Source of the DNA: Ideonella alba
GTDB lineage: Bacteria > Pseudomonadota > Gammaproteobacteria > Burkholderiales > Burkholderiaceae_C
Assembly (NCBI RefSeq): GCF_018069875.1
Contig: NZ_JAGQDF010000003.1
Span: forward strand, 248,001 to 312,000
Direction: 5' to 3'
DNA length: 64,000 bases
Under the pieces are notes generated by a model. The model saw only the letters and a program-made list of their open reading frames with translations. It was not told the origin of the DNA and ran no database searches. The position numbers and the translations under genes were made by a program. Positions 1 through 64,000 of this stretch are shown here, in pieces (position 1 is the stretch's first letter; every line of letters starts with the position of its first letter).

Positions 1-722
1 AGCAGGCGCCACAGGTCCCACAGGTCGTCGCGCCAGGTGTCGATCGTGAAGGTGGTGGAGCGAAACGCCCAGGACAGCGCCGCCATGCCGAAGTAGCCGT
101 ACACCAGCTCCGAGCGGCGCCGCCACCAGACGAACAGCGCCACCGAGCCGCCGGCCAGGCACAGCGCGATGGCGATCACCGGCATCGCCCGCGCCACGAA
201 GGAACGCCATTCGTAGGCCGTCTGCAGCGCCTGCACCGGCCCGATGCCCAGGCGCGGCAGGATGGTCTTGGGCGGGTAGTGCGCGGCCGAGGCGTGGATC
301 ATCAGCTCGTTGCGGCCGCTGCGCAGCAGCTGCGGCGGCAGCAGCAACAGGTGCGGCCGCTCCCAGCGCACGCGCAGGCCGGGGGCGGTGCGGTTGACCT
401 CGGCGATGTGGTGGCCGTTCAGCCAGATCGAGCCGCCGCCGTACAGGTAGGGCAGGTACAGCGCGTGCGACGGTGCGCGGTCGGCCACCGTGAACTCCAC
501 CCGGAACCACGCCGCCGGCGTTGCCCAATAGGCCGGCAGCGTATCGGTCTGCCAGCGGGCATCGTCGGCCGTGGGCCGGGTGTCGTCGGTGCTGAGCAGC
601 ACCTGCGCGGCGCGCAGCGTCTGCACGCCATCGTCGTCGGGCCCGGCCAGCGCCGGCGGCGCCCAGCCCAGCCACCATCCCCCGAGCAGGCACAGGCCCA
701 CCCACCGCATCAGGTACTGCAT
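1..722 (-). CDS. Membrane sensor protein, N-terminal part (7TM-DISM-like), runs off window
   Basis: Reading leftward from the ATG at 722, the frame stays open to the window edge, giving about 240 residues; the C-terminus is missing. It begins with a signal peptide (hydrophobic residues 5-25, likely cleavage after ALA). A beta-sandwich-like region follows (about 60-165) with the pattern WFRVEF...LYLPYLYGGGSIWLNG, as in extracellular sensor domains of the 7TMR-DISM type. The first membrane helices start near residue 186. Such proteins usually end in a histidine kinase, GGDEF or similar output domain, which would lie outside the window. The membrane-sensor call comes from the layout; the output activity is unknown. 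Confidence 0.6.
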   Translation of the reverse strand, partial: MQYLMRWVGLCLLGGWWLGWAPPALAGPDDDGVQTLRAAQVLLSTDDTRPTADDARWQTDTLPAYWATPAAWFRVEFTVADRAPSHALYLPYLYGGGSIWLNGHHIAEVNRTAPGLRVRWERPHLLLLPPQLLRSGRNELMIHASAAHYPPKTILPRLGIGPVQALQTAYEWRSFVARAMPVIAIALCLAGGSVALFVWWRRRSELVYGYFGMAALSWAFRSTTFTIDTWRDDLWDLWRL

Positions 723-925
723 CTTCTTGTACTCCCTTGGCGACGGGCCATCCCCAGCCCGCCGGCGCGCCGACCGCGCACGCGGATGATGGCGCGGAAC
801 GCCTGCCTGCGGAATGGGCCGAACGGCTGAGGGGCCCCGCCGCCTCCTCAATTCGGATGACGTGGTGAGCACCGCCGCCACCAACAATCGCTCGTCACTG
901 GTTCACCCTCTGCCGCCCCGCCGAC

Positions 926-1558
926 ATGCCCGCTGCCATTGCCGACCGACTGATCACCCGCGCCCGCTCTGCCCTGCTGCAGCCCACGCTGTACTTCCTG
1001 GGCCAGGGCGGCCACGACCCCGCCAGCCCCACGCCATCGGGCGAGGACCGCATTGACCTGGCGAAGGGCAAAGGCGAGCAGTACGACAAGGCCCGTGAGC
1101 TGGCCCACCAGCTGGGCATCGACCCCTGGACGCTGGGCCCGATGCCCGCCTGCGACTGCTCGGGCCTGGTGTGGTGGATCCTGGGCGAGCCGCGCGCCGA
1201 CCGCAACACCGACTGGATCCATCAGGATGCACGCGGTACACATGAGCGCATGCGCACCGTGAGCACCGGGCGCGATCTGGTGGGTCGCCCGGGGGACCTG
1301 CTGGTCTACGCGTCGAACCCCGGCGCCAGATACGGCCACGTGGCCTTGATCACCGAAGTCCTGGCCGGCCCCGGCCAGGACGGCCCGGCCACCCGGATGA
1401 TCCATTGCTCGGTGGACAACCACCGCCTGCCCGCGCCGCCTGGCGCGCGCGTGCACAGCGGCATCGCCGAGACCGACGTCGAGGTCTACCGCCGATTCCA
1501 TTCGGCGGCCCACCCCGAGTGGTCCAGCCTGGTGTGCCGGCCGTGGTTGCTGGACTGA
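926..1558 (+). CDS. NlpC/P60-like cysteine peptidase/amidase, no signal peptide
   Basis: A 210-residue protein. The motif ACDCSGLVWW (near residue 73) matches the catalytic-cysteine segment of NlpC/P60 enzymes, which cleave peptidoglycan stem peptides or related amide bonds. A later YGHVALI segment (near residue 137) fits the catalytic-histidine strand of the same fold, preceded by GRPGDLLVY, also typical. There is no signal peptide or membrane segment, so it is either cytoplasmic or exported by another route. The next gene starts 16 bases downstream on the same strand, suggesting a two-gene unit. Fold assignment is fairly sure; substrate and role are unknown. Confidence 0.65.
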   Translation: MPAAIADRLITRARSALLQPTLYFLGQGGHDPASPTPSGEDRIDLAKGKGEQYDKARELAHQLGIDPWTLGPMPACDCSGLVWWILGEPRADRNTDWIHQDARGTHERMRTVSTGRDLVGRPGDLLVYASNPGARYGHVALITEVLAGPGQDGPATRMIHCSVDNHRLPAPPGARVHSGIAETDVEVYRRFHSAAHPEWSSLVCRPWLLD

Positions 1559-1574
1559 ACGAGGAGACCTGTTG

Positions 1575-2225
1575 ATGAGCGACACCACCCTGCACGGCGC
1601 CGAGTACGCCGTCCGTTGGGACCCCGCACAGGGCGGTCCCACCGAACTGGCCGCCGTGGCCGAGGCGTTGGGTCTGAATCCGCGCAAGACACAGCAGGCG
1701 CGTGTGGGCTTTCTGCACCTGGTGCAGCCGACCGGCTTGCCGTCTGGCTACCGCCTGATCGGTCGTGAGCGCATCTTGGTGAAGGGAGGTCAGGAGACGC
1801 CCGAGGTGATGCTCAAGCTGCGCGGCCCCGACCCCTGGCCCGCCGCGGTGGCCCACTGGCCGCCCCGCCTGGCGCACCGCGCCGAGCTGAAGTTCGAGGT
1901 GGACGTCTCGTGGCTGGGCCATGCACCCAAGCGCGCCCTGTCGATGAGCCTGACGGTGGACGGTGCCCTGGCGGTGCAGGTGTTGCCGGCATCCTGGGTG
2001 GTGCAGACGCCGCCGGCGTACAGCCAGATGGTGCGGCACCGCCTCGACAATGACGTCACCGCCGAGCACTGGCAACTGCCCGATGGACGCTCAGTGTTCG
2101 AGGTGTCGATGGGCGGCACGGACGATGACCCGAGCCTCGCGCGTTTCGTCAGCCAAGTGGTGCAGCGCCTGAACGGCATCCAGCCGCTGCCCGGCGGCAT
2201 GACCGACCTGGCCGGCGACGGCTGA
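1575..2225 (+). CDS. Uncharacterised protein paired with the NlpC/P60-like enzyme
   Basis: A 216-residue soluble protein that I do not recognise. The ATG at 1575 is chosen because GAGGAG at 1561-1566 is a good ribosome binding site; a TTG one codon earlier is less likely. It has no signal peptide, membrane segment or metal motif. Alternating charged strands (for example VMLKLRG and AELKFEVDVSW) recall CYTH-type tunnel folds, but this is only an impression. It follows the NlpC/P60-like gene by 16 bases and probably shares its transcript, so it may be a chaperone, inhibitor or partner of that enzyme. It converges with the GFA-fold gene, whose stop lies at 2227. Confidence 0.6.
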   Translation: MSDTTLHGAEYAVRWDPAQGGPTELAAVAEALGLNPRKTQQARVGFLHLVQPTGLPSGYRLIGRERILVKGGQETPEVMLKLRGPDPWPAAVAHWPPRLAHRAELKFEVDVSWLGHAPKRALSMSLTVDGALAVQVLPASWVVQTPPAYSQMVRHRLDNDVTAEHWQLPDGRSVFEVSMGGTDDDPSLARFVSQVVQRLNGIQPLPGGMTDLAGDG

Positions 2226-2226
2226 C

Positions 2227-2574
2227 TCAGGGCATCGCCGCGCCCACCGCCTGGCGCACGGGCACGCCCGTGAGGTCGATGTCGTCCAGACAGTGCACGT
2301 TGATGCCCAGGAAGTCCGGCGTCACCCGCTTGCGGTGAAACGGATAGATGCCGCACACCCGGCAGAAGAAGTGCCGGGCGGTGCGGGTGTGGAACTGGTA
2401 TTCGGCCAGCGACTCGGCGCCGGCCAGCAGCCGCCATCGCGACTCATGCACCTTGACCATCAGCGCGTTGCGGCGCTTGCACATCGAGCAGTCGCACATC
2501 GTCAGCTCCGGCAGGTCGGTGTCGACCTCGAAGCGGATGGCACCGCAATGGCAGCTGCCGCGGTAGGTGCGCAG
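2227..2574 (-). CDS. GFA/CENP-V-fold zinc protein, non-ATG start or damaged start
   Basis: Small member of the GFA family (glutathione-dependent formaldehyde-activating enzyme fold), which binds zinc through several cysteines. The first in-frame ATG is at 2499, but the frame is open upstream and encodes RGSCHCGAIRFEVDTD, the first and obligatory zinc motif of the family. The next motifs, CDCSMCKRR and FFCRVCG, follow. The true protein must therefore begin upstream of 2499. The best start in the open stretch is a CTG at 2574, and an in-frame TGA lies about 30 bases further out. So this is either a rare CTG start, a start disturbed by a recent mutation, or a sequencing error. The exact reaction is unknown, as for most GFA proteins. 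Confidence 0.65.
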   Translation of the reverse strand: MRTYRGSCHCGAIRFEVDTDLPELTMCDCSMCKRRNALMVKVHESRWRLLAGAESLAEYQFHTRTARHFFCRVCGIYPFHRKRVTPDFLGINVHCLDDIDLTGVPVRQAVGAAMP

Positions 2575-2615
2575 CGGATGGGTCTTGGGCCGGTCAGCGG
2601 GCGGCCGTCACGGAC

Positions 2616-2852
2616 TCAGCCGTTGTTGCGCGGCGCCAGGTGCCGGAAGGTGATGCGGCCCTTGTTCAGGTCGTAGGGCGACAGCTCCAGCGACACGGTG
2701 TCGCCGGCCAGAACGCGGATGCTGTGCTTGCGCATCTTGCCGCCGGCGTAGGCGATCAGCTGATGGCCGTTGTCCAGCGTCACGCGAAAGCGCGAGTCGG
2801 GCAGGACTTCGTCGACCTTGCCACGCATTTCAATCAGTTCTTCCTTGGCCAT
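2616..2852 (-). CDS. infA: Translation initiation factor IF-1
   Basis: A 78-residue protein beginning [21 protein letters not shown], the characteristic IF-1 sequence, with the OB-fold core including [16 protein letters not shown] and [16 protein letters not shown]-1 binds the ribosomal A site and helps IF-2 and IF-3 during initiation. It carries a short extension (HLAPRNNG) beyond the usual 72-residue form, as in the second infA copy found in many Burkholderiales, so another infA may exist in the ribosomal protein operon. Start chosen at the ATG at 2852 with GGAAG just upstream. A small conserved gene lies upstream on the same strand. Confidence 0.95.
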
Positions 2853-2883
2853 GTGGGGCTTCCTTGGTTGCGGTGTGAGGGGG

Positions 2884-3111
2884 TCAGGCGGGCAGGGCGG
2901 GCAGGGCGAGGTACTCGCGGCCCTGGGCCAGCGCATAGCGCTGGGCGGCGCGCCGGGACGGGAACAGGGGGATGAAGCGGAACACCCGGTCGTGGGTGCC
3001 CGAGCCGCTGCCGCTGCGGATGGACAGCGAGGCGGCGAACTGGCCGCAATCGGTGCGGCGGGTGACGGTGGACAGCAGGAAGCGACCCACCGAAAGAGAC
3101 TGGAGAGACAT
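2884..3111 (-). CDS. Small conserved protein upstream of infA
   Basis: A 75-residue protein, [19 protein letters not shown]..., with an [17 protein letters not shown] segment and a C-terminal stretch ([14 protein letters not shown]) resembling a short amphipathic helix. I recall similar small hypothetical proteins in other Burkholderiales, but no function is known to me. It lies 31 bases upstream of infA on the same strand and could be co-transcribed with it. GGAG sequence a few bases upstream of the ATG (CTCTCCAG region at 3112-3118 read on the minus strand) may serve as ribosome binding site. Confidence 0.55.
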
Positions 3112-3514
3112 GTCTTGTGATTATCGTGACTGGACAGGCGGTGCGTACTGCGCGCGGCGGCCTGCCGTGGTTCGCCGGGGCTCCAGGCCACCCGTTTTCT
3201 AGGGGGCTGGCGGCGGGTGTTCAGTTCAGGACCCTGCTGTCACGAAGGACGCTGCAGTGAGCGCCCGACAGGGTCGATGAGCCAGACGTGCTTGCCTGGT
3301 GGTGCAGGGGGCCGGGATGGCGCCAGGGCCTGCGGGGCGGCGCGCTGTTGCAGTGATGCACTGCAGTGCGCGGGCCTCAGGGTGCTGCTCAGGAAAGCGA
3401 AAGCGCAGCGACCACCCGGTATTGTAGCAAAGGCGCCTCAGGCGAGTGCGAACGGACGAGGACCTGGGCTGCAGGGGGTCGTTGGGGGACGTTCGGGCGG
3501 GTGCGGTGCGGGAC
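3112..3514. other. Gene-free stretch of about 400 bases
   Basis: No convincing coding frame. On the minus strand TACAAT at 3426-3421 could be a -10 element for a transcript reading toward the small gene and infA, but no good -35 accompanies it. A short palindrome GCACTGCAGTGC lies near 3356-3368. I see no known structured RNA. Nothing else can be supported. Confidence 0.3.
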
Positions 3515-3748
3515 TCAGTCGCCGCCGCCGCCACCATCGCCGCCCGAATCGCCACCGGCATCGCCGCCGGTGTCACCACCCGCGTCGCCTTCCGGCGCGT
3601 CGCGGTCATCGCCCAGCACCTCGGCGCCAGCGGCACCGGCCGTGCCCTCGGTCCCGCGGGACGCCTTGCGCTGGGCCTTGTCTTCCTTCTTCTGCTTCTT
3701 GGCCAGCTCGCGTTGGCGCTTCTCGAACGAGTAGTTGGGCTTGGCCAT
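3515..3748 (-). CDS. Small basic protein with GGD-repeat tail
   Basis: A 77-residue protein. The first 30 residues are highly charged and helical (MAKPNYSFEKRQRELAKKQKK), a pattern I recall from conserved small proteins of Burkholderiales. The C-terminal third is a low-complexity run of GGD and GGDx units that is acidic and glycine-rich. The ATG at 3748 is preferred over upstream starts because it begins the conserved-looking MAKPNYSFEKR segment. Function unknown; a nucleic-acid-binding or disordered linker role is possible but unproven. It is divergent from the NERD helicase gene at 3870. Confidence 0.55.
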   Translation of the reverse strand: MAKPNYSFEKRQRELAKKQKKEDKAQRKASRGTEGTAGAAGAEVLGDDRDAPEGDAGGDTGGDAGGDSGGDGGGGGD

Positions 3749-3869
3749 CGGGCGGCTCCAGGGTTTTGTGCGGTTGCGCCCACCATAACCGATTGCCGAC
3801 CCCATCGCCCCCATCCAGCGGTGGCTGTGTGAGAGGAAAATCGCTTTCGGCTTACCGACCGCTTGACCC

Positions 3870-5699
3870 ATGGCCACCGTCATCCCCGCCCTCAGCACCT
3901 GCGTCTCACGCATGACGGCCGGCGAGCGTCGCACCGCCGAGCGGCTGGAGGCCAAGCTGGACGGGGACTACCTGGCCTGGTACGACGTGCCCGTGGGCCC
4001 GCGCCACGCCCACCCCGATTTCGTGGTGCTGCACCCGCGCCGCGGCCTGCTCATCCTGGAGGTCAAGGACTGGCGGCTGGAGACCATCGTCAGTGCCAGC
4101 AAGCAGACCTGGGAGATCCTGGTCCACGGTGCGCCCAAGAGCGTGCCCAACCCCATCGAGCAGGCGCGCCACTACGCGCATCAGGTGGCCGACGCGCTGG
4201 CCCGCGATGCGCGCCTGACCCGCCCCGATGGCTCGTTGGCCTTTCCGTGGAGCTACGGCGCCATCTTCACCCACATCACCCGCAAGCAGTTCATGGCCGC
4301 CGAGCTGAACCGCGCCATCGAGCCCCACCGGGTGATCTGCAGCGACGAGATGACCGCCGCGGTGGAGCCCGAAGAGTTCCAAAGCGCGCTGTGGGGCATG
4401 TTTCCCATCCTGATGCGTGGCGCCCTGTCCCTGCCGCAGATCGACCGCGTGCGCTGGATCCTGTTCCCAGAGGTGCGCGTCAACCCGCAGCTGGCGTTGT
4501 TCGACACGCCGGTCGACGCGCCCGAAGAACTGCCCGACATCATGCGCGTGATGGACCTGCAGCAGGAGCAACTGGCGCGCAGCCTGGGCGACGGCCACCG
4601 CGTGATCCATGGCGTGGCCGGCTCGGGCAAGACCATGATTCTGAGCTACCGCGCCGAGCACCTGGCCCGCGCGGCCGCTGGCGCCAAGCCCATCCTGGTG
4701 CTCTGCTACAACCAGCCGCTGGCCGTGAAGCTGGAGGCGCTGATGCAGGCCAAGGGCCTGGCTGAGCAGGTGCACGTGCGCAACTTCCACCGCTGGTGTC
4801 GACAGCAGTTGGTGGCCTTTGGTCAGTCGTTGCCACCGCAAGGTCCCGAGCTGTTCGAGCAGATGGTGCAGGGCGTGATCCGCGGCGTGGACCGCGGCCA
4901 GATCCCCTCGGGCCAGTACCTGGCGGTGATGATCGACGAGGGGCACGACTTCCAACCCGAGTGGCTCAAGCTGGCCGCGCAGATGGTGGACCCCGCCACC
5001 AACAGCCTGCTGGTGCTGTACGACGACGCGCAGAGCATCTACCAGCGCCGCCGCGCGCGCCAGTTCAGCTTCAAGAGCCTGGGCATCCAGGCCCAGGGCC
5101 GCACCACCATCCTGAAGATCAACTACCGCAACACGCGGCAGATCCTGCAGACCGCCAGCCTGGTGGCTCAGGACCTGCTGCAGGCCGAAGACTGCGGCGA
5201 CGACGGCGTGCCGCTGCTGCACCCCGTCAGCTGCGGCCGCGAAGGCCCCGAGCCAATGATCATCCGCCTGCCCAGCCTGCGCGACGAGGCCCTGAAACTG
5301 GCCGAACTGCTCAGCGCCGCCCACCAGGAAGGCCACGCCTGGGGCGACATGGCCATCCTGTGCCGCCACCACGCCCAGATGGAGCGCTGCGCCGCCGTGC
5401 TGCGCCACCGCCGCCTGCCGCACGAGGTGCGCCAGGGCAGCGGCAGCTTCCACCCGCTGGCCGACACCATCAAGTTGCTGACCATGCACGCCAGCAAGGG
5501 CCTGGAGTTCCCGGTGGTGGCCCTGTGCGGCGCCGGCCAGATGCCCGAGCCCGGCCAGGACGAGGCCGAGGAAGCGCGCCTGTTCTACGTGGCCGCCACG
5601 CGGGCGACGCAGCGCCTGATCGTGCCGCTGAGCGGCGCGGGGGCCTTCGGGGGGCGGCTGGAGGCGGCGCGGGCGCATGCACCTGCCGGCGGCAGGTAG
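3870..5699 (+). CDS. NERD-domain UvrD/Rep-type DNA helicase
   Basis: A 609-residue fusion. Residues about 15-120 form a NERD nuclease-related domain, with HPDFVVLHPRRGLLILEVKDW giving the D...ExK pattern of PD-(D/E)XK nucleases. A superfamily 1 helicase follows: Walker A GVAGSGKT near 248, motif II IDEGHDF near 355, KINYRNTRQI near 415, and the C-terminal HASKGLEFPVVAL near 540 followed by RLFYVAATRAT. Known relatives are SF1 ATPases linked to DNA repair or phage defence; several sit in defence islands. Motif II reads DEGH rather than DEAQ, which is not unusual in this family. It could act as a stand-alone nuclease-helicase. The neighbouring genes give no partner. Confidence 0.85.
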   Translation: MATVIPALSTCVSRMTAGERRTAERLEAKLDGDYLAWYDVPVGPRHAHPDFVVLHPRRGLLILEVKDWRLETIVSASKQTWEILVHGAPKSVPNPIEQARHYAHQVADALARDARLTRPDGSLAFPWSYGAIFTHITRKQFMAAELNRAIEPHRVICSDEMTAAVEPEEFQSALWGMFPILMRGALSLPQIDRVRWILFPEVRVNPQLALFDTPVDAPEELPDIMRVMDLQQEQLARSLGDGHRVIHGVAGSGKTMILSYRAEHLARAAAGAKPILVLCYNQPLAVKLEALMQAKGLAEQVHVRNFHRWCRQQLVAFGQSLPPQGPELFEQMVQGVIRGVDRGQIPSGQYLAVMIDEGHDFQPEWLKLAAQMVDPATNSLLVLYDDAQSIYQRRRARQFSFKSLGIQAQGRTTILKINYRNTRQILQTASLVAQDLLQAEDCGDDGVPLLHPVSCGREGPEPMIIRLPSLRDEALKLAELLSAAHQEGHAWGDMAILCRHHAQMERCAAVLRHRRLPHEVRQGSGSFHPLADTIKLLTMHASKGLEFPVVALCGAGQMPEPGQDEAEEARLFYVAATRATQRLIVPLSGAGAFGGRLEAARAHAPAGGR

Positions 5700-5771
5700 A
5701 TCCCCATGCCCGTACGATGGCATCGGTCCTGTTGACAGGGTTGCCACGTTCAGCCTCAGGGAGGTGGTCTG

Positions 5772-6008
5772 ATGGATGCGCCGTTTCATCGCTTCGGCGA
5801 GCTGTTTGCCCAGCTGGGGCTGTCCAGCGACAACGCCGCGATCGCGCGGTTCATCCGCCAGCATTCGCCGCTGGACGGCGGCCTGAGGCTGGAGGAGGCG
5901 CCCTTCTGGACGCCGGAGCAGGCGCGCTTCCTGCGCGACGCGGTGTGCGAGGACTCGGACTGGGCCGAGATCACCGACCAGCTCAATGCCGCGCTGAGGC
6001 AGACCTGA
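5772..6008 (+). CDS. DUF2789 family protein
   Basis: A 78-residue acidic protein, MDAPFHRFGELFAQLGLSSD..., with the ending FWTPEQARFLRDAV and DWAEITDQLNAALRQ. This matches the small DUF2789 family found across beta- and gammaproteobacteria, whose function is unknown. The start is supported by GGGAGG about 9 bases upstream. It has no membrane segment. It lies between the helicase and the M14-type peptidase and may be an independent gene. Confidence 0.8.
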   Translation: MDAPFHRFGELFAQLGLSSDNAAIARFIRQHSPLDGGLRLEEAPFWTPEQARFLRDAVCEDSDWAEITDQLNAALRQT

Positions 6009-6103
6009 GCGCAGACGGCCGGGCCACGGCCCGGGCGGAGACCGGGCTGGCCAGCCCCCCGCGCCACAATGCTCCGCACCATGCGCGCCTTCCGGAGTGA
6101 GCT

Positions 6104-7033
6104 GTGAACCCGACCTTGCCCTACCCCATCGGCACCCCCGGCACCCCCTGGGGCCCTGCCGAGCGCGCCGCCTGGCTGGCGCGCCAGCCGCTGCGCCGCA
6201 GCTACGCCGACGAGGTGCTAGCCCCGCTGCAGGCCCACCTGCCGCCCGAGGGTGAACTGCTGGACTGCGGCACGCTGGACCACAGCGCGCTGGGCCTGCC
6301 GCGCTACGCGCTGCGCGCCGTGCGCAGCAAAGCCTGGCGCGACGACCGCCCCACCGTGCTGGTCACCGGCGGCGTGCACGGCTACGAGACCAGCGGCGTG
6401 CAAGGCGCACTGCGCTGGCTGGCGCAGGACTTTGCGCGCCACGCCGCGCGGGTCAACATCCTGCTGCTGCCCTGCATCAGCCCCTGGGGCTACGAGACCA
6501 TCAACCGCTGGAACCCCGCCGCGCTGGACCCCAACCGCCACTTCCGCCGCGACAGCCCCGTCCCCGAAGCCGCCTGGGCCCTGGCCTGCGTGGCCCGCCA
6601 CGCCCCGCGCGTGGACCTGCACATCGACCTGCACGAAACCACCGACACCGACAACAGCGAATTCGAACCCGCCAAGGCCGCCCGCGACGGCAAGCAACCC
6701 GACCTCCACCCCATCCCCGACGGCTTCTACCTGGTGGCCGACACCGACCGGCCCGAGCTGGACTTCCAGGAAGCCGTGATCAGCGCCGTGCGCCACGTCA
6801 CCCACATCGCCGAGCCCGACGACAGCGGCCGGCTCATAGGCTCACCCATGCTGCGGCCCGGCGTGATCGCCTATGCCAAGCGGGCACTGGGGCTGTGCGG
6901 GGGGATGACGGGGGCGCGGTTCGTGACCACCACCGAGGTGTATCCGGACAGTGCGCGCACGAGCGTGGCGGAGTGCAATGAGGCGCAGAGGGTGGCGGTG
7001 AATGCGGCGGTGGGGGTGTTGGTGGGGGTGTGA
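6104..7033 (+). CDS. M14-type zinc metallocarboxypeptidase / deacylase-like protein
   Basis: A 309-residue soluble protein with the zinc motif GGVHGYETSG (HxxE near 88-91), a conserved DPNRHF segment (near 145), and the second zinc histidine in VDLHIDLHETTD (near 175). These are marks of the M14 peptidase superfamily, in the branch that includes succinylglutamate desuccinylase and aspartoacylase-like enzymes. A glutamate in TTTEVYP (near 280) is a plausible catalytic base. Translation starts at GTG 6104. There is no signal peptide, so a cytoplasmic peptide or acyl-amino-acid substrate is likely; which one is unknown. It converges with the Fic gene. Confidence 0.75.
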   Translation: MNPTLPYPIGTPGTPWGPAERAAWLARQPLRRSYADEVLAPLQAHLPPEGELLDCGTLDHSALGLPRYALRAVRSKAWRDDRPTVLVTGGVHGYETSGVQGALRWLAQDFARHAARVNILLLPCISPWGYETINRWNPAALDPNRHFRRDSPVPEAAWALACVARHAPRVDLHIDLHETTDTDNSEFEPAKAARDGKQPDLHPIPDGFYLVADTDRPELDFQEAVISAVRHVTHIAEPDDSGRLIGSPMLRPGVIAYAKRALGLCGGMTGARFVTTTEVYPDSARTSVAECNEAQRVAVNAAVGVLVGV

Positions 7034-7038
7034 CGGCC

Positions 7039-7058
7039 GGGCGCCGATTGGCGCGCCC
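7039..7058. terminator. Possible stem-loop between convergent genes
   Basis: GGGCGC at 7039-7044 pairs with GCGCCC at 7053-7058 around an 8-base loop. It lies just past the stop of the M14-type peptidase and before the stop of the Fic gene. There is no clear U-tract, so terminator function is uncertain. Confidence 0.3.
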
Positions 7059-7066
7059 AGCGCCGT

Positions 7067-8221
7067 TCAGTCGCGCTTGAGCAGCTCGATGAACGCCGGG
7101 TTGAGGAAGATCTTCTCCCGGCCCACCTTGTGCTCGCGCAGGATGCCGATCGCCGCCAGCTCCTTGAGATAGGTGCTGGCGGTCTGGCGCTTGGCCAGCC
7201 CCGCCTCCACGACGTGTGCGATCCGGCAGTACGGCCGCACGAACACCAGTTCGGCCAGCTCGCGGGAGTAGATCTTGCCGGCATCACGTCGCATCCGTTC
7301 CGTGGTCTCCTCCAGGAGACCGCGCACGGCGATGATCTTGTGCATCGTCCAGCGGGCCGTCTCGGTTACACCGGTGAGCATGTAGAGCAACCAGGGCTCC
7401 CACACGCCCGTCTCGGTGATCGACTGCAGGCCGCTGTAGTAGTCGGCCTTGTGGCGCAGGATGTGGCGGCTGAGATAGAGGACCGGGATATCGAGCAGGC
7501 CCTGCTCGACCAGGTAGAGCAGGTTCAGGACACGCCCGGTGCGGCCGTTGCCGTCGGTGAATGGGTGGATGGCCTCGAACTGGTAGTGGCCCGCCGCCAT
7601 GCGCACCAGGGGGTCGATATCCGCGGTGCCCGGCAAAGTGCCGTGCATCCATTGCTCCCAGTTGGCCAGCTTCTCGCGCAGCAGCCCCTCGCCCTCGGGG
7701 GGCGTGTAGATGACCTGCCGGGTGCGGTCGTTGCTGAGGGTGGTGCCGGGCGTCTTGCGGATGTCCATGTCGACGCCCTTGATCGCGCGACAGATCTGCA
7801 CGGCGGTGTTCGTCGACAGTGGACGCGTCTTGAGCGCCTGGTAGCCCTCCCACAGCGCGGTGCGGTAGCGCAGTGCCTCCTTGGTGGCCGGATCTGCCTC
7901 ACCTTCGCTGACGCCATCGAAGAGGAACATCTGATCCGTGGTGGTCACGATGTTCTCGATCTCGCTGCTGGCCTGGGCTTCGAGCAGCGGGATGGAGTTG
8001 ATGAGCACGCCTTGGTTCGGGATCAGCTGCCCGGCGGCCTTCAACTCGCCGACGGCAGCGCGCGCCGAGATGCATGCCTTGAGGACGGCCCGAGACTCCA
8101 CATCGACCATCGGCGGCAGCGCGGGTAGGTCGTTGTAGGGCTTGGAGGGATCGAATGCCATATGTCGATGGAAGGCCCTGAAATCGACCTGTGTCTCCGG
8201 ACGTGTTCGTCCGATCGACAT
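7067..8221 (-). CDS. Fic family AMP-transferase-like protein with C-terminal winged helix
   Basis: A 384-residue protein. The Fic active site HPFTDGNGRTGR is at residues 219-230, with histidine, acidic residue and both arginines intact, so nucleotide transfer to a target protein is likely. The N-terminal SSEIEN at 85-90 fits the (S/T)xxxE(G/N) inhibitory helix, here in cis and N-terminal (class II). The last 60 residues look like a winged helix (AKRQTASTYLKELAAIGILREHKVGREKIF), so the protein may bind DNA, perhaps its own repeat-rich promoter. It is divergent from a second Fic gene. The target of modification is unknown. Confidence 0.88.
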   Translation of the reverse strand: MSIGRTRPETQVDFRAFHRHMAFDPSKPYNDLPALPPMVDVESRAVLKACISARAAVGELKAAGQLIPNQGVLINSIPLLEAQASSEIENIVTTTDQMFLFDGVSEGEADPATKEALRYRTALWEGYQALKTRPLSTNTAVQICRAIKGVDMDIRKTPGTTLSNDRTRQVIYTPPEGEGLLREKLANWEQWMHGTLPGTADIDPLVRMAAGHYQFEAIHPFTDGNGRTGRVLNLLYLVEQGLLDIPVLYLSRHILRHKADYYSGLQSITETGVWEPWLLYMLTGVTETARWTMHKIIAVRGLLEETTERMRRDAGKIYSRELAELVFVRPYCRIAHVVEAGLAKRQTASTYLKELAAIGILREHKVGREKIFLNPAFIELLKRD

Positions 8222-8264
8222 GATGCCAGAACATGTCGAAATTCATCCAATTTTTCGACATGAT
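8215..8264. promoter_or_regulatory. Inverted and direct TCGACATG repeats at the Fic promoter
   Basis: CATGTCGAAA at 8232-8241 and TTTCGACATG at 8253-8262 form a perfect 10-base inverted repeat with an 11-base spacer. The right-hand copy continues as TCGACATGAT (8255-8264), and the same 10 bases occur at 8215-8224, overlapping the start codon of the Fic gene, exactly 40 bases away. This looks like a multi-site operator controlling the leftward Fic gene, probably bound by a winged-helix protein such as its own product. Confidence 0.6.
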
Positions 8265-8359
8265 TCAGCCGTGTGCCGAGGCATGGGTGCGGGGCCACGC
8301 TGTGGGTTCGAAGCACCCCCCATGGCTTGCGTGAGTTGTCGCAAGGCTGTCGGCAAAAA

Positions 8360-8436
8360 GATCGGCAATCTGATCGGAATGAATATTTAAATATCCTTTA
8401 AAGACAGCAGGTTACGTCCGGTGTAGGATCGGCAAT
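8360..8436. promoter_or_regulatory. Iterated GATCGGCAAT repeats and AT palindrome before second Fic gene
   Basis: GATCGGCAAT occurs at 8360-8369 and 8427-8436, with a related GATCGGAAT at 8372-8380. Between them lies the palindrome ATATTTAAATAT at 8383-8394, an AT-rich island in GC-rich DNA. The layout suggests a promoter and operator for the rightward Fic gene at 8459. Confidence 0.45.
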
Positions 8437-8458
8437 AGAGACTGAAATCAAAGCCGCC

Positions 8459-9649
8459 GTGGCCCTCTATAGCCAGCCCCACCAGTTCACCCCGCTGCTG
8501 CCCTCGGCCGCAATGCTGGAGCCTTTGCTGGACAAGGCGTCTGACCTGGTCAAGGCCGCAGCCACCGCGGGCCGCCCCCCCATCCCGTTGGCTCTGCAGC
8601 AACTGCTGCGGGCCATGAACTCGTACTACACCAACCGCATCGAGGGTCAGCACACCCGCCCCGCCGAGATCGACCAGGCCCTGCGCCAGGACTTCTCGGC
8701 CGACCGTGACCTGGCGCGCCGGCAGCACTTGGCCATCGCCCACATGCAGGCCGAAGCGCAATTGCAGGCCACCTATGCCACCCCGCAGGACTACCCGGCG
8801 CTGTGGACACCGGACGCGCCGCAACACATCCATCGCGCCCTCTTTCAGCCTCTGCCGCAGGCTGACCGCGTGAGCGACGACGGGCTGCCGTTCAGTCCTG
8901 GCGAATGGCGCACCCGCGACGTGGAGGTGGGCCAGCACGTTGCGCCCGCCCACGCTGCCGTGCCCGCCTTCCTGGCTCATTGGGCACAGGTGTACGCCAG
9001 CGCCCGGCGCGGTGAATTGACCCTCGTCGCCATCGCCGCCTCACACCATCGGCTGGCCTGGGTCCACCCCTTCCTGGACGGCAACGGCCGCATGGCCCGG
9101 CTCCACACCCACTTGGCGCTGCACGCGCTGGGCTACACCGGCGGCCTGTGGTCACCACTGCGCGGCTTTGCACGCCAGCACCGGCGCTACTACCAACTGC
9201 TGCAAGCGGCCGACGAGCCCCGCCGTGGCGACCTGGACGGCCGCGGCAACCTCAGCGAATCCGCGCTGGTCGCCTGGATCGACTTCGTGCTGGACACCTG
9301 CATCGACCAGGCCCGCTTCATGGCCGAGCGCCTGCAAATGGCCACCATGCTCGACCGAATCAAGGCCTGCCTGGCCTTCGAGGAGCACATGAAGACCGGC
9401 GTGCGCATGGAAGCCGCCATCCCGCTGCACTACCTGCTGCAGACCGGCGGTGACATGGAGCGTGGCGCGTTCAAGGACTTGATGGGCGGCCTGGGTGAGC
9501 GCACCGCCCAAACGGTGCTGGGCGCGTTGCTCAGCCGCGAGCTGCTGACCTCGGACTCGGCGCGTGGCAGGGTGCGCTTTGGGGTGCCGCTGCATGCGCT
9601 GAGGTTCTACTTTCCGGCGTTGTGGCCGGAGGCGGAGGCTGATGGATAG
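8459..9649 (+). CDS. Second Fic family protein, divergent
   Basis: A 396-residue protein with the active site HPFLDGNGRMAR at 203-214. The usual glycine before the last arginine is replaced by alanine (RMAR), but the catalytic histidine and arginines are present. TNRIEG at 58-63 fits the (S/T)xxxE(G/N) autoinhibitory motif, again N-terminal. The C-terminal 100 residues look helical and may form a wing-like domain (AQTVLGALLSRELLTSDSARGRVRFG). Translation starts at GTG 8459; no ATG precedes it in frame. It differs clearly in sequence from the neighbouring Fic protein, so the pair is not a recent duplication. Its target is unknown. Confidence 0.85.
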   Translation: MALYSQPHQFTPLLPSAAMLEPLLDKASDLVKAAATAGRPPIPLALQQLLRAMNSYYTNRIEGQHTRPAEIDQALRQDFSADRDLARRQHLAIAHMQAEAQLQATYATPQDYPALWTPDAPQHIHRALFQPLPQADRVSDDGLPFSPGEWRTRDVEVGQHVAPAHAAVPAFLAHWAQVYASARRGELTLVAIAASHHRLAWVHPFLDGNGRMARLHTHLALHALGYTGGLWSPLRGFARQHRRYYQLLQAADEPRRGDLDGRGNLSESALVAWIDFVLDTCIDQARFMAERLQMATMLDRIKACLAFEEHMKTGVRMEAAIPLHYLLQTGGDMERGAFKDLMGGLGERTAQTVLGALLSRELLTSDSARGRVRFGVPLHALRFYFPALWPEAEADG

Positions 9650-9856
9650 TCCACGACCGACAGCAGCTTCGCTGCATCATTGAGACTGGAAAGCCTCGAA
9701 GACCCTGCCAACTGTCTGCGGCCGCCCTCGGCTACGCAAATGCACGAAGTTGACCCGTAGCGATCCAATGCCGCAGAGGCCAAACTCACGTATCGAAAGC
9801 CAATACTTGCCCAACTGCACATCCAGCCTTTGGTCGGCAAGATCCGATCACACGCA

Positions 9857-12817
9857 ATGATTGTTTCGGCCTTCCACGCCAAGTACTACGCGCACGAGCT
9901 GACTCGTCGCCACGCTGCGGACGGCGTAGACCGACTGTCCCAGTCGCTCTTCGACGCCAGCGTTGACCTCAACCCGCATCAGATAGAGGCGGCGCTCTTT
10001 GCCCTGCGCAACCCTCTGCAGCAAGGCGTGCTGCTGGCCGACGAAGTCGGTCTTGGCAAGACCATCGAAGCCGCACTGGTGCTGTGCCAGTTCTGGGCTG
10101 AACGTCGACGGCGCCTTCTGGTGGTCTGCCCGGCCAGCCTGCGCAAGCAGTGGGCGCAGGAGCTGCACGACAAGTTCGCCGTGCCCAGCGTGGTGCTGGA
10201 TGTCGTGGCCATGCGCAAACACCGCGCGGGCGACCTGCTGGCCACGCTGCAGGCCTTCGCGGGCAAGCAGGTGGTCATCATGTCTTACCAGTTCGCCGCC
10301 AAGCTGGAGGCCGAACTGCGCGCAGTGCCGTGGGACGTGGTGGTCATCGACGAGGCGCACAAGCTGCGCAATGCCCACCGCACCAGCAACCGCACCGGCC
10401 AGGCCCTGCGCCGGGCGCTGGACGGCCGCAAGAAGCTGCTGCTGACCGCTACGCCCCTGCAGAACACGCTGCTGGAGCTGTATGGCCTGTCCACCCTCAT
10501 CGATGAACACCTGTTCGGCGACGAGGCGGCTTTCCGCAAGCAGTACATGGCCAACGGCGGGAACCTGGACGAGCTGCGAAGCCGCCTGGCCACGTTCACC
10601 AAGCGCACCCTGCGGCGCGATGTGCTGGAGTACGTCAAGTACACCGAGCGCAAGGCCCTCACCCAGCCCTTCAACCCGACGGATGACGAGCAGTCGCTGT
10701 ACGAGCGCATCTCGGCCTTCCTGCAGAGCGAAGACTCCTTCGCGCTCCCGAAGAAGCAGCGGCACCTCACGTCACTGATCCTGCGCAAGCTGTTGGCGTC
10801 CAGTTCACACGCCGTGTCGGCCACGCTGACCACCATCCGCGCACGCCTTCAGCGCATGCTGGACGGTGAGGACGTAGGCGACGGGCGCGACCTGGTGGAG
10901 CAGCTTGTCGAAGACGACGACCTGGAAGAAGACATACTGGAAGAGCGAGCGGAGGATGCGGAGGCCGACGCTGTAGACCGAGCCAACACCAGCGCCGGTG
11001 GGCGTGGATCAGCCGACATCGACCCTTCGGCCGAGGCTGAAGCCTCGAAACGGAAAGCGATTCAGGCAGAGATCGCCGAGATCACCGCCTTCATCGACGC
11101 CGCCACCGCGCTGACCACGGACACCAAGGCCCAATCGCTGCTGCGCGCCTTGGAACTGGGCTTCGCCAACATGGCGCAGATGGGCGGCCCACGCAAGGCC
11201 ATCGTCTTCACCGAGAGCAAGCGCACCCAGGAGTACCTGCACCGCTTCCTCAGCGCCAACGGCTACGCCGGCAAGCTGGCCATGTTCAGCGGCACCAACA
11301 GCCACGAAGAACAGACCGCCATCTACCAGGCCTGGCTGGAGCAGTACAAAGGCACCGACCGGGTCACGGGGTCGCCGCAGGTGGACCGCCGCACCGCACT
11401 CATCGACCACTTCCGCAAGGACGATGGCAGCGGCGCCGACATCATGATTGCGACCGAGGCTGCCGCCGAGGGCGTGAACCTGCAGTTCTGCGCGCTCATC
11501 GTCAACTACGACCTGCCCTGGAACCCCCAGCGCGTCGAGCAACGCATCGGCCGTTGCCACCGCTACGGCCAGCGGTATGACGTGGTGGTCATCAACTTCC
11601 TGAACACCCGCAACCAGGCCGACCAGCGCGTGCTGGAGCTGCTGACGCAGAAGTTCAACCTGTTCTCGGGCGTGTTCGGCGCGTCGGACGAAGTGCTGGG
11701 CCGCATCGAGGGCGGCATCGACTTCGAGAAGCGGATCCTGCAGATCTACGACACCTGCCGCCGGCCAGAGGACATCGAAGCCGCCTTCAACGCGCTGCAG
11801 GCGGAACTTGAAGAGTCCATCAACAGCCGCATCCGCGACACCCAGGCTCAACTGCTGGAGACTTTCGACGAAGACGTGCACGACCGGCTGAAGCTGCGAC
11901 TGGACGAGGCCGAAGCCCGGCTGGACAAGATCGGCCGCTGGTTCTGGGGCGTCACCCGGTATGCCTTGGCTGGCCATGCCAAGTTCGACGAGCAGCACTA
12001 CGCCTTCTCGCTCACCAGCCCGCCGCCGGCGTGCGCCGCTGGCGCACCTGCGGGCCGCTACCAACTCATGCGAGGTGGAGCTCAGGCCGACATGCTGGCC
12101 CATGCCTACCGGCTTAGCCACCCGCTGGGCGAGTGGAGCATCGACACAGCCCGCAGCGCAGCCACCCCACCAGCCGCCATCAGCCTGGACTACTCCAAGC
12201 ACGGCACGCGGGTGTCCGTCATTGAGCGCCTAAAGGGCAAGTCTGGCTGGCTGCGTCTGGTGCGACTGGTGGTGACCGCCTACGAGACCACTGAGACGCT
12301 GCTCTTCTCGGGCACCTGTGACGACGGATCCACACTCGACCAGGAAGCCTGCGAGCGCCTGATGTCGATTCAGGCCGCCGGCCGCCCAGCGTCGCTGACC
12401 GGCGCAGCCGCGACCCCGCCAGATGTGCTGGCGACCAACAGCGCACTGCAGGTGGAAGCCACCATCGCTGCGATCCTGGAGACCAACCAGCGGCTGTTCA
12501 CCGAGGAGCGCGACAAGCTGGAGAAGTGGGCCGACGACAAGCTGATGGCGGCCGAGGAGCAACTGCGCAACACCAAGGCGCGGATCGCTCAGCTGAAGCG
12601 CGATGCCCGGAAGGCTGCCACCTTGCAGGAACAGTCCGACATCCAGCAGGAACTCAGCGCGCTGGAGCGCCAGCAGCGCAAGCAGCGGCAAGACATCTTC
12701 GCCGTCGAGGACGAGATCATCGAGCGACGCGACGCCCTCATCCAGGCTCTGCAAGAGCGCCTCAAGCAGACCACCGAGGAAGAGCACCTATTCACCCTGC
12801 GTTGGACCGTCGTCTGA
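9857..12817 (+). CDS. SNF2-type helicase of a DNA modification/restriction-like system
   Basis: A 986-residue SF2 ATPase of the SNF2/HepA type. Visible motifs: DEVGLGKT (Walker A, about 62-69), VVIDEAHKLRN (about 163-173), LLLTATPLQN (motif III) and PWNPQRVEQRIGRCHRYGQ (motif VI, about 555-573). The last 120 residues form a long charged coiled coil. The ATG at 9857 is chosen over a TTG nine codons earlier because homologous proteins usually begin near a short FHAKYYAHEL-like stretch; neither has a clear ribosome binding site. It is followed after 69 bases by the methyltransferase and then the Res-like gene. It probably translocates along DNA for the system, much as DrmD does in DISARM. Confidence 0.85.
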   Translation: MIVSAFHAKYYAHELTRRHAADGVDRLSQSLFDASVDLNPHQIEAALFALRNPLQQGVLLADEVGLGKTIEAALVLCQFWAERRRRLLVVCPASLRKQWAQELHDKFAVPSVVLDVVAMRKHRAGDLLATLQAFAGKQVVIMSYQFAAKLEAELRAVPWDVVVIDEAHKLRNAHRTSNRTGQALRRALDGRKKLLLTATPLQNTLLELYGLSTLIDEHLFGDEAAFRKQYMANGGNLDELRSRLATFTKRTLRRDVLEYVKYTERKALTQPFNPTDDEQSLYERISAFLQSEDSFALPKKQRHLTSLILRKLLASSSHAVSATLTTIRARLQRMLDGEDVGDGRDLVEQLVEDDDLEEDILEERAEDAEADAVDRANTSAGGRGSADIDPSAEAEASKRKAIQAEIAEITAFIDAATALTTDTKAQSLLRALELGFANMAQMGGPRKAIVFTESKRTQEYLHRFLSANGYAGKLAMFSGTNSHEEQTAIYQAWLEQYKGTDRVTGSPQVDRRTALIDHFRKDDGSGADIMIATEAAAEGVNLQFCALIVNYDLPWNPQRVEQRIGRCHRYGQRYDVVVINFLNTRNQADQRVLELLTQKFNLFSGVFGASDEVLGRIEGGIDFEKRILQIYDTCRRPEDIEAAFNALQAELEESINSRIRDTQAQLLETFDEDVHDRLKLRLDEAEARLDKIGRWFWGVTRYALAGHAKFDEQHYAFSLTSPPPACAAGAPAGRYQLMRGGAQADMLAHAYRLSHPLGEWSIDTARSAATPPAAISLDYSKHGTRVSVIERLKGKSGWLRLVRLVVTAYETTETLLFSGTCDDGSTLDQEACERLMSIQAAGRPASLTGAAATPPDVLATNSALQVEATIAAILETNQRLFTEERDKLEKWADDKLMAAEEQLRNTKARIAQLKRDARKAATLQEQSDIQQELSALERQQRKQRQDIFAVEDEIIERRDALIQALQERLKQTTEEEHLFTLRWTVV

Positions 12818-12886
12818 CCGCTCCGCCACGTCAGTCACGATCCATCACGACACCCATACCGACAAGAACTTCTGCACAAACCTGTC

Positions 12887-15811
12887 ATGAGCAAACACAT
12901 CGAACTGGTCGCCAAGCTGCGCGAGATCTTCCAGATTGACCGCCCCGACCTCGACTTCGGCATCTACCGCATCCTCAACACGCGTGCCGCCGAGATCAAC
13001 GCTTACCTGGAGCAACGCCTGCCCGAGAAGGTGAAGGCCGCGCTGGCCCAAGGCAGCGCGGCCCAACAAGAGCAAGTCGCCCGTGAGCTGCAGGAGAAGG
13101 AGGCGCAGTACCAGGCCGATGGCATCGACCCCGGAACCGTGCCCAAGGTGCGCGAGCTGCGCGAGAAGCTGGCGCAGTACCAGGCCGGCGCGTCAGAGCA
13201 TGAGAACGCTGTGTTCTCGCACCTGCTGGCCTTCTTCTCCCGCTACTACAAGGACGGCGACTTCATCAGCCAGCGCCGCTACAAGGGCGACACCTACGCC
13301 ATCCCCTACGCGGGCGAAGAGGTGATGCTGCACTGGGCCAACAAGGACCAGTACTACACCAAGAGCGGCGAAAACTTCGCCAACTACAGCTTCAAGCTCG
13401 ACGACGGTCGCACCGTTCACTTCCGTCTGGTTGCCGCTGACACTGCCAAGGACAACCGAAAGGACAACGACAAGGAACGCCGCTTCGCGTTGATCGCGCG
13501 AAAGACGGTCACCCGGGTCGATGGCCAGGGCGGCGAAGTCGAAGAGGAACTGCTCCCGGTCGAGGAGGTGGACGGCGCAAGCGGCAAGGAACTGCTGGTG
13601 CGTTTCGAGTACGCGCCGCAGCCCAAGGGAACAAGGCAAGACGCGCTGGTTCAGAAGGCCGTCGCAGCTGTTCTGGCGGACGAGGCAGTCAAAGCTCGCT
13701 GGCTGGCGCTGGCCGGGCGAGCCCCTACAGAGAAGGATCCACAGCGCACGCTTATTGAGAAGCACCTATCGGACTACACGACCAAGAACACCGCCGACTA
13801 CTTCATCCATAAGGATCTTGGCGGCTTTTTGCGTCGCGAGCTGGACTTCTACATCAAGAACGAAGTCATGAATCTGGACGATGTCCAGAATGCCAGCGCA
13901 TTCGGCGACATCGAGAAATCACTCCGAATGATTCAGTGCTTGCGTGGCATCGCGCTTGAGCTGATCACATTCCTATCGCAATTGGAAGATTTCCAGAAGG
14001 TTCTTTGGCTAAAGCAGAAGTTCGATATTTCAACCGAGATTTTTGGAAAATCTCAAGATGCAGAAATCAGGGGCTTATTGGTTCGGTCGGAAAACTCAAA
14101 CGCGCTTCGACTATTGTCGCCTCTTTATTCTGGCAGAATAAAGTGCATCTATATTGACCCCCCGTACAACACCGAAGGAGACACTTTCCTGTACAAGGAT
14201 CGGTACAAACGTTCTTCTTGGCTCTGCCTTCTTCAGGACCGACTCCGCATTGCCGGCGATCTTCTTTCAGAAGATGGGATCCTGTATATAAGCATTGACG
14301 ACAAAGAGCTTGAGCGACTGAAGGAATTATGTGTCAGTTTGTTTGGCAGAGAAAACGTTATTAATACCTTTTCGATAAAAACTTCTGATCCTTCTGGGCA
14401 CAAGACTGTCAATCCATCCCCGTACTCATGCGTTGAGTACGTCCTGATGATCGCAAAGAATAGGTCGCGATACCAGTACAAGACGTACAGCATTCCGGCT
14501 GAGTACGATCCCAATTACAAATGGTACATCACCAATATAGAGCAACCCTACCGCGAGTGGAAAATCGAGAGTGCGTTTGAATTTGTCGCACAGAAACTCG
14601 GGCATGATTCAGCTCGTGGGGCAAGATCCGCCCTTACGACAGAGGGATTCAACGCCAAAGTTGCGGAGTTTTGTCTGGAAAACTCCCGCAGTGTCTTTCA
14701 ATTGACTGCGATTAGTAAAGATGCGGGCGCTGCGATCGTTGCTGCCAAATCAGAGTCGGAACAAGATCCAGACAAGATAATGGTCGTCGAGCGCGAATCG
14801 GCAGATCCAGTTTTTATCACGCGCGGTCGACAAATTTATTTCTACTCCAACAAGATCAAGAAGAGTCCAGAGTCTTTGGATGAGGGGCCATGCAAACCAC
14901 TGACCAATCTTTGGAGTGATATTCCATGGAATGGCATATCCAAGGAGGGTGGCGTAGAACTGAAAAATGGCAAGAAGCCTGAGAAACTTCTCTATCGCCT
15001 ACTGAAAGTCGCGAACGTGGGTCCTGAGGATATCGTCATGGACTTTTTTCTAGGAAGCGGAACAACTGCAGCAGCAGCCTCTAAAATCGGCTGCAGGTGG
15101 ATTGGAATCGAATCAAGCAAAGACATTTTTCAGATTGCAAAGACGCGAATTGATAGAGTCATCAATGGGGATTCATCAGGTATATCCGCACTATCCAATG
15201 TTGAGTTTAGTGGGTATAAGTGCATTGATTTAGAAAGCTACGAAGACACCCTGAACAACCTTCAGCTGCGCCGAACGTCCGCGCAGGGGGATATTCTGAA
15301 CGCGCTATCCCAGCAGGCCAATGACGACTACCTGCTCAACTATCTGCTGGAAGTGGAAAGCCGTGGCTCTTTACTGTCAGTGGATGACTTCAGAAAGCCC
15401 TTCGACTACACCCTCAATGTTGCCGTTGATTCGGCGGGCGCCTTCGAGCCGCGCAAGATCGATCTGGTCGAAACCTTCAACTTCCTGATCGGCCTGCGGG
15501 TCAAGCATATCGACGCGCAGCCGCAGCGCGGTTTTGTCACCGTTACGGGTAACCTGCCCAGCGGCGAGACCTGCCTTGTGCTCTGGCGCGACTGCGAGAA
15601 GCTGGACTACGAGGGCATCACCAAGCTGTGCGACAAGCTGGCGATCAACCCGGCCGACAATGAATACGACGTGGTCTACATCAACGGCGACCACAACATC
15701 CCGACCGTGCTGACGCAGACCGCCGAAGAAGGTGGCGCCACGCGCGTGCTCAAGCTGCGGCAGATCGAACCAGAGTTCCTGGAACGCATGTTCTCGACGG
15801 AGGATGTCTGA
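12887..15811 (+). CDS. Large N6-adenine DNA methyltransferase (Mod-like), mosaic gene
   Basis: A 974-residue beta-class type methyltransferase: DPPYNT at 424-429 precedes the AdoMet motif DFFLGSGTT at 719-727, the order seen in type III Mod proteins. Between them lies a large target-recognition region. A 300-residue N-terminal extension and a 200-residue C-terminal domain make it longer than usual Mod proteins. Base composition changes sharply: the ends are about 60-65 percent GC, while roughly 13980-15240 (residues about 365-784, holding the catalytic and recognition parts) is near 40 percent by hand count. That suggests the core was replaced by recombination. Its stop overlaps the start of the Res-like gene (TGATG), so the two are translationally coupled. 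Confidence 0.9.
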   Translation: MSKHIELVAKLREIFQIDRPDLDFGIYRILNTRAAEINAYLEQRLPEKVKAALAQGSAAQQEQVARELQEKEAQYQADGIDPGTVPKVRELREKLAQYQAGASEHENAVFSHLLAFFSRYYKDGDFISQRRYKGDTYAIPYAGEEVMLHWANKDQYYTKSGENFANYSFKLDDGRTVHFRLVAADTAKDNRKDNDKERRFALIARKTVTRVDGQGGEVEEELLPVEEVDGASGKELLVRFEYAPQPKGTRQDALVQKAVAAVLADEAVKARWLALAGRAPTEKDPQRTLIEKHLSDYTTKNTADYFIHKDLGGFLRRELDFYIKNEVMNLDDVQNASAFGDIEKSLRMIQCLRGIALELITFLSQLEDFQKVLWLKQKFDISTEIFGKSQDAEIRGLLVRSENSNALRLLSPLYSGRIKCIYIDPPYNTEGDTFLYKDRYKRSSWLCLLQDRLRIAGDLLSEDGILYISIDDKELERLKELCVSLFGRENVINTFSIKTSDPSGHKTVNPSPYSCVEYVLMIAKNRSRYQYKTYSIPAEYDPNYKWYITNIEQPYREWKIESAFEFVAQKLGHDSARGARSALTTEGFNAKVAEFCLENSRSVFQLTAISKDAGAAIVAAKSESEQDPDKIMVVERESADPVFITRGRQIYFYSNKIKKSPESLDEGPCKPLTNLWSDIPWNGISKEGGVELKNGKKPEKLLYRLLKVANVGPEDIVMDFFLGSGTTAAAASKIGCRWIGIESSKDIFQIAKTRIDRVINGDSSGISALSNVEFSGYKCIDLESYEDTLNNLQLRRTSAQGDILNALSQQANDDYLLNYLLEVESRGSLLSVDDFRKPFDYTLNVAVDSAGAFEPRKIDLVETFNFLIGLRVKHIDAQPQRGFVTVTGNLPSGETCLVLWRDCEKLDYEGITKLCDKLAINPADNEYDVVYINGDHNIPTVLTQTAEEGGATRVLKLRQIEPEFLERMFSTEDV

Positions 15812-18800
15812 TGGCGCGGCCACGCAAAGCGGCTGGCGCGCCGGCCGCCAGCACCAAAAAGCGCAGCTTTCACCAGGAGCTGGTGCTCAACCGCTGGATG
15901 CTGGGCTTCTTCAAGGGTGGAACCTTGGGGGCCCTCAAGGTTCGGTTGGGCGAGGACCGGTTCGAAGGCGTCGACGAGGACGGGCAGACGCACTTCTTCC
16001 ATGAGCTGAACCGCAACCTGTTCCAGGTGGATCGCGTCAGCGAGCCCGAGCTGCGCCGGTACGACCTGAACATCGTGGCGCACTGGCAGAGCATCACCGC
16101 CCAGCGAAACAAGCTGGAAGGGCATGAGCTGCACATGAAGTACTTCCAGTACCTCTCGCTGCTGTTCACCGAGATCTACCTGGACTGGTACTTCAACCAC
16201 CGGCAAGACCTGCTGGACGGGCTGAATGGCGAAATGGTGCGCTACCGCGCCGAGACCGGCGCCGAGCCCTTCAAGGACTTTGACGCCGACGACCTGAACA
16301 AGGTCGCCTTCTGGAACGCCACCGGCAGCGGCAAGACGCTGCTGCTGCACGTCAACATCAAGCAGTACCTGCACTACTTCCAGGCGGGCAAGGCCGACCA
16401 GTACCCGGACAAGATCGTCCTCTTGACGCCGAATGAGGGCCTGTCCCGCCAGCACCTGGAGGAACTGCACCTGTCCGGCTTCGGCCTGGCCCAGCACTTC
16501 AACAAGGCGCAGTCGCCGGCACGCGGCACCATCGAAATCATCGACATCAACAAGCTCGGCGACGAGATGGGCGACAAGACCGTTGCCGTCGAAGCCTTCG
16601 AGGGCAACAACCTGGTGTTGGTGGACGAAGGCCACCGTGGCACAGGCACGGCGGCCGGCGCCTGGATGAGCCGCCGGGATGCGCTGGTGCGCGGTGGCTT
16701 TGCGTTCGAGTACTCGGCCACTTTCGGCCAAGCCGTTGCCAAAGGTCTGACGGTCGAGGCCGCCGAGGAGGAGATCCAAAAGCGCCGGGCCAAGATGCTG
16801 TTCGACACGACCAGCCTGAAGAAGCTCGACGACGCACAACGTTCCCAGCTGACGCTGACGCCCGACGAAAAGCGCCGGGCCAAGGTCATCGCCACCCGCG
16901 AGATCTACGCCAAGTGCATCCTGTTCGACTACTCGTACAAGTTCTTCTACGAGGACGGCTATGGCAAGGAATCGCTGATCCTCAACATGAACGGCGAGGC
17001 CTACGAACAGGCCGACAACCGGGAGAAGTACTTCACCGCCTGCCTGCTGTCCTTCTACCAGCAGCTTTGGCTGTGGGGCACGCACCGCGACAAGCTGACC
17101 GACTTCAACATCGAGAAGCCGTTGTGGGTGTTCGTCGGCAACACGGTGGCCGGTGAGGACTCGGACATCTTGGAAGTGGTGAGCTTCCTGTCGTACTTCC
17201 TGAACCATGACCAGGAGGTGAAGACATGGCTGTCCGACCTGATTGCCGACCGCGCGCAGTTGCTGAACGCCAAGGGCAGCAACATCTTCCAGGGCCGGTT
17301 TACGCCGCTGATGGCCTTCGCCTCGGACGTGGACAGCCTGTACGCCGACATCCTCCGCCGCGTGTTCAATGCACCGGCAAGGCAGCGGCTGAAGCTGGTC
17401 AACATCAAGAGCAGCAAGGGCGAGCTGGCCCTGCGTGTCGGCGATGCCGACCCGTTCGGCCTGATTAACATTGGCGACGACGCAGGCTTCTTCAAGGCCG
17501 CAGAAGACCGGGAAGACTTCGACAACGAGGCCGACGACTTCGGCGGTGCCCTGTTCGGCACCCTCAACGCCAAGGACTCGAAGCTCAACGTGCTGATCGG
17601 CTCGCGCAAGTTCACCGAGGGCTGGAGCAGCTGGCGAGTGTCCACGATGGGCCTGCTGAACATGGGCCAAGGCGAAGGCTCTCAGATCATCCAGCTGTTC
17701 GGGCGGGGCGTGCGGCTGAAGGGCAAAGGCTACTCGCTCAAGCGCACCCTCCCGCAGGAGCGCCCCAAAGGCACGCACCTGGACAAGCTGGAGGCGCTGA
17801 ACATCTTCGGCGTGCGCGCCAGCTACATGGCCGCCTTCAAGGACTACCTGCGCGAAGAGGGCATCACCCCCAGCGACGAAGTTCTGGAGTTGGACTTCCC
17901 AACCCGGGCCAACCTGCCTGCGAGCAAGCTGAAGACCCTCGCGTTGAAGGACGGCTACAAGGACAACCAGAAGCTCGGGTTCAAGCGCAAGCACTTCCCC
18001 TGGCTCTACGAAGTGCCCACCGAGTTCCAGGGCAAGATCAAGCTGCCCCACGTTGTGCTGGACCTTTACCCACGCGTCGAAGCGCTTTCCACGCAGAAGG
18101 GAGGCGCGGCGGCGGCCACCGAGGCCAGAAACAAGGGCAAGCTGAACACCGACCTGTTCAGCCTGTTCGATTGGGACCGCATCTACCTGGCTCTGCAGAG
18201 CCACAAGATCCAGCGCAGCTGGAGCAACCTGCGGCTGGATCGCCAGCGCGTCATCGACTTCTGCAACGGCGATTCGAGCTGGTACACCCTGTTCGTGCCG
18301 GCAGCCGAGTTGGCTGTCCATAGCTTCGCTGACGTGCGCAAGCAAGAGGACATCCTGCTACGCCTGCTGACGGACTACACCGACCGCTTCTACAAGGCCT
18401 TGAGGTCGGGCTACGAGGGCCAGTTCTACGACGTGGTCCACATGCACGCCGACCACGGCTCGATGCTCAAGCTGTACCAGTTCGAGATCGAGAACAACGA
18501 CAACGGCCTGGAGTACATGAAGCGGCTGGAGACGCTGAAGAAGCTGGTGGCGGACGGCAAGCTGGGCGAGGCCAGCAAATGGAACGCACCGCACATGGTC
18601 GCCATCAGCTTCGACCGGCACCTGTACTACCCGCTGCTGTCGCTGGAGGACAAGGACGCGGTGCCATTGAAGCTGCGCCCGTTGGCACTGGAGGCGCCCA
18701 GCGAATGGCAATTCGTGCAGGACCTGCAAGAGTTCTACGGTTCGCCGGCAGGCAAGGCTGCTGTCGGCCAGCGCAGCCTCTACCTGCTGCGCAACGCTGA

Positions 18801-19179
18801 TCGCGAAGAGAAGGGGCTGGGCTTCGCCCTGGCTGGCAACTTCTACCCCGACTTCCTGCTGTGGCTGGTGGACGATGCCACGGGCGAGCAGTGGCTGACA
18901 TTTGTCGATCCGAAGGGCTTGCGCAACCTGGATCTGACCCACCCCAAGCTGGGCCTCTACAAGGAGGTCAAGACGCTGGAAGCCACGCTGAACAAGCAAG
19001 CAAAGGCAGGCGAGCCGCGCCTAGTGCTGAACGCCTTCGTGCTGTCGCCGACCAAGTTCTCCGACCTGTTGAACGTTGGCGACCCGGCCAAGAAGCAGGA
19101 GCTGGAGGACCGGCACGTCTTGTTCATGGAGGACGGGCGGGACAAGTACCTGGGCGGCATGTTCGCGCGGATAGTCTGA
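15811..19179 (+). CDS. Type III Res-like helicase-nuclease
   Basis: A 1122-residue protein. Helicase motifs: [10 protein letters not shown] (Walker A, near 168-177), [10 protein letters not shown] (DEGH, near 271-280), [28 protein letters not shown] split across motifs V-VI, with [13 protein letters not shown] near 630. The C-terminal FYPDFLLWL (near 1011) and FVDPKG (near 1031) form a PD...DxK nuclease site as in type III restriction subunits. With the methyltransferase it would cut DNA that lacks the methyl mark. It is 4-base coupled to the methyltransferase gene and is of uniform high GC, unlike the methyltransferase core. Whether it cleaves or only translocates cannot be seen. Confidence 0.85.
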   Translation: [1122 protein letters not shown]

Positions 19180-19223
19180 AGTCCAACCTATATGCAGCGA
19201 TGACAGACTGTGCTGGCCTAGTG

Positions 19224-19703
19224 TCAACGACGTCGGCCGCCTTCGAAACTTCCAGGTTGCCGGCGCCCTTTGTCCATGATGCAGGAGGAGTCACTGTTAG
19301 GCGCTACTCCCTTGCGCATCAGCGCCTCTATCCGCTTTGCCGCTGCCTGATCGGCGACTGCCTTGGCGGCCTCAGGAAAATACTCACGCTCGATCAGTTC
19401 GCGGGGAATGGCCCCTTTGCGCCGAGCAATCTCCAGCCCTTTGTCGGTGCGGGTAATGAGCATTCCGCACCGATCCTCGAACCACCGGATGAGTCGGCTC
19501 TGGTAGGCCGTGCCATGAAAGACGTCGAGCAACCGACGCATGTCCGTCGTGTCGCCGTGCGCCATGGCACTGACCGATGCCCATCGCACGGCCGCAATCA
19601 ATTGCGCTGACCGCGACAGCTTTTCTGCGCTGATGAGCGCAACAAGATCTGGGTCGCCCAGGTGGCGCAGCAATGCGGGCCTGTTGGTACCCTTCTTCGA
19701 CAT
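19224..19703 (-). CDS. Uncharacterised protein downstream of gyrB
   Basis: A 159-residue soluble protein that I do not recognise. It starts at ATG 19703 with GAAGGA upstream. The central part (LIAAVRWASVSAMAHGDTTDMRRLLDVFHGTAYQSRLIRWFEDR) is helical, and the C-terminus is basic (GKGRRQ-like). The length, lysine-rich start and helical middle recall small phage or plasmid proteins, but no motif proves it. It begins 35 bases after the gyrB stop on the same strand and converges with the Res-like gene, so it marks the edge between the defence-like genes and the origin block. Confidence 0.5.
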   Translation of the reverse strand: MSKKGTNRPALLRHLGDPDLVALISAEKLSRSAQLIAAVRWASVSAMAHGDTTDMRRLLDVFHGTAYQSRLIRWFEDRCGMLITRTDKGLEIARRKGAIPRELIEREYFPEAAKAVADQAAAKRIEALMRKGVAPNSDSSCIMDKGRRQPGSFEGGRRR

Positions 19704-19738
19704 GGTCCTTCAAGCGTAGACGAGGGCCTGTGCCGGGG

Positions 19739-22312
<2,574 letters not shown>

Positions 22313-22379
22313 CTAAAACGCTTCAAGCGGGTGCCCGGTGAAGGACAGACCCGCTTGTGGGAGGTGGCGCCGGGGGGCG

Positions 22380-23507
22380 TCAGATTCGCATTGGCATCAC
22401 CACGTACTTGAAGCCGTTGTCGTCGGGGATGGTGATCAGCGCGGCGGAACTGCCGTCGTGCATCTCCAGCCGCACCATCTCCTGGCCCATGTTGCCCAGG
22501 GCATCCATCAGGTAGGTGACGTTGAAGCCGATCTCGATGGCGGGGCCGTCGTAGTCGATTTCCAGCTCTTCCTTGGCCTCTTCCTGCTCGGCGTTGCTGG
22601 AGGCGATGCGCAGCGTGCCGGGGTCGATGTTGACGCGCACGCCCTTGAACTTCTCGCTGGTCAGGATGGCGGCGCGCTGCAGGCTGGCCAGCAGCGGGGC
22701 GCGGCCCAGCGTGATGATGTTCTTGTGGTTCTTCGGGATGACGCGGTTGTAGTCGGGGTACTTGCCCTCGACCAGCTTGGTCACGAACTCCATGCCGCTG
22801 AAGCTGAACTTGGCCTGGTTGCCGGCGAAGCGCATCTCGATCTGGGCTTCGTCTTCGCCCTCGGCCGTCTTGCCGTCCTTCAGCAGGCGCATCAGCTCCA
22901 GCACGGTCTTGCGCGGCAGGATGACCTCCTGCTTGGGGATGTCGGCCTCCAGCTGTGCCTGGGCCAGCGCCAGACGGCTGCCGTCGGTGGCCACCAGCGT
23001 GAGGGTGCGGCCCTCGGCGACGAACAGGATGCCGTTGAGGTAGTAGCGGATGTCGTGCACCGCCATCGCGAAGTGCACCTGGTCGATCAGGTGCTTGAGC
23101 GTCTTCTGCGGCACGCTGAAGGCGGGGCCGAAGTCCACCGCCTCATTCACCAGCGGGAAGTCATCGGAGGGCAGCGTCTGCAGCGTGAAGCGGCTCTTGC
23201 CGCCCTGCAGCGTCAGCTTGTTGCCATTGGCGGTGAGCGACACCTGCTGGTCGGCCGGCAGGGTGCGCAGGATGTCGATCAGCTTGCGCGCGCCCACGGT
23301 GGTGCTGAAGCTGCCGGCGTCGCCGCCCAGCGCGGCGCTGGTGCGCACCTGGATTTCCAGGTCGGAGGTGGTGAACTCGATCGTCTCGCCCGACTTGCGC
23401 ACCAGCACGTTGGCCAGGATGGGCAGGGTGTGCCGCCGCTCCACGATGCCGGCCACCGATTGCAGGGCGGCGAGCAGCTGCTGTTGTGCGGCCTTCAGAA
23501 CAATCAT
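22380..23507 (-). CDS. dnaN: DNA polymerase III beta sliding clamp
   Basis: A 375-residue protein beginning MIVLKAAQQQLLAALQSVAGI and ending FKYVVMPMRI, the classical clamp ends (the C-terminal MPMRL-like motif is part of the partner-binding face). It encircles DNA and tethers polymerase III. The ATG at 23507 is chosen because GAAAGAGGAAG lies directly upstream; the frame stays open 14 codons further but that part has no clamp similarity. It lies 109 bases upstream of gyrB on the same strand. Confidence 0.97.
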   Translation of the reverse strand: MIVLKAAQQQLLAALQSVAGIVERRHTLPILANVLVRKSGETIEFTTSDLEIQVRTSAALGGDAGSFSTTVGARKLIDILRTLPADQQVSLTANGNKLTLQGGKSRFTLQTLPSDDFPLVNEAVDFGPAFSVPQKTLKHLIDQVHFAMAVHDIRYYLNGILFVAEGRTLTLVATDGSRLALAQAQLEADIPKQEVILPRKTVLELMRLLKDGKTAEGEDEAQIEMRFAGNQAKFSFSGMEFVTKLVEGKYPDYNRVIPKNHKNIITLGRAPLLASLQRAAILTSEKFKGVRVNIDPGTLRIASSNAEQEEAKEELEIDYDGPAIEIGFNVTYLMDALGNMGQEMVRLEMHDGSSAALITIPDDNGFKYVVMPMRI

Positions 23508-23608
23508 GTCTTCCTCTTTCGAATGAGCCGGATCGGGCGATGGCGTCAACTGCGCATTTTCGCCTGTTTTCGGGCCATTCGGGCGCCCCGGCGGGCGCCA
23601 CCCGCACG

Positions 23609-25171
23609 CTACTTGACCAGCCCCAGGGATCCGGCCACGCCGGGCGTCACGGTGTAGCGCTGCATCGGCTGCAGGCCCTGGGCGAAGTAACGCTGCAGAT
23701 CTCCGGGAAGACCCTCAATCAGCGGGTGCTCGGCGTACAGGTAGCCGGCGCCGGTGCCGGTCCAGTCACCCAGGACCTGCTCGCTGCCGCCGAGCGGGCG
23801 GTAGCGCAGCTGGCCGCTGGTGCACAGCGCGGAGCTGCAGTCCAGCGTCCCGGCCAGCGCCGCGGGCTGACCGATCGGGTGGCGGGCGGCCCACACCGGC
23901 ACCGCGGTGGCCTGTGACACCAGCTCGCCCGGCGAACCATCGGCCGCCAGCAGGCGCAGCGCCGTGTAGGTGTAGGCGCCAAAACCGTGGAAGTCGTAGT
24001 AGTAGCCGGTGTCGTGGCGCACCAGCGGCCGCTCGCCCACCGCGCCCATCAGCGACACCGAATCCACCCCCGGCTGGTCGGCGATCAGCGTGGTCCAGGC
24101 GCCGCCGGCCAGCGGCATGGCGCGCACGGTGCACTGCGGCATCAGGTAGGTCATGTCGGTCACGCAGAAGCTGGCCAGCACCCGGGTGGCGGTGGGCACC
24201 ACGGCCGGCACGCTGCCTTCGGTCAGGGCCAGGTCGGACACCAGCGTGGCGCTGCCGGCCTGCGCGCGCACAAAGCCGCCGTGGGCGGTGGCCAGCCACA
24301 GCGCCTGGGCGTTGGCGCGCCAGGCCTGCGGGGCCTCGGCCAGCGCCAGCAGCGGGTCGCTGATGCGGGCGCCGTCGGTGGTCCAGTGCACGGCGCGCAG
24401 CGCGGCGCCGTCATGCAGGTAGGCCAGGCCGGCCACCGCCGGGTCCGGGCCCAGCCACAGCGGGGCCGTGGCATCGCGGGGGCCCGACAGACCGCTGGAC
24501 ACCGCCAGGCTGGGGCTCAGCAGCGACAGCTGCCCCGCGGCCCCCGGGTTGCCGCTGGAGGCCAGCACCCCGCTGGCCTGGCCGTCGTCGCCGGCCAGCA
24601 CCGCCACCAGCGACGCGCTGACCGGCGCGCTGCTGGCGTTCATGCCGGTGTGCAGCAGCCGGGGCTGCTCGCTGCTGAAGCAGGTGTCGACACTGGCGGC
24701 GGCGCGCACGCCCACCACCGCCAGGGCGCCGGACGCATCCAGCGCCTCCACCCGGTCGATCGCACAGGCCACCGCCAGCGTTGACAGCTGCACCGGCTCG
24801 TGCGCCTGGCCACCGCGCAGGTCGATGCGGTAGACCTTGTGGTCGTGCATGAAGACCACCTGGGCCACCTCGGCGTCGGTCCAGGTGCGGGCGGCGGTGT
24901 CGGCGATGCGCCGGCGCACCACCTGGACCGGGCCGCCATCGCTGGCCACATCCACCAGCAGCTGGTCGGGCGCGATCGGGTCCCAGGCCTGCACACGGTA
25001 GGTGCCACCGCTGGACACCACGGCAAAGCGCAGGTAGGCGGATTCGTCACTCGCGCCACTGTCACCGCCACCGCCGCCGCCTCCGCAAGCGGCCAGGACA
25101 GCCACCGCCATGGCCCACACGGGGGTGGCGACGGCGCGCCGCCGGGGGGAATGAAAGGGATGCTTCTTCAT
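23609..25171 (-). CDS. Predicted lipoprotein, paralogue 1, between dnaN and dnaA
   Basis: A 520-residue protein. The N-terminus carries a basic stretch, a hydrophobic helix and the lipobox LAAC followed by a poly-glycine linker, so it should be lipid-anchored in the periplasm or outer membrane. The rest is rich in short beta segments with repeated tryptophan and aspartate patterns, as in beta-propellers, and contains paired cysteines (CAID, CFSS, CVTD, CTVR, CSSALC) that may form disulfides. It is paralogous to the next gene upstream: both end in a PGVAGSL segment. No enzymatic motif is seen. Its place between dnaN and dnaA is unusual. Confidence 0.75.
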   Translation of the reverse strand: MKKHPFHSPRRRAVATPVWAMAVAVLAACGGGGGGGDSGASDESAYLRFAVVSSGGTYRVQAWDPIAPDQLLVDVASDGGPVQVVRRRIADTAARTWTDAEVAQVVFMHDHKVYRIDLRGGQAHEPVQLSTLAVACAIDRVEALDASGALAVVGVRAAASVDTCFSSEQPRLLHTGMNASSAPVSASLVAVLAGDDGQASGVLASSGNPGAAGQLSLLSPSLAVSSGLSGPRDATAPLWLGPDPAVAGLAYLHDGAALRAVHWTTDGARISDPLLALAEAPQAWRANAQALWLATAHGGFVRAQAGSATLVSDLALTEGSVPAVVPTATRVLASFCVTDMTYLMPQCTVRAMPLAGGAWTTLIADQPGVDSVSLMGAVGERPLVRHDTGYYYDFHGFGAYTYTALRLLAADGSPGELVSQATAVPVWAARHPIGQPAALAGTLDCSSALCTSGQLRYRPLGGSEQVLGDWTGTGAGYLYAEHPLIEGLPGDLQRYFAQGLQPMQRYTVTPGVAGSLGLVK

Positions 25172-25287
25172 GGAGTCGGGTTGCGGGTGTTCAGCGGTGG
25201 GTTGAGTGTGGGCGCCCGGCCCTGCGGCCGACAACGCCTGTTCAAGGGGGGGCCGCTTGCCGCGGACCGGCCGTGGCGTGAGCCCGA

Positions 25288-26925
25288 TCAAGGCAGGTGC
25301 TGGGTCAAGCGCCGCAGCGAGCCGGCCACGCCGGGGCGCAGCAGCCAGGCGTCGCTGCGGCCGCTGGCGTCGGTCGTCAGACTGCCGGCCGAGAAGCCCA
25401 GCGGCAGGCCCTCGATGCCCGCCAGCCAGCCAATGACCTGCTGCTCGCCCAGCGGCCCCAGGCTGACCGCGGCCCCGCCGTCACTGGCGCGTTGCTCCTG
25501 CAGATCGATGCGGCAATCCACCGGGCACACCAGCCGGCGGGTCACCGGGGCGGTGGTGCCGATGGGCGCGCTGGCGGCCTGCAGTACACCCGCCACCAGC
25601 GGGCCCAGGGTCGCGGTGCCGGCCTGCGGATCGACGTCGTAGAGCTGGCGGGCGCAGCCCAGCGAGCCACAGCTGCTCTGCGCCACCAGCAGGCGCTGCC
25701 CGGTGCTGCCCAGCGTGGTGAGGGCGTTCACGCGCGGAATGAAGTCGGTCGTGATGGCGCTCAGCAGCGCTTGCGGCGTGCCCCCGCTGCGCGGCAGCGC
25801 GTGCACCTCGTCGAGGTTGGCGACGTAGCTGCCCGTGGTCGCCAGGCCCGAGGCACGGCTGTCCACCAGCACATGGGTATCGGTCAGGTGCACGCTGCGG
25901 AACGTGCGTGCCAGGTCGTAGGGCGGGCCGGTGCGGGCGTCGATGCGGCCCAGCAGCGTGCTGACGCCGCCAGCCAGGCGGTGGACGGCGCCGTCATCGA
26001 CCAGGTAGACACCGTCGGCCGCGCCCTGCGCGACGGGCGCGTCACCTGCCAGCGCCTGCACCGCGGTGGCATCGACCGTGACGCTGGGGCCTGACCAGCG
26101 CAGCGCTCGGACCTGGCGGCCCACCGCGGCGTAGCCCAGGCCGGGCGCGGACGGATCCAGGCCCAGGAAGCGGGCCGTGGCACCCGCCGGCGCGGTGCCC
26201 AGTGCCAGATCCGGCAGTGCGGCCAGCGTGGCGTCGCGCAGTTGCAGCGACTCGCCCGCACCGCCGGTGCCCGGCCGCGACAGCAGCAGCGCGCCCACGC
26301 TCAGATCGGCCGCTGGCAAGCCAGCCAGCAGCCGCGCGCCGCCCAGGTTCAGGCCAGGTTCGCTGGCGGCACTGTCGGTGCGTAGCAGCAGCGTGTCCAG
26401 CGGGCCGCTGCAATCGCCCGCACCTGCAGGCCGCTGGGTCACCGCCAGGGCCGCCACGCCGCCGTCGGCGCGCAGCGGCACCAGGGCGCTCAGCGTGCAC
26501 AGGCGATCAGCCGCGCCAATGCGCTGCGGCGTGGGCTGGGCGCTGCCCAGCAGGTCGATCAGGTACAGCTGCTCCTGCGCCACATAGACCAGCAGACGGT
26601 CACCCAGCCGGGTGGCGCTGCGGGTGGCGGTGTCCACCCGCACGGCCACGCTGCGGGCCGACGAGGGCGGGTCGGCCGCCCCTGGCAGATCCAGTGCTGC
26701 GGCGTCCGACAGCGGATCGACCACCGCCCAGTGCGACACGCTGCCGTCGTGGGCCGCAATGGCCAGCCGGTAATCGGCCAGCGCGGGTGGGGTGTCCGGC
26801 CCGGTTGGGGCAGTGTCCTGACCATTGCCGCAGGCCACCAGTGCCGTGCCGAGCAGGGCGCTGAGGACGGCGGCCGTCATGCGCCCAGCGGCCGGGTGCG
26901 CGCGAAGGCGCGGTGTGTTGTTCAT
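25288..26925 (-). CDS. Predicted lipoprotein, paralogue 2, between dnaN and dnaA
   Basis: A 545-residue protein with an N-terminal hydrophobic helix and lipobox ALVAC, indicating lipid attachment. As in the neighbouring paralogue, the body looks like many short beta strands with loops and paired cysteines (CTLS, CSGP, CGSLGC, CPVDC). It shares the C-terminal LRPGVAGSLRRL-type ending with the downstream gene. The two genes are 116 bases apart and probably form one transcript. No function can be assigned. Possible roles include a surface-exposed binding protein. Confidence 0.75.
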   Translation of the reverse strand: MNNTPRLRAHPAAGRMTAAVLSALLGTALVACGNGQDTAPTGPDTPPALADYRLAIAAHDGSVSHWAVVDPLSDAAALDLPGAADPPSSARSVAVRVDTATRSATRLGDRLLVYVAQEQLYLIDLLGSAQPTPQRIGAADRLCTLSALVPLRADGGVAALAVTQRPAGAGDCSGPLDTLLLRTDSAASEPGLNLGGARLLAGLPAADLSVGALLLSRPGTGGAGESLQLRDATLAALPDLALGTAPAGATARFLGLDPSAPGLGYAAVGRQVRALRWSGPSVTVDATAVQALAGDAPVAQGAADGVYLVDDGAVHRLAGGVSTLLGRIDARTGPPYDLARTFRSVHLTDTHVLVDSRASGLATTGSYVANLDEVHALPRSGGTPQALLSAITTDFIPRVNALTTLGSTGQRLLVAQSSCGSLGCARQLYDVDPQAGTATLGPLVAGVLQAASAPIGTTAPVTRRLVCPVDCRIDLQEQRASDGGAAVSLGPLGEQQVIGWLAGIEGLPLGFSAGSLTTDASGRSDAWLLRPGVAGSLRRLTQHLP

Positions 26926-27043
26926 CGATGCTCCCTGACTGGCCCGAGGCGACAGGCCGGAAGGGATGATCGACGCAGAAGGGCCGGGCCGACAGACCTA
27001 GATTTCAGGAGGCGCGACGATGGTGCGCGCCGGCGCGGCAGGC

Positions 27044-28543
27044 TCAGCCCTTGAGCGTCTGCTCCAGCACGTGCAGTTGCTGGTTCAGCTCGGTGTCCTT
27101 CTGGCGCTCGCCGCCCACCTTGCGCACCGCGTGCAGCACGGTGGTGTGGTCGCGGCCGCCGAAGAGCTCGCCGATCTCGGGCAGGCTCTTCTGCGTCAGC
27201 TCCTTGGCCAGGTACATCGCAATCTGGCGCGGCCGGGCGATGCTGGCCGGGCGCTTCTTGCTGTACATGTCGGCGATCTTGATCTTGTAGAAGTCGGCCA
27301 CCGTCTTCTGGATGTTCTCGACCGAGATCTGGCGGTTCTGGATGGACAGCAGGTCCTTCAGCGCCTCGCGCGCCAGCGCGATGGTGATCTCCTTGTGGCT
27401 GAACTTGGCGTAGGCCAGCACCTTGCGCAGCGCGCCTTCGAGCTCGCGCACATTGGCGCGCACGTTCTTGGCCACGAAGAAGGCCACGTCCTCGGGCATG
27501 GGCGCGCCCTCGGCGCGCGACTTGGCCATCAGGATGGCCACGCGCATCTCCAGCTCGGGCGGCTCGATGGCCACGGTCAGGCCCGAATCGAAGCGGCTGG
27601 TCAGCCGCTGGTCGATGTCCACCAGCCCCTTGGGGTAGGTGTCGCTGGTCATGATGATGTGGGCCTTCTTGGCCAGCAGCGCTTCGAAGGCGTTGAAGAA
27701 CTCCTCCTGGGTGCGCTCCTTGCCGGCGAAGAACTGCACGTCGTCGATCAGCAGCAGGTCGAGGTTGTGGTACTTGGCCTTGAGCTCGTCGAAGGTCTTG
27801 CGCTGGTAGTTCTTGACGACGTCGGAGATGAACTGCTCGGCGTGCAGGTACAGCACGCGCGCACCGGGCTTGTCCTTCAGCAGCGCGTTGCCCACCGCAT
27901 GCACCAGGTGGGTCTTGCCCAGGCCCACGCCGCCGTAGATGAACAGCGGGTTGTACATGACCCCCGGTGCGCCGGCCACGTGCAGCGCGGCGGTGCGGGC
28001 CATCTGGTTGGCGCGGCCGGCCACCAGTGAATCGAAGGTGAGCGCCGGGTTCAGGCGGTTGCGGTTGGCGGCGGGTGCCAGGGCTGGCAAAACGGGGGCG
28101 GCCTGCGGCAGCGGCTGGGCGCCGGGGGCGTTGGCCAGCACCTGCTCGCCGTCGGGTACCCAGGCGGTCTGCTGGGGCGGCGGGCGCAGATGGGTGCTGG
28201 CCTGCGCGCCCATCATGGCCTGGGCCATCACGCGGCTGGCGGACTGCGGGCGCGACTCCAGCGGCCGCGGCGCCGCCAGCGTGGTGTCGCGCGGGGCCAG
28301 GGTCAGCGACAGGCGCACCGGCTGCTCGGCCAGCTCGGCCAGCACGGTCTCGATGCGGGCGCTGTACTGGCTGCGGATCCAGTCCAGCTTGAAGCGGTTG
28401 GGCACGCGCAGCGTGGCCACGGCGACGCCGCCGTCCTCGCCCACCTCGGCGGGGGGCAAGGGACGGATCCAGGTGTTGAATTGCTGTTCGGGCAGTTCGA
28501 TCGCGAGGCGCTCGCAAACGCGCTGCCAGAGGTCTGGGCTCAT
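27044..28543 (-). CDS. dnaA: Chromosomal replication initiator protein DnaA
   Basis: A 499-residue protein with the four DnaA domains: N-terminal [21 protein letters not shown] (domain I), a long proline-rich linker (about 95-165), the AAA+ core with [23 protein letters not shown] and LTSRFDSGL, and the C-terminal DNA-binding helix-turn-helix ending in the signature [14 protein letters not shown]. It binds DnaA boxes and opens oriC. The start ATG at 28543 overlaps a near-consensus DnaA box (TGTGGACAA, 28543-28551) that may give autoregulation. Confidence 0.98.
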
Positions 28544-28939
28544 GTGGACAAGTTCTTTTCGAGCGGGCGGATTCTACGCATGGTCAGGGCCGATGCAGAC
28601 CCGGTTATCCACAGTTTTTTGGCGGGGGTCAATCCCCGTGGGCGGGCGCATGCTGTGGTGCAAGTGTTTGACCGGCAATGCTCTTTTTGCTCTAATTGAG
28701 GGTTTCCCGAACTCGGGGTGGCAGTTGTAAGCGCTGGCAACAAGCACCGACACACCTTCGCGGCACTGGCTGCGGGGGGTGGTGCCTGGCCAGGCAGCGA
28801 GCAGGTCTGCAACGCCGGAGCCCTCATCCGGCGGTTCGGTGGGGGGCTGTTGCAACTGCAACTGCGGCCGGTACGGCCGCCGTGGTGGTGGTGGCGGCCG
28901 CTCAGGGCCCCGACTCCTTTCCTACCAGCAGGTTTCATC
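28544..28939. other. Candidate oriC between dnaA and rpmH
   Basis: The divergent dnaA-rpmH gap is the usual origin site in this group. It holds one perfect DnaA box TTATCCACA at 28605-28613 and a variant TGTGGACAA at 28543-28551. A run of low GC (TGCTCTTTTTGCTCTAATTG, about 28679-28698) could be the unwinding element. A stem-loop GCGGCC (28864-28869) / GGCCGC (28875-28880) lies before rpmH. Few strong boxes are seen for an oriC, so part of the origin may lie in rnpA, where two more boxes occur. Confidence 0.6.
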
Positions 28940-29077
28940 ATGAAGCGCACCTATCAGCCTTCCAAGGTCCGCCGCGCCCGCACGCACGGCTTTCTCGTCC
29001 GCATGAAGACCCGTGGCGGCCGCGCGGTGGTCAACGCCCGCCGCGCCAAGGGCCGCAAGAAGCTGACCCAGGTCTGA
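28940..29077 (+). CDS. rpmH: Ribosomal protein bL34
   Basis: A 45-residue highly basic protein starting [21 protein letters not shown] and ending in KGRKKLTQV, the bL34 signature. It is part of the large ribosomal subunit. It is the first gene of the rpmH-rnpA-yidD-yidC cluster, which reads away from dnaA as in most bacteria. Confidence 0.98.
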
Positions 29078-29103
29078 TCGGCGCCGCCGCCGATCCGGCA
29101 GCG

Positions 29104-29622
29104 ATGGACGTCGGTCGCATCGTGCGTCCGGCCGATTTCGAGCGGGTGCTCGGCACCTCGCCCCGTTCGCGAAGCGCTCACTTCGCCGTGCACCATGTGC
29201 CCGGTGGGCCCTCTCGCGCACGGGGCGCTCGCACGTCGGACACTGATGCACCGCTTGTCCCGGGTTTGTCCCCCGAGTTATCCACAGGTGATGCCCCAGC
29301 CGGGTGCGCGCCTGTGGATGACCACCGCTGCTGGCTCGGTCTGGTGGTGCCCAAGCGGCACGCCCGACGGGCCGTGACGCGCAACCTGATCAAGCGCCAG
29401 CTGCGCGCGGCCATGGGCCGCCATGCCGCCACCCTGCCCGCCGGGCTGTGGGTGGTGCGGCTGCGCTCGCCCTTCGACAAGGCAGTCTTTCCCAGCCCCG
29501 GCTCCGACGCCCTGCGCGCCGCCGCCCACGCCGAGATCGAGCAGCTGTTCCACCAGGCCGCGCACGCGCCGCTGGCGGCACAGCCGCGGCGCGACCGCGG
29601 CCCGCGCCGGAGGGCTGCCTGA
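29104..29622 (+). CDS. rnpA: Ribonuclease P protein component with DnaA-box insertion
   Basis: A 172-residue protein. The catalytic-subunit core is clear: IVRPADFERVLGT and HFAVHHVPG at the start, then LGLVVPKRHARRAVTRNLIKRQLR, the RNA-binding RNR motif. Between them sits an insertion of about 40 residues (roughly 36-77) lacking in the E. coli protein, containing ELSTGDAP and VDD. I recall the same words in RnpA of other Burkholderiales. The insertion is encoded by DNA carrying two DnaA boxes in inverted orientation. RnpA helps RNase P mature tRNA 5-prime ends. Its stop overlaps the start of yidD. Confidence 0.93.
   Translation: MDVGRIVRPADFERVLGTSPRSRSAHFAVHHVPGGPSRARGARTSDTDAPLVPGLSPELSTGDAPAGCAPVDDHRCWLGLVVPKRHARRAVTRNLIKRQLRAAMGRHAATLPAGLWVVRLRSPFDKAVFPSPGSDALRAAAHAEIEQLFHQAAHAPLAAQPRRDRGPRRRAA
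29278..29321. promoter_or_regulatory. Inverted DnaA-box pair inside rnpA
   Basis: TTATCCACAGG at 29278-29288 (perfect DnaA box) and CCTGTGGATGA at 29311-29321 (one mismatch) form an inverted repeat with a 22-base spacer. They lie in the RnpA insertion, outside the core enzyme fold. Confidence 0.65.
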
Positions 29623-29939
29623 TGCCGCCGCTGTCGATGTGGCCGCGCCAGGCCCTGCTGGGCCTGGTCCGGGCCTACCGCCTGCTGCTGAGCCCCTGGA
29701 TCGGCGGCGGCTGCCGCTTCGAGCCCACCTGCTCGCGCTACGCGATCGATGCGCTCGAGCGCCACGGCGCCGCCGCCGGCAGCTACCTGGCGGCGCGGCG
29801 CATCCTGCGCTGCGCGCCCTGGTGCGACGGCGGCCATGACCCGGTGCCGGCCCAGCGGCCGCGCCTGTTCGCCCATTGCTGTGTCGGTGCCACCCGCGCC
29901 GACACCTCACCGACGACTTCCACACCCCCCATGCCATGA
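29622..29939 (+). CDS. yidD: Membrane protein insertion efficiency factor YidD
   Basis: A 105-residue small protein with the family core LVRAYRLLLSPWIGGGCRFEPTCSRYAIDAL, including the conserved cysteine pair, followed by RRILRCAPWCDGGHDPVP. It assists YidC-dependent insertion of inner-membrane proteins. The start ATG at 29622 overlaps the rnpA stop (TGATG), and its own stop overlaps the yidC start (ATGA), so the three genes are translationally coupled. Confidence 0.92.
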   Translation: MPPLSMWPRQALLGLVRAYRLLLSPWIGGGCRFEPTCSRYAIDALERHGAAAGSYLAARRILRCAPWCDGGHDPVPAQRPRLFAHCCVGATRADTSPTTSTPPMP

Positions 29940-31591
29940 ACGATATCCGCCGCAATTTCCTGTGGGTGGTGTTTGCGATGTCCCTGGTCCTGCTCTGGGA
30001 CGCCTGGAACAAGCACAACGGCGAGCCCACGCTGTTCGGCGCGCCGATCGCCGCCACCCCGGCCTCGGCCGCTTCGGCCGCGCCGGGCGGTGTGCCCGCG
30101 TCGGCCACCCAGCCGGCCGCGGCCGCGGCCGCCACCACCGCCGCTGCGCCCGCCAACGACCCCGGCGAGCTGGTGGTGCTGCAGACCGACGTGCTGCGCC
30201 TGACGCTGGCCTCGCGCGGCGGTGACGTGGTGCGTGCCGAGCTGCTGGCCTACCCCGACGACCAGGACAAGTCGCAGCCGGTGGTGCTGATGGACCGCAG
30301 CGCCAACCGCACCTACCTGGCGCAGACCGGCTTCATCGGCACCGGCCTGCCCAGCCACTTCACGCTGCTGAGCGCCCAGCCGGGCGAGCGCACGCTGAAG
30401 GACGGCGCCAGCGAGCTGAGCGTGGTCTTCGCGTCGCCCGAGGCGAACGGCGTGCAGTGGACCAAGACGCTGACGCTGCGCCGCGGCCAGTACGCGATCG
30501 ACGTCAAGAACGAGCTGCGCAACACCGGCGCCGCCGCGGTGGACGCCCAGATCTACCTGCAACTGCAGCGTGACGGCACGCCGCCGCCGGGGGGCTCGAG
30601 CTTCTACTCCACCTTCACTGGCCCGGCCATCTACTCCGACGAGAAGAAGTTCCAGAAGGTCGAGTTCAAGGACATCGACAAGCGCAAGCCCGGCGAGGCG
30701 CCCAGCCACATCACCAAGGCGCAGGACGGCTGGGTGGCGATGGTGCAGCACTACTTCACCAGCGCCTGGCTGGTGAACACGCCGGGCGCGCGCGAGTTCG
30801 TCACCAAGAAGGACAAGGACAACCTGTACTCGGTGGCCCTGGTGCAGCCGCTGGGCAGCGTGGCGCCGGGCGCCACCGCCACCCACCAGGCGCAGCTCTA
30901 CGTGGGCCCGCAGGAAGAGAACCGGCTGGCCGCGCTGGCCCCGGGCCTGGAGCTGGTCAAGGACTACGGCGTGCTGCACATCCTGGCCAAGCCGCTGTTC
31001 TGGGTGCTGGACCAGCTGCACAAGCTGATCGGCAACTGGGGCTGGGCGATCGTCGGCCTGGTGGTGCTGCTGAAGATCGCCTTCTACTGGCTCAATGCCA
31101 GCGCCTACAAGTCGATGGCCAAGATGAAGGCGGTCAACCCGCGCATCATGGAGCTGCGCGAGCGACTGAAGGACAAGCCGCAGGAGATGCAGCAGGAGAT
31201 GATGCGCATCTACCGCGAGGAGAAGGTCAACCCGCTGGGTGGCTGCCTGCCGATCTTCATCCAGATGCCTTTCTTCATGGCGCTGTACTGGGTGCTGATG
31301 GCCACGGTGGAGATGCGCGGCGCGCCCTGGATCTGGTGGATCCACGACCTGGCCGCGATCGACCCGTACTACATCCTGCCCGCGGTGATGACCGCCACCA
31401 GCCTGCTGCAGGTCTGGCTGGGCCCCAAGGCCGGCGACGAGATGCAGCAGAAGATGATGTGGATGATGCCGCTGATCTTCGGCGTGATGTTCTTCTTCTT
31501 CCCGGCCGGCCTGGTGCTGTACTGGCTGACCAACAACATCCTGTCGATCGCCCAGCAGTGGTGGATCAACAAGCGCCTGGGCGTGAACTGA
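29936..31591 (+). CDS. yidC: Membrane protein insertase YidC
   Basis: A 551-residue protein starting MNDIRRNFLWVVFAMSLVLLWD (first membrane helix), then an alanine-rich linker, a large periplasmic beta domain (about 75-340), and the conserved C-terminal membrane helices with NWGWAIVGLVVLLK, GGCLPIFIQMPFFMALYWVL and VLYWLTNNILSIAQQWWINKRLG. It inserts inner-membrane proteins alone or with SecYEG. Typical Gram-negative length and layout. A strong terminator follows. Confidence 0.97.
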   Translation: MNDIRRNFLWVVFAMSLVLLWDAWNKHNGEPTLFGAPIAATPASAASAAPGGVPASATQPAAAAAATTAAAPANDPGELVVLQTDVLRLTLASRGGDVVRAELLAYPDDQDKSQPVVLMDRSANRTYLAQTGFIGTGLPSHFTLLSAQPGERTLKDGASELSVVFASPEANGVQWTKTLTLRRGQYAIDVKNELRNTGAAAVDAQIYLQLQRDGTPPPGGSSFYSTFTGPAIYSDEKKFQKVEFKDIDKRKPGEAPSHITKAQDGWVAMVQHYFTSAWLVNTPGAREFVTKKDKDNLYSVALVQPLGSVAPGATATHQAQLYVGPQEENRLAALAPGLELVKDYGVLHILAKPLFWVLDQLHKLIGNWGWAIVGLVVLLKIAFYWLNASAYKSMAKMKAVNPRIMELRERLKDKPQEMQQEMMRIYREEKVNPLGGCLPIFIQMPFFMALYWVLMATVEMRGAPWIWWIHDLAAIDPYYILPAVMTATSLLQVWLGPKAGDEMQQKMMWMMPLIFGVMFFFFPAGLVLYWLTNNILSIAQQWWINKRLGVN

Positions 31592-31604
31592 TCGCTGAAC
31601 CCCG

Positions 31605-31640
31605 CAACGCCCCCGCGTGCCACCGGCCGCGGGGGCGTTG
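31605..31640 (+). terminator. Terminator after yidC
   Basis: CAACGCCCCCGCG at 31605-31617 pairs perfectly with CGCGGGGGCGTTG at 31628-31640 over 13 bases, with a 10-base loop, followed by TCCTT. It lies 14 bases after the yidC stop and closes the rpmH-rnpA-yidD-yidC unit. Confidence 0.8.
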
Positions 31641-31763
31641 TCCTTGAGGGCGGCGCTCGCGGCGAGCTGCCAAGAAAGTCACACACCGCCGTGTCGCGAC
31701 ACTCATCGGTCCCCTGCCGCTGACGATGCCCTGGATGCCCAAGTGGGTATCTAGGAGCGAGCA

Positions 31764-33749
31764 ATGCAAGGCAAGACGATGGCCGTGGCCGGTGGCGTGG
31801 TGTGCGCGCTGGCGGCGGCAGGATGGGTGGGCGCAGGCGCCTGGTCCGGACAGCAACTCGAGGCCGAACTGCAGGCGCTGCAGGCCAGGCCCGCCGGTGC
31901 GGGCACCGCGGTGCGGGTCAGCGGCCTGAAGCACCAGCGCGGCCTGCTGTCGTCCAGCGGTGAGCTGGAGGTGCGGCTGGAGCCCGGCTGCGACGCTGCC
32001 GAAGGCCAGGACGAACCCGTCACGCTGCATGTGCGCTACCAGGCCAGCCACCTGCCGCTGCCCACGGCGCTGATGCGCTTCGACTGGCAGGCCCTGCCCA
32101 CCGGCGACACCGGGCGCGCCTTCGCCGAGCTGTTCGGCCAGGCGACGACGCTCAGCGGCCGCGGCAGCGTCACCCCCGGCGGCGCACTGCGCTCGGAGAT
32201 GTCGCTGCCCGAGCTGTCGGTGCGCCGCGCCGGCTCGGCGCTGCAGGTGGCGGCCTCGCAAGGCTTCATCAGCGTGCACGGCAAGGCGGTGGGCTTTGGC
32301 TGGACCTGGCCGCGGGTGGTGGCGCGCGGCGACGGCCAGGCGGTGGAGATGAAGGACGTGGCGCTGGACCTGGACCTCAGCAACCGCTTCCTGGGCACCG
32401 GCAGCGCGCAGTTCGCGGTGGGTGCGATGAGCACCGGGCTGGGCCAGCTCGAAGGCCTGACGCTGCGCTCCGAGGCGCGCGAGAACGGCGACCGGCTGGA
32501 CATGAGCATCCGCCCCGCCGTGGCCAAACTGGTGGCCGCCGGTCAGGCGCTCGAGGGCCTGGCGCTGGAGCTGCACGTCAAGGGCCTGGACACCCGCAGT
32601 GTCGAGACGCTGACCACCACCTTCTCGGCCAGCTGCGGCCTGCAGGCGCTGACCGCCAGCGAAGGCCAGGCGGTGCGTGATGCCGTGCAGCGTCTGCTCA
32701 CGCGCGGCTTCTCGGCTGGCATCGGGCAGCTCAGCGGCCGCTCCGGCGAGGGCGCGATCGACGGCCAGTGGAGCGTCGAGCTGCAACCCGCGCGCGGCGC
32801 GCAAATCCGCCTGGCCGAGCAGCTGCGCTCCAGCGGCCGCCTGGATGTGGGCGCCGGACTGCTGACGCCCGACCAGCGCCAGACGCTGCTGGCCATGGGC
32901 ATGGCGGTGGAGCAGGCCAGCGGCCTGCGCGCCAGCTACGACTACGCCGACGGACTGCTCAAGGTCAACGGCCGCACGCTGGATGCCGGTGGCTTCCAGC
33001 AGACACTGGCCGAGGCCGACACCCGCATCGCCGCCCAGCTGGCGGAATGGTCGGCACCGCGCGTGGCCCAGGCCCCCGCGCCTGTGCCGGTCGCTGCGAC
33101 CGAGGTCCCCGCCGCTGCGCCCGCTGCGGCGCCCGAGCCGGCGGCCGAGGCCGCCGTGACACCGCCGCCGGCCATGGCCCCCACGCCGGTGGCCACCGAA
33201 TGCGGCGACCTGGAGACCTGTGTCCGCCAGAGCCTGGCTGCCGGCCGAGCGCAGGACGTCGACACACTGCGCGCCCAGGCCTCGCGCATCGACGCGCTGC
33301 CCAAGCCCGACGTCGGCAACAAGGCGGTGGCCCGCCAGCACAACACCACCGGGCTGGACGCCCTGAAGCGCAACGATCTGCCCGCCGCCGTGGCCGCGCT
33401 GCGCCTGGCGCTGCGCGAGAACCCGCGCGACGTGGAGGTGGCCGGCAACCTGGGCTATGCGCTGGTCAAGGCAGACCGCGCGGCCGAGGCCTCGGACGTG
33501 CTGCTGGCGGCGCTGGTGCTGGACCCCCGGCGCAGTTCCACCTGGACGCCGCTGGCCGAGGCCCTGGCCCTGTCGGGCCGCGCGGCCGACGCCGATGCCG
33601 CGCTGTGGATCGCCTACCAGTGGTCGGCCAACCGCGAGAAGTCGCTGGCCTGGTACCAGGACCGCGCCGACAAGGAGACCCGCCCCGCGCTGCAGGCGCT
33701 CTACGCACGCCAGCTGCGGCTGGTGGTGGCGGACAGCGGCCGACGCTGA
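31764..33749 (+). CDS. DUF945-like protein fused to a TPR domain
   Basis: A 661-residue protein. It starts with one membrane helix (AVAGGVVCALAAAGWVGAGAW) followed by GQQLEAELQAL and repeated beta segments, the layout of DUF945/YdgA-type periplasmic proteins. After an alanine-proline linker (about 435-475) the last 190 residues contain TPR-like helices (TGLDALKRNDLPAAVAALRLALRENPRDVEVAGNLGYALVKADRAAEAS is split over two repeats). Known DUF945 proteins lack such a tail, so this looks like a fusion. GAGCGAG lies just upstream of the ATG. A role in envelope maintenance is only a guess. Confidence 0.7.
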   Translation: MQGKTMAVAGGVVCALAAAGWVGAGAWSGQQLEAELQALQARPAGAGTAVRVSGLKHQRGLLSSSGELEVRLEPGCDAAEGQDEPVTLHVRYQASHLPLPTALMRFDWQALPTGDTGRAFAELFGQATTLSGRGSVTPGGALRSEMSLPELSVRRAGSALQVAASQGFISVHGKAVGFGWTWPRVVARGDGQAVEMKDVALDLDLSNRFLGTGSAQFAVGAMSTGLGQLEGLTLRSEARENGDRLDMSIRPAVAKLVAAGQALEGLALELHVKGLDTRSVETLTTTFSASCGLQALTASEGQAVRDAVQRLLTRGFSAGIGQLSGRSGEGAIDGQWSVELQPARGAQIRLAEQLRSSGRLDVGAGLLTPDQRQTLLAMGMAVEQASGLRASYDYADGLLKVNGRTLDAGGFQQTLAEADTRIAAQLAEWSAPRVAQAPAPVPVAATEVPAAAPAAAPEPAAEAAVTPPPAMAPTPVATECGDLETCVRQSLAAGRAQDVDTLRAQASRIDALPKPDVGNKAVARQHNTTGLDALKRNDLPAAVAALRLALRENPRDVEVAGNLGYALVKADRAAEASDVLLAALVLDPRRSSTWTPLAEALALSGRAADADAALWIAYQWSANREKSLAWYQDRADKETRPALQALYARQLRLVVADSGRR

Positions 33750-33884
33750 CGCCGCCTCAACTTCCGGCCGCGCGCGGCCGATAGGCCTCTGGCGGGACCG
33801 TCGTTGAAGCCCTCCCGGGCTGACCCCGCGGGCCGTCGGTGCCGACCATGCGGTGGGCGCCGGCGGCCCGTCCCGCGCCAGGCA

Positions 33885-34217
33885 CTAGCGTCGATCGTCC
33901 AGCGCCGCCAGCGGGCGCTCGGCGGCATGGGGTTCGGCGTAGGTCACGCCGGGTTGCCGGCGCAGCTGGCGCGCGGCGGCATCGGTGGACAGCCCCGGCG
34001 CCAGGACCACCCGCTGCAGATGGGGGCCCAGCGTCTGCGTCACCCGGGCCTGCACACCCAGCAGGGCGCGCTCGCGGGCCGATTCGGTGCTGTCCGGCAT
34101 GAATTGCACCAGCAACTCGCCCGGCGGCTCCGCCGCCACGGCGCAGACCACCCAGCTGCCCAACAGGGCGCCCGTCACCCAGGCGCGCCAGCCCCACCCC
34201 ACAGCCTTGCTTCGCAT
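33885..34217 (-). CDS. Secreted I9-type peptidase-inhibitor-like protein (orphan subtilisin prodomain)
   Basis: A 110-residue protein. The signal peptide (about residues 10-29) ends VCAVAAE. The mature part GELLVQF, RERALLGV, PHLQRVVLAPGLS and LRRQPGVTYAEPHA matches the inhibitor I9 fold, the prodomain that folds and inhibits subtilisins; GVTYAEP-like endings are characteristic. No peptidase domain follows; the protein stops after 20 more residues. It may inhibit a secreted S8 protease in trans. GGAGGG lies upstream of the ATG at 34217. Confidence 0.7.
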   Translation of the reverse strand: MRSKAVGWGWRAWVTGALLGSWVVCAVAAEPPGELLVQFMPDSTESARERALLGVQARVTQTLGPHLQRVVLAPGLSTDAAARQLRRQPGVTYAEPHAAERPLAALDDRR

Positions 34218-34334
34218 GCTTCCCTCCCAGGACGGTGACTCGTGCGGACCCATCATGGACTCCGCCGGCGGCGTTTGTCGCCCCCTAAGCTGCACGCCGG
34301 TGCCGCCGCCGCGGCGGACGTCACAATCCGGTGC

Positions 34335-35498
34335 ATGTCTGCCTCCACGCTGCCCCCTGCCGGCCCGCTGGCCGGCCTCAAGGTCCTGGAACTGGGCCAA
34401 CTGATCGCCGGGCCGTTCGCCGGCAAGACCCTGGGCGACTTCGGCGCCGAGGTGATCAAGGTCGAACCGCCCGGCACCGGCGACCCGCTGCGCCAGTGGC
34501 GCCTGCTGCACAACGGCACCAGCGTCTGGTGGCAGGTGCAGAGCCGCAACAAGAAGAGCGTGGTGCTGGACCTGCGCAGTGACGAGGGCCGCTCCGACGT
34601 GCGCCGCCTGATCGACGAGGCCGACGTGCTGATCGAGAACTTCAAGCCCGGCACGCTGGAGAAGTGGGGCCTGGGCTACGAGTCCCTGGCCGCCAGCAAC
34701 CCCGGCCTGATCATGCTGCGCATCAGCGGCTACGGCCAGGATGGCCCCTACCGCGACCTGCCGGGCTTTGCGGTGGTGGCCGAGGCCATGGGCGGCCTGC
34801 GCCACCTGATGGGCGAGCCCGGCCGGGTGCCGGTGCGCGCGGGGGTGAGCCTGGGCGACACGCTGGCGGCGCTGCATGGCGTGATCGGCGTGCTGCTGGC
34901 GCTGCAGGCGCGCGCACGCACCGGGCGCGGCCAGGTGGTGGATGTGGCGCTCTACGAGGCGGTGTTCAACTGCATGGAAAGCCTGCTGCCCGAGTACAGC
35001 GCGTTTGGCGCGGTGCGCCAGCCGGCCGGCAGCGCGCTGCCCGGCATCGCGCCCAGCAACGCCTACCGCTGCGCCGATGGCCAGGTGGTGATCGGCGGCA
35101 ATGGCGACAGCATCTACAAGCGCCTGATGAGCGCGATCGGCCGCGACGACCTGGGCACCGACCCGGCGCTGGCGCACAACGCCGGCCGCGCCGCCCAGGT
35201 CGACCGCATCGATGCCGCCATCACCGCCTGGACCGTGCAGCGCCCGGTGGCCGAGGTGGTGACCGTGCTGCAGGCGGCCAGCGTGCCGGTGGGCCGCATC
35301 TACACCGTGCAGGACATCGCCGAGGACCCGCACTACCGCGCCCGCGGGATGATTCAGCGCATCCTCACCGCCGACGGCCTGGCGCTGGACGTGCCGGGCG
35401 TGGTGCCGCGCCTGAGTGACACGCCGGGCAGCCTGCGCTCGCTGGCCCCGGCCCTGGGCGAGCATCCGGCACGCTGGTCGGAGGGCCAGGGTGGCTGA
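34335..35498 (+). CDS. CaiB/BaiF-type CoA-transferase
   Basis: A 387-residue class III CoA-transferase: LKVLELGQLIAGPFAGKTLGDFGAEVIKVEPP at the start, SRNKKSVVLDLRS, NFKPGTLEKWGLGY, and GVSLGDTLAALHGVIG with the conserved aspartate that forms the acyl-enzyme. It moves CoA between carboxylic acids; the acid cannot be predicted. The ATG at 34335 gives the normal length. Its end overlaps the GNAT gene start by 8 bases, so they are probably co-expressed. Confidence 0.9.
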   Translation: MSASTLPPAGPLAGLKVLELGQLIAGPFAGKTLGDFGAEVIKVEPPGTGDPLRQWRLLHNGTSVWWQVQSRNKKSVVLDLRSDEGRSDVRRLIDEADVLIENFKPGTLEKWGLGYESLAASNPGLIMLRISGYGQDGPYRDLPGFAVVAEAMGGLRHLMGEPGRVPVRAGVSLGDTLAALHGVIGVLLALQARARTGRGQVVDVALYEAVFNCMESLLPEYSAFGAVRQPAGSALPGIAPSNAYRCADGQVVIGGNGDSIYKRLMSAIGRDDLGTDPALAHNAGRAAQVDRIDAAITAWTVQRPVAEVVTVLQAASVPVGRIYTVQDIAEDPHYRARGMIQRILTADGLALDVPGVVPRLSDTPGSLRSLAPALGEHPARWSEGQGG

Positions 35499-35970
35499 GC
35501 CGATCCGCTACCAGACCGCCCCGGCCGGCTTCACCGAATGGGGCGCCTTGCTGACGCTGCTGCAGGACGCCTTCGCCTACATGGACGGCCGGATCGACCC
35601 GCCCTCCTCGCTGAAGGCGCTGGACGCCGCCGCGCTGCAGGCCAAGGCCGGGCGCGAGACGCTGATCGTGGCGCATGAGGGCGACACGCTGGTGGGCTGC
35701 GGTTTTGTCGACCTGCGGCCCGACTGCGCCTACCTGGGCAAGCTGGCCGTGGCCGACGCCTGGCGCCGCCGTGGGGTGGCGCGCGGCATCGTGGAGGCCG
35801 CCGCGGCGCTGGCGCGGGCGGCGGGTCGGCCGGTGCTGGAGTTGCAGACGCGGGTGGAACTGGTCGAGAACCACCGCAGCTTCGAGGCCCTGGGTTTCGT
35901 CACCGTGGCGCGCACCGCCCATCCGGGCTTCGACCGCCCCACCAGCCTGACGATGCGTCGCCCGCTGTGA
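35491..35970 (+). CDS. GNAT family acetyltransferase
   Basis: A 159-residue protein with the acetyl-CoA binding stretch YLGKLAVADAWRRRGVARGIVEAAAALA and the later ELVENHRSFEALGFVTVART, both typical GNAT motifs. It starts with GTG at 35491 inside the end of the CoA-transferase gene. Substrate unknown; a small amine or protein N-terminus is possible. The coupling to a CoA-transferase may reflect a shared CoA-thioester pathway. Confidence 0.85.
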   Translation: MAEPIRYQTAPAGFTEWGALLTLLQDAFAYMDGRIDPPSSLKALDAAALQAKAGRETLIVAHEGDTLVGCGFVDLRPDCAYLGKLAVADAWRRRGVARGIVEAAAALARAAGRPVLELQTRVELVENHRSFEALGFVTVARTAHPGFDRPTSLTMRRPL

Positions 35971-35977
35971 GCCGGGG

Positions 35978-36901
35978 CTAATCGAACCAGCGCGTGGGCG
36001 CCAGGCCGTGGCGCTCGTAGATCTCCTGCACCAGGTAGGCCGTGCTGTGGCGCGCCGGCAGTACCGCGGTGACGCGGCTGCCGAACAGGAAGCCCAGTTC
36101 ACGCAGCGTGTCGCGCCGGCCGGGGTCGTCGACCACCACCACCTGCGAGCCGTCCAGCGCGCCCAGCGGCAGCGCGTCCAGCCGGCGCGCGCGCTCATAG
36201 CCCAGGTGGCGCAGCGCGGCCACTTCCACCGGGTAGCTCAGCACGTCCACCCGCGGCACGTCGGCCCAGGCGTCCTGGGCGCGGCTGTGCAGCCACTGGC
36301 GCTGCTGGCGGCGCTGCTGCAGGCCGGCCAGCGCGCCGCCCAGCCGCGGCCCCGCGGCCTGCACGGCCTGCAGGCTGACGCGCAGCGCGTCGGGGTTGTC
36401 GCAGGGACGGGTGGTGGGCGGCGTGCCGTGGCCCAGGATCAGCGACGACCAGCCGCCGCGCGGGTAGAACACGCGCTGGCAGCCCTCGCCGGCGTCCAGC
36501 GCCTGCACCACGAACAGACCCAGCGGGTGCTCGGCCAGCGCCAGCGCCTCGCCGTGCAGCGACACGCCGTGGCGCATGCTGAGCGTGAAGCTGCAGGGCT
36601 CGACCCGCTGCGGCATCGACCGGCTGACCATGCGGATGCAGGTGACGCGCGACAGCGGCATCGACATCCACTGCCACTTGGGCGGGATGCGGATCAGCGC
36701 GGCCTGTTCGTCATGCTGCAGGCTCAGCAGACGGGTGGCCACGCGGCGGCCCTGGCGGCCCTCGATCTCGGCCGGCAGGCCGGGCTCGTCGAGCAGGTCC
36801 ACCACCGGCGCGCCCACGGTCAGGCTGCGCTCGATCGGCCAGCCCGCCAAGGCCTCGGCCGCGGCAGCATCGGGGGCGGCAGGGGTGGACGGGGAGGGCA
36901 T
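35978..36901 (-). CDS. Protein with T2SSE_N/MshEN-like C-terminal domain
   Basis: A 307-residue protein. The last 90 residues (YPVEVAALRHLGYERARRLDALPLGALDG, VVVVDDPGRRDTLRELGFLFGSRVTAVLPA) resemble the N-terminal domain of GspE/PilB-type secretion ATPases. No ATPase domain follows. The first 200 residues are beta-rich with many arginines and match nothing I recognise. It lies downstream of a diguanylate cyclase gene on the same strand, 184 bases apart, which would fit a nucleotide-signalling adaptor, but the RLGxxL motif of c-di-GMP-binding MshEN domains is not seen. Confidence 0.55.
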   Translation of the reverse strand: MPSPSTPAAPDAAAAEALAGWPIERSLTVGAPVVDLLDEPGLPAEIEGRQGRRVATRLLSLQHDEQAALIRIPPKWQWMSMPLSRVTCIRMVSRSMPQRVEPCSFTLSMRHGVSLHGEALALAEHPLGLFVVQALDAGEGCQRVFYPRGGWSSLILGHGTPPTTRPCDNPDALRVSLQAVQAAGPRLGGALAGLQQRRQQRQWLHSRAQDAWADVPRVDVLSYPVEVAALRHLGYERARRLDALPLGALDGSQVVVVDDPGRRDTLRELGFLFGSRVTAVLPARHSTAYLVQEIYERHGLAPTRWFD

Positions 36902-37085
36902 GGGCGCGGTGGAGCGTGAGAACTACAAGTTGCGTCAATGGTAACCATCTGAAACATGTTTCGCCCACACCGGCCGGAACTAGTTCACGCCGCGCGTCGC
37001 GGTCCCCCCAATGCGAAGGGTCGGGCGACGGGCCGGTGGGCGCCTGGGGGCGTCTTGGGGCAGCCCTTGCGGCGTCCTGGGGCGT

Positions 37086-38381
37086 TCAGCCCTGCGGCTC
37101 GGCGCTGCCCTGTGACGCGCTGGCGCCCAGCAGCACGCGGTTGCGCCCCGAGCGCTTGGCCTGGTAGAGCGCCCGGTCGGCCTGCTCGATCAGCAGCGCC
37201 GGCTCGGGCCCATGCGCCGGCAGCGCGGCCACGCCGATGCTGACCGTCACCGCCGGCAGGCCGTCGGCGGGCAGGGCCTGCACCGCGGCGCAGACCTTCT
37301 CGGCCAGCTGCAGGCCCTGCTGGGCGTCGATGCCCGGTGCGATCAGCACGAACTCCTCGCCACCCCAGCGGCACACCAGGTCCTCGCGGCGCACCAGCGC
37401 GCGCAGGGTGTGGGCCACGCAGCGCAGCACCTCGTCGCCCACCGCATGGCCGTGGCTGTCGTTGATCGACTTGAAGTGGTCGATGTCGATGAAGCACAGC
37501 GCCAGCGGCAGCCCCAGCCGGCGGCACAGGGCGACCTGCGCCTCGAGGTAGGCCATGCCCTCGCGCCGGTTGGCCAGGCCGGTGAGGAAGTCGTGCACCG
37601 CGATCCGCTCGAGCTGCAGCTGCAGCTCCTTGCGCTCGGTCACGTCCTGCACCATGCCCACGGCGCGGGTGGGCTGGCCGCGCTCGTCGCGGTCACAGAC
37701 GCGGCCGACGTCATGCACCCACAGGTACACGCCATTGCGGTTGCGCAGGCGGTACTCGGCCTCGTAGCGGGCGCGCTGGCCGTTCAGGTGGGCCTGCAGC
37801 TCGGCCATCACGCGCGGCGCGTCATCGGGGTGGATGTTGTCCGACCAGGTGGACAGCACGGGATGCATCTCGTCGGGGCCGTAACCCAGCATGCGCTTGA
37901 GTTGCGGGCTGAAGAACAGCGTGCCGGCCGCGATGTCCCAGTCCCACAGGCCGTCGGTGGCCTCGTTCAGGGCGAACCACAGCTGGTGCTCGCGCTGGCG
38001 CAGCTCGCGCTCCAGCGCCAGACGGCGCCCGACATCGCGCGCCACCGACAGGAACCAGTGCTTGCCGTTGAGCTCGACCTGGGTGGTGTTGACCTCCACC
38101 GGCACCTCGTGCCCGGCCGCATGGCGGTGGCGGCCGACAAAGGTGAAGCACTCGCTGGCGCGGATCGCCTGGGCGATGTCCTGCCACTGCGGCAGGCCGG
38201 TGACGTCCATCTGCAGGCTCAGCACGCTGTGGTCGATCACCTCGCGCGGGCTCAGGCCCAGCATCGCCCAGGCCGCGCGGTTGCCCCAGACGATGCGGGA
38301 GTCCTCGGGGTCGATCAGGTAGACCGCGTCGGCCAGGTGCTCGAACAGCGGCGCCAGGGGGAACTCGGGCAGATCGGGCAC
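37086..38381 (-). CDS. PAS-PAS-GGDEF diguanylate cyclase
   Basis: A 431-residue soluble protein. Two PAS domains (about 8-125 and 130-255; the second is PAS_3-like with PAC ending VQDVTERK) precede a GGDEF domain with intact active site RWGGEEFVLIAPG near 365. An RxxD inhibitory I-site (RRED) lies five residues before it, so product inhibition is expected. It should make c-di-GMP in response to a PAS-bound cue. Translation starts at GTG 38381. It is divergent from the permease gene at 38449. Confidence 0.9.
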   Translation of the reverse strand: MPDLPEFPLAPLFEHLADAVYLIDPEDSRIVWGNRAAWAMLGLSPREVIDHSVLSLQMDVTGLPQWQDIAQAIRASECFTFVGRHRHAAGHEVPVEVNTTQVELNGKHWFLSVARDVGRRLALERELRQREHQLWFALNEATDGLWDWDIAAGTLFFSPQLKRMLGYGPDEMHPVLSTWSDNIHPDDAPRVMAELQAHLNGQRARYEAEYRLRNRNGVYLWVHDVGRVCDRDERGQPTRAVGMVQDVTERKELQLQLERIAVHDFLTGLANRREGMAYLEAQVALCRRLGLPLALCFIDIDHFKSINDSHGHAVGDEVLRCVAHTLRALVRREDLVCRWGGEEFVLIAPGIDAQQGLQLAEKVCAAVQALPADGLPAVTVSIGVAALPAHGPEPALLIEQADRALYQAKRSGRNRVLLGASASQGSAEPQG

Positions 38382-38448
38382 GGCGGTGTGACTCGGCGGG
38401 TGGCAGACGGCAGATCACCGATGGTGCCAGATCGCGCAGAATGCGGCC

Positions 38449-39639
38449 ATGTCCCTGGTGAAACGACCGCGCGCCATCCCGCTGGGCTACATCGCCCGCA
38501 ACCTGTGGGTGCGGCGCGTCACGACCGCGCTCACCGCGGCCGGCATGGCGCTGGTGATCTACACCTTCGCCACGGTGCAGATGATGAGCGAGGGCATTCG
38601 CGCCACCCTGGTGGCCACCGGCCAGCCCGACAACCTGCTGGTGCTGCGCAAGGGCTCGGGCGCCGAGATCAACAGCGGCATCGACCGCGTCCAGGCCGCG
38701 CTGCTCGAGACCCTGCCCGGCGTGGCCCGCGGCGACGGCGGCCGCCCGATCCTGAGCAAGGAGACGGTGGTGCTCAACAGCCTGGCCAAGCGCAGCAACG
38801 GCAAGCCCAGCAATGTGTCGATGCGCGGCACCTCGGTCGCCGGACTGGCGCTGCGGCCCCAGGTGCAGCTGATCCAGGGCCGGATGTTCCGCCCCGGCAC
38901 CGCCGAGGTGGTGGTGGGCCGTGCGGTGGCCGAGGGCTTCATGGGCGCCGACCTGGGCCAGACGCTGCGCTTTGGCGGCCGCGAGTGGCGCATCGTGGGC
39001 ATCTTCGATGCCAGCCGCACCGGCTTCGACTCCGAGATCTGGGGCGATGTCGAGCTGATGATGCAGAGCTTCCGCCGCAACGCCTTCTCCACCGTGGTGA
39101 TGCGCCTGGCCGACGGCCCGGCCGGCGCGGCGGCGGTGCAGGCGGCGATCGCGGCCGACCCGCGCCTGACGGTGGATGCCAAGGTCGAGACCCGCTTCTA
39201 CGAGGAGCAGAGCGAGGCGCTGGCCAAGTTCATCAACGTGCTGGGCACGGCGCTGTCGGTGATCTTCAGCATCGGCGCGGTGGTCGGCGCGATGATCACC
39301 ATGTTCGCCGCGGTCGCGCAGCGCACCGGCGAGATCGGCACGCTGCGCGCGCTGGGCTTCCGGCGCCGCGCGGTGCTGATCGCCTTCCTGCTGGAGAGCC
39401 TGCTGCTGTCGCTGGTGGGCGGCGTGCTGGGCCTGCTGGCGGCCAGCGGCATGCAGGCGGTGCGCATCAGCACCACCAACTTCCAGACCTTTGCCGAGCT
39501 GGCCTTCGAGTTCCGGATGACACCGGGCATCATCGTCGCCACGCTGCTGTTCGCGCTAGCCATGGGCGTGGCCGGCGGCTTCATCCCCGCGTGGCGCGCG
39601 GCGCGGCTGCGCATCGTCGACTGCCTGCGCGCGGCCTGA
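38449..39639 (+). CDS. FtsX/MacB-type ABC transporter permease, partner not nearby
   Basis: A 396-residue permease: one N-terminal membrane helix, a periplasmic MacB-like core (about 45-235) and three C-terminal helices with GEIGTLRALGFRRRAVLIAFLLESLLL, the coupling-helix segment of this family. Such proteins usually work with an ATPase and often a second permease or an adaptor in export of lipids or lipoproteins. No ATPase gene is adjacent in this window: the preceding gene is divergent and the next is tgt. The partner must be elsewhere or lost. Confidence 0.8.
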   Translation: MSLVKRPRAIPLGYIARNLWVRRVTTALTAAGMALVIYTFATVQMMSEGIRATLVATGQPDNLLVLRKGSGAEINSGIDRVQAALLETLPGVARGDGGRPILSKETVVLNSLAKRSNGKPSNVSMRGTSVAGLALRPQVQLIQGRMFRPGTAEVVVGRAVAEGFMGADLGQTLRFGGREWRIVGIFDASRTGFDSEIWGDVELMMQSFRRNAFSTVVMRLADGPAGAAAVQAAIAADPRLTVDAKVETRFYEEQSEALAKFINVLGTALSVIFSIGAVVGAMITMFAAVAQRTGEIGTLRALGFRRRAVLIAFLLESLLLSLVGGVLGLLAASGMQAVRISTTNFQTFAELAFEFRMTPGIIVATLLFALAMGVAGGFIPAWRAARLRIVDCLRAA

Positions 39640-40812
<1,173 letters not shown>

Positions 40813-40891
40813 CGCGCTCTCTTCCTCCCTCCTTTTCACTCCACTGACGGCGCAGGCCCGCACTGCGCCGTGATTGCCTGCTGCACGCCCG

Positions 40892-42883
40892 ATGGCGACC
40901 CCTGACACTTCCGACCCCTCCGCCACCCTGGACACCGCCGCCCCCGAGGCGCCCGCCAAGACCCCACGACGGCGCACCAGCACCTGCACCAGCACCACGC
41001 CCCGCAAGAAGGCGGCGGCGGCCGACGCCCCCGTGGCCAGCGCCGTCCTGGCGGACGCGCCTGCGGCGGCGTCCATCGAGGCCACCCCGGCCCCGAAGGC
41101 GCCCACGCGCCGCCGCCGCTCCGTGGCCACCGTGCCTGCCGCCGAGCCGGTCTTGCCGACCGTGGCCACCGAGCCCGACGCTGCGGAGCCCCCACCGGTC
41201 GCGGCCGATGCGCCTGCCGCCGATCCCGCGCCGGCGCGCCCGCCGCGCACGCGCAAGCGCCCTGCCGCACCCGCCAAGTCGGCGCCCGTGCCGGCCATTG
41301 CCAGCGAAGACCCGGCAGCGTTGCCGCCCGCCCCGGCGCCGGCCGCAATGCCGGACGCCACCGTGAGCCCAGCGCCGGACAGCCTGCCCGAGACGCCCGC
41401 AGAGCCCACCACGGAGCCCACGCCCGAGCCCACCCCCGCGCTGCCGATCCGCGCCACGATCACGCTGCGCGACGGCCGCGCTCCGGTGTTCACCGCCGGC
41501 CGCGACACCTCGGACGACACCCTGCAGCGCCTGGCCCGCTGGCAGGACGAGGACGGCGTGCTGCGCCTGCCCGATGCCGACGCCCTGACCCGCCTGCTGG
41601 GCGAGCTGGGCGGCCGTGTCGAGGTGGACGAGCCGGTCTGGGCCCTGCTGGCGCGCCGCGGTGACCTGCAGCAGCGCATCGACCACCTCTCGGCGCTCTA
41701 CCCGCACGGCCTGGACGCGGTGGACCTGCCGGCCGCCGCCGGCCTGCGCGCCTGCCAGCGCGAGGGCGCGTTCTACGCCGCCTGCGTGGGCCACTGCGCG
41801 CTGGCCGACGAGCCCGCGCTGGCGCCCGAGCAGCAGCTGGCGCTGGCCTGGCAACTGGTGCAGCGCCACTTCGGCGCGGAGCGTCTGGCGCTGCAGGCCC
41901 CGGCCGAGGCCGTGGCCGGCTGGGCCGCGCTGCTGGGCACCGAGCCGGCGCTCGAGGCCACCGCCGCCGATCTGCTGCTGATCGACGCCCGCGCCGGCCT
42001 GCCGCCGCTGGCGGCGCTGCCCACCACGACCTGGCTGTGGCTGCTGGCCTCGCCCACGCTGCTGGACGATCCCGCCGCCGCCGACTGGCTGGACACGCTG
42101 GACCGCACCGCCACCGGCGCCGTCGCCGCCTGGCAGGCGCAGCGCGACGAGCGCGCGCTGGCGCCGCTGCTGCTGCGCCGGCGCTTCGCCGACGTGGCCG
42201 ATCAATGGCCGGCCTGGTCGGTGCACGAGGAAGCGGTGTCGCCCAGCGAGGACGAGGCCGCTCAACTCGGCGATCTGCTCGCCGCCATGCGCGAGGGCCT
42301 GGCGCGCTGGCAGCGCAGCGGGTTCCTGTCCGACAGCGATCAGCTGACCCTGCTGCGCCAACGCCGTGCCTGCGAGCAACTGGCCCGCGCGGCCGCCATC
42401 GGCGCGCTGGTGCCCGCGGTGCAGCGCGCGCTGGTCGACGGCGCGCAGCGGGTGCTGGTCTTCACCGCCGATGCCGACCTGGTGGCGCCGCTCACCGAGG
42501 TGCTGCAAGGGGAGTACCTGCCCGCGCAGGCGCTGCCGGCCGGTGACGAGGCCGATGCGGCGCTGCGCTTGTGGCGCGATGCCGACGGCCCGCGCGTGCT
42601 GGTGCTGGCCGATGACGTGGACGCGCCACGCCTGGCCACCCACCCGCACCGGCCGGTGGTGATCCTGCTCGACGGCGCCACGGATGAGACCTTGCGGCAC
42701 ACGCGCCTGGCGCGCGTGCGCGTGCCCCGCGGCGAGCGCGAGGTGCCGGTGCGTGTCTTGCGCGTGCCGGGCTGGCCCGGCCTGCCGGCTGTGCCGGCGC
42801 ATGCGCTGCTGCGCGGTGCCGCGCTGGCGGCCTGGCTGGACGCGCTGCAGGCGGCCCTGCGGACCGACGCCATCGCGCCCTGA
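40892..42883 (+). CDS. Degenerate SNF2-helicase-like protein without ATPase motifs
   Basis: A 663-residue protein. The first 180 residues are a disordered alanine-proline-basic tail. After it the order of SNF2 motifs is still traceable: LRACQREGAFYA (Q-motif-like), ADEPALAPEQQLALA in place of the ADE-GLGKT Walker A, LLLIDARAG in place of DEAH, WLLASPTLLDD in place of the TATP motif, LAPLLLRRRFADVADQWP (the SNF2 LRR-K link), LTLLRQRRACEQ, then RVLVFTADAD and HTRLARVRV where motifs IV and VI sit. The ATP-binding lysine, DE pair and arginine finger are lost, so it should not hydrolyse ATP. Start chosen at ATG 40892 over a TTG 18 bases earlier. Confidence 0.6.
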   Translation: MATPDTSDPSATLDTAAPEAPAKTPRRRTSTCTSTTPRKKAAAADAPVASAVLADAPAAASIEATPAPKAPTRRRRSVATVPAAEPVLPTVATEPDAAEPPPVAADAPAADPAPARPPRTRKRPAAPAKSAPVPAIASEDPAALPPAPAPAAMPDATVSPAPDSLPETPAEPTTEPTPEPTPALPIRATITLRDGRAPVFTAGRDTSDDTLQRLARWQDEDGVLRLPDADALTRLLGELGGRVEVDEPVWALLARRGDLQQRIDHLSALYPHGLDAVDLPAAAGLRACQREGAFYAACVGHCALADEPALAPEQQLALAWQLVQRHFGAERLALQAPAEAVAGWAALLGTEPALEATAADLLLIDARAGLPPLAALPTTTWLWLLASPTLLDDPAAADWLDTLDRTATGAVAAWQAQRDERALAPLLLRRRFADVADQWPAWSVHEEAVSPSEDEAAQLGDLLAAMREGLARWQRSGFLSDSDQLTLLRQRRACEQLARAAAIGALVPAVQRALVDGAQRVLVFTADADLVAPLTEVLQGEYLPAQALPAGDEADAALRLWRDADGPRVLVLADDVDAPRLATHPHRPVVILLDGATDETLRHTRLARVRVPRGEREVPVRVLRVPGWPGLPAVPAHALLRGAALAAWLDALQAALRTDAIAP

Positions 42884-42892
42884 CACGGGCCA

Positions 42893-42914
42893 CGGGGCGG
42901 CTGGCGCCGCCCCG
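42893..42914. terminator. Strong stem-loop between convergent genes
   Basis: CGGGGCGGC at 42893-42901 pairs perfectly with GCCGCCCCG at 42906-42914 over 9 bases with a TGGC loop. It lies 9 bases past the SNF2-like gene stop and 6 bases before the stop of the opposite secreted-protein gene, so it can serve both directions. Confidence 0.6.
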
Positions 42915-42920
42915 CAGGCG

Positions 42921-43373
42921 TCACTCCAGAACGAAGTTGAACGCCACGACGTTGCTCAGCACCGGCGTGCCGCCGGCGTTGAAGTCATAGGTCGTGACTT
43001 CCAGGTCGCCGGCCGGGCAGTCGGTGAAGGCCGACGTGTCCTTGGTGTAGGCCAGCAGCGCAAAGCCCGACGACAGGTTCCAGTCGACGGTGACCTGCGG
43101 GGTCACCTTCGTCAGGTCCACGGCGATCGACGGCGTGATGCAGTGGATGCCGGTGGAGGGGGTGCTGACGGCGGCGATGCCCTTGGAGTGGATCACGCCA
43201 CCAAAGCTCGGCGAGTAGTACAAGGCCACCTTGGCCTTGGTGGTGTAGGTGACCGTGGTGGCAGCGTCCTTGATGCGGGCGGCGCCCGCCTTGCCGGCGT
43301 TCGGCGTGGCGGCGAAGGTCGCGGCAGCGGCGGCGGCAAGGCTCAGTACGGCGAGCGAGCGAATGATGCGCAT
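42921..43373 (-). CDS. Small secreted protein of unknown function
   Basis: A 150-residue protein with a clear Sec signal peptide (MRIIRSLAVLSLAAAAAATFA, cleavage after TFA) and a mature beta-rich domain with two cysteines (CITP, CPAG). AGGAG lies about 8 bases upstream of the ATG at 43373. I recognise no family; the pattern suggests a small periplasmic beta-sandwich. It stands alone between the SNF2-like gene and a membrane protein gene. Confidence 0.65.
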   Translation of the reverse strand: MRIIRSLAVLSLAAAAAATFAATPNAGKAGAARIKDAATTVTYTTKAKVALYYSPSFGGVIHSKGIAAVSTPSTGIHCITPSIAVDLTKVTPQVTVDWNLSSGFALLAYTKDTSAFTDCPAGDLEVTTYDFNAGGTPVLSNVVAFNFVLE

Positions 43374-43583
43374 GGTGCACTCCTGGGTCGGTGGTGGTTG
43401 GGGAGGACGGCCCAGGCAGTCTCTGTGGGGTGGCCCTGGCGCCTGAGGCATTGGGCTCGCGGACGCTGAGTGGCCCCATCCCTAGTTGCGCCATTCGTCG
43501 CCCCCTAGGACGGATGGCGCGTTGCCGGCAGCGGTTCGTCGCACGCTGGGCTGGCCGCTGCGCGGTGAGGCCAGAATCGGGTC

Positions 43584-44078
43584 ATGCATTCTTGGACGGC
43601 GCGTCTGCGCCAGGCCTTGCTGGCCCCGCTCAAATGGCTGCTGGCGCTGCTGATCCTGTTCGAGGAATGGGGTTGGGAGCCGCTGCAACGGGTGGTGGCG
43701 GCGATCGGCCGCTGGCCGGGCTTTCGCTGGATCGAGGCCTGGGTGCGCCGGCTGCCGCCCTACGCCGCGCTGGCGCTGTTCGCGCTGCCGGCGCTGGCCC
43801 TGCTGCCGATCAAGCTGGCCGCGCTGTGGGCGATCCGCCAGGGCCATGCGCTGCTGGGGCTGACGGTGATCGTCATCGCCAAGCTGGTGGGCACGGCGAT
43901 CGTCGCGCGGTTGTTCACGCTGACCCATGACGCACTGATGCGCCTGGACTGGTTCGCGCGCCTGTACGGTCGCTGGACCACGTGGAAGGCCGGCCTGCTG
44001 GACTGGGTCCATGCCAGCGCCGCCTGGCGCGCGGCCCAGGCGCTGAAGGCGCGTCTGCGTACGCTGTGGCGCCGCTGA
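43584..44078 (+). CDS. Conserved membrane protein of unknown function
   Basis: A 164-residue protein with hydrophobic segments near 12-27 and two helices near 60-120 (PYAALALFALPALALLPIKLAAL, LLGLTVIVIAKLVGTAIVARLF). The segment LFEEWGWEPLQR is one I recall from similar hypothetical proteins in Burkholderiales. No catalytic motif is visible. It converges with the radical SAM gene, leaving only 3 bases between them. Confidence 0.6.
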   Translation: MHSWTARLRQALLAPLKWLLALLILFEEWGWEPLQRVVAAIGRWPGFRWIEAWVRRLPPYAALALFALPALALLPIKLAALWAIRQGHALLGLTVIVIAKLVGTAIVARLFTLTHDALMRLDWFARLYGRWTTWKAGLLDWVHASAAWRAAQALKARLRTLWRR

Positions 44079-44081
44079 GGT

Positions 44082-45548
44082 TCAGCGCTCCACCCGGCGG
44101 ATCGGCTGCGGCACCACGCGCTCGCGCAGCGCCTGCTGCGCCGCCAGCTCGACGCGGATCTGCGCCAGCAGCGCCTGCTGACCGTCGCGGTAGAACAGGT
44201 TGTGGCTCTCGAAGGGCACCATGCGGCCGTCGGGCAGGGCCATGTGGATGCAGCTCTTCTTCAGCGCGCGGATGTCCAGCGAGCGCGCGTCCATGAACTG
44301 CACGATCAGCACGCGAAAGACGCTGCGGTAGTCCAGCCCCTCGGGCGCGACGATCTGCGGCAGGCAACACATCAGCTCGCTCAGGCAACTCGCCTGCGAT
44401 TCAGGTGAGTGGTTCGTGCTGAAGAGCTTGAAGACCTGGGACTTGAGCGACTCGTCGCGCTCGAAGACGATGGTGTTGCGGCTGGCCTCGACCAGCGTGG
44501 TGGGGTCCAGGAAGCGCGTCAGCGGCTGCAGGCCGCCACCGGGCGTGCGGATCGCGTAGGCCATGGCCAGCGTGTCGGGGTTGCAGGGCACGGGCACCAC
44601 GTCCTTGGCGGTGAACACGCCGCTTTGGTCGACGATGCGCCGGCGCAGCTCGCTGACCGTCAGGCGGTGCTTGGCCGGGTCATAGCCGTCACAGCGGCCG
44701 GCGTCCTGCACCGGCTGCAGCGTCACGCCGCGCACGCAGGGCCAGCCCTGGGCGTGGCGGATGATCTCGCCGATCTCGTCGTCGTTGATACCGCGCTTGA
44801 CGGTGACGACCAGCGTGGTCGACACGCCGGCCGCGTCCAGCGCGCGTAGCGCGTCGTCGCGCACGCGGCGCAGGTCGGCGCCGCGCAGGTCCATCAAGGC
44901 CTCGCGGCGCAGGGAGTCGAACTGCAGGTAGACCTCGAAGCCCGGCGCGTAGCCGGCCAGACGCTCGGCAAAGCCCGGCTCCTGCGCGATGCGGATGCCG
45001 TTGGTGTTGAGCATCAGGTGGCGGATCGGCCGCGCCTTGGCCGCGTCCAGGATGTCCCAGAAGCGCGGGTGCAGCGTGGGCTCGCCGCCGCTGAGCTGCA
45101 CCACGTCGGGCTCGCCCTCGCTGGCCACGGCGGCGTCCAGCATCGCCAGCACCTCGTCGAAGCTGCGGTGGGTGAGCCGCTCAGGCCCGCTGCCGGCGTA
45201 GCAGGTGGGGCAGCGCAGGTTGCAGTGGTCGGTCAGCTCGACGATGGTCAGACAGCTGTGCTGCATGTGGTCGGGACACAGGCCGCAATCGAACGGGCAG
45301 CCGTATTGCATCGGGGTGGCGAAGCGCTCGGGCATCTCCGGCGCCTTCACATACACCTCGCGGCACAGCCGGTAGTAGGCGGCGTCATCGCTCACCAGCA
45401 CGCGCTCGGTGCCATGCGCCGGGCACCACTTGTCCATGAAGACCTGGTCGTCCTTCAGCACGATCTTCGCCTCCACCGGCCGCAGGCAGGTGGTGCAGAC
45501 CGAGCTGGTGGTGTCGTAGAACAGCCAGGGGCGGGTCTTGCGGCTCAT
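44082..45548 (-). CDS. Radical SAM enzyme of the MJ0619/tetraether-lipid-synthase (Tes)-like family
   Basis: A 488-residue protein. Cysteine layout: CTTC at 18-21 with CPAHG at 42-46 (rubredoxin-like knuckle), CPFDCGLC at 84-91 (extra CxxxCxxC), CNLRCPTC at 109-116 (radical SAM cluster), then a CNPDT, a CLSELMCC and a C-terminal KKSCIHMALPDGRMVPF. This order, and the DHCNLRCPTCYAGSG and SGGEPTLHP words, match the MJ0619/Tes group, which joins or methylates unreactive carbon centres in lipids or cofactors. It is the last gene of the eight-gene unit; its start overlaps the preceding stop by 4 bases. The lipid substrate is inferred from neighbours, not proven. Confidence 0.8.
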   Translation of the reverse strand: MSRKTRPWLFYDTTSSVCTTCLRPVEAKIVLKDDQVFMDKWCPAHGTERVLVSDDAAYYRLCREVYVKAPEMPERFATPMQYGCPFDCGLCPDHMQHSCLTIVELTDHCNLRCPTCYAGSGPERLTHRSFDEVLAMLDAAVASEGEPDVVQLSGGEPTLHPRFWDILDAAKARPIRHLMLNTNGIRIAQEPGFAERLAGYAPGFEVYLQFDSLRREALMDLRGADLRRVRDDALRALDAAGVSTTLVVTVKRGINDDEIGEIIRHAQGWPCVRGVTLQPVQDAGRCDGYDPAKHRLTVSELRRRIVDQSGVFTAKDVVPVPCNPDTLAMAYAIRTPGGGLQPLTRFLDPTTLVEASRNTIVFERDESLKSQVFKLFSTNHSPESQASCLSELMCCLPQIVAPEGLDYRSVFRVLIVQFMDARSLDIRALKKSCIHMALPDGRMVPFESHNLFYRDGQQALLAQIRVELAAQQALRERVVPQPIRRVER

Positions 45549-45817
45549 GCGCCTGTCCCGTGCTGGCTGGTGCTGGCGACCCGTTGGCAGGCGCGCACGG
45601 CCCATTGGCAGGCCGCTGCCAGGACCAGGCCGAGCAGGCCGGTCAGCGCCAGCCCTTCGCCGAACGCGTCACGCTGGCCCGGCGGACCACTCAGCGCGGC
45701 GCCCAGACCGAAGACCACGGCCGGGACGCCACACAGCAGGAGAAACGCCATGGCCAGCCGAAGCAGCAGGATCACGGGCCACAGGCCGTTCGTGGTGGCA
45801 GCAGGGGGAGTGTTCAT
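45545..45817 (-). CDS. Small two-helix membrane protein in the radical SAM unit
   Basis: A 90-residue protein with two membrane helices (about 13-45 and 55-75). It shares no motif with known families, apart from the general look of a small membrane adaptor. The stop overlaps the radical SAM start (ATGA), so the two are made together. It may anchor the radical SAM enzyme at the membrane, but that is a guess. Confidence 0.55.
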   Translation of the reverse strand: MNTPPAATTNGLWPVILLLRLAMAFLLLCGVPAVVFGLGAALSGPPGQRDAFGEGLALTGLLGLVLAAACQWAVRACQRVASTSQHGTGA

Positions 45818-45824
45818 CGGGGGC

Positions 45825-46253
45825 TCAGGGTGGGCTGTCCTGCCCTTCGTTGCGGGGGGACGGCGGCGTGGCGGGGGGTGGCGCGGCTGGCGTGAACGGT
45901 GACAGGTCGACATCGTCAGTCTCGGCCGCAGCGGACTGCTGTCGATCGGCGCGCAGCGCCTGCCGCAGCAGCCAGCCGGTGACCATCGCGATCGCCACAC
46001 CAATGCCGCCGACGATCGCGAACATCGCGCCATAGGCCCGCCCTTCGGCGCCATCACCCAGCGAAAACAGGCCGGCCAGCACACCGAAGCCGCCGCACAG
46101 GCCGAACCCGGCGGTGCTGAGCACCAGCAGCGTCAGCCACAGCCCGCGCACAAAGCGCTGGCCGGTGCTGCCACCTCGCCGGGCGCGCTGCATGTAGATC
46201 ACCGCGCCCACCAGCAGCAGCACGATCACCAGCGGGTTGAACAGCAGGCTCAT
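45825..46253 (-). CDS. Membrane protein with GFGLCGG motif (paralogue A)
   Basis: A 142-residue protein with an N-terminal helix, then a helix holding the unusual motif AGFGLCGGFGVLAG, one more helix (GAMFAIVGGIGVAIAMVTGWLL), and a disordered proline-rich tail. The neighbour gene encodes a second protein with the same motif. Its ATG overlaps the stop of that neighbour by 4 bases. No known family; likely part of a small membrane complex with the other genes of the unit. Confidence 0.6.
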   Translation of the reverse strand: MSLLFNPLVIVLLLVGAVIYMQRARRGGSTGQRFVRGLWLTLLVLSTAGFGLCGGFGVLAGLFSLGDGAEGRAYGAMFAIVGGIGVAIAMVTGWLLRQALRADRQQSAAAETDDVDLSPFTPAAPPPATPPSPRNEGQDSPP

Positions 46254-46816
46254 CGGTCCTCCTTGTCGTCAGATCGGAAGGCCCGCACGCCCAGCCACCA
46301 GGCGATCAGCAGGCCGATGGCGCCCAGGCCGATCAGCGGCAGGCCGTCGCCCACGCCCTGCACCAGATCGGAGACGCCCGCCAGCACGCCCATGCCGCCA
46401 CACAGGCCAAAGCCGGCCATCAGCAGCACCAGCCCGCCCATCACCAGGCCACGCCCCAGGCCGCGGATCGCGCGCTCGGGTGTCAGCGGCGCCAGCGTCG
46501 CTTCGGGGTTGGCGCCCAGGCTGCGCTGCCATTGCCAGTCCTGCCACAGGCCCCAGGCACACACGGCCGCGACCAGCAGCTGAGGAGCCTGGCTGGCCAG
46601 CAGCATGGGCCAGGGCACGTTCTGCTGGGCAGCCGACAACGCCCACTGCCACCAGGCCCACAGGCCGTACAGCGGCTGCAGCACCCCCAGCACCAGCACG
46701 GCCCGCGCGGCCAGGCGCCAGCGCGCTCCGGCACCGGCCAGCAGCGCCGGCTGCCGGCGCATCTGGCGCAGCACGGACAGCGCGCCGACCATCAGGATCA
46801 GGACCAGAAAAGACAT
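46250..46816 (-). CDS. Membrane protein with GFGLCGG motif (paralogue B)
   Basis: A 188-residue protein with at least four membrane helices. The segment LLMAGFGLCGGMGVLAGVSDL repeats the motif of the downstream gene product, so the two are paralogues or share a domain. The motif, with one cysteine between glycines, could bind a ligand or pack helices. The gene lies 12 bases after the Lgt-like gene. Function unknown. Confidence 0.6.
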   Translation of the reverse strand: MSFLVLILMVGALSVLRQMRRQPALLAGAGARWRLAARAVLVLGVLQPLYGLWAWWQWALSAAQQNVPWPMLLASQAPQLLVAAVCAWGLWQDWQWQRSLGANPEATLAPLTPERAIRGLGRGLVMGGLVLLMAGFGLCGGMGVLAGVSDLVQGVGDGLPLIGLGAIGLLIAWWLGVRAFRSDDKEDR

Positions 46817-46828
46817 GGGGACGCAGAC

Positions 46829-47578
46829 TCAGGGGGCCGGGGCAGGGCGCTGCCGACCCCACGCGCGCAGCAGCAGCGGTGCGTAGGCCAGCCAGGCCAG
46901 TGCACACACCCACTGGATGCCCGAGAGGCCGCCAGCGTACTCGACGCGCAGCGGCTTGAGGGTGTCGCCGATCAAGCGCCACAGCAGGTAGGCCGACAGG
47001 AACAGCTTGAAGCGCAGGCCCGGCACGGCCGCCCAGCGCGCCTGTCCGCGGTGCAGTAGCGTGCCCAGCAGTGCGAGGAAGACGATCTCGTACAGCGCGC
47101 TGGGATGGCGCGGCACGCCATCACCCAGGTCCACGCCCCAGGGCAGCGCGGTGGGCAGGCCGTAGGTGTCGTCGTGCAGGCCAGCCAGGAAGCAGCCCAC
47201 ACGGCCCAGCACCAGGCCGGCGACGATGGGCGTGACCATCAGGTCGCCGGTGGACGCCCGTTGGCCGGTCAGCGCCTTGGCCACCTCAATGCCGATCAGG
47301 CCGCCCAGCAGGCCGCCGACGATCGACTGCCCCAGCACCAGCGGCCCGCCGGCCCACCAGGCGGCGATCAGGTCGGGCCGCTCGATCGCGAACACCAGCT
47401 TGTTCCCGATGGCGGCGCCCAGCAGCAGGCCGGTGATCAGCGCGAAGCTGCCCGATGCGGTGAGCGCCGACAGCCCGCTGCGCTGCCGGGCGCGCCGGTA
47501 CAGCGCCACGCCCAGCGCGATGCCGCCGTACTCGAACAGCGCATGGGTCAGCGCGGCGATGGCCGGGTCAGCGATCAT
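46829..47578 (-). CDS. Lgt-like membrane diacylglyceryl transferase family protein
   Basis: A 249-residue polytopic protein. GQSIVGGLLGGLIGIEVAK, VLGRVGCFLAGLHDDTYGLPT and PRHPSALYEIVF match the order of conserved Lgt motifs, which transfer diacylglycerol from phosphatidylglycerol to a lipoprotein cysteine. The usual N in the GRxGNFxNGE motif is replaced by C and the GE is missing, so it is probably a divergent family member and not the housekeeping Lgt. It overlaps the upstream acyltransferase gene by 4 bases and lies in the radical SAM unit, hinting that its substrate is a modified lipid. Confidence 0.7.
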   Translation of the reverse strand: MIADPAIAALTHALFEYGGIALGVALYRRARQRSGLSALTASGSFALITGLLLGAAIGNKLVFAIERPDLIAAWWAGGPLVLGQSIVGGLLGGLIGIEVAKALTGQRASTGDLMVTPIVAGLVLGRVGCFLAGLHDDTYGLPTALPWGVDLGDGVPRHPSALYEIVFLALLGTLLHRGQARWAAVPGLRFKLFLSAYLLWRLIGDTLKPLRVEYAGGLSGIQWVCALAWLAYAPLLLRAWGRQRPAPAP

Positions 47579-49482
47579 GCGGCGCCGTCGAGCAGTGCCT
47601 GCACCTGGTTGCGCAGGGTGTCGGGCGTCACCGCCTCGGGCGCCATGGCGGGTGCCGCCACCAGGCCCACCCGGTTGAACAGGCCGCGACGCAGCGGCTT
47701 GACCATCGCGGTGCCGCCCTCCACGCGCGAGAAAAACGAGCCCCACAGGTTGGTCAGCGCCATCGGCACCACCGGCACCGCGCGGCGCTCCAGGATCTTC
47801 ATCAGGCCGCCCTTGAAGGGCTGCAGCTGGCCGTCGCGGGTGATGCCGCCCTCGGGGAAGATGCCCAGCAGGTCGCCCTCGGCCAGCACCTGGTCGGCCG
47901 CGGCCAGCGCGGCCTCGTAGGCGGCCGGGTCCTCGCTGCGCGGCGCCACCGGAATGGCCTTGGCCAGGCGGAACAGCCAGCCCAGCACCGGCACCTGGAA
48001 GATGCGGTGGTCCATCAGGAAGCGGATCGGTCGCGGGCTGGCGGCCATCAGCAGCACCGCGTCAATGAAGCTCACGTGGTTGCAGGCCAGGATCGCCGGG
48101 CCCTGGGCCGGGATGTGCTCGTCGCCCTGCACGCGGAAGCGGTAGATGAAGTGGCTGAGCACCCAGGCCACGAAGCGCAGCAGGTACTCGGGCACCAGCA
48201 GGAACACATAGGCCGCCACCAGCGCATTGGCCAGCGCCAGCAGGCCGAAGACCTGCGGGATGCTGAAGCCCGCCTTCAGCAGCATGCCGGCGCCCAGCGC
48301 GCTGACGATCATGAAGATCGCGTTGAGGATGTTGTTGGCGGCGATGATGCGCGCGCGGTGGCTGGCCGGCGAGCGCAGCTGGATCAGCGCGTACATCGGC
48401 ACGCTGTACAGGCCGGCGCTGAACGACAGCGCGAACAGATCGGCCAGCACGCGCCAGTTCGCGCCCACCCCCAGGAAGGCGCCCAGCCCCAGGCGATCGC
48501 TGGCGGGCACCTGCGACGCCGCCCACCACAGGTCGGCGGCGAACACGCTCATGCCGATCGCGCCCAGCGGCACCAGGCCGATCTCCACATGGCGGCGGCT
48601 GAAGGTCTCGCACATCAGCGAGCCCAGGCCCACGCCCACCGAGAACACCACCAGCAGCAGCGAGGCCACATGCTCGTCGCCATGCAGCACGTCCTTGGCG
48701 AAGCTGGGGAACTGGCCCAGGAAGACCGCGCCGAAGAACCACATCCACGAGATGCCCAGCAGCGAGCGGAAGACCACCAGGTTCTGGTGCGCCAGCCGCA
48801 GGTTGCGCCAGGTCTCGGTGACCGGGTTCCAGTTGATGACCAGGTTCGGCGAGGTGGACGGCGTGGGCGGGATGCGCTGCGCCACCGCGCGGCCGATGAC
48901 CGCCAGCGTCAGCGCCGTCCAGGCCACCGCCTCGGCGCCGGTGAGCCACCAGCCCTCGGGGAGCGCGATCAGCACGCCGCCCACCACATTGCCCAGCAGG
49001 ATGGCCACGAAGGTGCCCATCTCGACCATGCCGTTGCCGCCGGTGATCTCGCGCTCGTCCAGGTGCTGCGGCAGGTAGGCGTACTTGACCGGGCCGAACA
49101 GCGTGCTGTGCAGGCCCAGGCCGAAGATGCAGCCCAGCAGCAGCGATGGCCATTGCAGGTGCAGCCCCACCATCGCCGCCACCATGATGGCGATCTCCAG
49201 GCTCTTGACCAGCTGCGCCAGGCGCGCCTTGTCGTACTTGTCGGCCAGCTGCCCAGAGGTGGCCGAGAACAGCAGGAAGGGCAGGATGAAGACCGCGCCG
49301 ATCACCAGGCCTGCCAGCTCGGGGGGCAGCCAGGCCACCTCGATGCGGTAGGTCACCAGCATCGTGAAGGCGAACTTGAAGACGTTGTCATTCGCGGCGC
49401 CCAGGAATTGCGTCCAGAAGAAGGGCGCAAAGCGGCGCTGGCGCAGCAGGGCGAACTGGTTGGGGTGCGGCTGGGCGCTCAC
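47575..49482 (-). CDS. Fused lysophospholipid transporter (MFS) and acyltransferase (PlsC-like)
   Basis: A 635-residue fusion. Residues about 1-410 are a 12-helix MFS transporter with the LplT-like QFLGAANDNVFKFAFTMLV opening. Residues about 430-625 are a PlsC/LPLAT domain with CNHVSFIDAVLL (H-x4-D) and GIFPEGGITRDG. Such LplT-Aas fusions flip lysophospholipids and re-acylate them. It starts at GTG 49482 with a strong AGGAGGAG upstream. It overlaps the Lgt-like gene. In this unit it would supply remodelled phospholipid. The ligase part of Aas is absent. Confidence 0.85.
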   Translation of the reverse strand: MSAQPHPNQFALLRQRRFAPFFWTQFLGAANDNVFKFAFTMLVTYRIEVAWLPPELAGLVIGAVFILPFLLFSATSGQLADKYDKARLAQLVKSLEIAIMVAAMVGLHLQWPSLLLGCIFGLGLHSTLFGPVKYAYLPQHLDEREITGGNGMVEMGTFVAILLGNVVGGVLIALPEGWWLTGAEAVAWTALTLAVIGRAVAQRIPPTPSTSPNLVINWNPVTETWRNLRLAHQNLVVFRSLLGISWMWFFGAVFLGQFPSFAKDVLHGDEHVASLLLVVFSVGVGLGSLMCETFSRRHVEIGLVPLGAIGMSVFAADLWWAASQVPASDRLGLGAFLGVGANWRVLADLFALSFSAGLYSVPMYALIQLRSPASHRARIIAANNILNAIFMIVSALGAGMLLKAGFSIPQVFGLLALANALVAAYVFLLVPEYLLRFVAWVLSHFIYRFRVQGDEHIPAQGPAILACNHVSFIDAVLLMAASPRPIRFLMDHRIFQVPVLGWLFRLAKAIPVAPRSEDPAAYEAALAAADQVLAEGDLLGIFPEGGITRDGQLQPFKGGLMKILERRAVPVVPMALTNLWGSFFSRVEGGTAMVKPLRRGLFNRVGLVAAPAMAPEAVTPDTLRNQVQALLDGAA

Positions 49483-49526
49483 GCGGGGCTCCTCCTGAGG
49501 GTGTCTGGACTGTAGCGGCTTGGTGG

Positions 49527-50321
49527 TCAGCGAACGGTCTGCACCGGGCCCCCCAGTTGGGCGATCTGCAGCCAGTCGACAACGGCGTCGACGGTGGTGG
49601 TCTCGATGCGGTCGGCGAAGCGCTTGTCGTTGGGGTGGTCGTCGAAGGCGATGTTGGCGCGGGTGGCGCGCGCGCCCAGGCGGGTCAGCGGGCCCAGGTG
49701 CAGCACCGTCGGCGTGAAGCCGCGCAACTGCAGCCAGGCCTGGGCGCGCGGGCGGTCGCTGGCGCCCTCGTCGGCGGCGCCGGCCAGGGTCTCGATCGCC
49801 CACTGGTTGCTCTGCTGGTAGCGCGTGGACCAGGGGTAGGCCAGCATGTTGTAGCGCGGCTCGTGCCAGCGCAGCACGCGCGCATCGTCCTGCAGCAGCG
49901 GCAGCAGGCGGGTCTGCAGCTCGGGCGTGGGCACCAGGTACGCGGCCTCGTAGCGCCACGGCCGGTCCAGGAAGAACTCGGCCAGACCCTGGCGATAGAC
50001 CTGGGCCTGGTCGCTGCCGCAGTGGTTGAGCTTGTGCACCACGCGCCAGCTGGCCTGGCCGCTGGCATCGGTCTGGCGGTAGGCCCAGCCCATGTGCGAC
50101 CAGCGCAGGCGGTAGGCGCTGAGGTCCTGGCCGGCGCGGGCCAGCAGGACCACGCTGGCGCCGCTGGCCTGCAGCGCGGCCTCGGTGCGCACGGCCAGGG
50201 CCAGACCCTGCTGGACCTCGGCCACCGTGGGCGGCTCGGGCTCGCAGGGGCGGCCCGCCCGGGCGGTGGGTCCTGTCAGCAGCGCCACGACCAGCGCAGC
50301 GGTGCGCCAGAGGGCGCTCAT
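49527..50321 (-). CDS. Secreted DUF2145 family protein
   Basis: A 264-residue protein with a signal peptide (about 5-22) and a mature domain containing RWSHMGWAYR, WRVVHKLNHCGSDQ and YNMLAYPWSTRYQQSNQW, the signature words of DUF2145, a family of unknown function found near other envelope genes. It may be a periplasmic papain-like or NlpC-like fold, since the H and C words are spaced that way, but no proof. The start overlaps the preceding gene stop (ATGA). It lies 44 bases upstream of the lipid transporter gene. Confidence 0.75.
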   Translation of the reverse strand: MSALWRTAALVVALLTGPTARAGRPCEPEPPTVAEVQQGLALAVRTEAALQASGASVVLLARAGQDLSAYRLRWSHMGWAYRQTDASGQASWRVVHKLNHCGSDQAQVYRQGLAEFFLDRPWRYEAAYLVPTPELQTRLLPLLQDDARVLRWHEPRYNMLAYPWSTRYQQSNQWAIETLAGAADEGASDRPRAQAWLQLRGFTPTVLHLGPLTRLGARATRANIAFDDHPNDKRFADRIETTTVDAVVDWLQIAQLGGPVQTVR

Positions 50322-50737
50322 CGCGACAGCGGCTGGTGGTGGAACAGGCGGGCGTGCGCCGCATCGGGCAGCACCGCCACGGCGCGGCTGCCGTCCACCA
50401 GCAGCCAGCCGGCCTCGACCGCCACCAGCGTCAGCGCCTGGCCCACCGCCAGCGCGCTGGCGCCGGCGGCGGTCAGCACGATGCGCGCGCCGTCGGCGCT
50501 GCGCTCGAGCACCCACACGCTGCCCTCGGCGGTCACCTCCACGGCCTTCACCAGCAGCACGCCGGTGCCCACCGACAGCAGCAGCGGCGCGCCCACCAGG
50601 GTCAGCACCGGCAGCGCCGACAGTGCCGCCGAGGCCTCGGACGGGCCGCCGCGGTGGGCGCGCACCGGGGTGGCCGACAGCACGGTCAGCAGGGCCAGGG
50701 TCAGCGGCAGCAGGGGCCGCAGAGGGCGACGGGCCAT
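50318..50737 (-). CDS. Secreted small protein paired with DUF2145
   Basis: A 139-residue protein with a signal peptide (cleavage near RAHR) and hydrophobic beta segments (LPVLTLVGAPLLLSVGTGVLLVKAVEV). No family is recognised. It is the first gene of the minus-strand block that runs through DUF2145, the lipid enzymes and the radical SAM gene, and it is divergent from the XRE regulator. Its stop overlaps the DUF2145 start. Confidence 0.6.
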   Translation of the reverse strand: MARRPLRPLLPLTLALLTVLSATPVRAHRGGPSEASAALSALPVLTLVGAPLLLSVGTGVLLVKAVEVTAEGSVWVLERSADGARIVLTAAGASALAVGQALTLVAVEAGWLLVDGSRAVAVLPDAAHARLFHHQPLSR

Positions 50738-50834
50738 GGTGGGGTCCCGAGGGGGCGGGTCCGTTGTTGAACAGGGCTTCATCTTGGCGCGAGGGCGGCC
50801 AGGAGTGGCTTGAATCAATGCCGTGTGCCGTCGC

Positions 50835-50864
50835 TTGACCCTTGCGGTATCGTTTGGCGATACT
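50835..50864 (+). promoter_or_regulatory. Promoter with palindromic operator, leaderless XRE gene
   Basis: TTGACC at 50835-50840 and GATACT at 50859-50864 form a sigma-70-like promoter with an 18-base spacer. GTATCG at 50847-50852 and CGATAC at 50858-50863 make a perfect inverted repeat with a 5-base spacer, overlapping the -10. The XRE start codon is at 50871, about 7 bases past the -10, so the mRNA would have almost no leader. This points to autorepression. Confidence 0.65.
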
Positions 50865-50870
50865 GTGGCC

Positions 50871-51611
50871 ATGTCGACCACCCAGGCCCTGATCCAGGTG
50901 CTGAAGACCGAGCTGAAGGCCGCCGGCTGGACCTACGCCGCGCTGGCGCGTGAGCTGGGCCTGGCCGAATCCAGCGTCAAGCGCATGTTCGCCCGCGGCG
51001 ACATGCCACTGGCCCGCATCGATGCGATCTGCGAGGTGCTGAAGACCGACTTCACTGAGCTCAGCCGCCGCGTGGCCGCCGCCCAGCCCGAGCGCCACGA
51101 GCTGACGCTGGAGCAGGAGCGCGCCGTGGTGGCCGACCGCAAGCTGCTGCTGATGGCGGTGTGCTGCCAGAGCCAGTGGACGCTGGAGCAGGTGGTGGCG
51201 CACTACCGCCTGAGCGAGACCGAGGGCATCGCGCTGCTGGCCCAGCTGGACCGCCTGGGCATCATCGAGCTGCGGCCGCACAACCGCTACCGGCTGAAGC
51301 TGGCCAAGGCCTTTCGCTGGCGGCCGCACGGTCCGGTGATGGCCTTCTTCCGCGAGCAGGTGGTGGGCGACTTCTTCGGCGGCGGTTTTGACGGCGAGGG
51401 CGAACTGCTGACGCTGGTGCACGGCCAGATCCGCCCGGCGCTGGTGGCTTCGTACAACGACCGCCTGCAGCGCCTGGCCCAGGACTTTGCCCAGCAGCAC
51501 CTGGCCGACCAGAAGCTGCCACCCGACCAGAAGCAGGCCTGCACGCTGCTGATCGGCCTGCGCAGCTGGCTGTTCGGCGCCTTTCGCGAGCTGCGGCGCA
51601 GCGGCGTCTGA
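50871..51611 (+). CDS. XRE-family transcriptional regulator
   Basis: A 246-residue protein. The N-terminal helix-turn-helix (YAALARELGLAESSVKRMFARGDMPLARIDAICEVL) is of the Cro/cI type. The middle has an ELTLEQERAVVAD link and a winged-looking segment, and the C-terminal half is helical and may bind a ligand or dimerise. Its promoter holds a palindrome that fits its own binding site. It is divergent from the eight-gene lipid unit and may control it. The stop shares TGATCA with the stop of the opposite GGDEF-EAL gene, with no gap. Confidence 0.8.
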   Translation: MSTTQALIQVLKTELKAAGWTYAALARELGLAESSVKRMFARGDMPLARIDAICEVLKTDFTELSRRVAAAQPERHELTLEQERAVVADRKLLLMAVCCQSQWTLEQVVAHYRLSETEGIALLAQLDRLGIIELRPHNRYRLKLAKAFRWRPHGPVMAFFREQVVGDFFGGGFDGEGELLTLVHGQIRPALVASYNDRLQRLAQDFAQQHLADQKLPPDQKQACTLLIGLRSWLFGAFRELRRSGV

Positions 51612-54611
51612 TCAGGGGCGCGCGTCCTCGCGTGGGCGCCCCACCGCCAGCTGCAGCGACAGCAGTGCGGCGGCCAGCTCGTCCTGCACGGCCAGCAGCG
51701 CCGACAGGCCGGCGCGCATCGCCGCATGCCGGCCTTCGCGCCACAGGCCGTCGAGCTGGTCCACCTCGCGGTGCAGCTGGCGATGCAGGGCGTCGATCCG
51801 GGCGGTGGCCCCGTGTGCCGCGTAGCGCAGCCGGCCATCGGCCTCGAACCAGGTGCCGAAGGCGCAGCGGGTGGGGTCGCCGAAATGCTGGTGCGGGATC
51901 GGCCGCTGTTCCAGCACCGCGCGCTGCACCTGCTCCACCCAGGCACGCAGCTGGATCTCGGCAGTGAGCAGCTGCCGGTCGGTGTCGCTCCAGTGCAGCG
52001 GCGCCACCGCCTGCCAGGACGGGTCGGGCCGCCAGGCGGCCAGCCAGGGCAGCCAGTCGCCGGCCGGCATCGCGCGGGCGATGCCGTGGCCCTGCGCCAG
52101 GTCGCCGTCGAGCTGCAGCAGCATGCGGCCGTGCAGCGCCGATTCAATGCCCTCGGCCAGCACCTGACGGCCGAAGGCGCGCGCCAGCTCGATCACGCCG
52201 CGCACGATGATCAGGTTGTCCAGGTCGGTGGGCAGCTCGCGCACGAAGCCCAGGTCGATCTTGATCAGCTCGATCGGCAGGCGCTTGAGGTAGCTCAGCG
52301 AGGAGTAGCCGGCGCCGAAGTCGTCCAGCGCCACGCTGACGCCCAGCGCGCGGCAGTCGTCAATCACCCGCGCGGTGCGCACGATGTCCTCCAGCGCGGT
52401 GGTCTCCAGCACCTCCAGCGCCAGCAGACCGGCCACCGCCGGGTGCCGGGCCTGGGCCGCCTGCAGGCGGTCGATGAAGTCGCGCTGCTGCAGGTGGCGG
52501 CCGGCGATGTTGACGCTCACCGGCAGCCGCTGGCCGGCGGCGTGCCAGGCATCGAGCTGGCTCAGCGCCTGCTCGATGACCCAGTCGCCGATCGACTCGA
52601 TCAGCTCGGCGTCGTCGATCTGCGGCAGGAAGTCACCCGGCGCCAGCAGCCCGCGCTGCGGGTGCTGCCAGCGGATCAGCGCCTCGGCGCCGACCACGCG
52701 GCCGGCGCGCAGGTCCACCTGCGGCTGGTAATGCAGCACCAGCTCGCCCTGGCGTAGCGCATCGGCCAGGCGCGCCACATGGCCGTGGCGGTGGCGCTGG
52801 TGGCGCTCTTCCTCGGCGTTGAAGAAGCGGTAGCCGTTCTTGCCGGCCTGCTTGGCCTGGTACATCGCCTGGTCGGCGTGGCGCAGCAGCGTGTCGGGGC
52901 CTTCGTCGTCGGCGGGGAACAGGGTCACGCCGACGCTGGCCGACACCGTGGTCGGCTGCGGCAGGCCGGCCAGCGGCTGGGCCACCACGGCGATCAGGCG
53001 GCGCAGCACCTCCTCGACCTCGTCCACCGAGCCCAGGCCGTTGAGCAGCAGCGCGAACTCGTCGCCGCCCAGGCGCGCCACGGTGTCACCGCCGCGCACC
53101 GCGCGCAGCAGGCGCTGGCCGATCTCCACCAGCACGCGGTCGCCGGCCTCGTGGCCCCACTGGTCATTGATCGGCTTGAAGCCGTCCAGGTCGAGCAGAC
53201 ACACCGCCAGCAGGCGCCCGCCGTGGCGCGCCTGGGCGATGCCATGGCCCAGGCGCTCGGCCAGCAGCTTGCGGTTGGGCAGCTCGGTCAGCGCATCGAA
53301 ATAGGCCAGCTGCTTGAGCTGGCGCTCCTGGTGCTTGAGGTGGCCGATGTCGGCGAACACCGCGACGAAGTTGCGCGTCTGGCCTTCGGCGTCGCGCACC
53401 GCGGCGATCGACAGCAGCTCGGGATAGATCGCGCCTTCGCGGTTGCGGTTCCAGATCTCGCCCGACCAGCGTCCGGTGTCGGCGATCGAGCGCCACATCG
53501 CGCGGTAGAACGCGTCGTCGTGGTAGCCCGACTTCAGCACGCGCGGGTTGCGGCCGATCACCTCTTCCCGCGTCCAGCCGGTGATGCGGGTGAAGGCCGG
53601 GTTGACGTCGAGGATGTTGCCCTGCGCGTCGGTCAGCGTGATGCCGTCGTGGGCGTTGCGAAACGCGGTGGCGTGCAGCGTCAGCAGCTGCTGGGCGGCC
53701 AGCTGGGCGTCGTACAGCTGGGCCAGCTCGGCGTGGGTGCGCTGCAGGCTGCGGCGCGCCCGCGCCAGGTGCCACAGCAGCCAGCCCACCGCGCCGGCCA
53801 GCAGCACGCTGACCACCGACAGCGCCTGGCGGTAGCGCGTGGCCTGCGCCGCCGCGCGTGCGTGGCCCGCGGTGTAGTGGTGGGCCAGTGCATCGACGCG
53901 GGCGTCGGTGCCCAGGGCCAGCAGCTGCCGGTCCAGCGCGTCCAGGCGCGCTTCGCGCTCGACCAGCACCGCGCCGTGGCGGCGCAGCTGGGCCACCGGC
54001 TCGGCCAGGACGCCGGGCCCGTCCAGCGTCAGCGGAGGCGGCGGATGGTGCTCGGCGCCCAGCCTGCCCGCACTCAGCTGGCGGGCGTAGCGCCCGATCG
54101 CCTCGCGCTGGGCCTCGCTCAGGCGCTCGGCCAGAGGGCCGTCGAGGAGCTCGCGCGTCAGCGCGTCCAGGTAGTTCAGCGAGTTGCTCAGCACCGCGTT
54201 CTCGCGGCGGAACTGGTCGACCAGATCGGCTTTCTCGATCAGCGCCGCAGCCAGCGCGTCGGCCTCGGCCGCCACCGTCGGTGCGTCGCGGTCCAGCAGG
54301 AAGCTCGGCGGCGGCGCGAGCTGCCCGGCCAGTTGCGAGAGCTGGCCGGTGTGGCTCGTCAGGTCATCGTAGTGGCGGTTGCGTTGCCAGCGCGCCGCCA
54401 GCAGGTCGCGGTCGACCGCAGCGTTCAGGCTGCGCACATCGTGCAGCCGCTCCGAGTACGCGGCATGGACCGCTGCCGGCACCGCGCTGGCCCCGCGCTC
54501 CAGCACCGCGAACAGCCCCACCGCCAGCGCCATCAGCAGCACGATCCCGGCGCGTGCGCGCCAGCCGCGGCCTGCCGGCCCGCCGAAGCGTGGCGCCGTC
54601 GTGCCGCTCAC
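51612..54611 (-). CDS. PAS-GGDEF-EAL protein with N-terminal membrane sensor and CZB-like end
   Basis: A 999-residue protein. Two membrane helices (near 20-40 and 255-280) enclose a periplasmic helical sensor. A PAS domain (about 310-430), a GGDEF domain (ARLGGDEFALLLNGL), an EAL domain (AEALIRW, DDFGAGYSSLSYLKRLP, IKIDLGFV) and a C-terminal CZB-like zinc sensor (CAFGTWFE with downstream H-residues) follow. The GGDEF and EAL sites look intact, so it may make and cleave c-di-GMP. Start set at GTG 54611, overlapping the preceding stop (GTGA); a TTG 21 bases earlier is possible. Confidence 0.88.
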   Translation of the reverse strand: MSGTTAPRFGGPAGRGWRARAGIVLLMALAVGLFAVLERGASAVPAAVHAAYSERLHDVRSLNAAVDRDLLAARWQRNRHYDDLTSHTGQLSQLAGQLAPPPSFLLDRDAPTVAAEADALAAALIEKADLVDQFRRENAVLSNSLNYLDALTRELLDGPLAERLSEAQREAIGRYARQLSAGRLGAEHHPPPPLTLDGPGVLAEPVAQLRRHGAVLVEREARLDALDRQLLALGTDARVDALAHHYTAGHARAAAQATRYRQALSVVSVLLAGAVGWLLWHLARARRSLQRTHAELAQLYDAQLAAQQLLTLHATAFRNAHDGITLTDAQGNILDVNPAFTRITGWTREEVIGRNPRVLKSGYHDDAFYRAMWRSIADTGRWSGEIWNRNREGAIYPELLSIAAVRDAEGQTRNFVAVFADIGHLKHQERQLKQLAYFDALTELPNRKLLAERLGHGIAQARHGGRLLAVCLLDLDGFKPINDQWGHEAGDRVLVEIGQRLLRAVRGGDTVARLGGDEFALLLNGLGSVDEVEEVLRRLIAVVAQPLAGLPQPTTVSASVGVTLFPADDEGPDTLLRHADQAMYQAKQAGKNGYRFFNAEEERHQRHRHGHVARLADALRQGELVLHYQPQVDLRAGRVVGAEALIRWQHPQRGLLAPGDFLPQIDDAELIESIGDWVIEQALSQLDAWHAAGQRLPVSVNIAGRHLQQRDFIDRLQAAQARHPAVAGLLALEVLETTALEDIVRTARVIDDCRALGVSVALDDFGAGYSSLSYLKRLPIELIKIDLGFVRELPTDLDNLIIVRGVIELARAFGRQVLAEGIESALHGRMLLQLDGDLAQGHGIARAMPAGDWLPWLAAWRPDPSWQAVAPLHWSDTDRQLLTAEIQLRAWVEQVQRAVLEQRPIPHQHFGDPTRCAFGTWFEADGRLRYAAHGATARIDALHRQLHREVDQLDGLWREGRHAAMRAGLSALLAVQDELAAALLSLQLAVGRPREDARP

Positions 54612-55615
54612 TGCAGGGCCTGTCCCCGCCAACGGCCGGTCAGCGCGTGCAGGAAGGCGACGATCAGGTCCACGTCCTGCGCCGCCATGTCCTGCCCCAG
54701 CTGCACCCGCGCCATGGTGCGGACCGCGTCCTCCAGCGTGGCCGCCGAGGCGTCGTGGAAGTAGGGCGCGGTCAGCGCCACGTTGCGCAGGCCGGGCACC
54801 TTGAAGACGCCGCGGTCGGCCTCGCGGCCGGTGACGGCCTGGCGCCCGCTGTCGCGCGCGACGCCAGGCGGCGGGGCCTCCATCACCCCGAAGCGCTGGA
54901 ACATGTTGCCGCCGAGGCCCACGCCCTGGTGGCAGCTGGCACAGCCCAGCTCGATGAAGCGCTGCAGCCCGGCGCGCTGGCGCGCGTCGAGCGCCCCGGG
55001 TTCGCCGCGCAGGAAGCGGTCGAGCGGGCTGTCCGGCGTCAGCAGGGTCTCCTCGAAGCTGGCCAGTGCGTCAACGATGTGCTCGGCCGTGGGCGGCCCG
55101 CCATAGGCGCTGGCAAAGGCCTCGCGGTAGCTGGCGTCGGCGCGCAGCTTGTCCAGGACCTCGGGCCAGCTGGAGGCCATCTCCACCGGGTTGTGCACCG
55201 GCCCGGCGGCCTGCTCGCGCAACGAGCCCGCGCGGCCATCCCAGAACTGCACGAAGTTCAGGCTGGCATTGAACACCGTGGGCGCGTTGCGCTGTCCCGG
55301 CTGACCCCGCACCCCCAGCGACACCGGGCGGGCGTCGGCGCCACCATGGGCCAGGTCATGGCAGCTGGCACAGGACAGGCTGTTGTCGTGCGACAGGCGG
55401 GGCTCGTGGAACAGGCGTTCGCCCAGCGCCACGCGCGCGGCCGGTAGCGCCGGCACCGGCGGCAGGGGCTGCAGGGCCTGGAAGGGCAGGGCCGGCGTCG
55501 GACCGGGTGGCGGCATGGGCGGCGCCTCGCCGTCCTCGCCGCCGCGGATCCAGCCGATGCACAGGCCGATGCACAGCAGCACCAGCGCAGCAATCAGGGT
55601 AGGGCGAAACGGCAT
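54608..55615 (-). CDS. Di-haem cytochrome c peroxidase / MauG-family protein
   Basis: A 335-residue protein with an N-terminal membrane anchor and two c-type haem sites, CASCHD (C82-H86) and CASCHQ (near 228). GERLFHEPRLS and the NAPTVFNASL and VPGLRNVALTAPYFHD segments are typical of bacterial di-haem peroxidases and MauG. It would reduce hydrogen peroxide or oxidise a substrate in the periplasm. Its stop overlaps the GGDEF-EAL start, suggesting a shared transcript and a possible redox-signalling link. Confidence 0.88.
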   Translation of the reverse strand: MPFRPTLIAALVLLCIGLCIGWIRGGEDGEAPPMPPPGPTPALPFQALQPLPPVPALPAARVALGERLFHEPRLSHDNSLSCASCHDLAHGGADARPVSLGVRGQPGQRNAPTVFNASLNFVQFWDGRAGSLREQAAGPVHNPVEMASSWPEVLDKLRADASYREAFASAYGGPPTAEHIVDALASFEETLLTPDSPLDRFLRGEPGALDARQRAGLQRFIELGCASCHQGVGLGGNMFQRFGVMEAPPPGVARDSGRQAVTGREADRGVFKVPGLRNVALTAPYFHDASAATLEDAVRTMARVQLGQDMAAQDVDLIVAFLHALTGRWRGQALQ

Positions 55616-55771
55616 GGCGACACTCGGCGCCCGCCAGTGACGGCGGGGCCGCCATGGTTGGCCGAAGTGCCGCGGGAGGGCTTGACTGTCGTCAAAGGTG
55701 GCGGCGCGTGGCAGCCGGCGCGCGGGTCCGCCGTGCGATGCGCACGGTCTGCGCGCGCGGCGCGGGCTGGC

Positions 55772-56353
55772 TCAGACCGCGCCCAGCGCGCCGACCAGCG
55801 CCCCCGCCGCCAGCAGCGCCCACACCGGCCAGCGCGTGCGCAGCACGGCCAGCGCGGTGCCCGCCGCCAGGGCCAGGGCGACCGGGGTATCGCTGCCCAG
55901 CCCGGCGCCACGGCCGATGAACACCGCCGTGCCCAGCATCGCGGCCACCACCACCGGCTCCATGCCGCGCCGAAAGGCCTGCAGCAGGGCATGCGCGTGC
56001 CAGCGCTGTGCCAGATGGGCCGCCAGACAGGCCAGCACAGAACTGGGCAGCAGCAGCCCGAACAGCGCGGTGCCCGCGGCGGCCGCTGCCAGCCCGGCCT
56101 GCACCGCCAGGCCCGCCCCGGCGTGCTGCCAGCCGATCAGCCAGCCGGCCAGCGCCACGTAGAGCACATTCGGCCCGGGGGCGGCCTGGGCCAGCGTCAG
56201 GCTGCGGGTGAAGTCGGCTTCGCTGAGCCAGCCCTGCTCGCTGACCAGCAGGCGGTGCAGGTCGGGGGCGACGGTCATCGCGCCGCCGATCGTGAACGGC
56301 GACAAGCCCAGGTGGATCAGCCACAGCTGGCCCAGGTCCAGGGGTGCAGCCAT
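55772..56353 (-). CDS. chrA: Chromate transporter, C-terminal-half protein
   Basis: A 193-residue protein. LWLIHLGLSPFTIGGAMTVAPDLHRLLV and LTLAQAAPGPNVLYVALAGWLIG match one CHR domain of the chromate ion transporter family. With the upstream gene it makes a two-subunit short-chain ChrA, which exports chromate. The two are 7 bases apart. Gene order suggests a role in oxyanion transport together with the ModA-like protein. Confidence 0.85.
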   Translation of the reverse strand: MAAPLDLGQLWLIHLGLSPFTIGGAMTVAPDLHRLLVSEQGWLSEADFTRSLTLAQAAPGPNVLYVALAGWLIGWQHAGAGLAVQAGLAAAAAGTALFGLLLPSSVLACLAAHLAQRWHAHALLQAFRRGMEPVVVAAMLGTAVFIGRGAGLGSDTPVALALAAGTALAVLRTRWPVWALLAAGALVGALGAV

Positions 56354-56360
56354 CGGCAGC

Positions 56361-56927
56361 TCAGCGCGGTGGGCGCAGGCAACGCCAGGTCAGCCCGCAG
56401 GCCGGCAGGCCGACCAGCAGCACCACGCCCACCATCGGCAGGCCCAGCAACAGGGTCGCCAGCGCCAGGGCGGCCAGCGCCAGTGCCGGCGCGCGGCCCA
56501 GCGGGTGAGCCGACAGGCCCGCGGCCAGGCGCAGGCCGGCCCCGGCCACCAGGCCCGCCGCCACCGCCGAGAGCCCGGCGATCGCGCCCTTCACCACCGG
56601 CCAGGACTCCACCTGGGCCAGGGCGGTGGCCAGCAACACCAGCAGCAGCGTCGGGGCCAGCAGCAGGCCGCCCAGGGCGCTCAGCGCACCGCGCCAGCCA
56701 AACTGGCGCCAGCCGTACATCAGGGCCAGGTTGCAGACGTTGGGGCCGGGCAGCACCTGGGCGGTGGCCCAGTCACCCGCAAAGCCGGCTTCATCCATCC
56801 AGGCGCGGCGCTCCACCAGTTCGCGGTGCACCACGCCCAGCACGCCGCCAAAGCCCTGCAGCGCCATCCCGGAGAAGACCAGAAACAACTCGCCCAGGTG
56901 GGCCGGGCGCCGCAGCGAAGCGCTCAT
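56361..56927 (-). CDS. chrA: Chromate transporter, N-terminal-half protein
   Basis: A 188-residue protein with the other CHR domain: LGELFLVFSGMALQGFGGVLGVVHRELVERRAW and TAQVLPGPNVCNLALMYGWR. About six membrane helices. It and the downstream gene form a short-chain ChrA pair. It starts 7 bases after the ModA-like gene, so they are probably co-transcribed. Confidence 0.85.
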   Translation of the reverse strand: MSASLRRPAHLGELFLVFSGMALQGFGGVLGVVHRELVERRAWMDEAGFAGDWATAQVLPGPNVCNLALMYGWRQFGWRGALSALGGLLLAPTLLLVLLATALAQVESWPVVKGAIAGLSAVAAGLVAGAGLRLAAGLSAHPLGRAPALALAALALATLLLGLPMVGVVLLVGLPACGLTWRCLRPPR

Positions 56928-56934
56928 GCCGGGC

Positions 56935-57711
56935 TCAGCGCTTGACCGCGGCCGGCTCCAGCCCCGTGGCGCGCACGATCTCGGCCACCGCGGCCGAGGC
57001 CAGGAAGCGCGCCAGGTGCGTGGCCAGCTCGGCCTGCTTGCTGTCCTTGACGAGGCCGGCCGAGAAGAAGATCGTCTGCTGCACTTCTTCGGGCAGGGTG
57101 CCGATGAAGTCCAGCTCCTTGAAGTAGATCAGCTCGCTGACCTGCTGGAAGCCCAGCTCGGCGTCGCCGCGCGCCACCACCGCGCCGACGCGCTCGCTGA
57201 GGATGCGCTTTCCCGTCTCCTTCAGCCGCTCGGCCACCCCCAGCTTGGGGAACAGCTCGGTCGACAGGTAGGTGCCGCTGGCGCTGGCCGAGTAGGCCAC
57301 CGACTTGGCGTCCAGCAGCGTCTTCTTCAGCGCCTCGACGGTGCTGATGTCGGGCTTGGGCGTGCCCTTGCGCACCGCGGCGCCGATCTTCGAGCGCGCC
57401 AGGTCGATGCGCGAGCCGGGCTGCACCTGGCCGGCCTTGACCAGCGCCTCCAGCCCGCCCTCGGAGAGGATCACCAGGTCGAACACCTCGCCGCGGGCGA
57501 AGCGGCTGGGGATGGAATCCGGCGCATTGCCGATCGAGGCGCCGAAGCTGCTGATCACGGTGTGGCCGGTGGCCTGCTCGTAGATCGGGATCAGCTGCTT
57601 GTAGGCCTCGGTGAAGGCGCCCGAGGTGACGACGCGGATCTCGGCGGCCCAGGCGCCGATCTGTGCCAGGGACAGGCTGGCCAGCAGGGCCAGACGGATG
57701 AGGATGTGCAT
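56935..57711 (-). CDS. ModA-like periplasmic oxyanion-binding protein
   Basis: A 258-residue protein with a signal peptide (cleavage after AWA) and the ModA-like stretches VTSGAFTEAYKQLIPIYEQATG, SFGASIGNAPDSIPSRFARGEVFDLVILS and VARGDAELGFQQVSELIY. It binds a tetrahedral oxyanion such as molybdate, tungstate or perhaps another anion. No ModB or ModC gene is nearby; instead a chromate transporter pair follows, so the two may work on the same class of anions. Confidence 0.8.
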   Translation of the reverse strand: MHILIRLALLASLSLAQIGAWAAEIRVVTSGAFTEAYKQLIPIYEQATGHTVISSFGASIGNAPDSIPSRFARGEVFDLVILSEGGLEALVKAGQVQPGSRIDLARSKIGAAVRKGTPKPDISTVEALKKTLLDAKSVAYSASASGTYLSTELFPKLGVAERLKETGKRILSERVGAVVARGDAELGFQQVSELIYFKELDFIGTLPEEVQQTIFFSAGLVKDSKQAELATHLARFLASAAVAEIVRATGLEPAAVKR

Positions 57712-57735
57712 GGGGTGTCTCCTGCCGAGCCTGGC

Positions 57736-58701
57736 TCAGTCGATCTTGATCTTGCGGTCGCGGATCACGCGGCCCCACATCGCCGACTCGCGGGCGATCT
57801 CCTGCGCCAGCTCCTCGCGCGTGCCGGGGGCGGGCGGCATGCCATGCTGGTTCAGCTCGGCCACCACGTCGGGCGACTTCAGCACCTTGACCAGCTCGGT
57901 GTTCCAGCGGTCCAGGATGGGCTTGGGCACCTTGGACGAGGCCACGAAGGCGTACCAGTTGGTGGCCAGGTAGCCGGGGAAGCCCGACTCGGCGATGGTG
58001 GGCACATTGGGCAGCTGCGGAATGCGCTTGGCGCCGGTCACCGCCAGCGGGATCAGCTTGCCGGCATCGATGTGCTGCTGTGCGGTGGACAGCGTCGAGT
58101 AGTAGGCCGCCACGCGCCCGCCCAGCAGGTCCTGCAGCGCCGGTGCGCCGCCCTTGTAGGGGATGTGGACGGTGTCGATCTTCGCCATGTCGTCCATCAG
58201 CTCGCCCGCCAGGTGCGAGGCCGAGCCGGCACCGGTGGAGGCGTAGTCGAGCTTGCCGGGGTTCTTGCGCGCGAAGTCGATGAACTCGGCAAAGGTCTTG
58301 ATCTTCAGCCCGCTGTGCACCACCAGCACGTTGGGGAAGTTCACGCCCATGGTCACCGGTGCCAGGTCCTTGACCGGGTCGTAGGGGAGCTTCATCAGGT
58401 GCGGCGCGATCGCCAGCGGCCCCACCGAGCCGAACAGCAGCACCGAGCCATCGGCCGGGCCGGTGGCGGCGAACTGGTGCGCGATGTTGCCGCCGGCGCC
58501 GGCCTTGTTGTCGATCACCACGGTGAAGCCGGTGTTGTCGGCCAGCTTCTTGCCGATGATGCGCGCCGCGGTGTCGGCCGCGCCGCCGGCGGCGAAGCCG
58601 ACGACGATGGTGAGGTTCTTCTTGGCGGGCAGGTCCTGCGCCTGGCCGCACAGCGGCATCAGCGCGATGGCCAGGGCGGCCAGCAGAGGTCGGCGGTTCA
58701 T
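57736..58701 (-). CDS. TctC-type tripartite transporter binding protein (Bug family)
   Basis: A 321-residue protein with a signal peptide (cleavage after AQA) and the Bug/TctC core: TIVVGFAAGGAADTAARII, VVIDNKAGAGGNIA and YASTGAGSASHLAGELM. It captures a carboxylate in the periplasm. No TctA or TctB gene is present here; such orphan receptors are very common in Burkholderiales. It lies 20 bases after tcuB and probably delivers tricarballylate or citrate for that pathway. Confidence 0.88.
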   Translation of the reverse strand: MNRRPLLAALAIALMPLCGQAQDLPAKKNLTIVVGFAAGGAADTAARIIGKKLADNTGFTVVIDNKAGAGGNIAHQFAATGPADGSVLLFGSVGPLAIAPHLMKLPYDPVKDLAPVTMGVNFPNVLVVHSGLKIKTFAEFIDFARKNPGKLDYASTGAGSASHLAGELMDDMAKIDTVHIPYKGGAPALQDLLGGRVAAYYSTLSTAQQHIDAGKLIPLAVTGAKRIPQLPNVPTIAESGFPGYLATNWYAFVASSKVPKPILDRWNTELVKVLKSPDVVAELNQHGMPPAPGTREELAQEIARESAMWGRVIRDRKIKID

Positions 58702-58720
58702 GGGTGTCTCCTTGGAGTCG

Positions 58721-59881
58721 TCAGTCGGCGCCCAGGCCGACGGGGTTGGGTTGGCGGCGCTCCACCGCAGCGCGCAGCAGCGCGGCGGTGCGGTAGAGAC
58801 CATGGGCGAACTTGCCGCAGGGCAGGGTGGCAAACAGGGCCAGCACCGCACCCAGGTGCACGCAGAGCCACCACGGCATGGCCGCGCTGGCGCCGGCCAG
58901 CCACAGGCCCAGGCCGCTGCTGGCCACCAGGCACAGCAGGGCGATGAAGCCCAGGTCCATCGGCCGCTGCGCCGGATCGCCGTGCAGCGGGTGGCGCCGC
59001 AGATGCAGCCAGCCCAGGCCGGCCGTGCCCACGGCCAGTGCCACGCCGCCCGGCACGCCCAGCAGCTTGGGCAGCGCTGGCCAGGCATAGGGTGCGTGCC
59101 AGCCGAAGGCATAGTGGTAGAGCGTGGCCACCGCGGTGGCCGCGAAGCACAGCATGAAGCCGTAGAAGGTCAGGTGGTGGAAGCGCCGGCGCGCGTGGGT
59201 CCAGGCGTCGTCGGCGTTGTGGCAGCCCTCGCCATGTCCGCCGTCCAGGTAGCGCAGCACCAGCGCCTGGCCGGTGGCTTCGCGCGCCGCTTCGGCGCCC
59301 AGCGGCTGGCCGCTGCTGACCGGCGTGGCCTGGCGCCAGAAGCGGCGCACGCCGATCGCCAGCGACAGCGCCGCGAAGCCCAGCACCGGCGCGAACAGCG
59401 CCACCAGCAGGCCGTGCGGCAGCACCGCGTAGAAGCCGGCGCCCGCGGGCACCTGCCATCCGCCGCCCAGCACCACCGCGACCGCCAGCACCAGCGCCAG
59501 CGCGGCGGCCAGCGCCAGCGACAGCACCAGGCCGTTGCGCTCGTAGGCGCGGCCCAGTGCGGCCGGCCAGGCGTTGACCGCGTAGGTGCGCTGGCGCACC
59601 TGGGCCATGGCCCGCGGCACATTGACGGCAAATTCGTGCGGCGGCGCGTATTGGCAGGCGTGCAGGCAGGCGCCGCAGGCGTGACACAGGTTGGCCAGGT
59701 AGTGGGCGTCGGCCGGCTCGAAGCGCAGCCGATAGGTCATCGCCGGGAAGACGGCGCAGAAGCCCTCGCAGTAGCGGCAGGCATTGCAGATCTGCATCAC
59801 CCGCGCCACCTCGGCTTCGGGCGTGGGCGCGCCCTCGGCCAGCGCCACGGCCTGCGCGGCCAGCGACTCAAGCGGCTGCAT
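58721..59881 (-). CDS. tcuB: Tricarballylate utilisation electron-transfer protein TcuB
   Basis: A 386-residue protein. [11 protein letters not shown] and [11 protein letters not shown] are two 4Fe-4S motifs in the N-terminal 90 residues, followed by about six membrane helices with histidines for haem or quinone contact. TcuB reoxidises FADH2 of TcuA by passing electrons to the quinone pool. Its start overlaps the tcuA stop by 14 bases. Confidence 0.93.
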
Positions 59882-61280
59882 GGCGCACCTCCTGCACCCG
59901 GGCCGCGGCGGCGGCGCGCTCGCCGGCAATGCGGCCAAACGCCGTGCCGATCGACATGCCGACACCGGCGGTGTAGCCCTGGCCCAGCACATTGCCGGCC
60001 ATCATCTCGCCGGCCACGAACAGGTTGGGGCTGGGCCGGTCGGCAAAGCGCACCGCGGCGGTCTCGTCGGTGCGCAGGCCCAGGTAGGTGAAGGTCACGC
60101 CGGGGCGCAGTGCGTAGCCGTAGAAGGGCGGCGTGTCGATCGGCCGCGCCCAGTGGCTCTTGGCGGGCGTCAGGCCCTCGGTGGCGCAGTCGTCAAGCAC
60201 GGTGTGGTCGAAGCGCCCGGGGCGGCAGGCGCGGTTGTAGTCGTCCAGGGTCAGCATGAAGCGGTCCTCGGGCAGGCCCAGGCGGCGCGCCAGCTCGGGC
60301 AGGCTGTCGGCCACCACGCCGGGAAAGACCGGCGGCATGAAACGGCCCACGGCCTTGGCGTCGATCACCGACCAGGCGGTCTGCCCCGGCTGGTGGGCCA
60401 CCAGCCGGCCCCAGATCGCGTAGCGCTTGGGCCAGAAGTCCTCGCCCTCGTCGTAGAAGCGCTCGCCGTCGCGGTTGAGGACCACGCCCAGGCTGACGCA
60501 GTCGATGCGGGTGCAGATGCCACCGTCGTACAGCGGCGCGCGGGCATCGATCGCCACCATGTGGGCCTGGGTGGCGTCGCCGATCGCATCGGCGTGCTGC
60601 TCGTCGATCAGGTGGCGCAGCAGCGTGCCCTGGTTGAAGCGGGTGCCGCGGATCAGGAACTGGTCGGCCGGCCATTCGCCGCGCGCGTTGCGGCCCCAGG
60701 CCTCGCGCAGCCAGTCGCGGTTGGATTCGAAGCCGCCGGCCGCCAGCACGCAGCTGGCCGCCTCGATGCGTTCATTGCCGGCCCAGGCGGCGACGAAGCG
60801 GCCGTCCTGCAGCTCGATGCGCTGCACCGGCGTGTCGTAGCGCACCTGCACGCCCAGGCGCTCGGCGCTGCGGTAGTAGGCGTTGACCAGGGCCTTGCCG
60901 CCACCCATGAAGAAGGCGTTGGTGCGCGCCACATGCAGGGCGCCCGACAGCGGCGGCTGGAAGCGCACGCCGTGGCGCTGCATCCAGCCGCGGCAGGTGG
61001 CCGAGGCGCGGATCACCATCCGGGCCAGCGCCTCGTTGGTGCGCCCGCCGGTGACCTTCAGCAGGTCCTGCCAGTACTCCTCCTCGGGGTAGGCGTCGAC
61101 CAGCACGTCCTGCGGCGCGTCGTGCATGCAACGCAGGTTGCGGGTGTGGGCCGAGTTGCCGCCGCGCAGGTCGCGCGGCGCGGCTTCGAGCAGCAGCACG
61201 CGCGCACCCGCCTCGCGCGCCGTCAGCGCCGCGCACAGGGCCGCATTGCCCCCTCCGATGACCAGCACGTCCGTGCCCAT
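59868..61280 (-). CDS. tcuA: Tricarballylate dehydrogenase TcuA
   Basis: A 470-residue flavoprotein of the succinate-dehydrogenase/fumarate-reductase type: [22 protein letters not shown] is the FAD-binding start, and [13 protein letters not shown] and [19 protein letters not shown] are family marks. It oxidises tricarballylate to cis-aconitate. Start at ATG 61280 chosen over GTG 61292. The LysR gene upstream on the same strand probably controls it. Confidence 0.93.
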
Positions 61281-61333
61281 GAACCGCCCCACAGCCGATG
61301 AAACATGGGGCGATTGTGGAAACCGGCGATTGA

Positions 61334-61371
61334 TTCGTGAAATGAAAAGGACGGATCGATTATTGCGATCC
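61334..61371. promoter_or_regulatory. LysR-type binding site and palindrome before tcuA
   Basis: TTC at 61334-61336 and GAA at 61344-61346 give the T-N11-A pattern of LysR-type boxes. GGATCG at 61353-61358 and CGATCC at 61366-61371 form a second perfect inverted repeat. Both lie between the LysR gene stop and tcuA start, in an AT-richer stretch. Confidence 0.5.
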
Positions 61372-61396
61372 AGGCATCAGTGGCCGCACCGCCGGT

Positions 61397-62290
61397 TCAG
61401 GGCTTGAAGCGCGCCTGCTCAATCAGCTTCCTGAACGCCAGCGCCGCCGGCGACAGGGCCTGCTCGCGGCGCTGCAGCAGCACCACCTGGCGCCGCACCA
61501 CCGGGTGGGTCAGCGGGATCTTGCGCACGCCGGGCCGGTCGCCCGGCTGGAAGGTGGACGAGGGCAGGATGGCCGCTCCCACGCCGGCCGCCACCAGGTT
61601 GATCGCGGTGGCGTGGTGCTGCACCTCGTAGCGGCCCTGCAGCCGGATGCCGCGCTTGGCCAGCTGGTAGTCCATGAAGATGCGCGTGGCCATGAAGCTG
61701 CTGACGCCGATCAGCTCGGTGTCATGCAGGTCGCTCCAGCGCACCTCGGCGGCCTGCTCCAGCGGGTGCGGCGTGCGGCACAGGAACACCAGCGGGTCGC
61801 TGAACAGCCGCCGCTCTTCCAGGTCGGGGTGCGGCTCGCCGTGCAGCGCGATGCCCAGGTCGGCCTGGCCATCCAGCACCGCCTGGCGCACCTCGGTAGA
61901 GGACCCGTCGTGCAGCCGGATGCGGTTGTCCGGGTGCGCCTGCGCGTACTGGCGGATCAGGCCGGGCAGCACGTGCGAGCTCATCGAGGGGATGCAGGCC
62001 AGCGCCAGCTGTCCGCTGCCCAGCCGCGACATGTCCTTCAGTCGCTCGACGGCGCTGGTCATGTCCTGCACCAGCGCGCGCGCCTGCGGCAGGAACTCGC
62101 GGCCCACGGTGCTCAGCGCGACGCGCCGCGTGGTGCGGTCCAGCAGCTTCAGGCCCAGGTAGGCCTCGAGCTTCTGCACGCGCCGGGTCAGCGCGGTCTG
62201 GGTGAGGTGCAGCTCGCGCGCCGCGCGGCTGAAGCCGCCCAGCTCGGCCACCGCCACGAAGGCCTGAACGCCATCGAAATCGACCTTCAT
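61397..62290 (-). CDS. LysR-family regulator of the tcu genes
   Basis: A 297-residue regulator. N-terminal helix-turn-helix AFVAVAELGGFSRAARELHLTQTALTRRVQKLEAYLG, then the periplasmic-binding-like effector domain. Its place upstream of tcuA with a T-N11-A site between them fits TcuR, which activates tcuABC with tricarballylate as effector. It is divergent from a thioesterase gene, 32 bases away. Confidence 0.88.
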   Translation of the reverse strand: MKVDFDGVQAFVAVAELGGFSRAARELHLTQTALTRRVQKLEAYLGLKLLDRTTRRVALSTVGREFLPQARALVQDMTSAVERLKDMSRLGSGQLALACIPSMSSHVLPGLIRQYAQAHPDNRIRLHDGSSTEVRQAVLDGQADLGIALHGEPHPDLEERRLFSDPLVFLCRTPHPLEQAAEVRWSDLHDTELIGVSSFMATRIFMDYQLAKRGIRLQGRYEVQHHATAINLVAAGVGAAILPSSTFQPGDRPGVRKIPLTHPVVRRQVVLLQRREQALSPAALAFRKLIEQARFKP

Positions 62291-62322
62291 GCACCGATCT
62301 TACGGCGCGCGAAAATCGGCCC

Positions 62323-62751
62323 ATGCCCCGACTTCAGCTTCAGCCCCCCGAGCGCTTCGGTTTCGAGACCGCCGTGCAGATCTACATCAGCCACGTCAAC
62401 CAGGGCGGGCACCTGGACAACGCGCAGCTGATCACGCTGGTGTCCGAGGCGCGGCTGCGATTTTTCCGCGCACTGGGCTGGCGCGAGGGCGATGTGGGCG
62501 GCTGCCCGATCGTCGTGGCCGAGCTGCAGGCGCAGTACCAGAGCGAGGGCTTCCACGGCGAGACCATGCGCATCCGCATGCAGCCGGTGGAGTTCGCGCG
62601 CTGCGGCTTTGCGCTGGCCTTCCAGATGAGCGACGAGGCCAGCGGCCGGCCGGTGGCGCGCGGCCAGAGCGGCATCGTCTTCATCGACCGCGCCACGCGC
62701 AAGCCGGTGGACATCCCGCCCGCCGTGCGGGCTCAGCTGCTGGCGGTCTGA
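62323..62751 (+). CDS. Hot-dog-fold thioesterase
   Basis: A 142-residue protein: AVQIYISHVNQGGHLDNAQLITLVSEARLRFFRALGW matches the 4HBT/YbgC-type acyl-CoA thioesterase core with an acidic catalytic residue replaced by the D near HLDN. It probably cleaves an acyl-CoA. The last 19 bases overlap the end of the opposite YgjP-like gene. Confidence 0.8.
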   Translation: MPRLQLQPPERFGFETAVQIYISHVNQGGHLDNAQLITLVSEARLRFFRALGWREGDVGGCPIVVAELQAQYQSEGFHGETMRIRMQPVEFARCGFALAFQMSDEASGRPVARGQSGIVFIDRATRKPVDIPPAVRAQLLAV

Positions 62752-63266
62752 GCGGCCACGGCATCGGCCGCCAGCCACAGGCGCAGGTCGAACTCGCGCT
62801 GGTGGTAGTCGCCCAGCATGTGCGTGCACAGGCCATAGAAGGCCTTGTCGTGCTCGGGCTCCTTCAGGTGGGCCAGTTCGTGCACGACGATCATCTCCAG
62901 GAAGGCCGCGGGCAGATCGCGGAACAGCGTGGCGATGCGGATCTCGCGGCGCGATTTCAGCTGACCGCCCTGCACCTGGGTGCGCCGGGTGTGGGTGCCC
63001 AGCGCCTGCTGCAGCAGGCGGATCTTGGCGTCATAGGCGATGCGGGCGATCGGTGGCGCGTTGCGCAGGAAGCGCTGCTTGCGCTCGTTGACATAGTCGA
63101 ACAGCGCGCGGTCGTCGCGCACCGGGTTGGGCTCAGGGTGGCGCTGGCGCAGCAGCGCGTGCATCTGCCCGGCCAGCAGCGTGGGCGTGACCTGGGCGAT
63201 CAGCTCGGGCGGGTAGCCGCCCAGCGGCGCCAGCGCCTTGGCGGGCAGGGCGGCGGACGCGCTCAC
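62733..63266 (-). CDS. YgjP-like (DUF45) metallopeptidase
   Basis: A 177-residue protein with MIVVHELAHLKEPEHDKAFYGLC, the HExxH-like zinc motif of the YgjP family. The known relatives have a minigluzincin-type fold. It starts with GTG at 63266, overlapping the M61 peptidase stop by 4 bases, so the two peptidase genes form one unit. Confidence 0.85.
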   Translation of the reverse strand: MSASAALPAKALAPLGGYPPELIAQVTPTLLAGQMHALLRQRHPEPNPVRDDRALFDYVNERKQRFLRNAPPIARIAYDAKIRLLQQALGTHTRRTQVQGGQLKSRREIRIATLFRDLPAAFLEMIVVHELAHLKEPEHDKAFYGLCTHMLGDYHQREFDLRLWLAADAVAAQTASS

Positions 63267-64000
63267 CGGGCGCTGTAGATGGCCGCCAGGCGGTCGGGCT
63301 GGCCGTCCGCACGCTGCAGCACCGGGAAGCGCTGGCCGCCGCGCCAGTCGATCGTCACCAGGCGGAAGAGATCGTCCTCCTTGAGCAGCAGCTGGATCGG
63401 CGCGCGGCCGTCCCGGTTGGCGTCGATCGCCTGCGCCAGGCGCTCGCTCGTATAGGCCTGCAGGTTCACCGCCAGCAGCGTCAGGCCCGGCGCCAGGCCC
63501 GCCTTGAACGCGGGGCTGTCCCAGGCCACCTGCTCGAGCTTGCCCTCGTGCGTGACCATCAGGCCCAGCGACCAGCGGAAGTCGGCCGGGCGCGGCTTGC
63601 CGTCGCGCGACGGGGCGTTCTTCGCGAAGGGGCTTTCGGTGCCGCTCCAGCCCAGCGTCCAGCCGCCGCGGGCCAGGCCGTCGAGCGGCGCGCTGGGGCC
63701 GTGGCTGTCCAGGCGCTGGCGCAGGAAGCCGGCCCAGTCGTGCGGCTGCACCGCGTTCAGCGCGGCCACCACCTCGTCGAAGGTGTAGGGCAGGGGCGCG
63801 ATGCTGCCGTCAGCACGGAAGGCCGTGGGCACGCCGAAGAAGGCCCGGGCGAAGTCGTCGAGCGACTTGGTGCCTCCACTCTTCTCGCGGATCAGCGTGT
63901 CGGCGTCCAGCCAGATCAGCGTGGCCTCGTCGTAGTAGTCGACGCCGCGCTGCCAGTCGCGCCAGGCCTTGTCGCGGCTGCTGCGGATCGTGCCTTCGTT
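63263..64000 (-). CDS. M61 family peptidase, C-terminal part, runs off window
   Basis: About 245 residues are visible; the N-terminus lies beyond the window edge. WQRGVDYYDEATLIWLDADTLIR is typical of the M61 glycyl-aminopeptidase family, and the C-terminal part from about 63500 leftward is a PDZ-like domain (VAWDSPAFKAGLAPG). The zinc site itself is not in this part. It overlaps the YgjP-like gene and probably shares its transcript. Confidence 0.8.
   Translation of the reverse strand, partial: NEGTIRSSRDKAWRDWQRGVDYYDEATLIWLDADTLIREKSGGTKSLDDFARAFFGVPTAFRADGSIAPLPYTFDEVVAALNAVQPHDWAGFLRQRLDSHGPSAPLDGLARGGWTLGWSGTESPFAKNAPSRDGKPRPADFRWSLGLMVTHEGKLEQVAWDSPAFKAGLAPGLTLLAVNLQAYTSERLAQAIDANRDGRAPIQLLLKEDDLFRLVTIDWRGGQRFPVLQRADGQPDRLAAIYSAR

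Follow-up and report, generated by a model that had tools for sequence, protein, structure and literature searches.

The Tes-like radical SAM protein H and the Lgt-fold membrane protein D, encoded in one compact gene run, form a near-obligate pair across phyla in the genome samples, a pattern suggestive of a lipid-modifying enzyme pair not yet described in bacteria. The run lies in a window of 64,000 nucleotides (the whole stretch of DNA analysed), where eight consecutive minus-strand genes, here termed A to H, were read from the sequence at positions 50737–44082, tightly packed as the initial annotation had described:

A, 50318..50737, minus strand: small protein with a signal-peptide-like start; judged outside the module
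B, 49527..50321, minus strand: DUF2145 protein (1.1e-80); judged outside the module
C, 47575..49482, minus strand: fusion of an LplT-like MFS transporter and PlsC, 635 aa; judged outside the module
D, 46829..47578, minus strand: Lgt-fold membrane protein, 249 aa; module core
E, 46250..46816, minus strand: small membrane protein, 188 aa, with a GFGLCGG motif; likely accessory
F, 45825..46253, minus strand: small membrane protein, 142 aa, with a GFGLCGG motif; likely accessory
G, 45545..45817, minus strand: small membrane protein, 90 aa, with FLLLCGV; possible accessory
H, 44082..45548, minus strand: Tes-like radical SAM protein, 488 aa; module core

Four junctions (A/B, C/D, E/F and G/H) are 4-base overlaps, and not five as previously counted, the remaining three being gaps of 44 (B/C), 12 (D/E) and 7 bases (F/G). 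C starts with a GTG codon, preceded by AGGAGG. The MFS-PlsC fusion and the three small, hydrophobic membrane proteins were also confirmed.

When H was sought together with an Lgt-like neighbour in other genomes, as had been proposed, the outcome was strongly positive. An H-like gene adjoins a D-like gene in most of the bacterial genomes examined, the pairing persists through changes of gene order and strand, and D and H alone, among the eight genes, recur together across phyla. Carriers of the pair include named isolates from the genera Paenibacillus, Brevibacillus and Pelomonas, so that it is directly approachable at the bench. D was missing from three of 80 H loci having room to spare (L048, L077 and L089), the D-to-H gap exceeded 400 bases in 15/69 loci, and one Bacillota genome (G572), lacking H, gave a D-like match of intermediate score (119.6 bits). 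The counts on clustered loci and on small ORFs given below omit a distant relative (L025) and three loci (L042, L053, L054) that duplicate L018, L020 and L021 by contig.

H carries the two CX3CX2C sites (C84/C88/C91 and C109/C113/C116) and the rubredoxin-like knuckle CX2CX20CX2H (C18/C21/C42/H45) that had been noticed earlier, the same rubredoxin motif being reported for Tes (PMC9433317). In an alignment of 62 of the 81 available H rows, cysteines 18, 21, 42, 84, 88, 91, 99, 109, 113, 116, 322, 394, 395 and 433 are invariant, as are H94 and H97, and H45 is found in 61/62 rows; either H94 or H97 is a candidate for the histidine ligand of the N-terminal auxiliary site. H matches the structures of Tes, also known as GDGT-MAS (MJ0619; 7tom and 7tol), over model residues 7–457, with a phmmer value of 4.2e-56 and about 29–30% identity along the structural alignment, and it came out with the Tes fold in a whole-protein test. 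Besides the fold and the knuckle, the two proteins have in common the N-terminal CX3CX2C plus His site, the radical SAM site and a C-terminal CIH motif. The predicted model thus supports H as a structural relative of Tes across most of its length.

Assignment of H to the Tes group itself, as originally put forward, holds for the fold and not for the phylogeny: the tree separates a 75-row H clade from a 22-row Tes clade (SH-aLRT 100 each), so that H falls outside the latter and within a wider Tes/TrsS-like group, in a tree built by a quick method with long branches flagged and a root for drawing only. H scores 250.5 bits on the NCBIfam Tes model NF045702, under the cut-off of 450, and three of ten scanned survey relatives reach 554–646 bits on the same model. 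The best NCBIfam score of H was obtained with the TrsS radical SAM (seleno)protein model NF045646 (305.5 bits, residues 13–458), also under its cut-off of 490; two further H-clade proteins, from L106 and L067, score 318.7 and 337.1 bits. No D was found beside the Tes-like or TrsS-like relatives in the loci examined, at variance with H. Moreover, when Tes Cys438, Met439 and Tyr459 were mapped onto H via the phmmer alignment, the first corresponded to I415, with no Cys equivalent, the second to V416 (36 M and 26 V among 62 rows) and the third to M436 (45 I, 9 F, 6 M, 2 L; Tyr in 0/62 rows), although Met439 and Tyr459 are reported as completely conserved across 1000 archaeal Tes homologs (PMC9433317). 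The C-terminal cluster of H is therefore probably built differently. Residues 353–369 and 390–400, on which the case for a putative second lipid pocket depends, have pLDDT below 50 in the model.

That D is an Lgt-fold protein is supported by its match to Pfam PF01790 (76.3 bits, cut-off 24.9), in agreement with the Lgt-like gene originally reported; on the NCBIfam lgt equivalog TIGR00544 it scores 27.9 bits, under the cut-off of 118.9. D shares with Lgt (5azb, 5azc) the fold, the R143/R239/Y235/E243/R246 network and the RHPxxLYE motif. In an alignment of 64 of the 70 available D rows, Arg143 and Arg239 are kept as R126 and R201 in all 64. On the contrary, the His103 position is V87 (60 V, 4 L), that of Tyr26 is H12 (His in 62/64 rows), Asn146 is replaced by Cys and Glu151 mostly by Leu, C129 being present in 64/64 rows. 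A further difference is the E98-x-x-K101 pair, which is invariant in D and lies close to the end of the third long helix that probably faces the cytoplasm. As read from these alignments, the lipid-pocket arginine network of Lgt is kept in D and the protein-acceptor side is changed. In Mycobacterium smegmatis, the second Lgt homolog, MSMEG_5408, is reported to carry Y26H and N146C (PMC13251419), the same two changes as in D.

We consider it an even call that D and H constitute a dedicated two-component system modifying phosphatidylglycerol-type lipids, with E-G-like proteins as frequent accessories; radical chemistry on acyl chains by H is held with about the same confidence. D would sit in the membrane and bind or activate the diacylglyceryl part of phosphatidylglycerol via R126, Y197, R201, D205 and K208, and it may touch H through the invariant E98-x-x-K101. 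A hydrophobic channel of H would take in an acyl tail, the 5'-deoxyadenosyl radical would abstract a hydrogen from an unactivated carbon, and H would join or otherwise alter that carbon, helped by the C-terminal cluster as in Tes. The likeliest sub-case, proposed tentatively, is carbon-carbon coupling yielding a cross-linked or membrane-spanning ester lipid; no support was found for methylation of acyl chains, also suggested in the initial annotation. Against this scheme, the active site of Lgt is thought to face the periplasm and H is presumably cytosolic, the residues aligned with Cys438, Tyr459 and in part Met439 suggest a C-terminal cluster that probably differs from that of Tes, and the D-less loci, the long gaps and the D-like match without H must be set against the pairing.

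Bacterial Tes homologs have been proposed to make branched tetraether lipids, used as climate proxies (PMC8941075, PMC11868695). Judging from its phmmer value and identity, H could pass homolog filters like those described in these two works; since H forms its own clade and is coupled to an Lgt-like partner, counts of bacterial Tes homologs may mix different enzymes. Mss, a bacterial membrane-spanning lipid synthase held to join fatty-acid tails (PMC13274423, PMC11868695), can be set beside H by description only; the terms "lgt" and "prolipoprotein" are absent from the main text of PMC13274423, and "diacylglyceryl" from that of PMC11868695. Should the D-H pair join lipids tail to tail, cross-linked ester lipids would prove much commoner than is generally assumed; otherwise, a novel reaction would have to be ascribed to the Tes fold.

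Among the alternatives, the substrate of H could be a cofactor or a peptide, with D merely acting as membrane anchor or product exporter. The higher score of H with TrsS than with Tes, both under cut-off, is in line with this, as is the fact that no reported function for TrsS was found in the literature listing. We regard it as unlikely, since the Lgt lipid-pocket arginines conserved in every D row go beyond an anchor's needs, and the 55–84% identity to H across phyla (best 80 loci) suits a shared small or lipid substrate over variable peptides.

The small membrane proteins bear on a further alternative. Profile searches with E, F and G gave no family match above cut-off; the C-terminal half of E can be aligned with F, E-related ORFs lie upstream of D in other loci, and G is 82% identical to its counterpart in one genus relative. 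Small ORFs of 45–200 aa, with at least two hydrophobic stretches, one of them containing a Cys directly before a small residue, accounted for 32/729 ORFs near D-H on the same strand, 11/3175 far on the same strand and 1/733 near on the opposite strand (Fisher 1.9e-15 and 2.7e-9, respectively, for a motif picked after viewing the loci). Two or three such ORFs occur in several loci, and small CG-type genes were found, by any of three criteria, in 47/86 loci. E and F are likely, and G possibly, accessories of D-H. D might move diacylglyceryl from phosphatidylglycerol to the intramembrane Cys-Gly of these proteins, or to its own Cys129, H then modifying the adduct. Such protein lipidation would fit the enrichment, the invariance of C129, and a D in which the donor-side arginines are kept and His103, on the proposed acceptor side, is absent. 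It is nevertheless rather improbable: the cysteine context does not resemble the lipobox consensus, 39/86 loci have no small CG-type gene, the motif was chosen with the loci in view, and Cys146 is also present in 4/15 presumed ordinary Lgts and reported in others (PMC13251419). Very doubtful is the broader scenario of a widespread system in which a repurposed Lgt puts diacylglyceryl on the intramembrane Cys of small membrane proteins and the Tes-like enzyme cross-links the tails, giving protein-anchored joined lipids in ordinary aerobic bacteria.

Returning to the whole gene run, the initial annotation had seen in it one co-conserved pathway, that is, an eight-gene lysophospholipid or lipoprotein remodelling unit. 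As a conserved unit this is largely refuted, and we hold it very improbable. A C homolog is present in 16/16 genomes of the genus and H in 7/16; in the nine H-less genomes the C match is the whole fusion in five and the MFS half only in four, the PlsC half therefore occurring in 7/7 H-bearing versus 5/9 H-less genomes, which speaks for the unit. In two of the seven H-less stretches from the genus, A-B-C persists although D-H is missing, so that the acyltransferase fusion is weak evidence on the function of the module; in the H-less locus L207, argininosuccinate synthase follows C. In favour of the eight-gene unit, C lies upstream of D in 13/86 clustered loci, almost all of them labelled beta-proteobacterial, and six of the 13 also encode, further upstream, an approximately 700-aa protein that combines acyltransferase and AMP-binding domains (checked in L034). 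On the other hand, no C match was found near H in the nine strong loci retrieved from the order sample (one of 5.4 kb only). The L030 member of a six-locus upstream family is an amidohydrolase by Pfam. DUF2145 was confined to L186 and L190, two relatives from the genus, and to L028–L032.

Finally, that D serves as an additional functional prolipoprotein Lgt with H as an unrelated neighbour, a reading compatible with its Pfam LGT match and with Lgts reported to carry Cys146 or Tyr, Trp or Phe in place of His103 (PMC13251419), is the least credible, as the pairing with H outlasts changes of order and strand, position 103 is His in nine and Tyr in six of 15 Lgt rows and Val or Leu in none (two short Lgt fragments, one from the window genome itself, being left out of this alignment), the window genome has a separate strong Lgt (257.6 bits), and a second LGT-type match is present in 18/20 named carriers.

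The eight genes A-H run consecutively on the minus strand (window 50737 down to 44082), as listed below with the results of the family scan.

Genes of the A-H run, in order of transcription
A: minus strand, 139 aa; no family match above cut-off
B: minus strand, 264 aa; DUF2145
C: 47575..49482, minus strand, 635 aa; MFS and PlsC fusion (LplT-like part plus acyltransferase)
D: 46829..47578, minus strand, 249 aa; Lgt-fold membrane protein (LGT, 76.3 bits)
E: minus strand, 188 aa; small membrane protein, no family match above cut-off
F: minus strand, 142 aa; small membrane protein, no family match above cut-off
G: minus strand, 90 aa; small membrane protein, no family match above cut-off
H: 44082..45548, minus strand, 488 aa; Tes-like radical SAM protein with N-terminal zinc-ribbon model

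Four 4-base overlaps were counted in this run, and not the five overlapping junctions of the initial annotation. Convergent with H, a 164-aa membrane protein is encoded on the plus strand (window 43584-44078); counterparts 55-60% identical to it adjoin H in L028-L030, and it is also found near C in three genus members devoid of H (L207, L212, L213). The Ideonella alba genome has a further short LGT match, its third, about 21 kb before the window (C30:226378-226707, L003), which at 32.8 bits exceeds the Pfam cut-off.

The pairing of D and H is solid. With thresholds of at least 550 bits for H and at least 230 bits for D, the order sample (300 genomes, the window's own included) contained H in 10, D in 9 and both in 9; the Acidobacteriota sample (n=149) 10, 11 and 10, and the Bacillota sample (n=149) two of each and both in two. 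The co-occurrence of H with its Lgt-like partner elsewhere, which the initial annotation proposed to check, was thus confirmed, both being present in 21 genomes versus 22 with H and 22 with D, out of 598 (Fisher p 1.7e-36, or 1.0e-27 after removal of six genomes known as query rows or centres; both values are uncorrected for kinship, and the samples may include further query rows). In the sole H-only genome (G236) the contig ends 480 bases from H, on D's side, and a short D piece elsewhere would be missed at the E-value used (1e-35); in the sole D-only genome (G334) the D match stops 22 bases before the contig end, on H's side. An intermediate D-like match (119.6 bits) without H was detected in G572 (Bacillota). 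Only weaker radical SAM relatives (at most 417 bits) were present in 75 of 85 matching genomes of the Acidobacteriota sample. Many of them are in ORFs of 600-860 aa and score about 130-157 bits; that phylum's tail-coupling enzymes could be among these relatives. Some D or H matches contain a single in-frame TGA (G361:C55:27327-27998; the H matches of G690 and G691), which may be the natural gene-end stop read through by the search.

At locus level, H was matched in 11 of the 300 order-sample genomes, ten of them strongly (about 590 bits or more), including the window's own. Among the nine other strong loci, D is directly upstream in seven; in L017 it lies about 0.8 kb upstream, and the contig of the ninth ends 480 bases upstream of H. 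The named scan retrieved at least 503 relatives, of which the best 80 were analysed; their labels, which may be wrong for MAGs, include Pseudomonadota, Acidobacteriota, Bacillota, Bacteroidota, Planctomycetota and Myxococcota, among others. In 69 of these 80 loci, D (at least 190 bits) is encoded upstream of H and in the same orientation. The gap is at most 50 bases in 47 of them, 51-400 in seven and more than 400, with a maximum of 1.9 kb, in 15; its median is -3 when ORFs are extended to the first start codon. Five further loci have in their vicinity a D-like gene that is more distantly related (114-152 bits), divergent in three and downstream in two; all five proteins keep the ExxK pair, with an Arg at the R126 position and a late Arg visible in alignments, so the linkage has survived rearrangements of gene order and orientation. 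No D was found at the remaining six; L035, L091 and L105 are at contig ends, and L048, L077 and L089 are not. The genome of L105 has a partial D at the edge of another contig. D reaches at least 293 bits in 19 of 20 named carriers, the twentieth being the broken L105 copy (169.5 bits), and 18 of the 20 have a further LGT-type match, always at most 88 bits.

No D match was present at 36 loci of other Tes/TrsS-like relatives (most with 1.5 kb flanks; L014 and L015 lie inside L025). In L025 (G152, same order), two remote relatives of H with 33% and 31% identity are separated by about 10 kb, and D is absent. Likewise, no D was seen beside a 38% identical H relative on a Mycolicibacterium vanbaalenii plasmid (L215, 7971-9554), where methyltransferase, CcdA and disulfide oxidoreductase genes are nearby.

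The proposal that A-H form a single conserved unit did not hold within the genus: H is present in 7 of the 16 genomes searched and a C homolog in all 16, nine of which therefore have C without H. In these nine the C match covers the whole fusion in five and the MFS half in four; in the seven H-bearing genomes it covers the whole fusion in six and runs from residue 220 to the contig edge in one. Since the extent of the match differs, the PlsC half, and not just the C gene, varies in the genus. In the four H-less loci L203-L206 (G687, G685, G681, G680) the MFS half alone stands at the matching place. None of D, E, F, G and H was matched in the seven H-less genus stretches fetched, two of which (L207, L209) keep the order A-B-C without D-H; in L207 an argininosuccinate synthase gene directly follows C. 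The H-bearing genus relative L186 retains the full A-H order, and an additional E-like stretch lies there between C and D. Genes D to H are therefore best regarded as an accessory module that follows an older block. As judged by record labels, several beta-proteobacterial families also have C upstream of D, so some functional tie between C and D-H may still exist.

H is classified here as belonging to a Tes-like clade rather than as Tes itself, and D is treated as a paralog with the Lgt fold, distinct from Lgt; their folds point to phosphatidylglycerol-type lipids as the predicted substrate. In the parts consulted, Zeng et al. (PMC8941075) report 456 bacterial Tes homologs and suggest branched tetraether synthesis, and Lloyd et al. 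(PMC9433317) note bacterial homologs of Tes, their role being unknown. No earlier description of the D-H pair appeared by title or abstract start among the papers listed from the literature searched, which included few subscription papers or preprints. In that literature 'diacylglyceryl transferase' and 'tetraether' occurred together in one archaeal review alone, and two papers mention both prolipoprotein diacylglyceryl transferase and radical SAM; as far as searched, the pair is undescribed.

Small membrane partners recur beside the pair. An iterated profile built on E, F and one relative retrieved 15 of 16,695 ORFs (E-value at most 0.001), in 13 loci; all share the strand of H and lie upstream of D, within about 1 kb. 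A second small-protein type, mostly encoded just downstream and no more than about 1.6 kb from the centre of H, was found in 17 loci, whose labels are Bacillota, Acidobacteriota and Planctomycetota. ORFs of 45-200 aa with at least two hydrophobic stretches, one holding Cys followed by a small residue, amounted to 32/729 near the pair on the same strand, 11/3175 far on the same strand and 1/733 near on the opposite strand, with optimistic enrichment p-values, the Cys motif having been chosen after looking. By any of the three criteria a small partner gene is present in 47 of 86 loci and absent in 39. The plasmid record of Persicobacter psychrovividus pPP1, found afterwards, carries D (266 bits) and H (772 bits) with a 69-codon ORF right behind them, having GTGICGS near its end, which fits the small-partner prediction.
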